From the NCBI GenBank assembly GCA_021323705.1, contig JAJPKL010000012.1:1-64000 (forward strand): a stretch of 64,000 nucleotides of DNA. Direction: 5' to 3'. The position numbers were made by a program, and so were the translations under genes. Below, piece by piece: positions 1-64,000 of the stretch; the stretch's first letter is position 1, and each line of letters begins with the position of its first letter. The DNA is from Nitrososphaerota archaeon. GTDB lineage: Archaea > Thermoproteota > Nitrososphaeria > Nitrososphaerales > Nitrosopumilaceae. The notes beneath the pieces are model-generated. The model saw nothing but the letters and a program-made list of their open reading frames with translations, was not told the DNA's origin and searched no databases.

Positions 1-200
1 ATACCCACATCTTGTATGCGTAACTGGAGGCCTGTGAATCATGCGATGGTACAACACCAAGTGTCATCACAAGCGCCGCCTTGCTGTTACGTATGCAAAC
101 AGGTGATCAAAGGGAAACAATATAAATCATGCACAAATCTGCCTTCAAAACTGCATTTTTTGCGATCGATAATATGTGTCCAGATATACCACATTGTTGA

Positions 201-1505
201 TTGTCTTCTGCAGTAGAGATTTACAAGAAAAAAACACCCAAGTCAGCCAAGATTTTTGAGAGATCAAAAAAGTATCACGTCAACGGAGTATCCCACAACA
301 TACGATTTTTCAAGCCTTACCCGTTTGTTACCAAGTCTGCAAAAGGCAAGTATGTGACAGATGTTGACGGTAACAAGTATACCGATTATTGGATGGGCCA
401 CTGGAGTCTAATCTTGGGCCATGCGGCACCCCCTGTTGCAAGCCTTGTAAAAAAACAGTTGCCATCATGCTGGATGCATGGAACCGTAAACGAGATGACG
501 GTTTTGTTTTCCGATGTAATACAAAACGCAGTTCCAGTGGCTGAAAAGATTCGATACGTATCCACTGGTACCGAAGCTACAATGTATGCTGTGAGGACTG
601 CAAGAGCGGTTACTGGAAAAAAAATAATTGCAAAGATAGACGGCGGCTGGCACGGTTATACAACAGATCTTCTCAAGTCAGTCAACTGGCCTTTTGAGCA
701 ATCAGAAAGTCTCGGACTGACAGACGAGTCACACATCATATCAATACCATACAATGATCTTGAAAAATCAATTCAGATACTTGAATCGGTAAAAGAGGAT
801 CTTGCCGGCGTTATCATAGAGCCGGTACTTGGAGGCGCAGGCTGCATCCCTGCAACAAAAGAATATCTTACAGGAATCCAAGAGTTTGTGCATAGACACA
901 ATGCACTCTTTTTGCTTGATGAAATAGTGACAGGGTTTAGATTTTCTTTTGGATGTCTGTACCCCTCAATGAATCTAGACCCCGATATTGTAACTCTTGG
1001 AAAAATTGTCGGCGGAGGTTTTCCAATTGGTGTAATCTGTGGAAAAAAAGAGATAATGGAGGTTTCTGACACCAGCATGCACTCCAAGTCTGACAGAGCG
1101 TACATTGGAGGCGGAACATTTTCTGCAAATCCCATGACCATGACATCAGGAAGAGCAATGCTTCAGTTCCTCAAGAAAAATCCCAAAGTTTACAAAAAAA
1201 TTGGCAAGCTTGGACAAATCGCAAGACAAGAACTTGCAAGAGTCTTTGACGGCAAGGTTGTCACAACTGGAATGGGCTCACTGTTTATGACACATTTTTT
1301 GGCAGATGGGGTAACTGAGATTAAAAATGCATCAGACGCTGCAAGATGCAACACAGAATTGCTGCACAGATATCACTTTGAGATGATTGCAAGGGATGGA
1401 ATCTTTTTCCTACCCGGAAAACTTGGCGCAATATCAAATGCCCACAACGAGTCAGACATTAGAAAATTAGTACAGGCGACAAGCAGATTTTCTTCAACGA
1501 TGTAA
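201..1505 (+). CDS. Class-III aminotransferase, glutamate-1-semialdehyde 2,1-aminomutase-like
   Basis: 434 aa; fold-type I PLP motifs ([56 protein letters not shown]). Start codon uncertain (TTG). Confidence 0.88.
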
Positions 1506-1647
1506 CTATTACAAAAAAACTGAAGATCAATCCGTATCCAAGTTCTATTTTTCATGCCTGTTTGCAATCTATATGCTTAGCTGTTTCAGATAAACACGCA
1601 CATTATTTTATAGGGGGTACGTGTAAAAAGAGAACGGTACACAGTAT

Positions 1648-2211
1648 TTGGAATCTCTAAAGACTACGTTTAGTACAAGCAGGATTACCCTTAGGCTGCC
1701 AAGTATGCTGTTTGAGGAATTAAGAAAGGAAGCAGAAGAAAAGGACCTTCCCCTAAACTCGTTTGTGACCAAAGTCCTCAGCAAGCACATATCATTTGAC
1801 AAGCGTTTTGAGATGATGCCAACCATACTTACTTCCCAGATACTGTTTTCAGCAATACTTGAGACCATGGATGAGGCATCCATGAATGCGGCCGCAAAGC
1901 TGGCACCAAGGATGGTAAAAAAGCAAGCCGCGCTTGGCGGATGGGAATACAACATTGACAATGTCATAGAAAACTACTTTTCAGTCATTGGGAAGTATTG
2001 CGGATGGTATCAGTTCAGGTACAAAGCAGACAGAGCAAACTATACCCTTACTTTTGAAACCAGCATGGGTCGCAAGTGGACTAGATTTGTTTCAAAATAC
2101 ATCAGATCAATACTGGAGTCTCTCAAAGTTCACATTACTGACGAGTCTGTCGATGACGAGGTCATAGTATTCAGGTTCCTAAAGTTAATAGTTTGGCAAC
2201 CATCAGCCTAA
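1648..2211 (+). CDS. RHH-like N-terminal protein with uncharacterised C-terminal domain (paralogue of 15551-16114)
   Basis: N-term ITLRLPSMLFEELRKEAEEKDLPLNSFVTKVLSKHI looks like ribbon-helix-helix; C-term aligns with the 15551-16114 product. Confidence 0.7.
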   Translation: MESLKTTFSTSRITLRLPSMLFEELRKEAEEKDLPLNSFVTKVLSKHISFDKRFEMMPTILTSQILFSAILETMDEASMNAAAKLAPRMVKKQAALGGWEYNIDNVIENYFSVIGKYCGWYQFRYKADRANYTLTFETSMGRKWTRFVSKYIRSILESLKVHITDESVDDEVIVFRFLKLIVWQPSA

Positions 2212-2336
2212 ATCATAAAGTAATCTCATCACAAGCTACTTTCACAAATCCAATCGTATAATTTAAGAAGTGTTTGACAAGATGGTAATTTTTCTCAATA
2301 ACCAGATTTATTAAGTAATATTTCAGATTCGTTTTC

Positions 2337-3140
2337 GTGTACAAGATAGCAATAATTGCATCAATGCTGGTTTTACTAATTCCCCTGGCGTCTCACTCAT
2401 TTGCCTCAAACATCGAGATTGACATTCACACAGGCTCTGCGGATCCAAATCAACACCTCACATTTTATCCTCCTTCTTCATCGGCGTATGTTGGCGATAC
2501 TCTAGAATTTGGAAACGGTGATACCGTTCCCCATGAGGTGGTTTCAGGAACTCCAGATTCTGGCGCAGACGGCAAATTCGATAGCGGTATGTTGAATCCA
2601 GGTCAGTACTATTCTTACACCCTCACACAATATGATGTTGGCACGTTCAAGTTTTATGACAAGACGTACCCATGGATGACTGGAACAGTATTGGTCCAAG
2701 AATCACCCACCGGATACAAAGTAATACACAATGTTGGGGCAGATGCAGGGGACGGCAAGACAACGTTTGATGTCCAGTACCAATCAGTTAAAAACATAAT
2801 TTCTGCCAACATCGGCGCAAAAGACAAGTCACTTAATCTAGTGCTGGTAGGCCAGACAAACCAGAACAGCAACCTTACGCTCAATCTTCCAACAGGTCTT
2901 ATCACCCCACCGTTCTTTGGAGTACAGCTTGACGGTCAGTTCACAAAGAACTTTACTGAAACCCCCGAGCAGGGAATGACAGTTCTCACAATACCCATCA
3001 CACCGACTACAGAACAGGTCAGCATTGTCGGCACACATGTAGTTCCAGAATTTGGACCAATCTCATTCCTAGTTCTTGCAATATCGGTCATTACAATAGT
3101 GTTGTTTGCAAGACTTAGGCCAATCCATAAACTGGGATAG
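2337..3140 (+). CDS. Secreted plastocyanin-like cupredoxin with PEFG-CTERM anchor
   Basis: Signal peptide; cupredoxin-type region (VGDTLEFGNGDTVPHEVVSGT); C-term VVPEFGPISFLVLAISVITIVLFARLR matches PEFG-CTERM. GTG start. Confidence 0.85.
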   Translation: MYKIAIIASMLVLLIPLASHSFASNIEIDIHTGSADPNQHLTFYPPSSSAYVGDTLEFGNGDTVPHEVVSGTPDSGADGKFDSGMLNPGQYYSYTLTQYDVGTFKFYDKTYPWMTGTVLVQESPTGYKVIHNVGADAGDGKTTFDVQYQSVKNIISANIGAKDKSLNLVLVGQTNQNSNLTLNLPTGLITPPFFGVQLDGQFTKNFTETPEQGMTVLTIPITPTTEQVSIVGTHVVPEFGPISFLVLAISVITIVLFARLRPIHKLG

Positions 3141-3834
3141 ATGCTCCAGTGATAGGCCTTGCGTCATCAGAGGCAAGGAAAAGAATCACATTTGCAATGT
3201 CAACTGGTTTAACCCACTTGGCATAGTCTGCACCAGGCATTGCAATCCGGTTTTCCTGCGTATCAATTATGCTTGGCAGAATGCAGTTGACGTTGACTCC
3301 TTTTGATTTTACTTCCTCAGACAGTGACTCGACCAACCGTATCACGCCAGACTTTGATGCAACATATGCAGCATCAAACCCAGTTCCCTTCAGTCCCGGC
3401 CTTGCAGCAACGTGAATTATTTTTCCACCAGATTGTTTTACCATTTGTGCTGCAACGTGTTTGCTTAGCAAGAATGCAGTCTTGAGGTTAAGGTCCATCA
3501 TCTCGTCCCACTCTTTTTCATCAATCTCTGTTACCGGCTTGCCTGCAATGTATCCTCCTATGACATTTGCAAGTACATCTATCCTTCCGAATCGCTTTAG
3601 CACTTCGGAGACTAGAATTTTTGCGTCGTCTTCTTTTTTAAAGTCACCCCGCAGTAAGAACACATTTTTTGATTGACCACACATCTTTTGCAGCAGTGGA
3701 AGGGAATTATCAGAATAGTATGTCAAAACAAGCGATGCGCCAGCCTTTAGAAATGCTTGGCCGACATCGACCCCTAGGCCTCCGCTGCCTCCCGTCACAA
3801 GCACCACCTTTCCTGAGAAACTAAGATCTTTCAT
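3115..3834 (-). CDS. SDR-family NAD(P)-dependent oxidoreductase (FabG/PhaB-like)
   Basis: MKDLSFSGKVVLVTGGSGGLG Rossmann motif, YVASKSGV catalytic YxxxK. ORF can extend to 3906; the Met at 3834 fits typical SDR starts better. Confidence 0.85.
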   Translation of the reverse strand: MKDLSFSGKVVLVTGGSGGLGVDVGQAFLKAGASLVLTYYSDNSLPLLQKMCGQSKNVFLLRGDFKKEDDAKILVSEVLKRFGRIDVLANVIGGYIAGKPVTEIDEKEWDEMMDLNLKTAFLLSKHVAAQMVKQSGGKIIHVAARPGLKGTGFDAAYVASKSGVIRLVESLSEEVKSKGVNVNCILPSIIDTQENRIAMPGADYAKWVKPVDIANVILFLASDDARPITGASIPVYGLA

Positions 3835-3917
3835 GATACAACGAACCATATCCCCAATTAAAAAAGAATCTTTTTCACTTGGATCAAGTTTATCAGATGA
3901 TACCATGATATGATATC

Positions 3918-4271
3918 ATGTCAAAAACCAACAAAACTAACGATTGGGATACCCTATGGGCAGAATACACAAAACTTCTAAAAAAGTGGATGCAGGATTT
4001 AGAGTCTCTGCAAAAGACAAGTTCTGAGGTCCAAGAAAAGTACAAGGAAGTCATGTCAAAAGCAATCAATGAATCAAGCCAGAAGACAATGAAAGAGTTT
4101 CAAGAAAACTGGCAAAAGGCCATGACGCGGGCAGGAACAGAAGCATTCAAACAGTTTGGCGAGAACTGGCAAAAATCAATCAGCGAGGGAGGGCTAGAAC
4201 AGCTAAAGACATACGGCGACATGATGAACAAGTTTGCCGAAACGTGGCAAAGAATGTGGAGACAAAATTAG
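3918..4271 (+). CDS. Phasin/PhaE-like helical protein
   Basis: 117 aa all-helical, Trp/Gln-rich, repeated ENWQK/ETWQR units; divergent from an SDR gene. Confidence 0.5.
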   Translation: MSKTNKTNDWDTLWAEYTKLLKKWMQDLESLQKTSSEVQEKYKEVMSKAINESSQKTMKEFQENWQKAMTRAGTEAFKQFGENWQKSISEGGLEQLKTYGDMMNKFAETWQRMWRQN

Positions 4272-4290
4272 GCAGGAAATGAACTGAATA

Positions 4291-4983
4291 CTAGTCCACA
4301 GGTTTTCCGCCAGTCTTTGATTCTACCTCGTCTGCCATAATGTCAAGTTCTGATGTATCCCCTAGTTTTTTGTATGTCATCTTCTCAAGCGTCTTGATTA
4401 TGCTTTTTGCAGAACGATACTGCGGTAGCTTGGGTTCGTTGAGTTCAGCATACAGGCCAATGCCCTGAATCCCATTCATCTTTGCAAATCCCAAGATGAG
4501 GCCGTTGAAGCCGGTGATTATAGAGGCCTCAGGCGTTGTTGCAATTCCAAGCTTGCGCACTTGGTCTGTCATCTCTTTTGATGTTGTGGTGACAAAGGTT
4601 GTAGGATCTTTTCCTATCGATTTTGTAGTGTGAAAACCTCCAAGTGTATAGATGAACCTTGTTGAATATTTTTTTGCCACATTGATGACATCTTGGCACA
4701 ATACGTTGAGCTCCTCTGTAGAAGAAGGCTGGCCTGAACCACCTCCAAAAACAATAGTATCTTTGCCAAACCTGTATTCCCACTTTTCTTCTGGCAGGTC
4801 AATGTATCCGCCATTATCTATCACATAGGCAGGATAGGACGGCAGGACTTCACGAAAGACTGTAGTATTGAGATTCGTATTGATGAAATCTATCACTATG
4901 CTTCCAACGTCACCCATGTCCTGCATTGCAGCAATCATGAGCGGTTTTTGAAGATCGGGTTCTTTTATTTGAGAAAACTTCAC
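4291..4983 (-). CDS. PAC2 family protein (proteasome assembly chaperone-like)
   Basis: MIAAMQDMGDVGSIVIDFI, YTLGGFHTTKSIGK, GFNGLILGFAKMNGIQGIGLYAE pattern of the PAC2 family. Confidence 0.8.
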   Translation of the reverse strand: MKFSQIKEPDLQKPLMIAAMQDMGDVGSIVIDFINTNLNTTVFREVLPSYPAYVIDNGGYIDLPEEKWEYRFGKDTIVFGGGSGQPSSTEELNVLCQDVINVAKKYSTRFIYTLGGFHTTKSIGKDPTTFVTTTSKEMTDQVRKLGIATTPEASIITGFNGLILGFAKMNGIQGIGLYAELNEPKLPQYRSAKSIIKTLEKMTYKKLGDTSELDIMADEVESKTGGKPVD

Positions 4984-5065
4984 ACCGGTTCTTTATACAA
5001 AATATGATTAATACTTTCCAATCATTACATTATAAGATATAAATGGAATTTTGAAAGATTGTGTC

Positions 5066-5689
5066 ATGGGCAAGTACGAACTTCCACCTTTACCATATTC
5101 GTATGATGCTCTTGAGCCGTACATCGATGAGGCCACCATGCGAATTCATCACACAAAACACCATCAAGCATACGCAGATGGGCTAAACGACGCACTTGCA
5201 AAGATAAACGCATTGTCTCATAAAAAGTACATAATTAGAATCTTGTCTGATCTGGCTAGTGTCCCTGAAACATCAAGAGATGCCGTCAATTTTTACGGCG
5301 GTGGATATGAAAACCACCGAATGTTTTGGGAGAGCATGAAACCAAATGGTGGTGGCAAGCCCAAAGGAAGATTGTACGATGAGATAGGAGTCTATTTTGG
5401 AAGTTTTGACGAATTCAAGAAAAAGTTCTCGGAGGGGACCATATCTATCCAAGGAAGCGGATGGGGATGGCTCGTATATAACCAGACATATTCAAGATTG
5501 GAGTTTATGACAACGCCAAATCAGACAAGTCCCTTGACTACAAGAAAGATACCTCTCTTAGGACTTGATGTCTGGGAGCATGCGTATTATCTCAAATACC
5601 AAAACAAGAGAGCAGACTATGTTGAATCGTGGTGGAATGTTGTTAACTGGTCAGAAGTTGAAGAAAGATTTCTCAGAGTAGCATCATGA
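5066..5689 (+). CDS. sod: Superoxide dismutase (Fe/Mn family)
   Basis: PPLPYSYDALEPYIDEATMRIHHTKHHQAY, ENHRMFWESM, GSGWGWLVY, LGLDVWEHAYYLKYQN: metal ligands present. ATG at 5066 with TATA-like ttataagatataaa upstream. Confidence 0.95.
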   Translation: MGKYELPPLPYSYDALEPYIDEATMRIHHTKHHQAYADGLNDALAKINALSHKKYIIRILSDLASVPETSRDAVNFYGGGYENHRMFWESMKPNGGGKPKGRLYDEIGVYFGSFDEFKKKFSEGTISIQGSGWGWLVYNQTYSRLEFMTTPNQTSPLTTRKIPLLGLDVWEHAYYLKYQNKRADYVESWWNVVNWSEVEERFLRVAS

Positions 5690-5756
5690 TATACCAATAT
5701 AGATATGATTAGTCTGAAACTCATATTTTTATAGACTTTTTATCGCCTAATGAATA

Positions 5757-6011
5757 ATGGATGCCTATTTGGAAGAAGAGTTGTACGACCTGATGACCTT
5801 TTGCATCCAAAATGATCCATCCTCTCCTGACTATGGCGCCAAGAAAGATAGAGCGTACCAGATAGGAAAGGAGCTTTACAATGATGGTGGTGTAGATGCG
5901 ATGGAAAACATGTACTTTGCAATACAAAATAGGATAAGCGAAGAGATTCAGAAAGATGCCAAGCCCTACAGGTCATGGTGGAACGGCATCACAGACGAAT
6001 GGAAGTATTAA
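5757..6011 (+). CDS. Hypothetical protein (84 aa)
   Basis: Complete ORF with ATG, acidic, Trp-rich C-terminus; intergenic on both strands apart from the 3' overlap. Confidence 0.6.
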   Translation: MDAYLEEELYDLMTFCIQNDPSSPDYGAKKDRAYQIGKELYNDGGVDAMENMYFAIQNRISEEIQKDAKPYRSWWNGITDEWKY

Positions 6012-6124
6012 GCAGCGGCAACCAACGGTTCTTCTTCCATCGGTGTTTCGCGCATTTCCTTTCGTGCTTTGGCAAGCGCCATTCTCATATGTTCAATTTC
6101 TATCTCATCAATCATTTCGCACAT
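6008..6124 (-). CDS. Putative small acidic protein (38 aa)
   Basis: Reading the minus strand gives MCEMIDEIEIEHMRMALAKARKEMRETPMEEEPLVAAA*; below the ORF-track cutoff; fills an otherwise empty gap. Confidence 0.4.
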   Translation of the reverse strand: MCEMIDEIEIEHMRMALAKARKEMRETPMEEEPLVAAA

Positions 6125-6166
6125 GAGGTAAATTATCAGAATCAAATACTTAAGTTCTGTGAAAAC

Positions 6167-6844
6167 TTATGCTATGGTTCTAGAAGATGCGTCCTCTTTT
6201 ACCGGACTCAGACTTGAACAATAATCTTTCCATTGATGAGTAAACAAGATCTCCTTGTCCCCGTACACATAGCAACCAAGCACAAATTTTTCGCCGTTCT
6301 TTATTGGAACATCTACAACAAACCTTTCCTGCTCGTTTACTTTTCTAAAATACGTAGGCTTTAATCCCATAGAATAAAGTTCGAGTACAAATTCAAATGG
6401 ATTTGGGTGCTGCATCTTGTCTTTTACGGATTCGTATACAATGTATCGTGCCGCATATTTTGCCGCATCGCGTGCAGCATCTCTTGCACTCTCACCTGAC
6501 ACATATCCTCCGCCATACCATCCATAATTGTCACGTGCACTATAGCTTGCCTGCTTCCATGCATAGTCCCATGCAGAATCCCAAGTGTTAGTTCGGCCTG
6601 ATTTCATTGCGGCAACTCTTGCAAGATCCCATAACGAGTCGCTTGCATGTTGCAGTGAGCTGGTATCTTTTACCCACGGTATCAGGGCATTGCCGTACCT
6701 TTCTATCAACTCGTTTATCTTTAGAAGAATAGAATTTGCTTCCTCATATGTTCGTGCAGGAGTGAAATATTTTATTGATTTGATCTTTGAGACTTGGTCA
6801 TTTATTGACAATACATCATTTGGTTGTGACAAATCAATTATCAA
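6167..6844 (-). CDS. Hypothetical protein with Ala/Arg/Tyr/Trp-rich helical repeats
   Basis: 225 aa; central WDSAWDYAWKQASYSARDN...SARDAARDAAKYAARYIVYESVKDK. Confidence 0.6.
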   Translation of the reverse strand: MIIDLSQPNDVLSINDQVSKIKSIKYFTPARTYEEANSILLKINELIERYGNALIPWVKDTSSLQHASDSLWDLARVAAMKSGRTNTWDSAWDYAWKQASYSARDNYGWYGGGYVSGESARDAARDAAKYAARYIVYESVKDKMQHPNPFEFVLELYSMGLKPTYFRKVNEQERFVVDVPIKNGEKFVLGCYVYGDKEILFTHQWKDYCSSLSPVKEDASSRTIA

Positions 6845-6862
6845 AACTTTTTTGGTTTAATA

Positions 6863-7030
6863 TTAATCTGTTTTTTCAGAACCTTTGTTATCGGAATCTT
6901 GTTGTTTTTTTGTATCCTTTGGAAGCCACAACCTAGCAACAGCCCCCATCATGAACCCACCAACAACTACTATTGCAATTCCGCTGATTATCAAAACAAA
7001 TACTTTGACAACCGACTTGATAGAGACCAT
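6863..7030 (-). CDS. Small single-TM membrane protein (55 aa)
   Basis: Translated by hand: MVSIKSVVKVFVLIISGIAIVVVGGFMMGAVARLWLPKDTKKQQDSDNKGSEKTD*; not in ORF track (<60 aa). Confidence 0.55.
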   Translation of the reverse strand: MVSIKSVVKVFVLIISGIAIVVVGGFMMGAVARLWLPKDTKKQQDSDNKGSEKTD

Positions 7031-7102
7031 GAATTAGATTAGCTTGTCGCCCATTAAATACGGATTGGCCTAGTTCTAAACATATTTGATTGTATGACGC
7101 AA

Positions 7103-7534
7103 TTACGAAGTTTCTGCTACTTTACCAAACTGGTCCATTACCTCTTCCACGCTTTTTTCAATCTTGCCCTTTGCCATAAACCCGACCAGCTTGAGCTTTC
7201 CTGCAAGCTTAAAGTCACCTTCCACAGTAACTTTGGTGCCTTCAGGAATAGAAGCATATGTTGTAACTATGCGACTGTCCTTGGCATCTCCAGAAAGAAG
7301 ATAGACGTCATCTATTTCGGGTGGAGTAAGAATGTGTTTTGTTGTCTGGTGTACTTCTCGTCCTGCCATTACAGCGTGATCCTCAGTGGTTATTGTGTTG
7401 CCTTCTCTTGATATCACTTTGACAGACTTGAAAAACTGTGGAAATTTGCTTGGCAGACTCTCAAAATCTGTAACAATATTGAAGATCTTTTCTCGATCTG
7501 CTTTGATTATTTTTTCAACTTTGATTTTTGGCAT
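7103..7534 (-). CDS. SRPBCC/START-like (polyketide cyclase/COQ10-type) protein
   Basis: MPKIKVEKIIKADREKIFNIVTDFESLPSKFPQFFKSVKV... typical SRPBCC N-terminus. Confidence 0.8.
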   Translation of the reverse strand: MPKIKVEKIIKADREKIFNIVTDFESLPSKFPQFFKSVKVISREGNTITTEDHAVMAGREVHQTTKHILTPPEIDDVYLLSGDAKDSRIVTTYASIPEGTKVTVEGDFKLAGKLKLVGFMAKGKIEKSVEEVMDQFGKVAETS

Positions 7535-7617
7535 ATTTCCCTTAAAGATTTTCTAGAATTAAAAGGTGTAGTTTGGAATCACTTGCTTTAAATTGAGTAG
7601 ATCTGACTTCAACGCAA

Positions 7618-8403
7618 ATGTCAGACGATACAATAAGAATGGTTCAATCCCTCATTGATTCTAAAAAAGGAGATGTTTCAAGATTGCAGCGCATCTTGGA
7701 TACATTGAAACAAGGAACGCCTCTTGATATTTCTGATCAAGACTATTTGCATTCAATTGCAAATGAATCTCCTTCTGAAACTTCATCACCCTCTGAAGTT
7801 TTGGAGAGCCAAGATGCAGAAAAATTAGATTCTATCGATTTTTCAGAAAATGAAGATAAAAAACAAGAATCACTTGACAAAGCAGTAATTGATGAAGTTA
7901 AAAATCCGCCGTCGAGAAAAAAAATTGCAGTAATAACATCGGTAATCGCTGCAATAGTGATAGCGTATGTGGGGCTTGACGTTTATTCCATAGGTACGCT
8001 TGAGTTCAGACCGCATTCTGGAAACCAATATCCAATCTCACCCACGGAGATTCGCATACAAGCAGATGTTTGCAACCCTTCGTTCTTTCCTGCGACTTTT
8101 AACAAATATGAGATAAGCGCCTTTTACAATTCAGACTTGATAGAAAAGGCCGAGCTTGATGGCGCCACGGTGTCGCCCAAGTCTGCATCCACATTGGACG
8201 GCATATTTGCATTAAATGCAGAGGCAGTGCTCAAACTAAAACAAGAGAATGTTACTTTCGATCCCAGCCTTGCAAAGATAACTACTACAGTAGATGCTCC
8301 CATATTTGGCGCAATTCCATTCTCTGTAGTGAAACAATACAGCGCAGAACAATTCCAAGATGTGCTAAAAAACGGACCGCCTGGATCTTTTAGTTGCTAT
8401 TGA
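7618..8403 (+). CDS. Membrane protein: N-terminal small module + TM + LEA14-like domain
   Basis: N-term about 50 aa resembles the 14193-14492 product; TM IAVITSVIAAIVIAYVGLDVYSI; C-term resembles LEA14-like beta-sandwich (NPSFFPATFNKYEISAFYN). Confidence 0.65.
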   Translation: MSDDTIRMVQSLIDSKKGDVSRLQRILDTLKQGTPLDISDQDYLHSIANESPSETSSPSEVLESQDAEKLDSIDFSENEDKKQESLDKAVIDEVKNPPSRKKIAVITSVIAAIVIAYVGLDVYSIGTLEFRPHSGNQYPISPTEIRIQADVCNPSFFPATFNKYEISAFYNSDLIEKAELDGATVSPKSASTLDGIFALNAEAVLKLKQENVTFDPSLAKITTTVDAPIFGAIPFSVVKQYSAEQFQDVLKNGPPGSFSCY

Positions 8404-8406
8404 GAC

Positions 8407-8883
8407 TTAGGCTTTTCCTCGTTCTTTGAGTCTTTGAAGCATTCTCTTCTCGCCTTCTGCAAATCTTCGCTTGTCATCTTCAGCCTCAAGTAAAAGTGGG
8501 GGAACCTCAGTGGTCTTTCCATCAGGCCCCAGTGCGACAGATGTAACATACGCAGTGTTTGTAAGCACCCTCTTACCAGTCATCAGATCTTCTGCCTCAA
8601 CCCTTATCTCTATCTCCATCGAAGAACGATGAACATAGTTGAGTCTGGCATTAAGAATCAGGGCGTTTCCGACATAGACAGGTTTTAGGAAATTAACCCT
8701 GTCGATGCTAGCTGTTACCGTATTGGTTTTGGAATGTCTTTGAGAGACCAGCCCTGCAATAAGATCAATTTGTTTTAGTATCTCACCACCAAAAACATTT
8801 CCTGCCGGATTGGCATCAGACGGAAACATTCTGACAGTCATTTCTGCTTTTGATTCGTTCGGACTCTTTGGTGGAAGAACCAT
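8407..8883 (-). CDS. Acyl-CoA thioesterase, hotdog fold
   Basis: SKAEMTVRMFPSDANPAGNVFGGEILKQIDLIAGLVSQRHS typical of acyl-CoA hydrolases. Confidence 0.9.
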   Translation of the reverse strand: MVLPPKSPNESKAEMTVRMFPSDANPAGNVFGGEILKQIDLIAGLVSQRHSKTNTVTASIDRVNFLKPVYVGNALILNARLNYVHRSSMEIEIRVEAEDLMTGKRVLTNTAYVTSVALGPDGKTTEVPPLLLEAEDDKRRFAEGEKRMLQRLKERGKA

Positions 8884-8909
8884 TGGTTGTCAGAGATTAG
8901 GAGGCGAAT

Positions 8910-9119
8910 TTATGAGTTGTTCTTCTTTGAGTCTTTGTCTTCTGACAAGCTTGGCTTGGATTCATCATATGAGTACAGCGAGTCATCCCTCACATAGGTT
9001 CCATTATCAGCAAATTTGCCTGAACCAGTTCCTTTCTTTTTGTACCAAACCTTGACAATCACTGCAAGCGGACCTCCAATTACACCGATTATCAGCGGTA
9101 TTGTCCAATCTATGAACAT
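8910..9119 (-). CDS. Small membrane protein (69 aa)
   Basis: MFIDWTIPLIIGVIGGPLAVIVKVWYKKKG: one TM and a hydrophilic tail. Confidence 0.5.
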   Translation of the reverse strand: MFIDWTIPLIIGVIGGPLAVIVKVWYKKKGTGSGKFADNGTYVRDDSLYSYDESKPSLSEDKDSKKNNS

Positions 9120-9223
9120 GTATCACAGTTGTCATCCTAATCATAAATATCTTGACACAGTTCAACTTTCACGATATTTAGTGTAAATCAGTCTTATATT
9201 GTCGACATAACAATGACGAACAG

Positions 9224-9427
9224 ATGAAGTATTTTTGGTGGAGATTGATAGATTATGCCACGGGGGTCTTTGCAGGAGGCGGAATAATATTTCTCATCTC
9301 CAAGTTCCTATGTAACAAGTGTCTTGGCTCATACACCACAGTGCTCTTTCTTGCAATATGGATAGCATTCATGCTTATCGTAAACTTTATCTTCCAAAGG
9401 ATAATCCCGAAGAACGCAAAAAACTAG
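9224..9427 (+). CDS. Small two-TM membrane protein (67 aa)
   Basis: Two hydrophobic helices, basic termini, ATG start. Confidence 0.55.
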   Translation: MKYFWWRLIDYATGVFAGGGIIFLISKFLCNKCLGSYTTVLFLAIWIAFMLIVNFIFQRIIPKNAKN

Positions 9428-9492
9428 CGACTGTTTGCAGTGTATTGCACTATATTCCTAGGCTTTATCATTTCTGAAAACCATACAGTATC

Positions 9493-9849
9493 ATGCAGGC
9501 AAAACTTGTTACTGGAGATTATGATCCATACAAGGTAAGATATTCGCTTGACAGACTTTTGATTAATAGAGGCAATGAGTTCAGAGAGATTGCAAATGCA
9601 ATAGGCTATCCTGTCTCACAACCACGTTGGGAAGAGTTCATACTTAGATTCTGCCTTGAGTTTGACGACTGTTTTCATATGTGGTCTGACAAGGAAGACA
9701 ACATCGACCACAACAAGGTACACAAATGCATGACAATGATGAGGCAGATATCAATAGGCAAGACAAACATGACTGAAGTCACAAAGCTTCAAAACGCAGC
9801 ATATAGAATTGCAGAAGACTTTAAGATACTGTATCAAAGGCTCAAGTGA
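9493..9849 (+). CDS. Hypothetical protein (118 aa)
   Basis: Complete ORF, no overlap with neighbours. Confidence 0.6.
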   Translation: MQAKLVTGDYDPYKVRYSLDRLLINRGNEFREIANAIGYPVSQPRWEEFILRFCLEFDDCFHMWSDKEDNIDHNKVHKCMTMMRQISIGKTNMTEVTKLQNAAYRIAEDFKILYQRLK

Positions 9850-9893
9850 TTCTTTCAGAAAGCAAATATAGCTACGTCAGATATGTCTATTGA

Positions 9894-10304
9894 ATGAACG
9901 TATTTGAAGAGTTTTGCAAAAATGTTGTTGCGTTAGATCCCAAAATAAGATTTGCAGGAATTGCAGATGGGGATGGCAAGCTAGAGGCAACCGCAGACAG
10001 AAAAGGGCTTTCTCCCTTACTGAATTCCGAAGAGAGAGCGCAGTATGCAATTACTGCTGCAACAAGACAGTATACCAGACTGAGATGGGAGTATAGACTT
10101 GGAAAGATATTGTATGCAAGCTCACATTATACAAAGTTGATAAGAGCAACAATTCCTATCGCAGACGAGAACAGCAGGCTTGCACATGTTTTGCTGTTGT
10201 CGTTTGATGCAGATGCAGACAACTTTCACCAGATAATCACAAAGAAGATAATTCCACTTGTTGCAAAAAATATGGCCAATTTTCTCAAGGCCACTGAGAA
10301 ATAG
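9894..10304 (+). CDS. Thaumarchaeal conserved hypothetical, probably DUF6659/roadblock-like
   Basis: MNVFEEFCKNVVALDPKIRFAGIADGDGKLEATADRKGLSPLL... family name recalled, not searched. Confidence 0.6.
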   Translation: MNVFEEFCKNVVALDPKIRFAGIADGDGKLEATADRKGLSPLLNSEERAQYAITAATRQYTRLRWEYRLGKILYASSHYTKLIRATIPIADENSRLAHVLLLSFDADADNFHQIITKKIIPLVAKNMANFLKATEK

Positions 10305-10341
10305 CAGAACCAATAATTACCAAATACTACCTTAGTAAGCC

Positions 10342-11199
10342 ATGTCTACACCCACAGATGGGGCTCCAGAAGATATTCTAAGGACAGAGCAGATCGTCAA
10401 ACCAAATCGCAAGACATTCCACAGAGAGCTCTACACCCTTTCAATAAAGGCAATCATAACCGTAGCAGGGTCATGGATAGCTCTTCATTTGTTTGAGTCA
10501 TTTGTAGCTCCACTAGTTGGTGTAACTCATCTTCACATACAGATTGTAGGAATAATTGCTACAGTAGTAATTGCGTTTTTAATAATTACAGCAACAGGAC
10601 GCTTACTCAAAAAATTCACAAGCAAAACGCATCCCCAGTTTTCTGCAAGCTTGTCATTTTTTACTATAATAGTAATTTCGCTCATTGCGAGCCTTTCCAT
10701 ACTTCACCAGCTAGATGTCAACCCACAAGAGATCCTAATTAGCGGTGGTGTAGCTGCAATCATAGTAGGTATTGGAGTATCCACCATCGTAGGAAACATA
10801 CTCTCAAGTGGATTGATACTCACGACATATCCAGCCAAGATTGGAGATTCCATTCATGTTGTAAATGATAACATTCATGGAAAGATTGCTGAAATCAACT
10901 TGATGTATACTACAATACAGACAGATGAAGGTAAGGAGTACATTGTTCCAAACAATGCAATAATTCAAGGCAACGTCAGAGTGCTAAGAGATGTCTCCAT
11001 GACAGAACAGCTCCCCTATTCTGAAGGTGACCAGATAGAACTAACAAGCGCAAATGAAAAATACGTTGGAATTGTTATCAAAATTTCGTCACGGTTCACC
11101 ACAATACTAAATGAAGAACGGACCAAGGAGTATATCGTATCAAACAGTGTCATCTTGAGCGGTAACTTTACCATAGTAAAGCACCGTCCACGATCTTAA
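10342..11199 (+). CDS. MscS-family mechanosensitive ion channel
   Basis: Several TMs then GGVAAIIVGIGVSTIVGNILSSGLILTTYPAKIGDSIHV..GKIAEINLMYTTIQTDEGKEYIVPNNAI. Confidence 0.9.
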   Translation: MSTPTDGAPEDILRTEQIVKPNRKTFHRELYTLSIKAIITVAGSWIALHLFESFVAPLVGVTHLHIQIVGIIATVVIAFLIITATGRLLKKFTSKTHPQFSASLSFFTIIVISLIASLSILHQLDVNPQEILISGGVAAIIVGIGVSTIVGNILSSGLILTTYPAKIGDSIHVVNDNIHGKIAEINLMYTTIQTDEGKEYIVPNNAIIQGNVRVLRDVSMTEQLPYSEGDQIELTSANEKYVGIVIKISSRFTTILNEERTKEYIVSNSVILSGNFTIVKHRPRS

Positions 11200-11202
11200 G
11201 AG

Positions 11203-11562
11203 CTAACTTCCACTACCGTCATTTACTGTTATCTGTGCCATGTTTCTGTTATCAATATACATCTGTACTCTAGAATCTGTACAAAATGGATAGTTTTGTT
11301 CCTGTCCTTTATTTTGTTCACAGAATTTTGATACCTGCAGCATCTCTTGATCACAGTCAGATGACGGCGTCGTAATGCAGGAATCTATGTCGCTTGCAAT
11401 TGTACTTATTGTTTGTGGGGATTGAATGCTGTTAGTAAATGGCGACTCTATCTGGTCTCCTGATTGTTGATTGAATAGTGGAAATCCGATGAAGATGAAA
11501 AATAGTGCAGAAGATGCAGCAAGAGCGACACCTGTAATAAGTCCGTTCCTTTTATTCATCAA
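11203..11562 (-). CDS. Secreted/anchored hypothetical protein
   Basis: N-terminal signal/TM MNKRNGLITGVALAASSALFFIFIGFPLF; Cys-containing C-terminal half. Confidence 0.5.
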   Translation of the reverse strand: MMNKRNGLITGVALAASSALFFIFIGFPLFNQQSGDQIESPFTNSIQSPQTISTIASDIDSCITTPSSDCDQEMLQVSKFCEQNKGQEQNYPFCTDSRVQMYIDNRNMAQITVNDGSGS

Positions 11563-11621
11563 TCTACTTTTCTTCTTCCTAAATTATAATCGATGTGGAA
11601 CTATGTTACTGCAACGCAAAC

Positions 11622-12026
11622 CTAGGTTACTGCAATCTTCAGCGTAAGCGGTGGAGACAAGGCGTCAGGATTGCTTATTCCCGACCAGACAAATATCTGT
11701 GCGGTATAATTTCCAGGAGCAGTTGGTGTCCAAGACTGGGATGGATTAAGAGACTGGCCCGCACTAAGGGTGCCTGTGAGCCATGACAACTGAATCACAA
11801 CTCCGTTGTTATCTACTATTTGAACAATATAGGCAAACGGCAGATCTCTGTTTACGCCATTTGTTACATCTGCGGCAATCTGAACCTGCTTGTTTACATG
11901 CACTGTCCACGTTCCATTTTGTAAGGAGGATGTAACGTCACCATAGTTTTGTGCATGAGCAAGTGGAACTGCGGAGGATGCCACAACTGCTGCAATTACC
12001 AAGAAAACAAGGCGGATTTTCATCAA
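11622..12026 (-). CDS. Secreted Ig/CARDB-like hypothetical protein
   Basis: Signal peptide IRLVFLVIAAVVASSAVPLAHAQN; beta-rich VQIAADVTNGVNRDLPFAYIVQIVDNNGVV..NYTAQIFVWSG. Confidence 0.6.
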   Translation of the reverse strand: MMKIRLVFLVIAAVVASSAVPLAHAQNYGDVTSSLQNGTWTVHVNKQVQIAADVTNGVNRDLPFAYIVQIVDNNGVVIQLSWLTGTLSAGQSLNPSQSWTPTAPGNYTAQIFVWSGISNPDALSPPLTLKIAVT

Positions 12027-12067
12027 ATGTTCTTGTGCCGACCTATTTTTTAGGATTGTTATTACAA

Positions 12068-12619
12068 TTACTCCTTTCTTCTCTTAATTGAGAGAGTCTT
12101 CTGTACTTCATTAATGCTGCTTAGGAACTTTTGTTTTGCTTCATACTCATCTGTTACCTTGATTACAATCTCTGTTGGTGAAAACATTACATCTTTAACA
12201 AGTATGGGCGAACTTAACCCCAAAAGCTCGCTTAGTATATCAAAAATACTCTTGTATGTGTTTCCGCTCTTGTATTTGAAAAAAGTATTGCCGTCTGCAA
12301 CCAATGGGTTTGATTCAAGCGGTATGACAAGGTCTGGCGATGTAAATTCAGAAATAAATGTGGAAATGTCATCATTTATTTTTGCCGTTAGAGTTTCTTT
12401 CTCTTTCAAAAGCCTCTCCTTTGCAGTCTCCAACTCTTGCGTTGCATCCACATATTGTTCGCCAATCATTTTTGCAAAGGTCGATTCTGTCGATATCTTC
12501 AGAGGTATTTCATGAATCCTAAAGTTTATTGTAGAAAGTTCGTCCTCAACGTCAGTTAACTGCTGCCTATTTCGCTTTATTTGAGTTGCAACTTGTTCTA
12601 AAAAGTTAAAGTCAGCCAT
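12068..12619 (-). CDS. Coiled-coil protein downstream of the tubulin homologue
   Basis: 183 aa, heptad-rich N-terminal half; ATG lies 3 nt after the end of the tubulin-like CDS. Confidence 0.65.
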   Translation of the reverse strand: MADFNFLEQVATQIKRNRQQLTDVEDELSTINFRIHEIPLKISTESTFAKMIGEQYVDATQELETAKERLLKEKETLTAKINDDISTFISEFTSPDLVIPLESNPLVADGNTFFKYKSGNTYKSIFDILSELLGLSSPILVKDVMFSPTEIVIKVTDEYEAKQKFLSSINEVQKTLSIKRRKE

Positions 12620-12622
12620 GTC

Positions 12623-14017
12623 CTATGCACTGAACTGGTGAACAACATCCATCAGGCTTTGCTTGAACTCTTCAGTTGTAAGCCCCCACTTACCATACTC
12701 TTCCTTGTAGCTATCCCATGACGCTTCAGCTTCGCTTGCAATCTCCAAGATCTTCGGTCCAATCGCCTTGGTGTTTACAAGGATTGTGACATTGGCTTGT
12801 TCTGTGTCCAGTATAGGAATCTTGACAAATATCATACGTGATTCTTCAATATGGAATCTATCTTTTATCATGTTTTTGAGTACGCTTCTTTCTTTTTCGT
12901 CAAACTCGCCTTTTATCTTAACTAGTGCTACACAAGAGTCTCTCTGTCCACCCTTATCTCGTATATCATTCTCGTCGATATCAAACAAAACAGCATCGTT
13001 TCTCTTTCCAATGTGTTCTACTATAGAGTCCATGGTATTTCCTTTTCCTCCCGACATCAAGTCTGTTCCCCATTGTTTTTCTTCTGGAATTACAGGAATT
13101 ACCCACGGTATTGCAAACCTTGGTTTCTTTGTTGCAAGCCATGTCCTATAGTTCGACATGTCCCACTCTGTCTCTCTTGCAAATGATGCAATAAACATTG
13201 ATATTGCATTTGCTGCAATAAGGTTCATTCCTTTGTAATCCTTCCATCCTATTTCATGTTCTTTTGGAAGGTCGTCTATGATTGATTGCAATTTATCAGT
13301 CTTTTTTTCGTGCTTGTGTGCAAGTTCTCTCAGCCTCTTGTTTGAAAACAGAATGGAACAATCGCTATACTTTATTTGGTGTTCAAGGTTCATCACTATG
13401 TTAATCGCAGCAGCTTCAAAGATGACTGGGTCCCAGCCAAATTCTGGCAAAAGCCCAAACGATGCAATGGTTGCGTGTTCCTTGGTATCTTTCTTGATGT
13501 ATTGCATAAATGCACTTGCAAAGGAACTTCCGGTTCCCCCTCCCATTGCAAAAGGTACTGTAAAGCCCCTTACTGGTTCAGGCGATAGCCCAGCCAGTTG
13601 TTTTTGCATGTCAAACTTTTTAGTCACTTCGTTGATGAACCTGCTTCTGCCCTCTGCCCAGTTTCGTGCAGCTCCTCCTGCACCATGGATAACATGTTTG
13701 TCCCGTAGTGCAAACAGATCAGGATATGATTGCAGTATAAGGTTTGCAGCTCTTGGGTCCAGATCAACCAGTAATGCTCGTGGAATTAGAGGAATTTCGT
13801 TGCCTCCATAAGAATTAGGAAATCTCAAAATCGTGCTGCCGTATCTTTTCAAGACACGTGACTCGTCCTTTTCTCCTTTTAGCGTCGGTTTGAGAGGATC
13901 AGCTCCTACATCAATCAACAATCTCCTATAGGCTTCTGCACCAAGTCCTATGCCACAATGTCCAAAGCAAGTCATCAGAACAGGAGCAGGTGGAAGAGGA
14001 GCGTTAATAGTAGCCAA
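12623..14017 (-). CDS. Tubulin/FtsZ superfamily protein, artubulin-like
   Basis: FGHCGIGLGAEAYRRLLIDVGADP (cf. tubulin GQCGNQIGAKFWEVI..GIDP), IPRALLVDLDP (cf. VPRAILVDLEP), GAGGAARNWAEGR (cf. GAGNNWAKGH), GGGTGSS (cf. GGGTGSG), C-terminal helices EEYGKWGLTTEEFKQSLMDV. TTG start. Confidence 0.85.
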   Translation of the reverse strand: MATINAPLPPAPVLMTCFGHCGIGLGAEAYRRLLIDVGADPLKPTLKGEKDESRVLKRYGSTILRFPNSYGGNEIPLIPRALLVDLDPRAANLILQSYPDLFALRDKHVIHGAGGAARNWAEGRSRFINEVTKKFDMQKQLAGLSPEPVRGFTVPFAMGGGTGSSFASAFMQYIKKDTKEHATIASFGLLPEFGWDPVIFEAAAINIVMNLEHQIKYSDCSILFSNKRLRELAHKHEKKTDKLQSIIDDLPKEHEIGWKDYKGMNLIAANAISMFIASFARETEWDMSNYRTWLATKKPRFAIPWVIPVIPEEKQWGTDLMSGGKGNTMDSIVEHIGKRNDAVLFDIDENDIRDKGGQRDSCVALVKIKGEFDEKERSVLKNMIKDRFHIEESRMIFVKIPILDTEQANVTILVNTKAIGPKILEIASEAEASWDSYKEEYGKWGLTTEEFKQSLMDVVHQFSA

Positions 14018-14192
14018 TACTAATCACCATTATAACAGAGAAATGCTCACTTTAATCCTAGAGTGTAAGATTGTAAAGCGCATACTTGATTGTTCTAGAC
14101 ATGAAGATATCATCACGAATGGTTTCTCCTTATACGTAACAGGGTCAGTTTTTGGATTTAAAATTTAAGAAGAAATCATTCTTTTGTATGGT

Positions 14193-14492
14193 TCAAAAAT
14201 CAACTATTGCCTTTTTCAAGTCCCGAAACTCTTCTATCGTAATCTTTCCCTCTGCTAGTCGTATCCTAAGAAGTTCCAAAGGGTCTTCCAATTTTATTCC
14301 TGCCAGAACGTCTGCGGTTTCTACTTTTTCTTTTCCAGATTCCTCAGAAAATAGATTTTGTACGTATTTGTAGTCAGACATGTAGACTGGATGGCTTTGT
14401 TTCATAGAATCAAGTATTTCACGCAGTCGTTTGGAGTCTCCCTTGCCTGAAGCAAGCAGTGTTTTCACATTTTTTGCAAAGTCTTCTGACAT
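14193..14492 (-). CDS. SHOCT-domain protein with N-terminal module shared with 7618-8403
   Basis: C-term LELLRIRLAEGKITIEEFRDLKKAI = SHOCT pattern; N-term aligns with the 7618-8403 product. Confidence 0.75.
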   Translation of the reverse strand: MSEDFAKNVKTLLASGKGDSKRLREILDSMKQSHPVYMSDYKYVQNLFSEESGKEKVETADVLAGIKLEDPLELLRIRLAEGKITIEEFRDLKKAIVDF

Positions 14493-14493
14493 G

Positions 14494-15306
14494 CTACTTC
14501 ACAACTGCCTTGAACCGCAAGTCATCTTTTAGTCTATTAAATGCAGAGTCTTTTACCGCCCATCCCTTTATTGTCTTTCCATAGTACAGTATTGCCTGAG
14601 CAAGTAGCTCTAGTGCCTCATTGTCTTCTCCAAGCTCTGCTTTGCTTCTTGATTTTGAATAAATCACGGTTCCATTTTTTGGACTATTTTTTAGAACTTT
14701 ATCAAATAATATGATTGCATCAGAGTGCCTTCCAAGCTCTGCAAGACTTGTTGCCTTGTAGAATATGGCTTCAAAGTTTTCTGGTTCTCTTTCCATTACT
14801 TTGTCAAAGCATGATAACGCATCCTCGTGTTTTTTCTGTTTACCAAGTACAAGGCCTTTAAAGTATGATGCAGAAATGTTTTCAGGCTCAGCTGACAAAA
14901 CATGGTTAAAACACTTTAGTGCTTCATCATATTTTCCTATACCAACTTCAGCAATTCCCTTGTTGTACATTACTGGAACATAGTTTGGATCGACTTTTAG
15001 GGCCTTGTCATAGAAACTCAAGGCTCGTTCAAATTGCTGTTGTTCTGCATATAGGTTTCCCAAGTTGTTCAAGGCCAAGATATGGTCAGGTTCTTTTTGG
15101 ATTATTTTTTCAAAAGATTCTATTGCATCCTTGTTTTTCTTTAGATGGATTAACGACAAGCCTTTGTTATATAGAGCGTCCAGATTTGTTGGATCTGCCT
15201 TCAAGGCCTTGTCAAAAAACGATATGGCGTCCTTGTGCTTTCCAAGTTTGGCATAGCTCTTTCCTTCCGATACCATTCCAATAGATTTGTTTGGGTTTTG
15301 TGTCAT
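14494..15306 (-). CDS. Tetratricopeptide (TPR) repeat protein
   Basis: Tandem 34-aa units (GKHKDAISFFDKALKADPTNLDALYNKGLSL...). Confidence 0.95.
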   Translation of the reverse strand: MTQNPNKSIGMVSEGKSYAKLGKHKDAISFFDKALKADPTNLDALYNKGLSLIHLKKNKDAIESFEKIIQKEPDHILALNNLGNLYAEQQQFERALSFYDKALKVDPNYVPVMYNKGIAEVGIGKYDEALKCFNHVLSAEPENISASYFKGLVLGKQKKHEDALSCFDKVMEREPENFEAIFYKATSLAELGRHSDAIILFDKVLKNSPKNGTVIYSKSRSKAELGEDNEALELLAQAILYYGKTIKGWAVKDSAFNRLKDDLRFKAVVK

Positions 15307-15403
15307 TTGTTCTATTTTCTGATTATTATCGAATACAGCAATTGATTTAAGTTTACATCAAATCAATTTAGAATGCTCAATACGTGACAATATCCAGATA
15401 TTC

Positions 15404-15428
15404 TCAATGTGTGATAACTACACATTGA
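15404..15428. repeat. Inverted repeat tcaatgtgt-N7-acacattga
   Basis: Perfect 9-bp arms, 7-nt spacer, upstream of the TPR gene. Confidence 0.6.
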
Positions 15429-15430
15429 AA

Positions 15431-15467
15431 AATTTGTTGATGAAATAAGGTATGATATCAACAAATT
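15431..15467. repeat. Inverted repeat aatttgttgat-N15-atcaacaaatt
   Basis: Perfect 11-bp arms, 15-nt spacer. Confidence 0.6.
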
Positions 15468-15477
15468 AGAATCCCTG

Positions 15478-15489
15478 ATCTGATCAGAT
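15478..15489. repeat. 12-bp palindrome atctgatcagat
   Basis: Exact self-reverse-complement. Confidence 0.5.
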
Positions 15490-15550
15490 TGTAAAAATTG
15501 TATGATAAATGACGAATTTTATGGAATGCAAGAATACAGGCATATTTGTT

Positions 15551-16114
15551 TTAATTTTTTGATACAAATTCAAAAACGATAACGCCGTCATGTTGTGACT
15601 CGTTTGTAATTATTACTTTTAGCGATTCCAGAATGGGTTTTACATAATAACTCAAGAAAGAAATCCATTTGGGGATAGTAGAATCAGCACAGAAAACTAA
15701 TCGGTACTTGTTGTGTGACACCTTGTGCGAAAATTCAAACCATTTACAGTACTTGCCTATCACTGCAAAGTAATTATGAATTACATGATCTACATCATAT
15801 TGCATTCCTATGACATTAAATAATTTCTTAACAACTCCAGGACCTCGGTCTGCCAATTCTTCTATATCATCCTCATCCAACTTGTCTACAATTAAAAGAA
15901 AGAAATCATGTGGAAATACCACATTTAAAATTGCGTTCACGTTTTCTTCATAGATTACATTTTTGTTTAGGATTTTGTTTATGAAGGCATTAAGTGTAAG
16001 ATCTGTCTTGGATGCTTCCTGCTTTAGAATTTCTAATAGATCAGTTTGTAATCGTAGAGTTACTCTGTTAGTTGGCTGCCTTTCTAAAAGTTCCAATTTT
16101 TGACCTCCCCACAT
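15551..16114 (-). CDS. RHH-like N-terminal protein with uncharacterised C-terminal domain (paralogue of 1648-2211)
   Basis: VTLRLQTDLLEILKQEASKTDLTLNAFINKILNKNV plus shared NYFAVIGKYCKW..ILESLKVIITNES core. Confidence 0.7.
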   Translation of the reverse strand: MWGGQKLELLERQPTNRVTLRLQTDLLEILKQEASKTDLTLNAFINKILNKNVIYEENVNAILNVVFPHDFFLLIVDKLDEDDIEELADRGPGVVKKLFNVIGMQYDVDHVIHNYFAVIGKYCKWFEFSHKVSHNKYRLVFCADSTIPKWISFLSYYVKPILESLKVIITNESQHDGVIVFEFVSKN

Positions 16115-16145
16115 ACAACTGCATCAGGTCTTAAAACGATCATTG

Positions 16146-16162
16146 TGTCAGTTAAACTGACA
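16146..16162. promoter_or_regulatory. 17-bp palindrome tgtcagttAaactgaca upstream of the RHH gene (candidate operator)
   Basis: Perfect 8+1+8 inverted repeat 32-48 bp upstream of the start at 16114. Confidence 0.5.
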
Positions 16163-16567
16163 ACAGGTAGCAGGTCTTTTCTAATCAATTATAGCGCTCA
16201 CTGCCTCTATTTGGGACTGCTTGGTTAATTTGCAATCTATTTGCATTTAAATATTCAAATTTTTTAGATAAAACAGGCCTAGTCTTATCTGCTTTGGTGC
16301 TTTCAAATCTAGAACTAAAAATTTTGTAAGAGAAGGATTGATGCAAGGCTTTCATTTTAAAAAAGACAAATTCCATACATATTAAAAATTGCGTAGAAAT
16401 TCTTAGTGTTGTAGTGTGACAAGATGCACATATGAGTAAACCCTAACTGTATTTTACTGTTAACTATATTTGGATTGTGTAAAACTGATACAGAAATTTC
16501 TTACCATGATTTCTTATAGTAGATTTCCCTCTCATCAACAATTGTGCAAATTTCAATGCATTAGAAT

Positions 16568-17845
16568 CTAATTTTGTATAGTTTCTGGAAATGCTTTCTT
16601 TATGTATCGTGACAAGATAGGATATTGCACTATCAGAGATGAGAGGACAACACCAAACGTGATGGGTTCCAAAATATCCTTAAAGTTGTTTTCCGGGAGC
16701 GTGGCAACCAATGCAACGGACAGCGCTCCACGCATACCTCCTATCATTATTACATGTCTCCACGCATTTGGCCATTTTTCTTGAGTGAGCCTGTGTGTTG
16801 CTGCAAGAATTGGATATGTAGATGCGGCTCTTGCTGCCAAGACCGCACCAAATGCCATGGCTATTAGTGGCAAGTTCTTTCCCATGTTTAGTATATCCAT
16901 ACTCAATCCCAAGTACAAGAAAGCTACAGAATTTGCAAAAAATGCAATCATATCCCAGAAATGTGAGCTGTACATTTGCGCCTTTTCGCTCATTATCCCT
17001 TTACCTTTCATGACGAGGTTTCCAAAATAAAGTCCGGAGGCAGCCGCTGCAACAAGACCTGAAAACTGTAATGCGTTTGCAACAACTACAGAACCAAACA
17101 AGACAGCAACAGAAAGTGCAGTCTCCGGCAATGGTTCATTCATAAGTTTTATCAAGAATCTGGCTGCTATTGCAAATCCAAGACCAATTGCAATTCCTCC
17201 AAAGAACACAATTGCAAAATGCTCTAGTTGTCCTAAGATATCTACATTTATCTGATTGATTGTTTCGGTTGCTTCCAGCGCAGACCCCTGTGCAAGGGCT
17301 ATTGCAATTATAGAGGAAAATATGACAACACCAGTAGCGTCATTGAAGCTGGCTTCTGACTGCATAAGTACAGTCAGGGGCATTGGAGCCTTGATCTTTT
17401 TGAACACCTCTATTACTATAGCAGCATCAGTTGGCGCAATTAATGCAGCAAATGCAAAGGCAACGATGGTCGGCAATCCGGCCACATACGAAAGCAGAAA
17501 ACCTCCCACCAGAGTAGCTAGAACTACACCGAGGGTAGAAAGTAACAATGATGAGATTCGCACAGTTTTGAATTGTTCTCTGTCTATCTTCATCATGGCT
17601 TCAAAGATTAGAGGAGGCACAATGAAATACAGAATTAGTTTTGGGTCAACTTGGAATCTAGTTTTATCTATTAGCCCAATACCTGATACGTGTGCAAGCG
17701 ATACCACAATGCCTACTCCAACTAAAACCATGGTGTAAGGTACTCTTGTTTTATTAGCAAGCAGGGAAGCAAGGAATATCATGCCAAGAAATATCGGAAT
17801 AATCCATTCCGTTCTAAGCAATGAGCTAATGCTAATGTCAACCAT
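16568..17845 (-). CDS. Cation:proton antiporter (CPA1/NhaP-type)
   Basis: About 12 hydrophobic segments, ALIAPTDAAIVIEVFKK, EASFNDATGVVIFS motifs. Confidence 0.93.
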   Translation of the reverse strand: MVDISISSLLRTEWIIPIFLGMIFLASLLANKTRVPYTMVLVGVGIVVSLAHVSGIGLIDKTRFQVDPKLILYFIVPPLIFEAMMKIDREQFKTVRISSLLLSTLGVVLATLVGGFLLSYVAGLPTIVAFAFAALIAPTDAAIVIEVFKKIKAPMPLTVLMQSEASFNDATGVVIFSSIIAIALAQGSALEATETINQINVDILGQLEHFAIVFFGGIAIGLGFAIAARFLIKLMNEPLPETALSVAVLFGSVVVANALQFSGLVAAAASGLYFGNLVMKGKGIMSEKAQMYSSHFWDMIAFFANSVAFLYLGLSMDILNMGKNLPLIAMAFGAVLAARAASTYPILAATHRLTQEKWPNAWRHVIMIGGMRGALSVALVATLPENNFKDILEPITFGVVLSSLIVQYPILSRYIKKAFPETIQN

Positions 17846-17902
17846 CCCTAACTGTCAGGGTACCAAATTATAAAAACAGTTCCAAAATGTAGTTTGTTGT
17901 CG

Positions 17903-18148
17903 TTATTTCTCTTTTTTTCTGACATTGGTGTCTTTATCTTTTTTTAGTTGCCTAAATCCTAATAAGATTCCCAGTACTAGATTTACTACTCCTAATGCAG
18001 TGAGAGGGAAGATTGGATTTGCAAAATAAAACATCCCCATCCCAAGCCCCCATGCGCCAGCAACGAGAAACATGATTGTGATGGCTCTTAATTTTTGAGG
18101 GGATGGGTTTTTCATCAGCGTTGCTGACTTTATGACATTATTAAACAT
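17903..18148 (-). CDS. Small two-TM membrane protein
   Basis: 81 aa, two hydrophobic helices, basic C-terminus. Confidence 0.55.
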   Translation of the reverse strand: MFNNVIKSATLMKNPSPQKLRAITIMFLVAGAWGLGMGMFYFANPIFPLTALGVVNLVLGILLGFRQLKKDKDTNVRKKEK

Positions 18149-18168
18149 TGAGGATTTTTTACAAAAAA

Positions 18169-20721
18169 CTATTGACCGAATTCTTTTCTTGTGTTTTCAA
18201 CAAATTTGGCGTGTATCCTTATTCTTTCCAGACTTTGAGCAAGTTTCATTTCGATGCCAGGAACATGGTGCTTTGCAAAGAAGTGCCGAACCTCTCTTTC
18301 TTTTTCTAATGTACTCATTACAGATACACTACCAACTATTCTGTTTAACAGTGGATTTCCAACGCCAAATCTTGCTACCAGATTCTTCCAATTCTTTTGA
18401 ATCCATGGCCACACCAATTCCTTTCCGTACGGATTTGCAACCATTCTTGCAACAGGTACAAACAGATTTTGCGTTCTAACGTCTTTTGAAAGAGTAAAAG
18501 CCAGAGTCTTAACAAGCAATCGTTTTTCTTTAAAGTTTGCAAGCGAACCAAGGAGTCTTACTTTCTCTTCTTGTGTTGATGCGTTACGATACATCCGAAC
18601 TAGCTGTTGATAGATTTTCAAGTCTCCTCTCCATGCTACAGTCGAATACACGGCGGTTCGCAGATCAGGGTTTAATGAGTTGTGTCTGAGCAGATTCGAA
18701 AACCTTAGCGATGCCTCGTCACCTATCTCTTTGTCATCAAGTTTTCCAAGAGAGCTTATCAGCGTGTTTCTCAACAGAGCTTGCGTAGATCTTTCACCCT
18801 TTACTGGATCCCAACCAATTCTTTGGAATACCACATTCATGAAATATTGATTAAATTCTTTTATCTCATCCCAGAATTTCTCTTCTGATAATGTGACATA
18901 CAAGAAGTTCAAAAATCCAACTATATCAGACAGTACTACATAGTCGTCCTCTTCCTCATAGTGCCTGACAAAGTCCAGATAGTGCTTGAGCGGATACTGG
19001 TTTGAGAGCACAAGTGCGGTAAGGTCGTTGTGTATGCTCCATCGGTCGAGATTGGAAATTTTTTTCTCCTCTACTAGTTTACCCAATCTTTCAAGTGAAG
19101 ACTCGTCATATCTTACTCTGTAGAACCCTTTTTGGCCATCGTTTACCTTGAACCAGTGGCCTGTATACGGAATGGTGACAGGACCACGCATCATCTTGGT
19201 TATTATTTTATTTTCCATCCTAATTGATATTGGTATTATCCATCTTCCGTGTTGCGATGTGGTATTGCGTTCAAGCAAAAACCGCTTTTGCGATAATTTG
19301 ATCTTAGAATCCATAGTAGCTGTTTCAATTATTGGATATCCTATCTGTCGTACCCAGCTATTCATCATCTGTCTCACTGGTTTTCTTGACGCAGAGCCAA
19401 GAGAGTCCCATAGGTCTTCAGTGGTTGCGTTAGCATATTTGTGTTTTTTTAGATAGTTATGAAGACCGTTTCGAAAGTTTTCGTGTCCGATGAAGTTTTC
19501 TAGCATCATAAGTACGCTTCCTCCTTTATTGTAGCTTATCTCATCAAATATTTGTCGAACATCAGCAGGACTTTTTACATCAACATCTATTGGATGAGAT
19601 GATTTCAAAGAATCAAGGCTGAGTCCCCCCGTCATCTCAGAGATTAAGAATTGGTCCCAAAAATCCCATTCTGGATAGATCTTGTCTACTGCCTTTGTTG
19701 CCATAAAGGTTGCAAAGCTTTCATTGAGCCATAGATCATTCCACCATTTCATTGTTACAAGGTTTCCAAACCACTGGTGTGCAAGTTCATGCGCTACCAC
19801 TTCAGCAATGTGTTGGAGCGTATCAGTAGAGGAGGTCGTGGTATCGTACAGCAGTACAGTCTCTCTAAATGTAATTGCCCCCCAATTTTCCATTGCGCCT
19901 GACGCAAAATCTGGAATTGCAATCATGTCAAGCTTTGGAAGTGGATATGGAATCTTGAAATAATTTTGAAAATATGACAAGAATTGTTTTGTGAATACAA
20001 GTGCCATCTTGCCTTGTTCTTTCTTTCCCTTTGTTGTAACAATTCTAACAAGGGTCTTCCCTAACTTGCCTTGAAGGAATTCAAAGTCTCCAACTCCAAG
20101 ATATAATAGATATGTAGACATGATTGGAGTTCGATCAAATCTAAAAAGGATCTTTTTTCCAATTCTTTTCTTTGCTATGACTGGCATGTTTGAGATTGCA
20201 GTAAGAGAACCGTCTACCAGAAGAGATACATCAAATGTTGCCTTGGCCTCAGGTTCATCCCAGCACGGAAATGCGCGTCTTGCGTCTGCTGCTTCAAACT
20301 GTGTAGTTGCAAGATACCTCTCTTTTCCCTTGTATTCATATTTGCTCCTGTAAAACCCCACTAGTTTGTCATTTAGTGCCCCTACAAAGTCAATTAGAAT
20401 CACTGCATTGCCAGAAATTTTTTTTGGAAGAGACAGCACTAGTTCTTCATTTTTCTCATCAAGTCTAATTTTTGCCTTGAGTTTTTTTTCATTTGCTATG
20501 ACGGTACACTCGTTGATTTTGAGTTCAGCCGCATTCAATACGATTTGTCTTGTAGATTGTGATATTTTGACTAGAATTTTCTCTTTTCCTTTGAACGTGA
20601 ATTTATCAAAATCCGGCTCAAATTCCAGATCATAGTTAATCGGTGTTACTGCTTTCACAGAATTTGATTCTAAAAGACGAGTAATATATCTTTGATCTAT
20701 TTTAGGACACTGAGCAACCAA
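18169..20721 (-). CDS. M1-family zinc aminopeptidase (tricorn-interacting factor-like)
   Basis: GAMENWGAI, VAHELAHQWFGNLVTMKWWNDLWLNESFATF = GAMEN and HExxH-x18-E motifs. Confidence 0.97.
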   Translation of the reverse strand: MVAQCPKIDQRYITRLLESNSVKAVTPINYDLEFEPDFDKFTFKGKEKILVKISQSTRQIVLNAAELKINECTVIANEKKLKAKIRLDEKNEELVLSLPKKISGNAVILIDFVGALNDKLVGFYRSKYEYKGKERYLATTQFEAADARRAFPCWDEPEAKATFDVSLLVDGSLTAISNMPVIAKKRIGKKILFRFDRTPIMSTYLLYLGVGDFEFLQGKLGKTLVRIVTTKGKKEQGKMALVFTKQFLSYFQNYFKIPYPLPKLDMIAIPDFASGAMENWGAITFRETVLLYDTTTSSTDTLQHIAEVVAHELAHQWFGNLVTMKWWNDLWLNESFATFMATKAVDKIYPEWDFWDQFLISEMTGGLSLDSLKSSHPIDVDVKSPADVRQIFDEISYNKGGSVLMMLENFIGHENFRNGLHNYLKKHKYANATTEDLWDSLGSASRKPVRQMMNSWVRQIGYPIIETATMDSKIKLSQKRFLLERNTTSQHGRWIIPISIRMENKIITKMMRGPVTIPYTGHWFKVNDGQKGFYRVRYDESSLERLGKLVEEKKISNLDRWSIHNDLTALVLSNQYPLKHYLDFVRHYEEEDDYVVLSDIVGFLNFLYVTLSEEKFWDEIKEFNQYFMNVVFQRIGWDPVKGERSTQALLRNTLISSLGKLDDKEIGDEASLRFSNLLRHNSLNPDLRTAVYSTVAWRGDLKIYQQLVRMYRNASTQEEKVRLLGSLANFKEKRLLVKTLAFTLSKDVRTQNLFVPVARMVANPYGKELVWPWIQKNWKNLVARFGVGNPLLNRIVGSVSVMSTLEKEREVRHFFAKHHVPGIEMKLAQSLERIRIHAKFVENTRKEFGQ

Positions 20722-21191
20722 TTCAAGAAATGGACGCTAAAAAATACTATTGCTACTGATTTTATTATTTTTCCCGCTATCATCGCAATAGAATATTTTA
20801 CAATATTGTATTTCTTGGTGCCAGCTATAATGGATACAATGTCGCCTACGATTGGAAGCCAAGGCGAAAGGAAAATTATTGTGCTCCAGCCATACTTTGA
20901 CATTATAGTGACACTCTTCTTTTCATATTTTGGAGTAGATTTTCGAAATTTGCCTATCAGTCTACCGTTGTATCCGAGATAATACGCAATGTATCCACCA
21001 AGTATAGAACCAGTAGTCAAGACCAAAAATACATCGACGGGATTTGCACCACCCAAAAGCAGAGTACTAGTGGTAAGCTCAGTCGGAATTGGAATAAACG
21101 AAGAAAACATTCCATTGAAAAAAAGTTCAATAAGACCATATTTTATGAATAGAGCGTCTCGAAATATTTCCTGTATTATGTCAGATAACAT
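20697..21191 (-). CDS. DedA/VTT-family membrane protein
   Basis: FSSFIPIPTELTTSTLLLGGANPVDVFLVLTTGSILGGYIAYYLGYNGR ... FLSPWLPIVGDIVSIIAG. Confidence 0.8.
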   Translation of the reverse strand: MLSDIIQEIFRDALFIKYGLIELFFNGMFSSFIPIPTELTTSTLLLGGANPVDVFLVLTTGSILGGYIAYYLGYNGRLIGKFRKSTPKYEKKSVTIMSKYGWSTIIFLSPWLPIVGDIVSIIAGTKKYNIVKYSIAMIAGKIIKSVAIVFFSVHFLNWLLSVLK

Positions 21192-21206
21192 CGCCTGACC
21201 TTGCCC

Positions 21207-21434
21207 CTAGCTTGTTTTAAATGAATTGGAATATTTTTCGTCATAATCATAAATTGCGATAGAGATTTTCTTGAGAAGTTTTGTTTTTGATTTCTGTGCT
21301 TTTTTATCATGACTGTAATCTTTCTGCTCTAAGAGATGATGAAGGCGTTCAAGCTCCTCTCTTGTGAGCGCGTGAATACCTCTATTCATAACGATATCCA
21401 AGAGCTTTAACCGTTCCAGATCCTCGCTTGACAT
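21207..21434 (-). CDS. Hypothetical protein (75 aa)
   Basis: Charged helical ORF starting at ATG. Confidence 0.45.
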   Translation of the reverse strand: MSSEDLERLKLLDIVMNRGIHALTREELERLHHLLEQKDYSHDKKAQKSKTKLLKKISIAIYDYDEKYSNSFKTS

Positions 21435-21449
21435 GCAGTACTCACAGTA

Positions 21450-21719
21450 TTGTTTAATATTTGTCTTGCAAGATATTACTTGCAGTTGTTCTACAAGGTC
21501 TCAGTCTCCTTTCATAGAGACTATATCAAGGTAAAAGACAATCAGATAGAGATAGGAATAATGGCAAAACCGCAAAAGGGAGAAGCCAACGCAGAGATTA
21601 TAAGAAAGATTGCAAAACACTTTCAAGCATCTCGTTCTAGTGTCAGACTGGTCTCAGGGGAAAAGTCAAGAGACAAAGTAGTACACATTGCAACTGAGAT
21701 GGACCAGCATAAGATATAA
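21450..21719 (+). CDS. DUF167/YggU (UPF0235) family protein
   Basis: IGIMAKPQKGEANAEIIRKIAKHFQASRSSVRLVSGEKSRDKVVHI; start uncertain. Confidence 0.82.
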   Translation: MFNICLARYYLQLFYKVSVSFHRDYIKVKDNQIEIGIMAKPQKGEANAEIIRKIAKHFQASRSSVRLVSGEKSRDKVVHIATEMDQHKI

Positions 21720-21743
21720 CGAGGTAAAAACTGCCCTTTTCCT

Positions 21744-23291
21744 GTGAAGAAGAGCACAAAAAAGATTATAGCGATAGCGTTTATGGCCGTATTCGTTCTT
21801 TCAACCATTGCGGTTGTAAGTCCCAGTATTTTCAGGTTTAACAATCCAGATAATTCTCAACAATCACTTACAGGAACGCCAAAGGATAACTACACTCCTG
21901 ACAAATGGACAACATTTTGCCAAAGTGAGAATGAATCTAAATCTACCAAATACATCGCAGAGTACAAGATACCTACACTTTGTACACAGCCCCTATCCAT
22001 TACAACAGATCCATCAGGAAAAGTCTGGTTTACCGAAACTAATACAGGCAACATGGCAGAATTTGATCCAACTACTAAATCATTCCAAGAGTTTGAAAAT
22101 CCCTTATGGCAGAAAGGAGAAAAATCAATGATGTGGGGAATATACTATGAGCCAGATGGAAATATCTGGTTTAGTGATTCACAGCATAATTTAATTTGGA
22201 AATTCAATACGCAGACAAAGAATTACTCCAGATTTGTGTTTCCAAAGACACTAGGTCAATCAGAAGCATTTCCCCAGATGCTCAAGCCTGTAGGCTCTGA
22301 TCTAGTTGTAAATGACTTTACAGGAAGAAAAATTTCCATCTTTAGTACGGTTCAGACAGGAACCAACTTGAAGACCATAGACATCAATTCTCCGGAAGAC
22401 TATAACTTTACAAGCGATGTGACGGCAGATCCTTCGGGCAATATTTGGTATACAGTGTGGAATTACCAGCTCGGAGGAGAACTTGTAAAATACAACCCAC
22501 AAACATCGCAGTTCTCAAACTATACACTTCCAACTGGCATATTAGCACCAAACGGAATCTCGATTGGCCCTGGCAATAAGGTATGGATAACTGATACTGC
22601 AAGTAGCATGTTCATCAGTTTCGATCCACAATCACAACAGTTTACCAAGTATATCACATCCCCACCACAGGTATCTACATATGGTAATGCATCAGGCTTG
22701 ATCAAAACTCCTATTACCAGACCATATTGGAATCAATTCGATGATCAGGGAAGATTATGGTTCAATGAACAGGTAGCAAACTCATTAGCAGTGTTTGATC
22801 CTGTAAAGGGATCTCTTGTGGAATATCTAGTGCCTTCGAAGAACCCTAACTGGTCAGATTGCGGTACACTCACAGATTGTGGTGTAGCCCAAGTACTTGA
22901 CTTTACAGTTTCCCACAACAAGGTGTGGTTCCCAGAATGGGTTGAGAACAACATCGGCGTGCTTGATTCATCAGTGCCTCTACCACTATCTCAAAATGCA
23001 TCTGCTTCAAATATCACACTGCACAGGGGACAGAATGAAACTGTTAACGTAACTCTGGTTCCAAATGAACAGCTAAATGGACCAGTTGACATAATGACTC
23101 AGCAGACAGCTAGCTCCCAAGACCTTAGGGTCACAACATCTGACAAATCAATAGTATTAGATAAACAAAAAACAGTAACAGTAAACATTTCTGCAGACAA
23201 CTTTGCTCTTTCAGGAACCTACAAATTATTGATTGGTGCAAGATATCAAGACGTGACAATATCACAGTTCGTTACTGTGACCATAGCATGA
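21744..23291 (+). CDS. Secreted beta-propeller protein (virginiamycin B lyase-like) with C-terminal Ig-like domain
   Basis: Signal peptide; repeated propeller units (PSGKVWFTETNTGNMAEFDPTT, PSGNIWYTVWNYQLGGELVKYNPQT). Confidence 0.8.
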   Translation: MKKSTKKIIAIAFMAVFVLSTIAVVSPSIFRFNNPDNSQQSLTGTPKDNYTPDKWTTFCQSENESKSTKYIAEYKIPTLCTQPLSITTDPSGKVWFTETNTGNMAEFDPTTKSFQEFENPLWQKGEKSMMWGIYYEPDGNIWFSDSQHNLIWKFNTQTKNYSRFVFPKTLGQSEAFPQMLKPVGSDLVVNDFTGRKISIFSTVQTGTNLKTIDINSPEDYNFTSDVTADPSGNIWYTVWNYQLGGELVKYNPQTSQFSNYTLPTGILAPNGISIGPGNKVWITDTASSMFISFDPQSQQFTKYITSPPQVSTYGNASGLIKTPITRPYWNQFDDQGRLWFNEQVANSLAVFDPVKGSLVEYLVPSKNPNWSDCGTLTDCGVAQVLDFTVSHNKVWFPEWVENNIGVLDSSVPLPLSQNASASNITLHRGQNETVNVTLVPNEQLNGPVDIMTQQTASSQDLRVTTSDKSIVLDKQKTVTVNISADNFALSGTYKLLIGARYQDVTISQFVTVTIA

Positions 23292-23294
23292 GAA

Positions 23295-24494
23295 GTGGTT
23301 CCAAAATTAGATAGCTCAATTGGAATTTCCCTCTATTGTACCAAGTTGGATGGTAGCGGAGGCAGAATAAAGACATCTTATGACCAGTTTTTTGTCTCAG
23401 AAGTACTACGGGAAAAAACGCTTGATAGAATATCCAAGTCTGGAACCTATGCAGTTTATAAACTAAAGAAATCAGGAATTGACACAAATCATGCTCTTTC
23501 AGAGATATTCAAAAAGTACGGCCTCAGATTAAAGGCGCTAGGCCTAAAGGACGCAAACGCTACAACAGAACAGTATGTCTGCGACATGAATGTTTCACGC
23601 GGATGCAAAGACATAACAACAAACAGGTATTCCCTTGAAAAAATTGGTTTTGTGCAAAAGCCTCTTACAAAAAAAGACATGGTTGGCAACCACTTCAAAA
23701 TAAAGATAGAAGGAGCTGATTTTGGAAAGGTTAGAAGTTTTGATCAACATGGCATGATATTAAATTTTTATGGATATCAGAGATTTGGAAGTAGAAGACC
23801 AGTCTCTCATCTAATAGGAAAGGCAATAGTGCAGAGATGCTTTGAGCAGGCAGTAGAGATACTGCTTTCAACTACATCGGACCATGATCTTCCCGAGAAT
23901 AACAAGATAAGAGAGGAATTGAAAGACAAAGCAAATTATTCCAGAGTCTTGAAATACATACCTCCTCAAATGGATGTTGAAAGAGTTGTTTTAAAAGAAA
24001 TGACTGAATCTAACAATGCATTAAAAGCTTTATACTCAATCCCAATTTCACTTCGAAGATTTTTTGTTGAGGCGTATCAATCATTTATCTTCAATCACAC
24101 AGCAAGCATGTCCTATGAGGCTGGAGAAGACTTGGTGCATCCGCAAACAGATGATGTATGTTATGATAAGGACAATAATTTGGGCAGATATCAAAATGAT
24201 CCAGCGCAAAAACTGGCCATACCTATAGTTGGATACTCGTATTCAAAGAAAAACAGATTCGAATACTATATATCAAAAATACTTCAGGAAGAACAGCTAA
24301 ACCCAAAAGATTTCTTTGTCAAAGAGATGCAGGAGGTAAGCAATGAGGGCGGCTTCAGACAATCAGTCATGCATTGTAACAATTTCACGGTAGACGAACC
24401 GTTTGTTAGTTTTACACTTTCTCGAGGCTCATATGCAACCATTTTGTTAAGAGAAATAATGAAACCCAATGATCCTATTGCGGCAGGTTTCTAA
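23295..24494 (+). CDS. truD: tRNA pseudouridine(13) synthase TruD
   Basis: LGLKDANATTEQYVC catalytic region, NFYGYQRFGSRRPVSHLIGKAI; typical TruD length and order. Confidence 0.93.
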   Translation: MVPKLDSSIGISLYCTKLDGSGGRIKTSYDQFFVSEVLREKTLDRISKSGTYAVYKLKKSGIDTNHALSEIFKKYGLRLKALGLKDANATTEQYVCDMNVSRGCKDITTNRYSLEKIGFVQKPLTKKDMVGNHFKIKIEGADFGKVRSFDQHGMILNFYGYQRFGSRRPVSHLIGKAIVQRCFEQAVEILLSTTSDHDLPENNKIREELKDKANYSRVLKYIPPQMDVERVVLKEMTESNNALKALYSIPISLRRFFVEAYQSFIFNHTASMSYEAGEDLVHPQTDDVCYDKDNNLGRYQNDPAQKLAIPIVGYSYSKKNRFEYYISKILQEEQLNPKDFFVKEMQEVSNEGGFRQSVMHCNNFTVDEPFVSFTLSRGSYATILLREIMKPNDPIAAGF

Positions 24495-24576
24495 TGAGGC
24501 CCATTCATTTAACATCAGAAATTAGTTGAAATATGATCTGTAAGAACTTTTATTGTGAGAGTTGGCAACATAGAGC

Positions 24577-26067
24577 ATGTTTGATAGTTTTTTTACCAAA
24601 ATAACAAGAGCGCCAGAATTTCCAACTGATTTTGACTGGATTAATGTAGATAAACCTCTTTCGCTTGAAAGACTTCGAGGCCACATAATTGTACTAGATT
24701 TCTGGACATACTGTTGCATAAATTGCATGCATACTTTACCAGTCCTTGCCGATCTTGAAAAAAAATACGAAGGTAGACCAGTTGCCTTTATAGGCGTTCA
24801 CTCTGCCAAGTTTTTTAATGAACAAGATAGAAAAAACATAGAAGAGGCAGTCAGACGGTATGAGATTTCGCATCCTGTTCTAGTAGACAGAAAGATGACG
24901 GTGTGGCAAAAATACGAAGTATCGGGCTGGCCCACAATTGTAATTATCGATCCAAAAGGAACTGTTGTCTACAAGCAATCCGGCGAAGGTCAGAAGGAAA
25001 TGATAGAAGACACCATCGACGTTCTGCTGGAAAAACATGCCAAAGATGGAACCTTGGCTAAAGAGTCTATCAAAATGGCACATTTTACCCCAAGCGATAA
25101 GGCCACTCTTTCATATCCTGGAAAACTATCCATATCAAATGACAAAATAGCAATCTCTGACTCTAACCATAACAGAATCATCATAAGCGATATGACTGGA
25201 AAGATCAAACACGTCATAGGAAATGGCACTAAAGGGTTTTCAGATGGCGATTTTCAAAATGCGTTGTTCTTTAGACCTCAGGGAATAGTTTGGAGGGATG
25301 AAACAATATTTGTTGCAGATACAGAAAATCACGCAATTCGAAAGATAGACTTGGTTACAAAGACTGTAGTTACAGTAGCAGGTACAGGCAAGCAAGGACC
25401 ATGGATGTCAAAAGGAGGAAAAGGGAGAGAAACCTCACTTTCATCACCATGGGATGTAGCTATAAAGGACAATGTAGTTTTCATTGCAATGGCAGGAAAT
25501 CACCAAGTATGGGCATTTGACACTGAAACTGAGTTGGTGCGTCCTTTTGCAGGAAGCGGTTATGAAAACATAGTCGACGGAAATAGAACGCAGGCACAGC
25601 TTGCACAACCAAGCGGTCTTTCAGTTTTTGGTGATAAAGTATACTTTGCAGATAGCGAGACATCATCAATTCGTGAGATAGACTTGAGATCAAATCATGT
25701 TAAGACACTTGTTGGACACGGTCTTTTCGTTTTTGGTTACAAAGATGGGAGTCTAGACGAGTCATTATTCCAACATCCGCTTGGGCTGTGTGCCACAGGC
25801 AATCAAATTTTTGTTGCAGATACCTACAATTCTGCATTAAGAGAGATAAACTTGGAAAATGATACAGTGTCAACAATAATTGGAAAACAAGGTATTTCAG
25901 GCGTATGTAGACTCGATGATCCAAATTGCGATTCACTGGGGCTCTATGAGCCAAGCGATGTCAAGTTTTACAAGGATAAACTGTATATTTCTGACACGAA
26001 CAATCATCTGATACGCGTCTATGATCTTAAAGCGAATATTCTCAAGACTTTGGAAATAAGCGTTTGA
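24577..26067 (+). CDS. Thioredoxin-like + NHL beta-propeller fusion (NHLRC2-like)
   Basis: DFWTYCCINCMHTLPVLADLEKKY thioredoxin-like motif followed by NHL repeats (DSNHNRIIISDMTGKI, DTENHAIRKIDL, DTNNHLIRVYDL). Confidence 0.9.
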   Translation: MFDSFFTKITRAPEFPTDFDWINVDKPLSLERLRGHIIVLDFWTYCCINCMHTLPVLADLEKKYEGRPVAFIGVHSAKFFNEQDRKNIEEAVRRYEISHPVLVDRKMTVWQKYEVSGWPTIVIIDPKGTVVYKQSGEGQKEMIEDTIDVLLEKHAKDGTLAKESIKMAHFTPSDKATLSYPGKLSISNDKIAISDSNHNRIIISDMTGKIKHVIGNGTKGFSDGDFQNALFFRPQGIVWRDETIFVADTENHAIRKIDLVTKTVVTVAGTGKQGPWMSKGGKGRETSLSSPWDVAIKDNVVFIAMAGNHQVWAFDTETELVRPFAGSGYENIVDGNRTQAQLAQPSGLSVFGDKVYFADSETSSIREIDLRSNHVKTLVGHGLFVFGYKDGSLDESLFQHPLGLCATGNQIFVADTYNSALREINLENDTVSTIIGKQGISGVCRLDDPNCDSLGLYEPSDVKFYKDKLYISDTNNHLIRVYDLKANILKTLEISV

Positions 26068-26082
26068 TTTTAAATTAAGAAA

Positions 26083-26349
26083 TCAATCAAAATAATCCTT
26101 CGGCACAATTCCTTGATTCGTTGCAAAATCCACGACTTGCTGAAAATTCACATTTCCTTTCTTATATTGTTCCCAGATAAATTCCAGGTATTCTGTCCTT
26201 TCCAAGCGTTCATTTTCCAGTAATTTGGGGGATCTTTTTATCACATCAGCGCACAACTTCTCAAGATGCGGATACTCAAATTTATCAAATAGTATCTTTA
26301 GCTGTTCCACATTCTTGTCTTTCTGCTTTGCTTTACCAAAAAATCCCAT
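26083..26349 (-). CDS. Hypothetical protein (88 aa)
   Basis: MGFFGKAKQKDKNVEQLKILFDKFEYPHLEKLCADVIKRSP..., ATG start. Confidence 0.55.
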   Translation of the reverse strand: MGFFGKAKQKDKNVEQLKILFDKFEYPHLEKLCADVIKRSPKLLENERLERTEYLEFIWEQYKKGNVNFQQVVDFATNQGIVPKDYFD

Positions 26350-26476
26350 ATTTCTTGTTAAATAGAGGCATTTAAAAACTCTAGAATTGTTTCTTGGCCT
26401 ACAGAATTTTATCCAATTAGCATCAGAGGAACATGGTTCAAGTAAGAATTTAAAGCTGGATTTAGATTATTACAGT

Positions 26477-26707
26477 ATGGAAAAGGCATACATCTTGATC
26501 GGATGCGAGCTTGGGGCAGAAAGCGAAATTGTAGAAAAAATAAAACGCATGGACAAGGTCAAAGATGCAAGGGTAGTCTATGGAGATTACGACATTGTAG
26601 TGGAAGCTGAAGCAAGTACAGATACCCAGCTTGATAATCTGATCACAAAGAAGATTAGAAAGATGGACAAGGTACGTTCTACTATGACCTTGGGTGTCGT
26701 AAGCTAG
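26477..26707 (+). CDS. Stand-alone Lrp/AsnC ligand-binding (RAM) domain protein
   Basis: MEKAYILIGCELGAESEIVEKIKRMDKVKDARVVYGDYDIVVEAEA: RAM domain without HTH. Confidence 0.88.
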   Translation: MEKAYILIGCELGAESEIVEKIKRMDKVKDARVVYGDYDIVVEAEASTDTQLDNLITKKIRKMDKVRSTMTLGVVS

Positions 26708-26927
26708 TTACAATTCCCAACACTACAATTCCCGCACCTACAGCGTCAATAGATGTGCCGTAGACAATCCATTTTGGATTAGAATACATAAAAGATGAAG
26801 TTGGTCCTACTACTGAGTTTCCCTGTAAAAAGAAGAGCGTTCCAAAAGAAAGCATGGTTGCGCCCACTATAATCAGCACAATCCCAATTCTCACACTGTT
26901 ATCATAATCCTCTTGAAATAAAGGCAA
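26682..26927 (-). CDS. Small two-TM membrane protein
   Basis: 81 aa; overlaps the 3' end of 26477-26707 convergently by 26 bp. Confidence 0.5.
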   Translation of the reverse strand: MPLFQEDYDNSVRIGIVLIIVGATMLSFGTLFFLQGNSVVGPTSSFMYSNPKWIVYGTSIDAVGAGIVVLGIVTSLRHPRS

Positions 26928-26972
26928 AATGAATTGATAAATTAGGCAAAATCATTTGGATTTCTTTCTTTA

Positions 26973-27692
26973 ATGCGCTTTCATAAAGCAAATTTCAGAT
27001 TGGATGAGTGGGGACCTGACCTATTTGAGATTAGGCATAGTAGAAACTGGCTAGATATCAGCATATTCGTTGGAGCGGCAGTGCTTTCATTAGCGGTTTC
27101 TCTTCTATTTGGGGCAGAGATCAACAACGCCATAAAGCAATCCCCTATAATCATAGACTTGATGTTTATTCCTTCTTTTTTGATTGGTTTACTCTATGGC
27201 ATAAAGATGGCAGAACGGGTAATGTCGCCTACCGCGCCTCGAAGTCCACTGCGAAGAGGAATAATCAAGATATTTCTGTTCATCTTCATGATGGGTTCCA
27301 TATTTACATCAGTTTCATTTGCACTTCACGGTGGCGCTCATCCCCCTCAAGACTCGATTTTAAAAGAAGGACCTATACAATGGATAAATGAATTCGTTAC
27401 AGCAAATGGCGGATTAACATTTCTAATAGTATCAAGCATAACTATGATGGCCGCTGCAACCAAGCGCATAGTTGGTATGGATGGTTTTCTAAGTAAAATT
27501 TTCACATTTGTCGGTACATACATTTTCTTTACAATGGTTGCATTAAGTCTGACACACAGCGATCCTACGCATTCCCAAGTCTACTTGTATGCATGCTATC
27601 AAGCCGGAATAGTTGGCGGAATATTTTATCAACTAAACAAGTTCACTACACGTTCAAACATGTGGGAAGACTACATGAATGGCTATTACTAG
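26973..27692 (+). CDS. Polytopic membrane protein, unknown function
   Basis: 239 aa, several hydrophobic segments. Confidence 0.65.
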   Translation: MRFHKANFRLDEWGPDLFEIRHSRNWLDISIFVGAAVLSLAVSLLFGAEINNAIKQSPIIIDLMFIPSFLIGLLYGIKMAERVMSPTAPRSPLRRGIIKIFLFIFMMGSIFTSVSFALHGGAHPPQDSILKEGPIQWINEFVTANGGLTFLIVSSITMMAAATKRIVGMDGFLSKIFTFVGTYIFFTMVALSLTHSDPTHSQVYLYACYQAGIVGGIFYQLNKFTTRSNMWEDYMNGYY

Positions 27693-28195
27693 ATCCTGCG
27701 GTATCTCAGGGTCAGAAATAAGATTCCAAAAGAAGCCAGCATTATTGCAGGTACGATGCCAGAAAACTCTGGCATATAGGTGGTTCCTGCAATGTCAGTC
27801 TTTATGTTCCCAGAATCATTGAATTTTAGAATCACGGTTGTGAGATTGCCGTTCTTGAGTATGATCGGTGACACTTGTTTACCATCTTGGTAAACAGTAT
27901 AGTTTCCCCCAATGAGGTTAGATGGTATCTCTATTTCTGCAATGTTTCCAGTGTGAGTGCTATTGCCTAGAAATGTCAGCGTTTTTGTGTCTTTGTTAAA
28001 TGTCACGTTTTGTACGTTGTAATTTGCTGTGGTATTTACTGTGAATGTGTATTGATCAGCCTTGATAGGCCATCCCCATTTAAGACCCGGATGGTCTAGA
28101 CCATGAAATTGTACTTGCCCCAAGGCCTGTACGGAAAACAATACCGAAGCGAACACTAAAGCTAATACCAACGTTAAGAAAATAACTGATTTCAA
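27689..28195 (-). CDS. Secreted protein with PEFG-CTERM-like anchor (PEFS variant)
   Basis: Signal peptide; C-term YMPEFSGIVPAIMLASFGILFLTLRYRRI. Confidence 0.75.
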   Translation of the reverse strand: MKSVIFLTLVLALVFASVLFSVQALGQVQFHGLDHPGLKWGWPIKADQYTFTVNTTANYNVQNVTFNKDTKTLTFLGNSTHTGNIAEIEIPSNLIGGNYTVYQDGKQVSPIILKNGNLTTVILKFNDSGNIKTDIAGTTYMPEFSGIVPAIMLASFGILFLTLRYRRI

Positions 28196-28650
28196 TTCTT
28201 CAGACCGGCAATTTTGCCACGCAGTTCTTTATCATTAGATATTCTCGGATGTGATGGATCAGCCAATATGACTTCATACCACAGATAGACGCCATCTTGA
28301 TAAAGATAGTATGAACCAAGAAGTTTCAGGTTAGGAAATCTTTCAAGCACTCTGCGTTCAGCAACTTTTTGCATACTAAGTGCGGGTTTTATTCTCAGTA
28401 CACCAAGATGTTTTGGTCTTCTTCCTGCAACAGGTCTCTTTTTGCGCATGTTGCCCCTACCAACTCTCATTCTTACTACTACAATGCCTTGTTTTGCCTT
28501 GTATCCAAGCTGTCTTGCCTTGTGCAGCCTGCTTGGTCTTTCAATCCTTTCAAGCGCATGCTGTTTTCTCCATTCTACAGCCTTTGCTCTAAGCTCAGTA
28601 GAGTTTTCTTTCCACATTTTAAGCCAGACCTGTTCTTGATGACTGGTCAT
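28192..28650 (-). CDS. rpl15e: 50S ribosomal protein L15e
   Basis: RPSRLHKARQLGYKAKQGIVVVRMRVGRGNMRKKRPVAGRRPKHLGV..KLLGSYYLYQDGVYLWYEVILADPSHP. Confidence 0.97.
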   Translation of the reverse strand: MTSHQEQVWLKMWKENSTELRAKAVEWRKQHALERIERPSRLHKARQLGYKAKQGIVVVRMRVGRGNMRKKRPVAGRRPKHLGVLRIKPALSMQKVAERRVLERFPNLKLLGSYYLYQDGVYLWYEVILADPSHPRISNDKELRGKIAGLKN

Positions 28651-28746
28651 ATACTCCGCACTACCAAATTCCCCCTTAATATTCTGTTACAACACTAGGA
28701 ATCATGTTTCAAAACCCTATTATGAAATAACATTATTGCAAAAATC

Positions 28747-29376
28747 ATGGGAAGATTTGCTGTCATTCTATTTGTGACAATATCAATTTTGATTCTAACA
28801 CTAATTGGTCCATCATATGGATTTACCCAGATCTCCATTGTCACAAGTAAGCCTGTTTACAAATATGGCGATAGCCTCTCCTTTTCAGTTACAGTTTCAA
28901 ATGTTACCGGAGATATGGCTGTTTTAGAGATCGTTGACCAGTCGAATCATTCGTCGTCTCCCATCAACCTAATGATTACAAAACCAGTCTCAAATATCAC
29001 TGCCCCCGTTCCATTTTATAGAACAACATTTCCACCTGGCACTTATTTTATCAGAATTCAATATGACGGAACCAATGCCGTCTCACCCTTTCAGCTAGTG
29101 GACGCTGAAAATATTGCAATACCGCCAGCATTCAAAGACGTAGCAGATTCATGGGTTCACAACCAAACATCTAACAAGTTATTTGGTGAACACATTGCAG
29201 AGCTCATCAATGCAGAAGTAATAAAGATAGATAATTACCAAAAACCAAATATGACAGTGATTCCATCATGGTTCAAAAATGATGCAGTGTGGTGGTCAAG
29301 TGGTTTTATTTCAGATAATGATTTCGGGCATGCAATAGAATATCTCATCAAGCATAATATAATGAAGGTCATCTGA
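28747..29376 (+). CDS. Secreted protein with C-terminal thaumarchaeal WW/IxYLI repeat
   Basis: Signal peptide; C-term VIPSWFKNDAVWWSSGFISDNDFGHAIEYLIKHNIMKVI. Confidence 0.75.
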   Translation: MGRFAVILFVTISILILTLIGPSYGFTQISIVTSKPVYKYGDSLSFSVTVSNVTGDMAVLEIVDQSNHSSSPINLMITKPVSNITAPVPFYRTTFPPGTYFIRIQYDGTNAVSPFQLVDAENIAIPPAFKDVADSWVHNQTSNKLFGEHIAELINAEVIKIDNYQKPNMTVIPSWFKNDAVWWSSGFISDNDFGHAIEYLIKHNIMKVI

Positions 29377-30142
29377 CTTTTCGTGATAGTTTTGCAGGTC
29401 TTCTTCTTGCGGCACTTGCAATTACAATTATTACAACAAGAGATATGGCTCCGATCACAGACAGATCAACATAGCTTAGGCTGATGGTTATGTTTGGCAT
29501 ATATGGTATCTTGAAAACAACATTTTGCGTCATGTTTACCTGAGTTGTTGCATTTTCCAAAGTAATGTTTGCCTGTGTAGATTTAGTTGTAGATGGAGTC
29601 ATCGGGTTTGTGCTTGGCATTTCCGTAGTTGGTGGCAGATGACTGACAGACTGATTTGTTTGCGGCTTAGATGGCGTGGTTTGCGACGGAGTAGAAGATG
29701 TCAATGGGGCTTGAACGTTACTGCCAGCAGGTCCTGAGATTGCAACAAAAGTTCCAATTATCTCAATCTGCCTATTTCCAGGCGTAAGTTGAATCGATAT
29801 ATTTCTTGTAGTCGAGGTAGGATTTTTTTCTTCAACGTTTTCAAGCGTACCATCAACTACAACAATAAACGGAATGTCATTATTTCCTTGTTTAGAATCC
29901 AGAAGAGCTCGAGGTATGGTAAGTTCAAGATATGAATTGGAGTTTGATACTTGAACAGTTGCAATTAATTCATCATAAGTAGGATTTGTCTCCATGCCTT
30001 GCATATTAACTCCATTTGCAGTGTAATTTACCTGAAAAGTTTTTCCTGCTACAACGGACACAGTTCCCGAATCAGCAAAGGCTGGAATTATAGACAGCAT
30101 TACAAGAACTATTACAGCAACTGCAAGTACTAGGCGTACCAC
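29369..30142 (-). CDS. Secreted, C-terminally membrane-anchored protein with Ser/Thr/Pro-rich linker
   Basis: Signal peptide; STPSQTTPSKPQTNQSVSHLPPTTEMPSTNPMTPSTTKST linker; TM near C-term. Confidence 0.65.
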   Translation of the reverse strand: MVRLVLAVAVIVLVMLSIIPAFADSGTVSVVAGKTFQVNYTANGVNMQGMETNPTYDELIATVQVSNSNSYLELTIPRALLDSKQGNNDIPFIVVVDGTLENVEEKNPTSTTRNISIQLTPGNRQIEIIGTFVAISGPAGSNVQAPLTSSTPSQTTPSKPQTNQSVSHLPPTTEMPSTNPMTPSTTKSTQANITLENATTQVNMTQNVVFKIPYMPNITISLSYVDLSVIGAISLVVIIVIASAARRRPAKLSRKVR

Positions 30143-30144
30143 GA

Positions 30145-31071
30145 CTAGATAACGCCACGAAGAATCATTATTATCTTTTCTGCTATAACATTTGCAGCTA
30201 AAGCCTGAGCTTCTCTTGTCTGAGCTCCTATGTGAGGAGTACAGATAACGTTTGGCAAAGTGGCAAGCTTGTTTCCCACAGCAGGTTCTTTCTCAAACAC
30301 ATCCAAGGCTGCTCCTGCAATTTTTCCTTCCTTTATGGCATTGTAGAGTGCCTCTTCATCAATTATCTCTCCTCTGGATGTATTGATGAGATAGGCAGTT
30401 TTTTTCATCTTTGATAGCCTTTGTGTATTAACAAGATGTTTTGTCTCAGGCGTGAACGGTACATGAAATGATATGTAGTCTGCGCTTGAGAGCAAGGTGT
30501 CAAGATCAGTCTTGACCAGTCCTACTTCTCTTGCAAAGTCTTCCTGGATTGGAACTACGTCATATCCTATGATATTCATATTTAGTGCTTTGGCGTGTCG
30601 TGCAAGTTTTTTCCCAATATTTCCCAGTCCTACTATACCAAGATATTTACCAGAAAGTTCGCTTCCCATTAGTTCCTTTTTTAACCACTTTCCATTTCGT
30701 ATCTCCCTGTCAGCACGCGGAATCTCCCTGGCAAGCGAGAGCATGAGCCCCAAGACAAGCTCAGCTACAGCGTTCATGGCTCCCTCTACCGCATTGATTA
30801 CTCGTATGCCCTTTGCCTTTGCAGCATCCACATCAATGTTGTCAAGACCTACTCCAACTCTTGCAATTATCTTGCACGCATTGGCTTTTTCTATCAAATC
30901 TTTTGTCAATTTGGTTCTGCTTCGCACTATCACAATCTCGTAATTACCAATCTTCTCCTTAATTTGGTCAGGAGTGATTTCTGGTTCGTAAGTAATTTTT
31001 AAACCATTTTTTTGTAGTATCTCGTTTAATATTTTATCAACCTGATCACAAATTAGAACTGACTGATTCAT
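30145..31071 (-). CDS. serA: D-3-phosphoglycerate dehydrogenase-like 2-hydroxyacid dehydrogenase
   Basis: GKYLGIVGLGNIGKKLARHAKALNMNIIGYD, LINTSRGEIIDEEALYNAI, TPHIGAQTREAQ; short form without ACT domain. Confidence 0.9.
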   Translation of the reverse strand: MNQSVLICDQVDKILNEILQKNGLKITYEPEITPDQIKEKIGNYEIVIVRSRTKLTKDLIEKANACKIIARVGVGLDNIDVDAAKAKGIRVINAVEGAMNAVAELVLGLMLSLAREIPRADREIRNGKWLKKELMGSELSGKYLGIVGLGNIGKKLARHAKALNMNIIGYDVVPIQEDFAREVGLVKTDLDTLLSSADYISFHVPFTPETKHLVNTQRLSKMKKTAYLINTSRGEIIDEEALYNAIKEGKIAGAALDVFEKEPAVGNKLATLPNVICTPHIGAQTREAQALAANVIAEKIIMILRGVI

Positions 31072-31155
31072 ACTCATGCAAGATGACCAATACTTACAGA
31101 ATATAATCATTATTGTGGAATTTGGATAAAAAAGGAAAAAGTAGGATTATTGGAC

Positions 31156-32460
31156 TTACTGTCCAGTCATGTTTCCTAGTTGGGCAGCACGATCGTTTGT
31201 GCATTCACAGTGGACAAATGTCTGCTGTGGTATGCTTGTTCCAGGCACACTCGAGACTGGAGGTACAGCATCCGATGGGTTTGGAGCTGGACTTGCTTGA
31301 GCTAGCTGCACTGCAGCCGCACCACTAAAGATGGCTGCGTAGTCATGGTTGACGATAACATATGCACCTGGTTCGTCATATACAACATCGACGATTGCAT
31401 CTTGTGAACCGCCAATGTCCCATGTCTGTGTACCCATTGCTTGTACCATGTTACCCTGTGTAACTCTGTCCAATTGTGATCCTACAATGTGGAAGAACAC
31501 TGGCATGTTGCCTTGGTTTACCACAAAGTATCTTACGTGTTGACCAACTGGTAGAATTATTGGGGCTGCCTCGTCATGACCACCTGCACCCTTCCACACC
31601 TTTGTTACAACTGGATCATAGCCAAATGGTTTGCCGTTTATCACAGTCCAAGTTGTTTGGTGCTTGAACATGGCATCTTGGTTGTATGAACCGTTGTCAT
31701 CTATGTAGAGTTGGTTGAATTGCATGGTGAACTCATATGCTGCTGGAGAAACTAGTGTGTTGTTCAACACTACTTGACCATTTTGTGTCGCAGTTCTCTG
31801 GACTAGGAGTTTGTGGTATCCGTTTAGTGGATCAACAATTACCATTCCGTACATGCCGGAAAGAACATGTTGGTCCATACCAATTACACCTACACCTTCA
31901 CAGTGATACTTGAAGGCACCAGGAGTTTGTGCGATGAATGCATATGTGTTTGACTTGCCTGGCATCACAGGACCAAAGTTTGGAACTGCAGATATTCTTG
32001 CAGCGTGGATATCAAGGCTGTGACCTGTCAGCTCAGTTGATGGTACATTTAGGGTAACCTCGATGACGTCACCTTGTGTTACTCTAATTGTCGGACCAGG
32101 AACTTGGCCGTTGAAGGTCATTGCATGATACATCTTTCCGCCAGGAATTGGCAGATCGACGCTTTGTGCAGTCAGTGTTACTTCATGGACGGTTCGACCA
32201 GCTGCTTTTTCAGCCGCTACTTGGTCTAACGGAATTGCATCCGCACCGAACATATTGAACACAAGACCGCCGACGCTTGCGACATCTTTTGCAGTCACAG
32301 AATCAATTGTCTGTGGTGTCACTTTGTCAATTGTCTCTGGTGATACGCCTAGGGCGTTACCAGCTACTGCCTGTGTGTTTGAATATGTGCTACCGAACAG
32401 AATTCCAGCCACTGCCGCTACTGCAACAATGGATAGTATACTGTATCGTTTATTCATCAT
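31156..32460 (-). CDS. nirK: Copper-containing nitrite reductase, AOA type
   Basis: Cu sites: GHSLDIHAARIS, GAFKYHCEGVGVIGMDQHVLSGMYG, FFHIVG, YVIVNHDYAAIF; N-terminal signal. Confidence 0.93.
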   Translation of the reverse strand: MMNKRYSILSIVAVAAVAGILFGSTYSNTQAVAGNALGVSPETIDKVTPQTIDSVTAKDVASVGGLVFNMFGADAIPLDQVAAEKAAGRTVHEVTLTAQSVDLPIPGGKMYHAMTFNGQVPGPTIRVTQGDVIEVTLNVPSTELTGHSLDIHAARISAVPNFGPVMPGKSNTYAFIAQTPGAFKYHCEGVGVIGMDQHVLSGMYGMVIVDPLNGYHKLLVQRTATQNGQVVLNNTLVSPAAYEFTMQFNQLYIDDNGSYNQDAMFKHQTTWTVINGKPFGYDPVVTKVWKGAGGHDEAAPIILPVGQHVRYFVVNQGNMPVFFHIVGSQLDRVTQGNMVQAMGTQTWDIGGSQDAIVDVVYDEPGAYVIVNHDYAAIFSGAAAVQLAQASPAPNPSDAVPPVSSVPGTSIPQQTFVHCECTNDRAAQLGNMTGQ

Positions 32461-32557
32461 CTCGAGTCTTTTTTATAAGTATATTAATCTATTGGGTTTT
32501 GACTGCAAAATAAGTGAAAGTTATGATGATACTTGAGATATTTTTGTAATTTTTCAA

Positions 32558-33958
32558 ATGCGAATGAATATTAGGAATTTTAATGGTAGGGTGCACGTGG
32601 AATACAGAACAGACAGAGACTCACTTGGAGAAGTAAAAATTCCTGCTGACGCATATTATGGCGCGTTTACATCAAGAGCAATCAACCAGTATCATGTGAC
32701 AGGTCTTAGGCCTCACATCAATTTGATAATGGCGTTCGTCATGATTAAGAGATCTGCCGCTGTTGCCAACATAAGAACCAAGGCAATAGATACTAAACGC
32801 GGAAATGCAATTGTCAAGGCATGTGACAAGATAATATCTGGAAAGTTTCTTGATCAGTTTCTCATAGAGTCGATCAACTCTGGTGCAGGTACTGCTTTCA
32901 ACATGAACACAAACGAGGTCATTGCAAATGTGGCCTTGGAGATCCTTGGAGAGAAGAAGGGAAATGACAAAGCCTTACACCCCAATGATCATGTAAATAT
33001 GTCACAGTCAAGCAATGACACATTTCCAACTGCGATGCATGTGGCGATTCTTTTCAATATGAAGCAAGTTATTCCAGTACTTGACGAACTGATAAAGATA
33101 ATAACAAAAAAGGCAAAAGAGTTTTCAGGCTATCAAAAAATAGGAAGAACACACCTGATGGATGCACTCCCTGTAACACTAGGAGGTGAATTTGCTGCGT
33201 ATGCAACGGCCATTGCAAAGGCTCGCGATGCAATTTTTGTAGCACAAAAAGAACTAGAATACGTTGCTTTAGGAGGAACTGCAGTAGGCACTGGTGCAAA
33301 TACGCCAAAGGGGTACAGAGATATTGCAATTTCAGAACTTGCAAAGATTTCAAAGTTGCCACTCAAGCCACAATCTGATATGCAGTATGGTTTGCAGAGT
33401 AGATTTGCAGTATCATATCTTTCATCAACGCTGAAAAATTTGTCTTTGGAGCTCGGAAGATTTTCAAATGATATTCGATTAATGGCATCCGGTCCTGTTG
33501 CTGGGCTCTCAGAACTTGGCATACCTGCAGTACATGCAGGCTCTTCTATAATGCCTGGAAAAGTCAATCCGTCACTTGCAGAATGCATGAATATGATCTG
33601 CTTCAACATAATAGGCAATGATACTACTGTTGCGCTTGCGGCTCAAGCTGGTCAGTTCGAACTTAATGTGATGCTGCCGGTTATGTTGAAGGCAATGCTT
33701 GAGTCAACTGATATGCTCAAGAACTTTGTGCCGATATTTTCTCACAATCTTGTTGCAGGTCTTACTGCAAACAAACAGAAACTTCGTCAATACATAGAAA
33801 ACAGCCCTGTAATAGTCACCCTCCTCTCACCAAAACTTGGCTACCTAGTTTCTGCAGATCTGTACAAAGAATCGCTCAAGACAGGCAAAACCATACGACA
33901 ACTTGTTATCTCAAAAGGATTAATGAGTGAGAAAGAAGTTAACGCATTACTGGGCTAA
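32558..33958 (+). CDS. fumC: Fumarate hydratase class II / aspartase superfamily
   Basis: MNTNEVIANVA, GSSIMPGKVNPSLAECMNMIC signature; start may be GTG at 32591/32597. Confidence 0.92.
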   Translation: MRMNIRNFNGRVHVEYRTDRDSLGEVKIPADAYYGAFTSRAINQYHVTGLRPHINLIMAFVMIKRSAAVANIRTKAIDTKRGNAIVKACDKIISGKFLDQFLIESINSGAGTAFNMNTNEVIANVALEILGEKKGNDKALHPNDHVNMSQSSNDTFPTAMHVAILFNMKQVIPVLDELIKIITKKAKEFSGYQKIGRTHLMDALPVTLGGEFAAYATAIAKARDAIFVAQKELEYVALGGTAVGTGANTPKGYRDIAISELAKISKLPLKPQSDMQYGLQSRFAVSYLSSTLKNLSLELGRFSNDIRLMASGPVAGLSELGIPAVHAGSSIMPGKVNPSLAECMNMICFNIIGNDTTVALAAQAGQFELNVMLPVMLKAMLESTDMLKNFVPIFSHNLVAGLTANKQKLRQYIENSPVIVTLLSPKLGYLVSADLYKESLKTGKTIRQLVISKGLMSEKEVNALLG

Positions 33959-33959
33959 C

Positions 33960-35228
33960 ATGGCAAAAATCTGGGTAGAAGCATATGGATGCTCTGCAAG
34001 TTTTGCAGATTCAGAAATGATTACTGGACTTGTTGTGAACGGTGGACATACGCTTGCACAAAATCCATCTGATGCAGACCTTAACGTGGTTGTAACATGT
34101 TCAGTCAAGGATGCAACAGCCAACAAGATGATCCATCGAATAAAGCGATTAAAGAACAAGCCGCTAGTTGTAGCAGGCTGCCTCCCAAAGGCAGAGATGG
34201 GAACTGTAGAAAAATTTAGTCCAAATGCAAGCCTCCTTGGACCAAATTCCATTGGGAAGACTTTGGAAATAATTGAATTTACTTTAAAAGGTCAAAAAAA
34301 GATTGAGCTTGAAGATTCCGACATATCAAAAGTAGGACTGCCAAAAGTACGCCTAAACCCCGCTGTTGGAATAGTGGAGATAGCTAGTGGATGCATGAGC
34401 GAGTGTACTTTCTGTCAGACAAAGCTATCAAAAGGCGAGCTTCAAAGCTTTAGAATTGGTGACATAGTCAGACAAGTAAGACAAGAGATTAACGATGGAT
34501 GCTCTGAGGTGTGGCTAACATCAACTGACAACGGATGTTATGGTTTTGATATTGGAACCGATCTTCCAACCCTAGTCGATGCCGTTTCAGAGATAGAACA
34601 AGATTTTATGATTCGTGTAGGCATGATGAACCCAATGTACATGCCAAGAATACGAAATGGGTTGCTTGAGTCATTTGAAAGTCCCAAAGTTTTCAAGTTT
34701 CTTCACATCCCAGTTCAGAGTGGAAGCAACAGAGTGCTCAAGGAGATGAAGCGAGGCCACACAGCAGAGGTCTTTAGGAAATCAAGCGAGCTATTCAGGA
34801 AAAAGTTTGAAAAATTCACAATTTCAACAGACATTATTGTAGGATTTCCAACAGAGACGGAGGATGACTTTGAACAAACCCTCGACCTCATAGGAGAAAC
34901 TAGGCCAGACATCATCAACCTGTCAAGATATAGTGCAAGACCCGGTACAAAAGCATCTTTGATGGAACAAATTCCCGTATCAGAAGTCATGCGAAGAAGC
35001 AAGATTGTTTTTGACATGGCAAACAGGATATCTCATGAGAGAAATCAGGAATGGATTGGTTGGGAAGGCGAGGTCCTGTTCGATGAGAGTTCAGATGGCA
35101 CCATAAAAGGTCGCAATTACGCGTACAAGCCAGTCATGGTCAACAGCAAGGTCAGTATAGGTCAGAGGTCAAAAGTAAGAATAACAGATGCTGCAAAACA
35201 TGGACTTTATGGTCAGATTACGAGCTAA
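33960..35228 (+). CDS. Radical SAM tRNA methylthiotransferase (CDKAL1/MtaB-like, t6A to ms2t6A)
   Basis: VEAYGCSASFADSEMITG, ASGCMSECTFCQTKLSKGELQSF (CxxxCxxC), C-terminal TRAM-like region; ATG at 33960. Confidence 0.92.
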   Translation: MAKIWVEAYGCSASFADSEMITGLVVNGGHTLAQNPSDADLNVVVTCSVKDATANKMIHRIKRLKNKPLVVAGCLPKAEMGTVEKFSPNASLLGPNSIGKTLEIIEFTLKGQKKIELEDSDISKVGLPKVRLNPAVGIVEIASGCMSECTFCQTKLSKGELQSFRIGDIVRQVRQEINDGCSEVWLTSTDNGCYGFDIGTDLPTLVDAVSEIEQDFMIRVGMMNPMYMPRIRNGLLESFESPKVFKFLHIPVQSGSNRVLKEMKRGHTAEVFRKSSELFRKKFEKFTISTDIIVGFPTETEDDFEQTLDLIGETRPDIINLSRYSARPGTKASLMEQIPVSEVMRRSKIVFDMANRISHERNQEWIGWEGEVLFDESSDGTIKGRNYAYKPVMVNSKVSIGQRSKVRITDAAKHGLYGQITS

Positions 35229-35302
35229 ATTTTTTAGATCGAAGTTAGGACGAAAACTAAGCAACAAAGTTTTTTAATCATTTTTGTAAGCAAGAGAGAG
35301 TC

Positions 35303-36256
35303 ATGGAATTTCAGATGCAAGGACCAATTCTAGTCGTAGGATTAGGCGGAGTCGGCAGCAGACTTGCTACAGGTATAAAAGAAAAACTTGGTTGCGATTC
35401 TCTCATAATAAGCCATGACCCAAAGGACCTAAACTTGGAATCTTCCAAGATTTTAATAGATACAAATCCAATTCTAAACCCCTCAGCATACCTCATAAGA
35501 GGAATATCATTTGCTGCAAAAAACACGATTGCTGAAAAACTTGAATCCTATTCCACTATAATCATCATAGCCAACCTGGCAGGCAAATCAGGCGCCGCCA
35601 TGGCTCCAATCGTATCTCAGATTAGCAAGGAAATGGGGAAAAGCGTACTCTCCTTTGCAATCATGCCCTTCAAGTTTGAAAAAGATAGGATTTTCTTTTC
35701 AGGAGTTTCACTAAAAAGGCTGAAAACAAATTCGGACTGTACAATAATCATAGATAATGATGCTTTGCTTGACAGCAATCCCGATCTAACACCTGATCTA
35801 TGCAATACAATCACAAATAATGCACTGATGCATGTGATTTCCACCTTGAAGGATTCAACCTTGCCTCTTAAGACAAACATTCTCTCAACAAGCAAGGACA
35901 TACCGGATGTTGAGACATCACTACGAGATTCAATCAAGATGCTTTATGAAGACGCGCCTCCAAATAACATCAAGAGTGCACTGCTCTACGTGGTCGGAGG
36001 CAACAAAGTGCCAATAGGCATGCTAAACTCAATGGTAAGCACCATCAGCGGCATATTCAGCAACGACAGCACGCGGGTAAGCCTGTCAGTTACAAACGGT
36101 GAAAAGTCCAAGGTTGTGTTGCTCACTTCCATAGAGGGAGAGACTCGTTTTGACAAATATGATCCTCTAGGGATAATCCCGGGAGAAAATACACTAGACT
36201 GGAATGAACCAGATGCTAGCGTAAAGATAGATTTGGAATTAGAACAAATAGAATAA
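35303..36256 (+). CDS. Degenerate FtsZ-like protein
   Basis: VVGLGGVGSRLATGIKEKL (G1-like); IIIIANLAGKSGAAMAPIVSQISKEMGKSVLSFAIMPFKFE vs FtsZ ..AGMGGGTGTGAAPVVAEIAKELG..VVTKPFSFE; no NxDFAD T7 motif. Confidence 0.8.
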   Translation: MEFQMQGPILVVGLGGVGSRLATGIKEKLGCDSLIISHDPKDLNLESSKILIDTNPILNPSAYLIRGISFAAKNTIAEKLESYSTIIIIANLAGKSGAAMAPIVSQISKEMGKSVLSFAIMPFKFEKDRIFFSGVSLKRLKTNSDCTIIIDNDALLDSNPDLTPDLCNTITNNALMHVISTLKDSTLPLKTNILSTSKDIPDVETSLRDSIKMLYEDAPPNNIKSALLYVVGGNKVPIGMLNSMVSTISGIFSNDSTRVSLSVTNGEKSKVVLLTSIEGETRFDKYDPLGIIPGENTLDWNEPDASVKIDLELEQIE

Positions 36257-36257
36257 T

Positions 36258-36785
36258 TTACTCTTTTGATTTCTTTGCAGGTTTAGATTCGGTCTTTTCT
36301 TTCTTCTCTTTAGGTTTTTCTTCTGCTTTCTTCTCTTCAGTTTTCTTTTCTTCTTTCTTTGGTTTCTCTTCCACTTTTTTCTCTTCTGACTTGGGTTTCT
36401 CTTCGGCTATCTTTTCTTCAGATTTGGGTTTTTCTTCCGTCTTTTTCTCTTTTGGCTTTTCTTCGGATTTCTTCTCTTCAGTTTTCTTTTCTTCTTTCTT
36501 TGATTTTTCTTCTGCCTTTTTCTCTTCCTGATATTTTGAAACTATAATGTTTCCATCGTCATCTTTTGAAAGTTTTACTCTAATTTTTCTTGGGGGGTGT
36601 CTGATTCCACGCTCCCACACTAAATGGCTGATTTCTTCTTCAATTTTCACATTTTCGGATTTCATATGTTTTGAGGCAAAGGCTCGTATCATGTTTATTG
36701 CTCTTTTTGCCCTTTGGTTATTTGGAGAGAGTAGTACTTTTCCCAAATTAATTGTGTAGATCCTCTCTAATGTTTCCTCAGACAA
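36258..36785 (-). CDS. rpl31e: 50S ribosomal protein L31e with long Lys/Glu-rich C-terminal extension
   Basis: Core ERIYTINLGKVLLSPNNQRAKRAINMIRAFASKHMK..LVWERGIRHPPRKIRVKLSKDDDG; about 89-aa K/E/P/S tail. Confidence 0.95.
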   Translation of the reverse strand: MSEETLERIYTINLGKVLLSPNNQRAKRAINMIRAFASKHMKSENVKIEEEISHLVWERGIRHPPRKIRVKLSKDDDGNIIVSKYQEEKKAEEKSKKEEKKTEEKKSEEKPKEKKTEEKPKSEEKIAEEKPKSEEKKVEEKPKKEEKKTEEKKAEEKPKEKKEKTESKPAKKSKE

Positions 36786-36944
36786 CTAACCAACCCTCAC
36801 ATCTGTTCTGCGCCACTGTCTCCTCTTTGGGTTTGTTCTCACTCTACGTTTTGTCTTTACTATAACCCAGGCTGGAACTGCAGAATTCTGCTTTATTTTA
36901 CTCATCAGCCTAATCTTTCGTGGAGTTGACTTGCGTGCAGCCAT
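36786..36944 (-). CDS. rpl39e: 50S ribosomal protein L39e
   Basis: MAARKSTPRKIRLMSKIKQNSAVPAWVIVKTKRRVRTNPKRRQWRRTDVRVG. Confidence 0.97.
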   Translation of the reverse strand: MAARKSTPRKIRLMSKIKQNSAVPAWVIVKTKRRVRTNPKRRQWRRTDVRVG

Positions 36945-36991
36945 AAAAGTTTGAGAAACTTGACCTCTTTTTAAATGAATCTCAAAATAGA

Positions 36992-37555
36992 TCACAGCAA
37001 ACCGTTTGATGACAATGTCAGGTAAATCTGGTGCAACATCCTAGCAGAGGCTCCCCATATCAAATGGTTTTGAAATTTGAAAGTGTACATTTCTTGGATA
37101 GAATGATGTGCAGGATCTTTGTCATCGTCCATTGTTTTCAATAGCGGAATAAGGGGGATCTCCAAGATGGATTCAATCTCGGAATTTGGATTTATTTCAG
37201 GAATTTCCTCCCGTATTGTTATAAAAGGAGATATAGTAAAACCAGAATTCAGAGTAGTAACAGGTTTGAGTTGTCCAATAACCTCCCTTCTAGGTATCAC
37301 GGCACCTATTTCTTCGTCAGTTTCTCTCAAGGCAGTATAGAGAAGATCCATGTCGTTTTCTTGCCACCTTCCGCCAGGAAATGATATTTCTCCAGCATGA
37401 TAATCCATAGTCTTTGGACGCTCGGTCATTATAATGGACGGTTCAGGTCCATAAATTATTACAAGCACGGCAGCAAGCTTGGTTTTTTCAGAATTATGCA
37501 CTCCAGCGTCAATCGAGCATGACAAGGCATTCTTTATTTTTTCTAATTCCAACAT
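36992..37555 (-). CDS. NUDIX hydrolase (CoA pyrophosphatase-like)
   Basis: ISFPGGRWQENDMDLLYTALRETDEEIG Nudix box. Confidence 0.92.
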   Translation of the reverse strand: MLELEKIKNALSCSIDAGVHNSEKTKLAAVLVIIYGPEPSIIMTERPKTMDYHAGEISFPGGRWQENDMDLLYTALRETDEEIGAVIPRREVIGQLKPVTTLNSGFTISPFITIREEIPEINPNSEIESILEIPLIPLLKTMDDDKDPAHHSIQEMYTFKFQNHLIWGASARMLHQIYLTLSSNGLL

Positions 37556-37591
37556 ATTGTACTACGCTAGATTTGTTATTTTTTGTTGTGA

Positions 37592-40108
37592 TTATAGTGC
37601 AAAGTATTCTGCCTCAGGATGATGAACAACTATGGCGGCAGTAGATTGTTCCGGTATTATCTGTCCTGCTTCTGTTAGTGTCATGCCAGATTTTGCAGGT
37701 TCCAATAGTTTCCAAACAAGATAATGCTGTGCCACATCGGGACAGCTTGGATATCCCCAACTGTATCTCAGCCCCTGTTTTTGCCCAATCTTTAGTTCGT
37801 CTCTTATCTTCTGGTTTATCCATGCCGCCATTGCCTCTGCAGTTTCCACTGCAAGACCATGTAAGTAATACGCATCAGTGTACCTATCTTCTTTATTCCA
37901 TTTTTCTATGATTTCAGAAACTTTGCTTCCTACAGTCACGGCTTGGAAAGCCACAATATCATCCTGACCAAAATAATCAGCAAGGCACAGGTGTTTTGCT
38001 CTTGACGAGCGTGGAAATTCGAATACCAATTTTTCTCCATTGGGATGGTCAACTGTCAGGATCTTGTCTTTTCCATGGCATTTAAAATATCCATATACTG
38101 CACGCGGCTCAAACAGTTTCTCTGAAAGAATTTTTTTCTTCCAAGTCTCAAGAAGTGCTTCGTGTTCCGATTCAGATTCTTTGGCAGACTTTCCTCTCAG
38201 CCCCCATGAAAGTACAAAGAGCGATTTTTTGTCCAAGAACTTCCATACCTCATTCAGATCGATGTCTTTTGGTTCAAATCTTATTGTCTTATTGATGTGA
38301 GGCGGAACTGGTGCCGCGACCGGTTTTATCTCGCTTCGCTCCACAGTGCCACCCTGCGCCTTTTCGACTACGGTCTCAGTCCACTTTTCAATTTTCTCCT
38401 GCCACTGTTGAACAAATTTCTGTCTTTCTTTAGAAACAAGATTGTCCATGGTTTTAAGTCCGTCAAACATAGTTTTACAATAAAACACACCAGGCCTGTA
38501 TATGCCTCCCTCCTTTGCAATTCGGTTTATGTAATTACTGTTAATTGCTGCTCCTCCACACAATACAGGAATTTCCATGTTGTTCTTTCTTGCATGTTCC
38601 ACAAAGAACTGCATCTGTTTTGATGTGGAGACCAGTAGTGCTGACAATCCCACCGCATCAGCTTTTACTTCATCAATTTTTTCAAGAAACTTTTGCATTG
38701 GGACTTGTTTTCCCAGATCATACACAGTATATCCATTGTTCTCAAAGATTGTTTTTACAAGATTCTTTCCAATGTCGTGGACGTCTCCATAGACAGTTCC
38801 AAGCACCAGTTTTCCTTTAGAACTTCCCACTTCCTTTAACAGATATTTTTCAAGTTCTGCAACTGCGGCCTTCATACATTCTGCAGATTTCAACACAAAT
38901 GGAAGTATGAGCTCACCTGCCCCAAACTTGTCCCCTACTTCTTTCATTGCAGGGAGCAAGTCATCATTTAGTGTCTGGATTGCGGCGTTATGTGTTGTCT
39001 CTTTTGGTGCATCAATTAGGAGTATGCCATCTTTTTCTAACAGTCCATGCTTGTTTGGAATCTTTTCATATATCGCATTCACGACGTCTCTTTCTATTCC
39101 ATCCTTGATTCTGTTCACAATTCTAAAGTTAGAGCGTTTACCTGCAGGCCATGATGGGTCTACCTCGATCTTCTTTGCAGCAAGACTAGCAGTTGTCTTT
39201 GTCTTTTCAAAATGGGAAATAAATTCTGCAAGGGCATTTGGATGTTTGTTGAATATGAGATCTTCTGCAAGATTTCTTTCCTTTTCATCTATTTCGGTAT
39301 AAGGAATTACATCTTTTGGATTGATTATGACAGTATCCAACCCCGCTTTTACTGCATGATACAAAAATATCGCATTTAGAATCTTTCGTGCCCCAGGAGC
39401 AAGTCCAAAACTCACGTTGCTTAATCCAAGAGTGGTAAATGAATTTGGAAACCTTTTTTTGACTAGACTTATTCCCTCCAAGGTGTTTTTTCCAGCGTCA
39501 AGAAATTCTGCTTCTCCTGTTGCTAGTGTAAAAGTCAGTACGTCAAAAATGAAATGTTCTTCACGCAGACCATATTTTTTCCCTGTCTCAAACAAGAGTT
39601 CAGCGGTTTCAAGTTTTTCTTTGGGGGTCTTTGCCATCCCTTTTGGCCCAATACACATTGCAATCGCAGGAACACCATATCGCACCATTATAGGAGCAAG
39701 CGAGTGAAACCGGTTTCCATCTCCTTCAAGATTGATTGAGTTGATCATTGGTTTTCCAGGTATCTGTTCCAAAGCAGCAGCAATAACTTTTGGTTCAGTA
39801 GAATCTATAACAAGGGGAGCCTCGATCTCAAGACTTAGTAGCTTTACCAGTTTTTTCATAAATTCAAGCTCGTCTGAGCGTTCCGTCGTAGCAACACAGA
39901 CATCTAGACAGTGTGCCCCATCGTCTACTTGGTCTCGTGCTATCTTTACCAGTTCTTCAAAATTGTCAGCCAGTACACACTCCTTTGCTTTCTTTGATCC
40001 CTGCGCATTAAGTCTCTCTCCTATGATAAGGGGTGGAGGATCTTGTCTTAGCTCTACTGCTTTTAGTGCAGAACTTACTCTAACATCTTTCAACACATTC
40101 ATTCTCAA
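37592..40108 (-). CDS. metH: Cobalamin-dependent methionine synthase: pterin-binding, B12-binding and activation domains
   Basis: IIGERLNAQGSKK pterin domain; GTVYGDVHDIGKNLVKTIFENNGY B12 motif; RYSWGYPSCPD..PEQSTAAIVVHHPEAEYF activation domain. Confidence 0.95.
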   Translation of the reverse strand: MRMNVLKDVRVSSALKAVELRQDPPPLIIGERLNAQGSKKAKECVLADNFEELVKIARDQVDDGAHCLDVCVATTERSDELEFMKKLVKLLSLEIEAPLVIDSTEPKVIAAALEQIPGKPMINSINLEGDGNRFHSLAPIMVRYGVPAIAMCIGPKGMAKTPKEKLETAELLFETGKKYGLREEHFIFDVLTFTLATGEAEFLDAGKNTLEGISLVKKRFPNSFTTLGLSNVSFGLAPGARKILNAIFLYHAVKAGLDTVIINPKDVIPYTEIDEKERNLAEDLIFNKHPNALAEFISHFEKTKTTASLAAKKIEVDPSWPAGKRSNFRIVNRIKDGIERDVVNAIYEKIPNKHGLLEKDGILLIDAPKETTHNAAIQTLNDDLLPAMKEVGDKFGAGELILPFVLKSAECMKAAVAELEKYLLKEVGSSKGKLVLGTVYGDVHDIGKNLVKTIFENNGYTVYDLGKQVPMQKFLEKIDEVKADAVGLSALLVSTSKQMQFFVEHARKNNMEIPVLCGGAAINSNYINRIAKEGGIYRPGVFYCKTMFDGLKTMDNLVSKERQKFVQQWQEKIEKWTETVVEKAQGGTVERSEIKPVAAPVPPHINKTIRFEPKDIDLNEVWKFLDKKSLFVLSWGLRGKSAKESESEHEALLETWKKKILSEKLFEPRAVYGYFKCHGKDKILTVDHPNGEKLVFEFPRSSRAKHLCLADYFGQDDIVAFQAVTVGSKVSEIIEKWNKEDRYTDAYYLHGLAVETAEAMAAWINQKIRDELKIGQKQGLRYSWGYPSCPDVAQHYLVWKLLEPAKSGMTLTEAGQIIPEQSTAAIVVHHPEAEYFAL

Positions 40109-40125
40109 TTGCTTTTTCTAAATAC

Positions 40126-41094
40126 CTAGCGCCTATTTTCAGATTGCTTTTCATCAATTATTTTTCTTAAAAGCGCTATATGGTCAGGATTGGTTCCACA
40201 GCAACCTCCTATTATTCGAACTTTTTTGTACTGCGATAAGAAGTCGCGCATTACTTTGGCCATCTCATCTGGCGCCATCTTGTAGACTGCTCGTCCTCCT
40301 TGGTTCTCTGGCATTCCAGCATTTGGCACAACAAGAAGTGGCAGGTCATCTTGTTCATTTAACCACCGTACACTTGGGTCCATCTCAACAGGCCCGGTAG
40401 AACAGTTCAGTCCAAACGCATCAACTCCCATCTCAGATACAGTAGTATATGCAGCTTGGACGTTTGTTCCAAGCAGCATCTTTCCATACTTGTCAAGTGT
40501 TACATTTGCAATGATGGGGATCTTCTTTCCTGTTTTTTTCATTGCATTGTGAGATGCTTCTATTGCAAGTTTTACTTCCAAGATATCCTGACTTGTTTCA
40601 ATTAGAATCGCATCCACCCCACCAAGTATCAACCCCTCTGCTTGAATTTCAAATGCTTCTCTAATCTTATCAAGTGAGATTTGTCCAAGAGACGGATCGT
40701 TTGAGCTTGGCAAAAATCCAGTAGGCCCCATAGAACCAATGACATATCTTGGCTTGTCGTGAAATTCTTTTGTGACCTCTACTGCAAGCTCTGCAATTTT
40801 TTTGTTGAACTCTAGTGTTTTGTCACCATAGCCATATTCTTCAAGCTTGAGCTTGTTTGAACCAAAAGTATTGGTCTCGATACAGTCGGCTCCTGCTTGG
40901 AGATAGTTTCTGTGAATGTTCTTTATCCATTCTGGTCGTGTAAAAGAAAGACCATCGTTGAATCCATCTTTTCCATCTGGAAAGTCTTCTGGTTTTGGGT
41001 TTAGTTTTTGAATCTCAGTTCCCATGGCTCCGTCAAATAGCACTATCTTTTGTTTCATCAATTCATCAAGCGGGAGTTTTGTTACCAACAACAA
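40126..41094 (-). CDS. Methionine synthase homocysteine-binding subunit (split MetH N-terminal domain)
   Basis: VLFDGAMGTEIQ, ADCIETNTFGSNKLKLEEYG, RIIGGCCGTNPDHI (Zn-binding Cys motif). Confidence 0.94.
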   Translation of the reverse strand: MLLVTKLPLDELMKQKIVLFDGAMGTEIQKLNPKPEDFPDGKDGFNDGLSFTRPEWIKNIHRNYLQAGADCIETNTFGSNKLKLEEYGYGDKTLEFNKKIAELAVEVTKEFHDKPRYVIGSMGPTGFLPSSNDPSLGQISLDKIREAFEIQAEGLILGGVDAILIETSQDILEVKLAIEASHNAMKKTGKKIPIIANVTLDKYGKMLLGTNVQAAYTTVSEMGVDAFGLNCSTGPVEMDPSVRWLNEQDDLPLLVVPNAGMPENQGGRAVYKMAPDEMAKVMRDFLSQYKKVRIIGGCCGTNPDHIALLRKIIDEKQSENRR

Positions 41095-41186
41095 ATAGTG
41101 AATGGTTTGATGTATTAATTTTCTTTGGGTTTGTCATCGGTTAATTGCCTTCAAAGGTTATAATCAAGTAACCGTGACACTCTTTT

Positions 41187-41939
41187 ATGACAATAATTTA
41201 CGAGTTAAATCCACCCAAGGTTATTCAGGATACAGTACTTTCTCACAAGGAATTACAAGAGTCGGTGGAGAAATTCAAATCAAAAGCAACAAAAGTCAGC
41301 AAACTCTGTGATGCCATACATGTAACAGACTCTGTTCTGGGAGTTCCTCGCATATCGCCCATAACTGCAGGATTCTTTATCAAAAACGCCAACAACAAGG
41401 TCAAGATCTCGGCTAGCGTGAGAGTAAGAGACAGGAACCACACGTCTATCACTCAGACCGTTTGCGATGCCATACTTTTGAACCTCAATGGCGTCCTCAT
41501 AGTTAAAGGCGACCCTCCGCCTACAGGTCCAAAAGATTCTAGGCTCATCCCAAGCGAGGTGGTAAAACAATTCAACGAACAGGGTTTTGGAGAAAAAATT
41601 GATCTCTATCTTTCAATTTCAAATAATCCTAACTTTGATAAGATTCACAAAAAAATTGAGGCTCAACCAAAAGGCTTTGTAACTCAGGTCATAAGCTCAA
41701 TCGACCAAGTAACAACAATGGTAGACAGGCTAAAACCTCAAGGATTTAGGATAATCCCATGCGTATTATTGGCATCAGATCTTAATCAAAAATCTGCAAA
41801 AATGCTCAACCTTGATTGGTCTAGATATAACAAAGACATGGTTGGATTTGTAAAACAAGTTCACAAAATTGCAGGCAATGTGCTTCTGAGCTCACCAAAT
41901 GATTTCAAAGGAGCACTCAAACTATTAGAGAAGATATAG
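41187..41939 (+). CDS. Methylenetetrahydrofolate reductase-like protein
   Basis: YELNPPKV, CDAIHVTDSVLGVPRISP, LNGVLIVKGDPPPTG; divergent from the metH pair. Confidence 0.78.
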   Translation: MTIIYELNPPKVIQDTVLSHKELQESVEKFKSKATKVSKLCDAIHVTDSVLGVPRISPITAGFFIKNANNKVKISASVRVRDRNHTSITQTVCDAILLNLNGVLIVKGDPPPTGPKDSRLIPSEVVKQFNEQGFGEKIDLYLSISNNPNFDKIHKKIEAQPKGFVTQVISSIDQVTTMVDRLKPQGFRIIPCVLLASDLNQKSAKMLNLDWSRYNKDMVGFVKQVHKIAGNVLLSSPNDFKGALKLLEKI

Positions 41940-41982
41940 ATTCAGAAATTGGGCAATCTTTTCTGCATTGATACACGGGTTA

Positions 41983-43068
41983 CTAGCCCGTTGAAGATAT
42001 GTTAACTTGTTGTATTGCGGACAAGTTTTTTTCATCAAGCACTTGATTTAGAATACTCAAATCAAATATTCCGTCAAGGTTTGGTTTTTTATCATCTAGA
42101 AATCCCAATCCGTATGCAGCATCTGCCGATTTGTAAAGAGAGCTCTGTATTGGATCATATGTGATATCCAATCTTGAAAAAGCCTCAGTGAGTTCATTCT
42201 CAGGTATTGTCTTTCCAGTTAGATTTCCCAACTGTTCATCAAATATAGTAATTGCCTTGTCTTTGTTGTTGTTTATCCACAGCGTCTCATCCACGTGCGC
42301 TTCAAGTAATTTCTTTATTATATCAGGATGATTTTGCAAGTAATCTGTTCTAGCAACTATCACAGCTGTAGTGAATTTTCCTCCTGCCCATAGGTCTCTT
42401 TCGTCAACTAGAATTTTTCCATGTGCATTTCGTTCTAGTATTGTTCCCCAGGGTTCTGGTACCCATGCTCCGTCAATATCTTTTTTTAGCATCATTGTGA
42501 CAATGTCAGAGTTTGCAGCGTTTATGATCTGGATGTTTCCTCCAACATCAGAGGTTTTGTACCCATTTTTGTTCAAAAATGATCGTAGTGCAACATCTTG
42601 TGTGTTACCAAGCTGAGGGGATGCGAATTTTTTCCCTCCAAGATCAGATATAGAGTTTATTCCAGAATCGTTTCGTACCACAAATACAGCGCCACCACTT
42701 GCAGCGCCTGCAATCACGCGAAGATCCTGTCCATTAGACTTGATGTACCCGTTTATGGTAGGGTTTGGTCCAACATAGGCTACATCCACTCTATTTGCAA
42801 ATAATGCTTCTACGGTAGCAGGTCCTGCATTGAATGTTTGTGTTTCTACTTTAATTCCTCCAAGTTCTTTTTGATAGTCTCCTGTTCCAATTCCAATTAC
42901 CGCCTGTGCATGGTTGATGTTTGGAGAATATCCTATTCGAAGTACATCTGCCGAAGAATTTGTTGTTACATGTACTGTCTCAGCGGTTTGAGATACCGAC
43001 ATGAAACTGGTTGTAATGACAGCTGCAAATATTACAGCCGCAATTCCAAATTTTACTTCCGGATTCAT
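41983..43068 (-). CDS. ABC transporter substrate-binding protein (SsuA/NrtA/TauA-like)
   Basis: LRIGYSPNINHAQAVIGIGTGDYQK, FNAGPATVEALFANRVDVAYVGPNP, DGAWVPEPWG; N-terminal membrane anchor. Confidence 0.9.
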   Translation of the reverse strand: MNPEVKFGIAAVIFAAVITTSFMSVSQTAETVHVTTNSSADVLRIGYSPNINHAQAVIGIGTGDYQKELGGIKVETQTFNAGPATVEALFANRVDVAYVGPNPTINGYIKSNGQDLRVIAGAASGGAVFVVRNDSGINSISDLGGKKFASPQLGNTQDVALRSFLNKNGYKTSDVGGNIQIINAANSDIVTMMLKKDIDGAWVPEPWGTILERNAHGKILVDERDLWAGGKFTTAVIVARTDYLQNHPDIIKKLLEAHVDETLWINNNKDKAITIFDEQLGNLTGKTIPENELTEAFSRLDITYDPIQSSLYKSADAAYGLGFLDDKKPNLDGIFDLSILNQVLDEKNLSAIQQVNISSTG

Positions 43069-43102
43069 AAAACAATCAATCCATTTTCACCAAATATTTC
43101 AC

Positions 43103-43903
43103 TCAACGGTGATGATCAAGTCCCCACTTTTTTCGTATCCTATCTTCTAGCTTGTAGAGTAGGAATCTGTCCACAATCAGACCTATAGTAAATATCGTTA
43201 TCATGCTGGCAATCACTTCGCTCATGTCAAGAAAGTCTCGTCCTACAGACAGTATGTGTCCTAGACCTACAATTGACATTAGTATTTCAGCTCCAATTAT
43301 TGCGTGCCATGCAAATGACCACCCCTGCCTCAGTCCAATTATCAGGGACGGAGTTGCCGCAGGGAGTGTAACGTATCTGAATAGTGTGAACCCCTTTGCG
43401 CCCATGTTTCTTGCCGCATCCATGTAGATTGATGGAATGTTCCTTATGCTACTGTATGTTGATATCATTACAGAAAAGATTGAGCTCATTATTACCACAA
43501 ACATGATTCCAAATTCGTTAAAGCCAATCAACAGAATGGAAAACGGTACCCATGCAATGCTTGGAAATGATAGCAATCCCGCAGAGAATGAGTTGAGAGT
43601 CTTGCCAAAGCCCTTGAATCTAATCATTGCAAGCCCGATCAGTGTGCCGAAACTAATTGAGATGAGAAAGGCTGCTACAAGTCTTCCAAGCGTTATACCG
43701 ACGCTCTCAGGAAGTGAAAGGTTCAGAGTTATCTTGTAAAATGATTCGGCGACCATCGCGGGAGACGGCAACGATATTTTTGACCATATTCCAAGCATGA
43801 AGACAACCTCCCATATGCCAACAAATACTGCTAACATTAGTGCAGCGTTTGCCGCATCATGTAGACCTTGAGATTTTTTCTCAGAAATTATTTTTTTGTT
43901 CAT
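43103..43903 (-). CDS. ABC transporter permease (SsuC/TauC-like)
   Basis: EAA-like loop YMDAARNMGAKGFTLFRYVTLPAATPSLIIGLRQGWSFAW. Confidence 0.93.
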   Translation of the reverse strand: MNKKIISEKKSQGLHDAANAALMLAVFVGIWEVVFMLGIWSKISLPSPAMVAESFYKITLNLSLPESVGITLGRLVAAFLISISFGTLIGLAMIRFKGFGKTLNSFSAGLLSFPSIAWVPFSILLIGFNEFGIMFVVIMSSIFSVMISTYSSIRNIPSIYMDAARNMGAKGFTLFRYVTLPAATPSLIIGLRQGWSFAWHAIIGAEILMSIVGLGHILSVGRDFLDMSEVIASMITIFTIGLIVDRFLLYKLEDRIRKKWGLDHHR

Positions 43904-44676
43904 TGGTTCTCATCTTTTATTTGTGCAATCACTTCGTTTTTGAGTTCATCTAATATTTGGTGATAATATTTTTGCAAATTCTCATCTTCCATTAATCGCG
44001 GCCTTCGATAGTCAATGTAGATCTCTTTTTTTATTTTGGAAGGTCTGTTTTTGAAAACTACTACACGATTTCCCAATATGACGGATTCTGAAATGTTGTG
44101 CGTTACAAATATGATGGTCTTTTTTGTTCTTTCCCATATCAGTTGAAGTTCAACTAGTAAGAGATCTCTTGTCTGAGAGTCAAGCGCTGCAAAAGGCTCG
44201 TCCATTAGCAGAATTTCTGGATCCATTGCAAGAGCTCGTGCTATTGCTACTCTTTGTTTCATTCCAGTCGATAGTTGGTATGTATACGACTCAGCAAACT
44301 TGGTTAGCTGCATCATGTCAAGATATCTTTGCGATATCTGTCGACGTTCTTCCTTTGGAATTCCTGCCATCTTCAGTCCAAACTCTACATTATCAATCAC
44401 TTTGAGCCACGGAAATAGTGCGCCTTCTTGAAAGATCATTGTTCTGTCAGGCCCCGGAGTCGAGATTGGTTTTCCATTAAGCAGTATCTCTCCAGAGTCT
44501 GGTTTCTCAAGTCCTGCCACAATATTTAGAAATGTAGACTTGCCACATCCAGATGGACCTACAATGCACAAAAAATCTCCTTCTTGTACATCCAAGTTTA
44601 TTCCGTCTAAGGCAAGTACCGAGTTACCGTTGTGATCAAAATGCTTTACAATGTTTTTTGCCTGAAGTTTTGTCAT
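43900..44676 (-). CDS. ABC transporter ATP-binding protein (SsuB/TauB-like)
   Basis: Walker A GPSGCGKST, LSTGMKQRVAIARALAMDPEILLMDEPFAALD; Met at 44676 preferred. Confidence 0.94.
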   Translation of the reverse strand: MTKLQAKNIVKHFDHNGNSVLALDGINLDVQEGDFLCIVGPSGCGKSTFLNIVAGLEKPDSGEILLNGKPISTPGPDRTMIFQEGALFPWLKVIDNVEFGLKMAGIPKEERRQISQRYLDMMQLTKFAESYTYQLSTGMKQRVAIARALAMDPEILLMDEPFAALDSQTRDLLLVELQLIWERTKKTIIFVTHNISESVILGNRVVVFKNRPSKIKKEIYIDYRRPRLMEDENLQKYYHQILDELKNEVIAQIKDENQ

Positions 44677-44919
44677 TTGAAAACAACTACCTCCCAATCT
44701 TTGCGATAAGATGTACTCTGATACATGCCCGCAAAGGGAATCAAATTCATATAACAGCGTTATAATAATGCGGTTAAATAGTGTTCGAATTTTAGCTTGG
44801 ACTAATTTGTTCCATCTCATTAGTTTGAAAATAATTTTTTGAATTTTTGTTCTACTAAAAATGGATCAAACTGCAGATCATAAAAGATAAATGCTAAAAT
44901 CTGATCACAGAAAACCTCA

Positions 44920-46107
44920 ATGAAAGGAAAGGCAGTTTTAGCTTTCTCTGGGGGACTTGACACTTCAGTTGTCATAAAATATCTTCAAGAAAAACACAAC
45001 TTGGATGTTGTCACAATAACAGTTGATGTTGGTCAAGGCGATGATCTCAAAAAGATTGCAGCCAAGGCAAAAAAACTTGGAGTTGTCAGACACTACAATG
45101 TTGACGCAAAAGATGAATTTGTAAATAATTTCATATTTCCATCAATCAAGGCAAATGCGCTTTATCAAAAGAAATATTGTCTTGCGACCGCTCTTGCCAG
45201 ACCCCTTATTGCACAAAAAGTTGTGGAGATGGCCAAAAAAGAAAATGCGCAAGCCCTAGCACATGGATGCACAGGCAAAGGAAATGATCAGGTGCGATTT
45301 GATGTTACAATGAGATCAGGTTCTACTCTTCCAATCATTGCACCAATACGTGATCTCAATCTTACTCGTGATGTAGAGCTGAAATTTGCAAAAAAACATG
45401 GAATACCAATTGAAACTGCAGCAAAGAGATTCAGCATAGATCAAAACTTGTGGGGCAGAGCAATAGAAGGTGGTGAGCTTGAGGATGCATATGCAGAACC
45501 GCCTCAAGATGCGTTCATCTGGGTAAAGACCAAGGACTTGTCAGACAAACCACAGTATCTTGAAGTAAAATTTGTCAACGGAATACCAATTGCAGCAGAT
45601 GGCAAGAACCTAAAACCAATCGACCTTATAGAATACATCAATAAAAAAGCAGGTGCGGCAGGTGTCGGAATAGTTGATCATATTGAAGACAGGGTAGTTG
45701 GGATAAAATCTCGCGAAGTATATGAAACTCCGGCGGCACTTTGTCTAATTGAGGCACATACCGATCTAGAAAAAATGGTCCTTACAAAGCACGAGCTAAA
45801 GTTCAAAGCAATGGTTGATGCAGAATGGGCTTGGCTTGCATATTCCGGCCTCTGGCAAGATCCTCTGAAAACCGATTTAGATATGTTTATCAATGCGTCG
45901 CAGAAGAGAGTTAGCGGAACTGTAAAGCTGAAAATGTTCAAAGGAAGTCTAAGAGTGGTTGGAAGAAAGTCAGATTATTCGTTATACAGTCATGATTTAG
46001 CAACGTATGGTGCAGGCTCTACCTTTGACCAAACTCTTGCAAAAGGGTTTGTAGAATTGTGGGGCCTTCAATCAACAGAAGCTAATAAATTACTAAAAAA
46101 GAGGTGA
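44920..46107 (+). CDS. argG: Argininosuccinate synthase
   Basis: MKGKAVLAFSGGLDTSVVIKYLQEK, AHGCTGKGNDQVRFD. Confidence 0.97.
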   Translation: MKGKAVLAFSGGLDTSVVIKYLQEKHNLDVVTITVDVGQGDDLKKIAAKAKKLGVVRHYNVDAKDEFVNNFIFPSIKANALYQKKYCLATALARPLIAQKVVEMAKKENAQALAHGCTGKGNDQVRFDVTMRSGSTLPIIAPIRDLNLTRDVELKFAKKHGIPIETAAKRFSIDQNLWGRAIEGGELEDAYAEPPQDAFIWVKTKDLSDKPQYLEVKFVNGIPIAADGKNLKPIDLIEYINKKAGAAGVGIVDHIEDRVVGIKSREVYETPAALCLIEAHTDLEKMVLTKHELKFKAMVDAEWAWLAYSGLWQDPLKTDLDMFINASQKRVSGTVKLKMFKGSLRVVGRKSDYSLYSHDLATYGAGSTFDQTLAKGFVELWGLQSTEANKLLKKR

Positions 46108-46118
46108 AAGATCAAAGA

Positions 46119-46286
46119 ATGAATTGTCCAGAATGTGACGCAAATTTAAAAATTCCAGACGATGCAAGTGTTGGAGAGATCGTATCTTGTCCTGATTGCG
46201 GGGCAGATTTCGAGATTGCATCCAAGAACGGCACCGTGTGCGAATTAAAGCATGCTGAAAAAGTAGGCGAAGACTGGGGAGAGTAA
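46119..46286 (+). CDS. lysW: LysW amino-group carrier protein (copy 1, EDWGE terminus)
   Basis: MNCPECDANLKIPDDASVGEIVSCPDCGADFEI...EKVGEDWGE*; two CxxC, canonical C-term Glu. Confidence 0.93.
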   Translation: MNCPECDANLKIPDDASVGEIVSCPDCGADFEIASKNGTVCELKHAEKVGEDWGE

Positions 46287-47144
46287 ATGCCCAAAGTCCG
46301 CATCGTGTTCGATAGAGTAAGACTAGAGGAAAAAATGCTCGAGGAAAAGGCAGTCGAGCTTGGACACGATACAAAGATGATAGATGCAAAGATAACCAAC
46401 GTCAGCACCGAGAGTAAAAGGAGTGATTTTGATTTTGGCGATGTTGTATTGGAAAGATGTGTCAGTTATTTTCGTGGACTTCACTTTACGGCTTGCCTAG
46501 AGTTTCTCGGAGTTCCTGTTTTCAACAAGTTTGAAGTTGCAAATAACTGCGGTAACAAGATGATAACATCGCTTTTGTTAAAGAAACACAACGTTCCTAC
46601 TCCCAAGACTTACTTTTCCTTTTCTTCCGAGTCAGCAGTTGAAGTCTTGGACAAGGAAGGATATCCTCTAGTTATAAAACCAATCATTGGGAGTTGGGGC
46701 AGAGGAGTAGTTTTGCTAAAAGATAGGGATACTGCTGACGCAATTATTGAGGTAAGAGAGTTAAATGATGGTCCTCTAGATAGGATATACTATTTGCAAG
46801 AAGCTGTGAAGAGGCCTCCTAGGGACATACGTGCGATAGCAGTAGGAGACCAAGTGATAGCAGCAATGTATAGGACTTCATCCGGCGGATTTAAGACGAA
46901 TATCGCACTTGGCGGAGAGCCTGTTCCCTGTGAAATAACCAAAGAGTTGGAAGATATTTGCATGAAGGCATCAGAGGCAGTAGGTGGAGGAATTCTCGGA
47001 ATTGACATCATGGAAGATGAAAAAAGAGGACTGGTAGTTCACGAAGTAAATAATACTGTAGAGTTTAAAGGACTGGCAAAGGTTGCCAAACGAAACATTC
47101 CAAGAGAAATGATTGAGTATGCAGTTAGATCAGCTGTAAAATAA
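46287..47144 (+). CDS. argX: LysW ligase (LysX/ArgX family), likely ArgX-type
   Basis: RimK-like ATP-grasp; VHEVNNTVEFKGLAKVAKRNIP; starts immediately after lysW copy 1, next to argG. Confidence 0.82.
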   Translation: MPKVRIVFDRVRLEEKMLEEKAVELGHDTKMIDAKITNVSTESKRSDFDFGDVVLERCVSYFRGLHFTACLEFLGVPVFNKFEVANNCGNKMITSLLLKKHNVPTPKTYFSFSSESAVEVLDKEGYPLVIKPIIGSWGRGVVLLKDRDTADAIIEVRELNDGPLDRIYYLQEAVKRPPRDIRAIAVGDQVIAAMYRTSSGGFKTNIALGGEPVPCEITKELEDICMKASEAVGGGILGIDIMEDEKRGLVVHEVNNTVEFKGLAKVAKRNIPREMIEYAVRSAVK

Positions 47145-47201
47145 ATTGGAATTTGAAATTTTAGAGTTTAAATTATACTATGTTATGCTAGGAGATCACT
47201 T

Positions 47202-48254
47202 ATGAGAGTAGGAGTAATTGGGGCATCAGGATATGTAGGCGGAGAGATTCTAAGGTTACTTGTAAGTCATCCCAAAGTTGAGATTACTGCAGTTACTTCA
47301 AGGCAGTATGTTGGAGAATACATATCAAGAGTTCAGCCTAGTCTCAAGGGATTCACTGATCTAACTTTTTCAGAATTAAACTATGACAAGCTGTCAGACA
47401 AGTGTGATCTGGTGTTTACTTCAGTACCGCACGGCACAGCAGTTGACATTGTAAAAGAGCTCTATGACCGAGGAATGAAAGTAATTGATTTGAGTGCAGA
47501 CTATAGACTGCATAATGCAACAGACTATGACAAGTGGTATGGCTGGCAACACCCACACCCAGACTATCTTCCAAAGTCTGTGTTTGGAGTTCCAGAGCTT
47601 CACAGAGAAGAGATCAAAAAAGCACAGCTTGTTTCGTGCCCCGGATGCATGGCAGTGACATCAATTCTTGCACTATACCCATTGGTCAAAAAGGGAATCA
47701 TAGATACAGAGCACATAATAGTGGATTCCAAGATAGGATCGTCTGGAGCCGGTGCGGGCTCAGAGGCAGGTACTCATCATGCAATGAGGTCAGGTGTGAT
47801 TAGGCCATACAAGCCAGCAAAGCACAGACATACAGGAGAGATTGAGCAAGAGCTTAGCCAAGCCGCTGGAAAAAAAATCAAGGTCTCCATGAGTCCACAT
47901 GCGGTAGACATTGTAAGGGGAATCTTGTGTACAAACCACACATTTCTCACAAAGGAAGTAACAGAGATTGACCTATGGAAGATGTATCGCGAGCAGTATC
48001 AAAATGAGAAATTCATCAGGCTGATTCGCGACAAGAAAGGATTTTACAAATTCCCTGATCCAAAGTTTGTTGTAGGTTCAAACTTTTGTGACGTAGGCTT
48101 TGACATAGACGAAGACAATAATAGATTGGTAGTACTATCAGCATCAGATAATCTAATGAAAGGTGCGGCAGGCTCCGCCATACAAAACTTGAATGTCATG
48201 GCAGGCTTCAACGAGATGGAAGGCCTCACCTATTCTCCATTAACTCCTGTGTAA
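47202..48254 (+). CDS. argC: LysY/ArgC-type [LysW]-aminoadipyl/glutamyl phosphate reductase
   Basis: VGVIGASGYVGGEILRLL, VSCPGCMAVTSILALYPL, GSSGAGAG. Confidence 0.93.
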   Translation: MRVGVIGASGYVGGEILRLLVSHPKVEITAVTSRQYVGEYISRVQPSLKGFTDLTFSELNYDKLSDKCDLVFTSVPHGTAVDIVKELYDRGMKVIDLSADYRLHNATDYDKWYGWQHPHPDYLPKSVFGVPELHREEIKKAQLVSCPGCMAVTSILALYPLVKKGIIDTEHIIVDSKIGSSGAGAGSEAGTHHAMRSGVIRPYKPAKHRHTGEIEQELSQAAGKKIKVSMSPHAVDIVRGILCTNHTFLTKEVTEIDLWKMYREQYQNEKFIRLIRDKKGFYKFPDPKFVVGSNFCDVGFDIDEDNNRLVVLSASDNLMKGAAGSAIQNLNVMAGFNEMEGLTYSPLTPV

Positions 48255-48258
48255 TGAG

Positions 48259-49059
48259 ATGATCACAATTAAGATAGGAGGAAGTGTAGTAGATGGTCTT
48301 CACCCCTCAACAATTTCAGACCTCAAAAAAGTATCAGAGCAAGAAAAAGTAATTCTTGTGCACGGCGGAGGCAAAGAGGTCACAAAAATTTCCGAGGCAC
48401 TTGGAAAAGAACAGAAATTCATAGTTTCTCCCGGCGGCATCAAAAGCAGATACACCGATAAAGAAACCGCTGAAATTTTCACCATGGTAATGTCAGGCAA
48501 GATAAACAAAATGATTGTCGGAATGTTACAGAAAAATGGAATAAATGCGGTAGGTCTTTCCGGAATAGACGGCAAGATAATTCAAGCCGAACGAAAAAAG
48601 AAACTCATCGTAATTAATGAAAAGGGCAGAAAGATGGCAATCGATGGAGGCTACACCGGCAAGATTCATGATGTGAACTCAAATCTTATCAAAGTAATCT
48701 TAGACCAAGGATATGTTCCAGTAATTTCTCCGATTGCAATAAGCGAAGAGTCTGACTTTCTCAATGTTGATGGCGACAGAGCGGCTGCCTATGTAGCAGG
48801 AAAGATGCAGTCAGACAGGATACTATTTCTCACTAACGTAGATGGTCTTTTAATGGATGATAAACTAGTCACCAAACTATCTCTTGACGAAGCAAAAGCA
48901 ATCCTTCCAAAGATAGGATTTGGCATGGAAAAGAAGATACTTGCTGCCACAGAAGCAATTGAGATGGGCGTAAAACAGGCAATAGTTGCAAACGGCCAAA
49001 GAGAAAACCCAATATCATCGGCCATTGCAAACGACAAATGCACGGTGATTTCAAAATGA
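48259..49059 (+). CDS. argB: LysZ/ArgB-type [LysW]-aminoadipate/glutamate kinase
   Basis: TIKIGGSVVDG, VLVHGGGKEVTK, NVDGDRAAAYVAGKM. Confidence 0.93.
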   Translation: MITIKIGGSVVDGLHPSTISDLKKVSEQEKVILVHGGGKEVTKISEALGKEQKFIVSPGGIKSRYTDKETAEIFTMVMSGKINKMIVGMLQKNGINAVGLSGIDGKIIQAERKKKLIVINEKGRKMAIDGGYTGKIHDVNSNLIKVILDQGYVPVISPIAISEESDFLNVDGDRAAAYVAGKMQSDRILFLTNVDGLLMDDKLVTKLSLDEAKAILPKIGFGMEKKILAATEAIEMGVKQAIVANGQRENPISSAIANDKCTVISK

Positions 49060-50231
49060 CTGAGGATCAATTCATGGGAAATATCTATCAGAGGTTTCCC
49101 GTCACAATAGAACGCGGCTTGGGGTCTCACGTATGGGACATCAACGGAAAAGAGTATATTGACTTCATGGGCGGATATGGTGTTGCCCTCGTCGGTCACT
49201 GCAATCCAAGAGTAGTCAAGGCACTAAAAGCTCAGCTTGATAAAATAATCACAGTTCACAGCTCGCTTTACAACAAGACAAGAGAAGAGTTTCTTGAGAG
49301 GCTTATCAAAGTTGCACCCTCTGGCCTCAGCCAAGTATATCTTAACAACAGCGGAACTGAAGCAGTAGAGGCAGCCATAAAATTTGCTCGCAAATTTACC
49401 GGAAGAAAGAGCATGGTTGCAATGAACGGATCATATCACGGCAAGTCGTTTGGATCACTTTCGCTCACGTTTAATCCAAAATATCGCAAGGCGTTTGAGC
49501 CTCTTCTAAGCAATGTATCGTTTACACCATTTGGTGATATTGAGGCGCTCAAATCTGTTGTAAATTCCGATACAGCACTTGTCATACTCGAACCGATTCA
49601 AGGAGAGAGTGGAATACATGTTGCACCTGATGGTTTTCTGCAGGATGTAAGAAAATTGTGCAATGAAAATGGAGTTGTTCTGATATTTGATGAGATTCAG
49701 GCAGGTTTAGGGAGAACCGGCAAGTTATGGGCAAGCCAACATTGGGATACAGTTCCAGACATAATGTGTCTTGCAAAAGGAATTGCAGGAGGTGTGCCAA
49801 TGGGTGCGACTCTTGTCAAACCAGAGATTCTGGCAGCCATTGGTAAAGGAGAACAATCCTCAACCTTCGGCGGAAATCCGCTCTCATGTGCCTCTGGAAT
49901 TGCTACAATTCAAGCGTTGACAGAAGACGGCCTAGTTGAAAATGCTGCAAAGATGGGCAAGATGCTACGAGAAGGATTGGAAAGGCTAAAAGAAAAACAC
50001 AAGATAATTCGAGAGATTCGAGGCAAGGGACTCATGATTGGAGTTGAGATGAAGTTTGAGGTAAAAGACATACTCTTTGACGCAATAGCAAATAATCTTT
50101 TATTGCTTTATTCAGGAAAGAACATCTTGCGATTGTTGCCACCTCTTGTGCTTTCAGAATCTGACATAAACAAAGCTTTAGAAACTCTCGATGTCCTACT
50201 AACAAAAGAGGAACAAAGAAGAAATGTCTAG
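49056..50231 (+). CDS. argD: LysJ/ArgD-type aminotransferase
   Basis: YLNNSGTEAVEAAIKFARKFTGR, LIFDEIQAGLGRTGK, LAKGIAGGVPMGA; ATGA overlap with argB. Confidence 0.94.
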   Translation: MTEDQFMGNIYQRFPVTIERGLGSHVWDINGKEYIDFMGGYGVALVGHCNPRVVKALKAQLDKIITVHSSLYNKTREEFLERLIKVAPSGLSQVYLNNSGTEAVEAAIKFARKFTGRKSMVAMNGSYHGKSFGSLSLTFNPKYRKAFEPLLSNVSFTPFGDIEALKSVVNSDTALVILEPIQGESGIHVAPDGFLQDVRKLCNENGVVLIFDEIQAGLGRTGKLWASQHWDTVPDIMCLAKGIAGGVPMGATLVKPEILAAIGKGEQSSTFGGNPLSCASGIATIQALTEDGLVENAAKMGKMLREGLERLKEKHKIIREIRGKGLMIGVEMKFEVKDILFDAIANNLLLLYSGKNILRLLPPLVLSESDINKALETLDVLLTKEEQRRNV

Positions 50232-50643
50232 AGACAAGACGGATGAAACAATAATTGAAATGCTAAAAAAAGATTCGAGGCAGTCTTTTGTCGAGATAGG
50301 AGAAAAACTAGGGCTTTCAGAATCTGCGGTTAGAAGAAGAGTGAAGAATCTGACCGATGGAGGAGTAATAAAAAAATTCACCATTGAAACAGGTGACAGC
50401 AATTCAACTAGTGCCATAATTCTGATATCTGTTGATTCTTCAACTGACACTTCCAAAGTGTCAGCAAGATTGTCAAAGTTGCAAGGAGTTCACACTGTTT
50501 ATGAAATCACTGGACAGTATGATATTGCAACGATCATCAAAGCACCAACCATCACTGAGATAAATTCCTGCATAGACGCTTTGCGCAAGATACCGGGTGT
50601 TTTTGACACCAATACCGTCATAATCCTCAGAACTGTTGTCTAA
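50224..50643 (+). CDS. Lrp/AsnC-family transcriptional regulator (LysM-like)
   Basis: N-term HTH (IIEMLKKDSRQSFVEIGEKLGLSESAVRRRVKNLTDGGVI) and RAM domain; inside the lys/arg cluster. Confidence 0.93.
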   Translation: MSRDKTDETIIEMLKKDSRQSFVEIGEKLGLSESAVRRRVKNLTDGGVIKKFTIETGDSNSTSAIILISVDSSTDTSKVSARLSKLQGVHTVYEITGQYDIATIIKAPTITEINSCIDALRKIPGVFDTNTVIILRTVV

Positions 50644-50717
50644 AACGAAGTTCGGCACTGTTTTTCAATTATTGACGAGAATCGTTGCAAACTAAACCAA
50701 ATTAGCCGAAAGTTGTA

Positions 50718-50735
50718 CGAATATGTTTATATTCG
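50718..50735. promoter_or_regulatory. Inverted repeat cgaatat-gttt-atattcg overlapping a TATA-like box of the homocitrate synthase operon
   Basis: Perfect 7-bp arms, 4-nt spacer; tttatatt about 27-34 nt upstream of the ATG at 50760. Confidence 0.5.
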
Positions 50736-50759
50736 CAAAATTTTGATACTAAATAAGCA

Positions 50760-51950
50760 ATGGACGATCCGAATTACTACGCCTACAAATACAACGAGAT
50801 GGGATCAAAGCCAAAAAAGATCCACATACTGGACAGTACGTTAAGGGAAGGAGAACAACACCCAGGTGTCACTTTTTCCAACAAGCAGAGAATCCAAATT
50901 GCGTGGATGCTAGATTACTTTGGTGTTGACCAAATTGAGATTTCGCCAGTAGTGTCCCCAGATCATAAAGAAGCAACTAAGACGATAATCAAGCAAGGAC
51001 TAAAAGCTGACATTGTTGCTCATGTCAGAGCTCTAAAAGAAGATGTAGACGTAGCACTAGAATGCGATGCCACATGGATGGCAACTTATCTTGGAATTTC
51101 AGATATTCACATGAAGGATAAACTCAGAATAACACGTGAAGAAGCAATGCGAAGGGCAGTAGAGACGGTAGAGTATGCCAAGTCTCATGGTTTTAAGATG
51201 CGATTCACCGTAGAAGATGCCAGCAGAGCTGATCCAGAATTCCTTCTCCAAGTTTGCAAGGCAATATCAGATGCGGGAGTTGACAGAATCAGCATACCAG
51301 ATACGGTTGGAATAATGAGACCAAGCGGTATGTACAATTTAGTAAAGACAGTTCGCGCTCAGATCAAGACGCCGCTGGATGTACATTGTCATAATGATAT
51401 AGGATTGGCATTGGCCAACGCATTGGCAGGATGTGAAGGTGGTGCTGATCAAATTCACACAACTATTGACGGCGTTGGAGAGCGAACTGGCATACCTGCT
51501 CTGGCAGAGACTGCGGTAGCATTAACTTATCTGTACAGATCTCCAAACAATCTCAGGCTAGACATGCTAATGGACCTTTCAAGACTGATTGAACAGTATA
51601 CAAGCATAGTACCATATGATTCCAAACCCATAGTTGGTGCTACTGCATACAAGCACAAGGCAGGAACACACTTGGCCGCAATTCTCAGAAACCCCGCGGC
51701 CTACGAGCCAATAGAGCCAAAGGTAGTAGGCAATAGACGAAGAATAGTCTTCGGAGAGCTTGCAGGTAAGAATGGTGCGGCATATCTAATGTCTCTCCTT
51801 GGCCTAGAGCAAGATGATGAACAAGCAAAGAAAGTGGCGGCAGGCCTCAAGAATCTAAGGATGGGAGACCTACTTGAGATCCCATTGGATGAAAGGCTTG
51901 AAAGAAAGATAATTAATGACACCCAAATGAAGGTAAAGGCAGGTAAATAG
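50760..51950 (+). CDS. Homocitrate synthase / isopropylmalate synthase family
   Basis: HILDSTLREGEQHPGVTFSNKQRIQIA, DVHCHNDIGLALANALAGCEGGADQIHTTIDGVGERTG; in the lysine cluster. Confidence 0.93.
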   Translation: MDDPNYYAYKYNEMGSKPKKIHILDSTLREGEQHPGVTFSNKQRIQIAWMLDYFGVDQIEISPVVSPDHKEATKTIIKQGLKADIVAHVRALKEDVDVALECDATWMATYLGISDIHMKDKLRITREEAMRRAVETVEYAKSHGFKMRFTVEDASRADPEFLLQVCKAISDAGVDRISIPDTVGIMRPSGMYNLVKTVRAQIKTPLDVHCHNDIGLALANALAGCEGGADQIHTTIDGVGERTGIPALAETAVALTYLYRSPNNLRLDMLMDLSRLIEQYTSIVPYDSKPIVGATAYKHKAGTHLAAILRNPAAYEPIEPKVVGNRRRIVFGELAGKNGAAYLMSLLGLEQDDEQAKKVAAGLKNLRMGDLLEIPLDERLERKIINDTQMKVKAGK

Positions 51951-51951
51951 C

Positions 51952-52116
51952 ATGAAATGTTTAGAATGTGACGCAAACATCAACCCTCCAAAAGATTCAA
52001 TGGAAGGCGAGATTGTGACTTGTCCTGACTGCGGCGCAAGTTTTGAGTTAACTAAAGGATCCTCTGGCTTTGAGTTAAAACCAGCACAAACTGTTGGTGA
52101 GGACTGGGGCCAGTGA
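51952..52116 (+). CDS. LysW-like carrier protein (copy 2, EDWGQ terminus)
   Basis: Hand translation: MKCLECDANINPPKDSMEGEIVTCPDCGASFELTKGSSGFELKPAQTVGEDWGQ* (54 aa); GAG GAC TGG GGC CAG TGA. Confidence 0.9.
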   Translation: MKCLECDANINPPKDSMEGEIVTCPDCGASFELTKGSSGFELKPAQTVGEDWGQ

Positions 52117-52961
52117 GCTCGGGACTATCAATACTCTACGATACCATCAGATGGGAGGAAAAGGCGCTGCATGATGCTGCGAAGAAGAAAGGCATCAACG
52201 CAGTGATGGTTGACTGTAAGAGTTTATCCATTAATTTAGATAAGAGTAAGGAAGAGTATGACACGGCAATACAGCGTTGTGTGAGTTATTACCGAAGTCT
52301 GCATTCTACTGCAGCGCTTGAAGGAAAGGGTGTTAATGTAATCAATAGTTTGAACACCAGCATATTTGCTGGAAACAAGTTGTTCACTCACATGCTTCTA
52401 GTAAAAAACGGAGTTCCAACACCATTTAGTGCAGTGGCGTTTTCAGAGGAAGCCGCGTTAGAACTGTTAGATAAAAAAGGCTACCCAATGGTACTCAAGC
52501 CAACAGTTGGAAGCTGGGGAAGAATGATAGCGTTACTAAAAGATCGTGACTCTGCCGAAGGAATAATGGAGACGCGTGAAAAGATGTATCCCATATACCA
52601 AGTATATTATCTTGAAGAGTTTGTGAACAGACCTCCACGCGACATTAGGGCAATAATGATAGGCGATATAGTAGTTGCTGCAATATACAGATATTCTGGA
52701 GACGGGCAGTGGAAGACAAACATGGCCCTTGGAGGCAAGGCAGAACCGCTGAAGGTAACAAAGGAGATGGAAGACATATGCATAAAAGCAAAAAATGCAG
52801 TGCAGGGTCAGATAGTTGGCATCGACTTGATGGAAAGTAAGGAAAAGGGGTTAGTTGTTCATGAAGTCAACAATACAACGGAATACAAAAATACCGTCAG
52901 AGTTACTGGCGTAGATATACCAGCCTTGATGATAGATTACGCAAAACAATCGAGAAAATAA
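52113..52961 (+). CDS. lysX: LysW ligase (LysX/ArgX family), likely LysX-type (alpha-aminoadipate)
   Basis: RimK-like ATP-grasp; VHEVNNTTEYKNTVRVTGVDIP; GTG start overlaps the lysW copy 2 stop (GTGA). Confidence 0.85.
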   Translation: MSSGLSILYDTIRWEEKALHDAAKKKGINAVMVDCKSLSINLDKSKEEYDTAIQRCVSYYRSLHSTAALEGKGVNVINSLNTSIFAGNKLFTHMLLVKNGVPTPFSAVAFSEEAALELLDKKGYPMVLKPTVGSWGRMIALLKDRDSAEGIMETREKMYPIYQVYYLEEFVNRPPRDIRAIMIGDIVVAAIYRYSGDGQWKTNMALGGKAEPLKVTKEMEDICIKAKNAVQGQIVGIDLMESKEKGLVVHEVNNTTEYKNTVRVTGVDIPALMIDYAKQSRK

Positions 52962-52964
52962 GAA

Positions 52965-54095
52965 TTGGACTCTTCAATTACCATTACACCAAGATATTCA
53001 GTAAAGATGCTAGAGAAAGCTCTGAGGCTTTACACCCCTTCGCTTTCTGAAAAGCAGCTGGCCGAATTTTTAGCAGACAAGTGTGACGATCTAGGATTTG
53101 AGAACATCCGCATTGATGAGGTAGGCAACCTCATTGCAACAAAAGGTTCTGGATCTCCAAAAATATTGCTTTGCGGACATATGGATACCGTACCAGGAAA
53201 AATAAAGGTAAGAAATGAGAATGGGCACATCTATGGTAGGGGAGCCTCAGATGCAAAGGCTCCTTTGATGGCAATGCTTCTTGCAGCGGCCTCACTTCAA
53301 AACAACAATGGCACTGTGGTCTTTGCCGCCGTAGTAGACGAGGAGGGAAATGCAACTGGCATCAAGAGTCTTGTCAAACAAAAGCTGGACATCGATTATG
53401 CAATCTTTGGCGAGCCAAGCAGTATAAGGAATATCACAATAGCATACAAGGGAAGAATTGCCATAAACCTCAAGGTAAACGTTGGAGACAGTGCACATGC
53501 CAGTGCTCCATGGCTTGCAAAAAATGCAATTGAAGAATCATACGTATTTACCAAGGCAATCAAGGACGAGCTTGAAGGAAAACAAGAAGGAAAACCAAAA
53601 AGCATGATGTTGACGGCAGCTCTTACTGAGATAAAGGGAGGCACAAGCCACAATGTCACAGCAGTAGAGTGCGACGCAGTGATGGACATCAGAATTCCAG
53701 TTGACATGAATTGTAAAATGGTTGGAGAAAAAATTGCATCCACTGTAACAGAGGTGGCAAAAAAGCAAGGAGTAAATGCATTTTATTCCATACTGGATGA
53801 GACAGAACCATTTGAGGCACCACATAGTTCCCCACTAGTGAGGGCGTTGACTCTTGGCATACTAGATGTAGAAAAAGCAAGGCCGCAGTTAATTAGAAAG
53901 ACTGGAACTGGCGACATGAACATAATTGGAAATACATTGAACATACCCGTTGTAACTTATGGTCCAGGAGACCCACATGCATCACATACAATTGACGAGA
54001 GGGTATCAACAGATGAATATTTGCGAAGCATCGAGGTCTTTAAAAGAATGCTGTATCATCTCAAGAGATTGCACGACGGACAAAAGAAATCCTAA
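52965..54095 (+). CDS. lysK: LysK-type [LysW]-lysine/ornithine hydrolase (M20)
   Basis: LLCGHMDTVPGKIKVRNENGHIYGRGASDAKAPL, VDEEGNATGIK; TTG start. Confidence 0.93.
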   Translation: MDSSITITPRYSVKMLEKALRLYTPSLSEKQLAEFLADKCDDLGFENIRIDEVGNLIATKGSGSPKILLCGHMDTVPGKIKVRNENGHIYGRGASDAKAPLMAMLLAAASLQNNNGTVVFAAVVDEEGNATGIKSLVKQKLDIDYAIFGEPSSIRNITIAYKGRIAINLKVNVGDSAHASAPWLAKNAIEESYVFTKAIKDELEGKQEGKPKSMMLTAALTEIKGGTSHNVTAVECDAVMDIRIPVDMNCKMVGEKIASTVTEVAKKQGVNAFYSILDETEPFEAPHSSPLVRALTLGILDVEKARPQLIRKTGTGDMNIIGNTLNIPVVTYGPGDPHASHTIDERVSTDEYLRSIEVFKRMLYHLKRLHDGQKKS

Positions 54096-54142
54096 ACTAT
54101 CGCAAAACGAACATCAAAATATACTTCAAAAGGACTGGCGCT

Positions 54143-55177
54143 ATGTTATGGTTCATAGGCCTTGGAATCTCAGGCGTTGACGGTCTCAGTCCAAATACGT
54201 TGAAGATTTTAAAAAAAGCCGACATCGTTTATTTTGAAAACTTTACAAGCCCAATACCAAAAATTGACCAGCTTAAGGTAAAAAAGATAACAAGAAGCAG
54301 ATTCAAGATTGCGCCACGGTGGATGGTCGAGGACGGCAAGGCAATACTTGCAGATGCTAAAAAAAAGGCAGTTGTCCTGCTAGCATATGGAGACCCCTAC
54401 ATTGCAACAACACATATTGAATTGCGCACAAGAGCAGAGCTTGAAAAGATAAAGACACGTACAGTGCATGCAGCGTCTGCAATTCCCTCTCTTGTGGGAG
54501 AATGTGGCCTGCAATACTACAAGATAGGCAAACCGGTTACAGTGATGAGAGAGCAACAATCTTGGAATACAGTATACTATACCATCTACGACAATCTGGT
54601 GAGGGGGCTACATAGCATTCTGATATTAGAGTATAACAGTGATGCAGAATTTTTTCTAGATCCAAAGGATGCGCTCTCAAGCCTTTTGTTGATAGAAAAG
54701 GAACAACGGCGAAACGTAATTGATGAATCCATGTTTGGTATTGTGGCATCAAGGATTGGCTCAAAAAACCAATCTATAACGGCTGGAAAGATTTCAAGTC
54801 TTGTCAAAGCAGACTTTGGCAAGCCCCCACATACAATAATCATACCTGGAAGGATGCATTTTACAGAGGTTGACGCTCTCAAGGTTTTTGCAAAGTGTCT
54901 TGATGAGCCATTTGACAACTCAAAGATTCAAAAGATATCCGACCAAATGCTTGCAAAATATGTACCAAAAGCAAGAAGGGCGTTAAATGAAGTAATCAAG
55001 ACTTTCAAAGATGACAAGGACATACATCCAATAATAGAAAATGCCCAACTTTACATAGAAGATGCTGAAAAGTTTCAGAGAGAAGGAAAAGAAGAGCTTG
55101 CGGTGTTGAGCATCGGATATGCGGAGGGGCTAATTGACGCACTCCGCCTCTCTAGAGGAATAGACCCTTGGACATAG
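54143..55177 (+). CDS. dphB: Diphthine synthase DphB fused to C-terminal DUF357-like domain
   Basis: MLWFIGLGISGVDGLSPNTLKILKKADIVYFENFTS, LLAYGDPYIATTHIELR; C-term ENAQLYIEDAEKFQREGKEELAVLSIGYAEGLIDALR. Confidence 0.92.
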   Translation: MLWFIGLGISGVDGLSPNTLKILKKADIVYFENFTSPIPKIDQLKVKKITRSRFKIAPRWMVEDGKAILADAKKKAVVLLAYGDPYIATTHIELRTRAELEKIKTRTVHAASAIPSLVGECGLQYYKIGKPVTVMREQQSWNTVYYTIYDNLVRGLHSILILEYNSDAEFFLDPKDALSSLLLIEKEQRRNVIDESMFGIVASRIGSKNQSITAGKISSLVKADFGKPPHTIIIPGRMHFTEVDALKVFAKCLDEPFDNSKIQKISDQMLAKYVPKARRALNEVIKTFKDDKDIHPIIENAQLYIEDAEKFQREGKEELAVLSIGYAEGLIDALRLSRGIDPWT

Positions 55178-55206
55178 ATTAATCAAGTGGTAACGCATCA
55201 GCTCTT

Positions 55207-55833
55207 GTGGTATATTTGGACGCATTAGACAAGGAGTTAATTTCTACATGTTACGTCGCTTCACTTTCTGGTGAAGAACCAATAGACATAATCAGAAAAA
55301 AGATATCACTAAGCTCAGACTATATCTCAAATAGAATTGATTCCCTTGTGGTAAATGGCTTCATCGAGAAAGACAAGAGGAGTCTTACCGACCTTGGGAG
55401 GGGTTCCATAAGGATAGTTTTGGCAGGAGGAGTCTTTGATATCATACATCCAGGCCATATACATACCCTAAGAGGCGCCAAGGCACTGGGCAATGTACTG
55501 GTTGTAGTTGTTGCAACAGACAGCACTGCACAGAAGATGAAAAACCGCATCCCTCTTCACAACATGGAACTGCGACGAGATCTTGTGAGCTCTTTGTCAA
55601 TGGTAGACCACGCAATGGTTGGCCACGAGGGAGACATTTTCAAGACGGTTGCGCGCGTAAGGCCAAACATCATTGCACTTGGCTATGACCAGATACATCA
55701 AGAAAAATTCATCATAGATGGATGCAAAAAGATTGGAGTGGATGTATCCATCGCAAGGCTCCAGTCTCCAGTACCGGATATTAAGAGCTCAAAGATAGAA
55801 AGTGATTACGGCAAGTCCATACACGGCCTCTGA
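55207..55833 (+). CDS. ribL: FAD synthase RibL-like cytidylyltransferase with N-terminal wHTH-like domain
   Basis: VLAGGVFDIIHPGHIHTLRGAKALG (HxGH); about 70-aa HTH-like N-terminus. Confidence 0.85.
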   Translation: MVYLDALDKELISTCYVASLSGEEPIDIIRKKISLSSDYISNRIDSLVVNGFIEKDKRSLTDLGRGSIRIVLAGGVFDIIHPGHIHTLRGAKALGNVLVVVVATDSTAQKMKNRIPLHNMELRRDLVSSLSMVDHAMVGHEGDIFKTVARVRPNIIALGYDQIHQEKFIIDGCKKIGVDVSIARLQSPVPDIKSSKIESDYGKSIHGL

Positions 55834-55848
55834 GAGAGCAGTACCAAA

Positions 55849-56544
55849 TCATTGTGCTGGTTTTGATTTTACGTTTACGCGGATTGTTATCTGAGAGCCT
55901 GTTGAAAGTTTTGTTAATTTTTTGATGTTGTCTTTTGAAATAAGCTCTATTACAGAATCGTCATGGTGGGTCCTTTCAAGCAGAATTAGTGCGGCATCTA
56001 TGCTGTTGTTAACCCTTGCAGGATAGCATTTCACCCATCCATATGTGCGTTTTCCGTCTGAAAATCCATGCACCAGCACTGCGGGATAAGCATCAAGTGA
56101 CCGCTTTGCCTCGATGAACTCCTTGTCTTTTAGCTTTACATTTAGAGTGCCAGGAAACGGTACGTAGCCAAGCTTTGACTTGAATTGTTTTGTATATCCT
56201 TTCATGGACATGTAGTATGCCCCCTCACCCATTCCAGAAACTATTACTCCCCTGAATTCAACGTATGACGGCGAGGTTTCAAGGCTTGACTTTAGAGTTG
56301 AAAAAATTTTTATCATCTCGGCGTGTCCCTTGGTGGTGATTCGTACAGAGACTCGTGTGCCTGATCGTATCCTCTCTATGTATCCGTCTGATTCTAGTTC
56401 TAAAAGATGCTTTGATGCCGCCTGCTGAGATTTGTGAATGCTTTTTCCAAGTGATGAAGTTGTGATTGGGATAAAGTTGTAGCGTGCACCTTTGGAAAAA
56501 AGTTCTGCAAGTGTTAGTATGTGTTGCAGTTTTAGCTCAGGCAT
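55849..56544 (-). CDS. ribK: CTP-dependent riboflavin kinase RibK with N-terminal HTH
   Basis: FRGVIVSGMGEGAYYMSMKGYTKQFKSKLGYVPFPGTLNVKL; N-term wHTH. Confidence 0.9.
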   Translation of the reverse strand: MPELKLQHILTLAELFSKGARYNFIPITTSSLGKSIHKSQQAASKHLLELESDGYIERIRSGTRVSVRITTKGHAEMIKIFSTLKSSLETSPSYVEFRGVIVSGMGEGAYYMSMKGYTKQFKSKLGYVPFPGTLNVKLKDKEFIEAKRSLDAYPAVLVHGFSDGKRTYGWVKCYPARVNNSIDAALILLERTHHDDSVIELISKDNIKKLTKLSTGSQITIRVNVKSKPAQ

Positions 56545-56549
56545 TAGTT

Positions 56550-57695
56550 TTATGCAATACCAAGCTCTGTAAATGTTTTCAGTGTCATGCCGTCAGTTGA
56601 TTTTAGGTTAGCCATCCTATGCCCTATGACGTATTCTATTCCTGCTTGTTTTGCAGAATCAATCAGTCTCTGTGTTATGATACCGTCCAACACGAGATAC
56701 TTTATTCCAGAACCTGGAGAGAGTTTTGACACTACCTCACTTACCGGTACCTTGAATACGCTGTTTAGTCCCTCATCTAGTGCTACTGCCTCTAAAGACT
56801 CATTTAGGTCCGGATATACTTTTCTTGCAACATTTGCTATTGGCTCATCTTTTGGATCCTGAAGCCTCGGCTTTGCAGTTTCTTTTTTCATCTCTTCTGC
56901 GGTCTCTTTGAGAATATCTGCAATCTGCATAGGAGTAAGTTCTTCTACCTCGACGCCTTCCGGTGCGCGATGAACCACGTCAATATTTACAAGTGATTTT
57001 AATTCTTTCAATATGAAACCGCCTGCCCTGTCACCGTCAAGGAATGCAACAACCTTTTGTTTTGACTCGCAAAGAGACTTGATTGACTCGTCTATTCTTG
57101 CGCCCTCTATTGCAAGTGCGTTGTCAAATCCTGCTCTGAGCAGATTTATCACATCTGCCCTACCTTCGACTAGAATTACCCACGGCGAGTCAAAAACTCC
57201 CGAACCGCATGCAAGTTTCTCTTTTCCAAACGTAGTAAGCTTGCCAGACGATGTGACCTCTTGAACGTCTTTTAGCATCTCTTCTCCTTCACTTATAGTC
57301 TTTGTAGACCATTTCTGCACGATCTGTTTTGCCCTGTCAACAATCTCCTTTTTCTTTGCAGACCTAACATCTTCTATTGCTTCTAGTTTAAAGTGAGCTT
57401 GGAATGGGCCTACTTTGTCTATACTTTCTATCGCAGCTGCAATAAGTGCAGCAGTGTTGATATCAGTACTCATAGGAATCAGCGCATCTCCTTTTGTTTG
57501 ATTAGTCGTACTCGTAGCGTTGACCTCTATTCTTCCTACTTTCGATACCTTCTGAAGTTCATTTAGGTTCATCTCTGGTCCAAGCAGCCCTTCTGTTTGG
57601 CCAAAAATTGCGCCTATGATATCGGCTTTTTCAACGAGTCCATCGACGTCAAAGCTGAGCTTAACGTGATACTTGACAATTCCTGTATATGGCAA
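56550..57695 (-). CDS. dnaG: Archaeal DnaG primase (TOPRIM)
   Basis: VILVEGRADVINLLRAGFDNALAIEGARI, VVAFLDGDRAGGFILKEL. Confidence 0.95.
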   Translation of the reverse strand: MPYTGIVKYHVKLSFDVDGLVEKADIIGAIFGQTEGLLGPEMNLNELQKVSKVGRIEVNATSTTNQTKGDALIPMSTDINTAALIAAAIESIDKVGPFQAHFKLEAIEDVRSAKKKEIVDRAKQIVQKWSTKTISEGEEMLKDVQEVTSSGKLTTFGKEKLACGSGVFDSPWVILVEGRADVINLLRAGFDNALAIEGARIDESIKSLCESKQKVVAFLDGDRAGGFILKELKSLVNIDVVHRAPEGVEVEELTPMQIADILKETAEEMKKETAKPRLQDPKDEPIANVARKVYPDLNESLEAVALDEGLNSVFKVPVSEVVSKLSPGSGIKYLVLDGIITQRLIDSAKQAGIEYVIGHRMANLKSTDGMTLKTFTELGIA

Positions 57696-57766
57696 ATCAT
57701 TAACCTCTTAATTTTTGATCACTTTACGTTCGGAGGGGGCAGATATAAGTGCTTATTGCCAACTCT

Positions 57767-58138
57767 CTAGTTGATTTTGTACAGTGAGAGATCCTCAATG
57801 TGACGAATCTTGCCCTTTGTTATTGCAGTCAGTTTTCGCCTAAAGGATAGATCAACTGTCATTCGGTGCTCTAGTTGTGATAGAATCCTTTTGGTAAGAT
57901 ATGCGCCTTTTCTGTCTGAATCAAGAAGTATGATTAGGCGTTTGTATTTAGATACAGAGTCTGCAAATTTTGCCAACCCCTTGAAGGCATGAAACTGGCA
58001 GACCTTGCCAGCAAAACCCAATTTATTGAGCGCCTCTTCGTCTTTTTTTCCTTCTACAACTACAATGCTGTCTTTTTTTGAGTTAAGAGACCTGACAAAC
58101 TCGTGAATCTCCGATATCTCCGACTCGTCAAACTCCAT
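57767..58138 (-). CDS. Stand-alone small TOPRIM protein (UPF0292/RNase M5-like)
   Basis: SIVVVEGKKDEEALNKLGFAGKV, LIILLDSDRKGAYLTKRI. Confidence 0.83.
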   Translation of the reverse strand: MEFDESEISEIHEFVRSLNSKKDSIVVVEGKKDEEALNKLGFAGKVCQFHAFKGLAKFADSVSKYKRLIILLDSDRKGAYLTKRILSQLEHRMTVDLSFRRKLTAITKGKIRHIEDLSLYKIN

Positions 58139-58186
58139 GGTTTCACTTGGAATTAAACATATTAAGCAATTTTCAAAAATTTACTT

Positions 58187-58876
58187 GTGTCAAGAGTACT
58201 AGTCATACAGAACACAAAGAATGAAGGAATTGGCACGCTTGGCAATCTGTTTGAGCAGGACGGTTTTGATATTACAACAGTTCTTGCCAAAAAGGAACCG
58301 ATTCCAAAAATCAATCCAGATGCCATAGTAATACTTGGGGCACCTGAGAGTGCAAATGATGACTTGAGATACCTAAAAGACGAATTGGTATTGATACAAG
58401 ACGCTGTAAAAAATAACATTCCTGTTCTTGGCATATGTTTGGGGTCACAGCTTATTGCAAAGGCATTTGGGGCCAGAGTCTACCAAGGCAAGAAAAAAGA
58501 GATTGGGTTCTATCACGACATAGAGTTTGACAACACATCACAGTCAAAACTATTTCAAGGAATACAGAGTCCTGCCACCATATTTCATTGGCATGGCGAT
58601 ACGTTTGATCTTCCAAGCAGTGCGATCAGACTAGCGCACTCAAGAGACTATCAAAACCAAGCAGTAAAGATAGGAAGTGCAGTAGGAGTACAATTTCACA
58701 TGGAAGTCGATGAACCAGCAGTTAGACTATGGCTTGAAAAATCAAAAGACGAACTAAGATCTGCACCATACCTAAGTCCTGAGAACATAATCAGTGACAT
58801 TTCAAAGAACATTGGTGTTGTCCAGAACAACATGCAGATATTTTATCAAAACTTCAAGTCAGAGTTTAATCTTTGA
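58187..58876 (+). CDS. Class I glutamine amidotransferase-like protein
   Basis: PVLGICLGSQLIAKAFGA nucleophile Cys; FHWHGDTFDLP; VQFHMEVDEP His-x-Glu. Confidence 0.9.
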   Translation: MSRVLVIQNTKNEGIGTLGNLFEQDGFDITTVLAKKEPIPKINPDAIVILGAPESANDDLRYLKDELVLIQDAVKNNIPVLGICLGSQLIAKAFGARVYQGKKKEIGFYHDIEFDNTSQSKLFQGIQSPATIFHWHGDTFDLPSSAIRLAHSRDYQNQAVKIGSAVGVQFHMEVDEPAVRLWLEKSKDELRSAPYLSPENIISDISKNIGVVQNNMQIFYQNFKSEFNL

Positions 58877-58961
58877 CAGAGGATTAACGCCGTATTAAAC
58901 TCTCTTAAACTAAACTGCGTCCACCAGTGTTTATTCTCAGAATTAACAGGAGCTAAACCTG

Positions 58962-59078
58962 TTATTTACTGGAACGTTTGAGTAGATATCTCTTTTCATT
59001 TGTCAAATCGTCAAATATCCTAGAATATTTCTCTTTGATTTGCTTTTTCATTGCATCTCGCTCAGAACCTGTTTTCAT
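58962..59078 (-). CDS. Putative 38-aa ORF translationally coupled to the Fic-like pseudogene
   Basis: MKTGSERDAMKKQIKEKYSRIFDDLTNEKRYLLKRSSK*; ATGA overlap with the upstream frame. Confidence 0.35.
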   Translation of the reverse strand: MKTGSERDAMKKQIKEKYSRIFDDLTNEKRYLLKRSSK

Positions 59079-59506
59079 AGATGAAGTATCCTCTTTTTCA
59101 TATATAAGATTAATTTTTGAATTGTCTCATGGGACAGATTTGTCCTGTCTGTTTGTACTTCATACAGCAAGTCTATCAAAAATGCTTCATCAGTTTCTGG
59201 AATATCCACTTTGAAGCCATTATCTTGCAAGAAAACCATAGTCATGAGAAGAGATGTACTTTTATTTCCTCCACAGAATGGTTGCGCCCAAGCCAGCCCT
59301 CCCAAAAAATACGCTGCTTTGGTTATTACTTTATCAAGAAATTCTAATCATTACCTGCATTGTCCACTATCCAATACCTCATCCAGTCTTTCTTCGGAAA
59401 CACAGAATGCTTCCGCTGCTGACGGATTTTTTGCTAATCGTTCTTCAATTTCCTTTTTATTTTCGTCAATGATTTCTTGTTTGTCAAAAGGGATTATACG
59501 ATCCAA
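59075..59506 (-). pseudogene. Fic/Doc-family protein remnant with in-frame stops
   Basis: One frame: LDRIIPFDKQEIIDENKKEIEERL...SEERLDEVLDSGQCR**LEFLDKVITKAAYFLGGLAWAQPFCGGNKSTSLLMTMVFLQDNG...; TAA-TGA at 59348-59353. Confidence 0.7.
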
Positions 59507-59648
59507 TTACATCTAAAAAAGACTGAAGATATACAAGGATTACCAGCTCAACAGGATTATTGAGAGTTCTGCTGTAACCAAATTTGCTAGAATTTTGTTC
59601 CTAATTGACAAAAGTTTAATATAATGACGCTAAGACTCGGATCTCGTT

Positions 59649-61772
59649 ATGAGTACAGTTACAAAAGTTTTTGAAGAAACAATAGCAACCGATCACAAGG
59701 TAATTACCGAAGATCTCTCAAAAGCAGTTTTGAAAAAGTACGGAATCAAAGTTCCAGGATATGCCCTTGTAAACAGCGCAAAGGAAGCAACAAGAGCTGC
59801 CAAGAAACTTGGATTTCCTCTTGTCATGAAAGTAGTCTCTCCCCAAATTCTTCACAAGACAGATGTTGGAGGAGTCAAAGTAGGACTGCAAAACGAGAAG
59901 GAAGTAAAGAAGGCATTCACTGACATGTACTCAAGACTCTCCAAGAAGAAAGGAGTGACTCTAAAAGGAATTTTGCTTGAAAAGATGGTACCACAAGGAG
60001 TAGAGCTTATTGTAGGATTGCAAAACGACCCACAGTTTGGTCCTGTCATTATGGTAGGGCTTGGAGGCGTGCTTACAGAGATATTCAAAGATGTTGCATT
60101 CAGGATGCTTCCAATTACTGTCGATGATGCAAAATCGATGCTTGCAGAACTCAAGGGTGCTAAGATTCTTCAAGGATACAGGGGAAGCAAGCCAATTGAT
60201 TTGAACATGCTTGCAAAGGCACTTGTACAAATTGGAAAGATAGGAGTAGACAATGCAACATACTTTGACAGCGTTGACTTTAACCCAATTGTAGTATATC
60301 CAAAATCATACTTTGTTGTAGATGCAAAGATAATCCTAAGAAAAGAGATCAAAAAGGATGCAATCTCAAAGGCCCAGCCAAACATAGAGTTCATGGAGAC
60401 CTTTTTCACGCCACAGTCAGTTGCACTAGTTGGTGCCTCTGCAACACCAGGCAAGGTTGGAAACTCTGTACTCGACAGCATTGCAAAACACGATTACAAA
60501 GGTAAGGTTTATCCGATAAATCCAAAGGCAGAAGAGATTCTTGGCATCAAGTGCTACCCAAGTCTTGATACCATCCAAGATCCAGTAGATTTGGTTGTTG
60601 TGTGTGTAGATCTTTCTGTCACACCACCAGTTCTTGAAACATGTGCAAAAAAAGGAATCCACAATGTTGTGATAGTGTCAGGCGGAGGAAAGGAGCTTGG
60701 GGGGGAGAGAGCTGCATACGAAGCAGAGATCAAAAGACTTTCAGAACAACACAAGATCAGAATCATAGGTCCAAACTGCATTGGTATGTTCAATGCAGCA
60801 AACCGACTTGATTGCGCATTCCAGGGTCAGGCAAGAATGATCCGCGCAAAGCAAGGCCCAGTAGCATTGTTATCGCAGAGCGGAACGATGGGAATCTCCT
60901 TCCTTGAGACTGCCGATACGTTTGGTCTTTCCAAGATGGTATCCTATGGCAACAGGTCAGATGTAGACGAAGCTGATATGATATGGTATTTAGCAAACGA
61001 TCCTCAAACCAAGGTTATCGCACTATATGTTGAAGGCTTTGGCGATGGCCGCAAATTCATCGAGACTGCAAAACGAGTAATGAAAGAAAAGAAGAAACCA
61101 ATCGTAATTTGGAAGAGTGGCAGGACAACACTTGGAGCAAAGCAGGCAGCATCACACACAGGCTCGCTTGGAGGGTCTAACGCAATAATCATGGGTGCAT
61201 TCAAACAAGCCGGAATAATTTCAGTAGACAGCTATCAAGAACTTGCATCAGTCGTAAAGGCCTTGGCATGGCAGCCAGCCGCAAATGGCCCAAGAGTCGG
61301 ACTTGTAAGCAATGGCGCAGGCCCAATGATTGGAGCAATCGACCAATTTGAAAAGTTCGGACTTGAGCTTGGCAAGGTCACAGAGTCTACGCTAAAGGAG
61401 ATGAAGGAACATTATCCTCCAACATACGTAATTGGAGCTGGCAACCCTGTAGACGTTACAGGCGGTGCCAATGCAGACGATTACAGATACACAATACAAA
61501 AATTCATGGACGATCCAAATATCGACATTGTTATGCCATGGTTTGTGTTCCAAGACGATCCACTGGAGGAGACGATCATAGATTACTTGGGTGAGTTTTC
61601 AAAACAAGGCAAAAAACCGTTGCTTGTAGGCGGAAATGGTGGCCCCTATACACAAAGGGTATCTGCACTAATTGAAAAGCACCAAGTTCCAGTGTATGAC
61701 GATATTAGGAACTGGGTAGCTGCAGGAGCCGCACTACACCAGTGGGGAAAGCACAAACCAGACAAGGTTTAA
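59649..61772 (+). CDS. ADP-forming acyl-CoA synthetase, probably 3-hydroxypropionate- (or 4-hydroxybutyrate-) CoA ligase of the HP/HB cycle
   Basis: ATP-grasp domain first ([26 protein letters not shown]), then CoA-binding ([23 protein letters not shown]), [15 protein letters not shown]; followed by a crotonase. Confidence 0.88.
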
Positions 61773-61798
61773 TTTCCTGATAGTTTTGGAGTTTTTAC

Positions 61799-62560
61799 AT
61801 GTCTCTTGTTAACGTTTCAAAGGCAGACGGAATCTGCACCGTAAAAATAAACAGACCAGACAAGCTCAATGCCATGAACATCGATGTGGCAAACGAGATA
61901 ATCAAAGTATTCAAAGAGATTGAAACAGATGATTCGGTGAAGGTTGTAATTCTTACAGGCGAAGGAGACAAGGCATTTTCCGCAGGCGCAGACATTGCAT
62001 ACATGTCAACAATCTCACCAATCGAGGCAGAGGCATATGCAAAGACTGGGCATCTCCTTACATTTACAGTGGAAAACTGCAGCAAGCCAACAATTGCAGC
62101 AATCAATGGATTTGCACTAGGAGGAGGATGCGAGCTTACACTTGCATGTGATATCAGAATAGCTGCTGACACTGCAAAGATAGGCCAGCCAGAGGTAACA
62201 ATAGGAGTCTGCCCAGGGTGGGGCGGTACGCAAAGGTTGCAGAGAATAATCGGCATATCACAGGCAAAAGATCTCATCTATACTGGCAGAATGGTAAAAT
62301 CAGACGAGGCAAAGGAGATGGGGCTTGTAAACAAAGTTGTCGAGATTGCAAAACTGACGGAAGAGGCAACAAACTTTGCCAAAATGATTGCACAAAACTC
62401 TTCCATGGCAGTAAGAATGTCAAAGGTTGCAATAAACAAGGGAAGAAACTCAGACATTGATACAGGGCTCGCATTGGAACTTTACACATGGGGTCTGTGC
62501 TTTACACATCCAGACAGATCCGAGAGAATGACTGCCTTTGTGAACAAGTCAAAGAAATAG
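61799..62560 (+). CDS. Enoyl-CoA hydratase/crotonase (3-hydroxypropionyl-CoA dehydratase / crotonyl-CoA hydratase candidate)
   Basis: [51 protein letters not shown]. Confidence 0.92.
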
Positions 62561-62649
62561 ATCTCTTGCTGCCTTGCCTGTTACATCCATTTGATTCCTA
62601 ATATGCCCGGTATGAAAAGATTATTATAATTTAGGGAACGACTAAGTCT

Positions 62650-63000
62650 ATGAGCAATACACAGGCAACAAAACTGATCACAATCACGCCAAAGGCTGCA
62701 GAAAAAGTAGTTGCTTTCATGCAAGAGGAAGCTGAAAAGCCAGAATTCCTGCGAGTCTACGTACAAGGTGGCGGATGCTCGGGATTGTCTTATGGAATGG
62801 GCTTTGAGAAAAAGGCCGAGGAAGATGATCTCGTGATAGAGGAGAATGGTGTAAAGATGCTAGTTGACAGTTACAGTGCCGATTATCTCAAAGGCGCAAG
62901 TATTGACTACATCGAGAGCCTCATGGGCGCTGGATTTAAGATAAACAATCCAAATGTGACCAAGTCATGCTCTTGCGGTCACTCGTTTAGTACCTCTTAG
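62650..63000 (+). CDS. HesB/IscA-type iron-sulfur cluster assembly protein
   Basis: LRVYVQGGGCSGLSYGMGFE ... SCSCGHSFSTS: three conserved Cys. Confidence 0.95.
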   Translation: MSNTQATKLITITPKAAEKVVAFMQEEAEKPEFLRVYVQGGGCSGLSYGMGFEKKAEEDDLVIEENGVKMLVDSYSADYLKGASIDYIESLMGAGFKINNPNVTKSCSCGHSFSTS

Positions 63001-63008
63001 AGTACATT

Positions 63009-63028
63009 TTTTAATTTTTATTTTTTAG
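63009..63028 (+). terminator. T-rich tract, candidate archaeal terminator
   Basis: ttttttaatttttatttttt directly after the IscA stop. Confidence 0.4.
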
Positions 63029-63045
63029 CAGATACTGTAAAGTTT

Positions 63046-63273
63046 CTAGACAGTAATGAGAGTCATTGTAGAAAGCACGTGCGGAACTTTGCGTATGTGT
63101 TCTGTTATTATCTTTTCAAGAACAGTCGAGTTTCCACTTTCTATCTCAGCTATAATGTCATATAGACCAAGAACTCCGGTGACGCTTGTTATCCCTTGCA
63201 CTTCAGAGAGTTTTTTTATTATCTGAGATTCCTTTCCAGTCTCACAGTGAATAGCTACAAATGCCTTTGTCAT
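63046..63273 (-). CDS. Stand-alone Lrp/AsnC ligand-binding (RAM) domain protein
   Basis: MTKAFVAIHCETGKESQIIKKLSEVQGITSVTGVLGLYDIIAEIES. Confidence 0.88.
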   Translation of the reverse strand: MTKAFVAIHCETGKESQIIKKLSEVQGITSVTGVLGLYDIIAEIESGNSTVLEKIITEHIRKVPHVLSTMTLITV

Positions 63274-63297
63274 GCTGTGTCAGATGATATAATCAGT

Positions 63298-64000
63298 TTA
63301 CGGCCAGAGGCCTCTTGCTTCGTATGCTTCCAAAACTCTACCGACTGCAAGCACCATACTTGCCTTTCTCATATCAACGCCGTGCTTCTTTGAGAGCGCA
63401 AATGTATCATTGAATCCTTTTACAATGTGGTGCTCCATCTTGCCCGCCACTTCGTCAAATGACCAATAGTATCTCTGCAAGTTTTGCACCCACTCTAGAT
63501 ACGATATACATACACCGCCAGAGTTTGCCAAAATGTCTGGAATAACCATTATCTTGTTTTTGTGCAGAATCTCGTCGGCTTCAGGAGTTGTAGGTCCATT
63601 TGCAGCCTCTGCAATAACTTTGCAGTCAATATTTTTTGCAATCTGAGGAGTAATCTGGTTTTCAAGTGCTGCTGGAACAAGCACATCACATGAGGTGGTG
63701 AGAAGTTCTTCAGTTGAGATCTTTTTGCTTCCTGGATATCCCACTACGCTTCCGGTCTTGTTCTTGTATTCCAACACTTTCTTGGAATCCAATCCCTTTG
63801 TGTTTATTATAGAACCCTTAGAATCGCTTACCGCAATTATCTTTCCGCCCATCTTCTCAATGTATTCTGCCGCAAATGTTCCTGCATTACCATATCCTTG
63901 AATCACTATCTTGGCTCCCTTCAATTTCAATCCCAACTTCTTGCCTGCCTCTCTCACACAGTATGATACGCCAAGACCTGTTGCAACGTTTCTTGCCTGT
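63298..64000 (-). CDS. gdhA: Glutamate dehydrogenase, C-terminal part (5' end beyond window)
   Basis: ARNVATGLGVSYCVREAGKKLGLKLKGAKIVIQGYGNAGTFAAEYIEKMGGKIIAVSDSKG; frame open to base 64000. Confidence 0.95.
   Translation of the reverse strand, partial: QARNVATGLGVSYCVREAGKKLGLKLKGAKIVIQGYGNAGTFAAEYIEKMGGKIIAVSDSKGSIINTKGLDSKKVLEYKNKTGSVVGYPGSKKISTEELLTTSCDVLVPAALENQITPQIAKNIDCKVIAEAANGPTTPEADEILHKNKIMVIPDILANSGGVCISYLEWVQNLQRYYWSFDEVAGKMEHHIVKGFNDTFALSKKHGVDMRKASMVLAVGRVLEAYEARGLWP

Follow-up and report, generated by a model that had tools for sequence, protein, structure and literature searches.

A glutamine-ended LysW carrier in a probable Nitrosotalea genome and the recurrent alternation of glutamate and glutamine ends among archaea

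INTRODUCTION

In known LysW systems, the substrate is attached to the gamma-carboxyl of the terminal glutamate of the carrier (PMC10433800). In haloarchaeal (Natrinema) ArgW, the E54A substitution abolishes arginine synthesis, and the loaded terminal glutamate has been detected by mass spectrometry (PMC10433800), so the side chain of this residue matters there. The window analyzed here, a stretch of DNA of 64,000 nucleotides, belongs to a 1.84-Mb genome whose genus is very probably Nitrosotalea. It holds two LysW genes in one cluster, the second of which, lysW2, ends in glutamine. This raises the question of whether and how such a carrier works: a terminal glutamine has no gamma-carboxyl, so either a conversion step is needed or another carboxylate is used. 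A search of the open-licence literature for EDWGE and EDWGQ returned no paper on Gln-ended LysW.

The standard description of LysW rests on a terminal glutamate, whereas glutamine takes this place in a large, ecologically important archaeal group and in several unrelated lineages of archaea. Either an activation step has gone unrecognized, probably carried out by an existing pathway enzyme, or the attachment chemistry differs from that described.

lysW2 ENCODES A LysW PROTEIN WITH A VARIANT C TERMINUS

The cluster runs in the order argG, lysW1, argX-type ligase, argC, argB, argD, Lrp-type regulator, homocitrate-synthase-like gene, lysW2, lysX, and lysK. Its features are as follows.

44920..46107, + strand: argG, argininosuccinate synthase (profile match)
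46119..46286, + strand: lysW1, Glu-ended LysW carrier (EDWGE) of the arginine side (NF041070, PF21344)
46287..47144, + strand: argX-type ligase, partner of lysW1 (profile match, ligase tree)
47202..48254, + strand: argC/lysY, semialdehyde-forming reductase common to both branches (profile match)
48259..49059, + strand: argB/lysZ, [LysW]-aminoadipate/glutamate kinase common to both branches (profile match)
49038..50231, + strand: argD/lysJ, aminotransferase common to both branches (profile match)
50224..50643, + strand: Lrp/AsnC-type regulator between the arginine and lysine halves of the cluster (Pfam-type match)
50760..51950, + strand: homocitrate/isopropylmalate synthase-like gene, step 1 of the aminoadipate route (TIGR02146, 390.8 bits, below the cut-off of 413.6)
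51952..52116, + strand: lysW2, Gln-ended LysW carrier of 54 aa with four zinc-ligand Cys and the end EDWGQ (NF041070, PF21344)
52111..52116, + strand: terminal Gln codon CAG of lysW2 (52111-52113) and its TGA stop; the last G of CAG and the TG that follows form the lysX start GTG (52113-52115)
52113..52961, + strand: lysX, RimK-type ATP-grasp ligase with GSWGR intact at residues 133-137 (TIGR02144, 334 bits, cut-off 275.6)
52965..54095, + strand: lysK, M20 zinc amidohydrolase, [LysW]-lysine/ornithine hydrolase (5XOY match, profile matches, metal ligands intact)

Translation of lysW2 yields MKCLECDANINPPKDSMEGEIVTCPDCGASFELTKGSSGFELKPAQTVGEDWGQ, followed by the stop codon. The 3' end of the gene reads GAG GAC TGG GGC CAG TGA (EDWGQ), whereas lysW1 ends in EDWGE. 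This contrast, which is the core of the original prediction, is confirmed by the codons and by the profile matches of both copies: NCBIfam NF041070 (cut-off, 75) scores 82.9 bits for lysW2 and 86.0 bits for lysW1, and both match Pfam PF21344 (lysW2, 44.3 against a cut-off of 27). Both score below the cut-off of TIGR01206, the lysW equivalog model. The zinc-binding cysteines C3, C6, C24, and C27, invariant across the LysW alignment, are present in the lysW2 protein, and a LysX/ArgX ligase and pathway genes adjoin it. Judged by sequence, the lysW2 product is a LysW, but a variant one, with glutamine in place of the C-terminal glutamate that serves as the attachment residue. The same holds when it is set against the LysW/ArgW carriers of Thermus, Sulfolobus, Thermococcus, and Natrinema: the zinc-ribbon body, the EDWG motif, the GSWGR ligase partner, and the operon enzymes are shared, and the difference lies in the last residue, Gln in lysW2 and the attachment-site Glu in the known systems. 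lysW2 begins one base past the stop of its homocitrate-synthase-like neighbor and shares bases of its own TGA with the GTG start codon of lysX, so the gene lies in a real operon.

GLUTAMINE ENDS ARE WIDESPREAD AMONG ARCHAEA

One explanation offered for EDWGQ was that CAG is a sequencing or assembly error for GAG, which a single C/G change would produce. Its relatives refute this explanation and leave it a negligible probability. EDWGQ is the end of every complete lysW2 copy found in the genus of the window, and it is shared by hundreds of independent genomes, with both glutamine codons in use (CAG, 142; CAA, 34). When an order-wide sample of 400 genomes was scanned for EDWG(E/Q) stops, 372 genomes had a LysW-type stop and 277 had one or more that read EDWGQ; of the 209 best genomes, 168 fell in the latter class. 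Relatives with glutamate (GAG) at this codon, named beforehand as a check, do exist, but only in minority lineages, namely, four genomes of one Nitrosopumilus-type genus (G184, G305, G341, and G348) and, separately, G326. Reversion to glutamate has occurred at least twice within the Nitrosopumilaceae.

Within the order, EDWGQ is restricted to three families, and the remaining families have EDWGE only. Judged by how matching loci are named, the three are ammonia oxidizers of the Nitrosopumilaceae (f1), Nitrosocaldus (f2), and Nitrososphaeraceae (f8) types. It recurs elsewhere in the phylum Thermoproteota, in families f25 (seven genomes), f30 (four genomes), f48 (one genome), and f51 (one genome), and outside the phylum in at least two Jordarchaeia and at least two Undinarchaeota-type records. 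Rather than the single odd gene originally supposed, lysW2 is one instance of an alternation between Glu and Gln that is deep and recurrent among archaea. The bacterial EDWGQ-pattern matches, among the matches listed, are not LysW genes; this pattern demanded Gly before EDWG and so would miss LysW with Ala there.

Glutamate codons lie one base away from codons for Lys, Ala, Gly, Val, and Asp. Among 246 distinct LysW proteins, the last residue is Gln in 152 and Glu in 94, and nothing else occurs. No codon other than those for Glu and Gln was seen at a LysW terminus; the EDWG(E/Q) pattern was used to select many of these loci, and the 89 distinct LysW proteins from a protein/profile search that was blind to the last residue likewise end only in Glu or Gln. 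Other non-Glu codons in the phylum scan did not belong to LysW wherever the locus was checkable. The LysW of L328 (G446), counted among the 94 with Glu, ends in EDYGE and is the sole departure from EDWG in the set.

GENOMES WHOSE ONLY LysW CARRIERS END IN GLUTAMINE

Some archaea have no glutamate-ended carrier at all. In the complete, one-contig genomes G031, G065, and G073, the sole LysW is Gln-ended and clusters with both ligases, ArgC, ArgB, ArgD, and LysK; the LysX proteins of these genomes group on the tree with records named Nitrosocosmicus. In G080, G107, and G110, whose LysX proteins group with records named Nitrososphaera, two LysW genes are present per genome, and both are Gln-ended. 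ArgJ was absent from all 14 genomes tested and present in 10 of the 14 controls, and the acetyl-cycle route to arginine is therefore missing. Because complete Gln-only genomes keep both ligases and the common pathway enzymes without ArgJ, the Gln-ended LysW is very probably a working carrier and not a decoy. For lysine, the argument is weaker in families f2 and f8, since LysA-like proteins (about 215 to 256 bits, below the LysA cut-off) are found in the f8/f2 genomes G031, G065, G073, G080, G107, G110, G025, and G071. The six f1 genomes searched, which include that of the window, yielded no LysA-like protein.

These genomes also bear on the suggestion of a non-substrate or regulatory role for the Gln copy, with the Glu copy serving both branches. 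The window organism does have a Glu copy, and there are genomes in which a single LysW supplies both branches. However, the Gln-only genomes, with their pathway kept and ArgJ missing, contradict such a role, and the Gln copy is both tied to the LysX operon by overlapping codons and conserved across the family. As a general reading, a decoy or regulatory copy is very unlikely and was rejected.

The mirror case is G261, in which LysX is kept, lysW2 is absent, and the sole LysW is Glu-ended, an arrangement that may be an assembly artifact. In its record L230 (minus strand, ~3400-3750 from the low end), GC-rich near-tandem repeats replace lysW2 between the homocitrate-synthase-like gene and LysX. 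The Cenarchaeum-type genomes G108 (L227, 7433-7618) and G265 (L229, 408-593) carry a second Gln-ended LysW without an adjoining ligase match; in L229, it adjoins an unrelated gene on the opposite strand.

THE END RESIDUE SWITCHES WITHOUT A MATCHING CHANGE IN THE LIGASE

The tree of the 243 partner ligases, a fast single-gene tree, implies no fewer than 15 Glu/Gln changes; this number is a parsimony minimum and depends on that tree. A first, AOA-centered set required 4 and 7 changes, compared to about 17 and 32 when the labels were shuffled. The labels are thus far from random on that tree, and the end residue is inherited and conserved, yet repeatedly switching. Even sister genomes with a single LysW can differ in its end, as in G520 (Gln) and G485 (Glu), or G512 (Gln) and its sisters G458 and G492 (Glu).

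All combinations of arginine-side and lysine-side ends exist, including Gln on the arginine side with Glu on the lysine side (record L120 and genome G093). A channeling rule in which Q marks lysine and E marks arginine was therefore rejected as general, given that Q,Q; Q,E; single-Q; and single-E genomes exist. Within the Nitrosopumilaceae, the Glu/Gln asymmetry between lysW1 and lysW2 is very stable, which suggests that the two ends are not simply equivalent.

GSWGR, the ligase motif reported to recognize EDWGE (PMC10433800), is present in 242 of the 243 ligases, among which the ATP-grasp residues are conserved as well. In 11 sister contrasts, no conserved or motif column of the ligase follows the Glu/Gln switch. 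Co-adaptation of the ligase was rejected, as the columns that differ most often between E-paired and Q-paired ligases are variable and many lie near the ends. Residues 56 and 11 of the ArgX-type ligases, which an early simple comparison had pointed to as switch markers, were discarded too; they follow one clade and are not seen in LysX-type ligases.

Two ligase variants were observed. In ArgX-type ligases of Nitrososphaeraceae-type (f8) genomes (L221, L223, L225, and others), the otherwise invariant Cys of the RCVS motif (residue 56, P0010 numbering) is mostly Ser or Val. The Undinarchaeota-type L160 ligase (1205-2047), which lies beside a Gln-ended LysW, has GSWAR and is the sole exception to GSWGR among the 243.

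A PROPOSED ROUTE FROM TERMINAL GLUTAMINE TO TERMINAL GLUTAMATE

The best explanation for these observations, to which we assign a probability of roughly 50%, is that LysW2 is a working carrier of the lysine branch, made as a Gln-ended pro-form that would be hydrolyzed to Glu, most likely by LysK. The glutamine would then be a masked glutamate. Hydrolysis of its gamma-carboxamide, presumably by LysK with ammonia as the leaving group, would yield the gamma-carboxylate, after which LysX would ligate aminoadipate in the canonical way and LysZ, LysY, LysJ, and LysK would complete lysine. Conversion explains together why only Glu and Gln ends occur, why they switch frequently, and why the partner does not change. 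Spontaneous deamidation of glutamine is too slow to supply a biosynthetic pathway, and conversion requires a hydrolase wherever Gln arises. Whether any enzyme at all hydrolyzes Gln to Glu is, on the sequence comparisons, an evenly balanced proposition.

Deamidation had been put forward in the original prediction on the model of Pup. It stands as the best-supported reading, but the Pup-type enzyme is missing. Actinobacteria vary in the last residue of Pup, which is either Gln or Glu, and Dop acts both as the deamidase of Pup-Gln and as the enzyme that removes Pup from target proteins; species with Glu-ended Pup have retained Dop (PMC3511204). LysW is thus a second carrier with alternating Gln and Glu ends. 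The two systems have in common a small carrier, an end residue that varies by lineage, and a hydrolase that cuts the gamma-amide of the loaded form. They differ in that the load of LysW is an amino acid and that of Pup a protein, and in that the hydrolase proposed here is the M20 enzyme LysK; no sequence relation is claimed. If LysW matures like Pup, the maturation of Gln-ended precursors would seem to be a general ability of isopeptide hydrolases.

The Pup precedent could also favor a protein-glutamine deamidase distinct from LysK, either dedicated or general. No Dop/PafA (PF03136) was found in any of the 14 genomes searched, with Corynebacterium glutamicum as the positive control. CheD, a known protein-glutamine deamidase, is encoded in the window genome and in some other Gln-bearing genomes, but it is absent from the Nitrosocosmicus-type Gln-only genomes (G031, G065, and G073) and from G209, another genome with a Gln-ended LysW. 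Both were rejected as the general deamidase, Dop being absent and CheD not universal. Moreover, a separate enzyme would be needed in every lineage where Gln arose, and we regard this explanation as improbable.

It is also conceivable, though rather unlikely, that the Gln-ended LysW is never deamidated. The conjugate could be alpha-linked, or a transient C-terminal glutarimide could lead to a terminal isoglutamine whose side chain bears the substrate. In direct alpha-ligation, LysX and ArgX would activate the C-terminal alpha-carboxylate and join the substrate to it, and the Gln side chain would stay unmodified; a terminal Gln has no other carboxylate. The ligase family takes its name from RimK, which extends a C terminus via such a ligation, and the RimK-type C-terminal glutamate ligases, with the same fold and ATP-grasp chemistry, provide a model, although RimK extends ribosomal protein S6, whereas LysX and ArgX load a biosynthetic carrier. 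Alpha-ligation would require no deamidase, in keeping with the absence of Dop and the patchy occurrence of CheD, and the LysW tail is presumably flexible, such that later enzymes might tolerate the shift. It predicts free switching without ligase change just as well as conversion does, and this counts against the LysK reading, as does the stable asymmetry of the two ends within the Nitrosopumilaceae. On the other hand, the terminal Glu of characterized LysW systems is described as loaded at its gamma-carboxyl (PMC10433800). The common LysZ, LysY, LysJ, and LysK would face two geometries in one cell, and the geometry would flip at each of the at least 15 switches. A spectator side chain should, in addition, allow residues beyond Glu and Gln, and none occurs among the 246 carriers. 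Because of the two geometries and the restricted side chain, we rate alpha-ligation as doubtful and below conversion. If it is true, amino-group carriers would have two attachment chemistries, the second of which would serve lysine synthesis in many ammonia-oxidizing archaea and arginine synthesis in some.

For conversion of Gln to Glu, LysK is a better candidate than Dop or CheD. LysW-Gln is equivalent to LysW-Glu(gamma)-NH2, and its gamma-amide is the counterpart of the bond hydrolyzed by LysK in LysW-Glu(gamma)-Lys; by this analogy we tentatively propose LysK as the converting enzyme, at less than even odds. The closest characterized match of the 52965-54095 product is the LysK structure 5XOY, a homolog of the M20 family. 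The M20 metal ligands are invariant in 30 aligned LysK proteins, Q-only genomes included, with one gap at the last histidine. LysK is also present in the pathway loci of nearly all Gln-bearing lineages (the Undinarchaeota stretches are too short to show it). To our knowledge, LysK-type enzymes release amino acids and not ammonia, and we found no report of LysW-Gln deamidation by LysK. A counterpoint to the LysK reading comes from family f48, where G520 and G485 have LysW and a ligase without LysK or other pathway genes nearby; this pair may serve another purpose. Both are complete genomes of one genus, and the LysW-ligase pair occupies positions 9226-10354 in L335 (G520) and 9256-10357 in L336 (G485).
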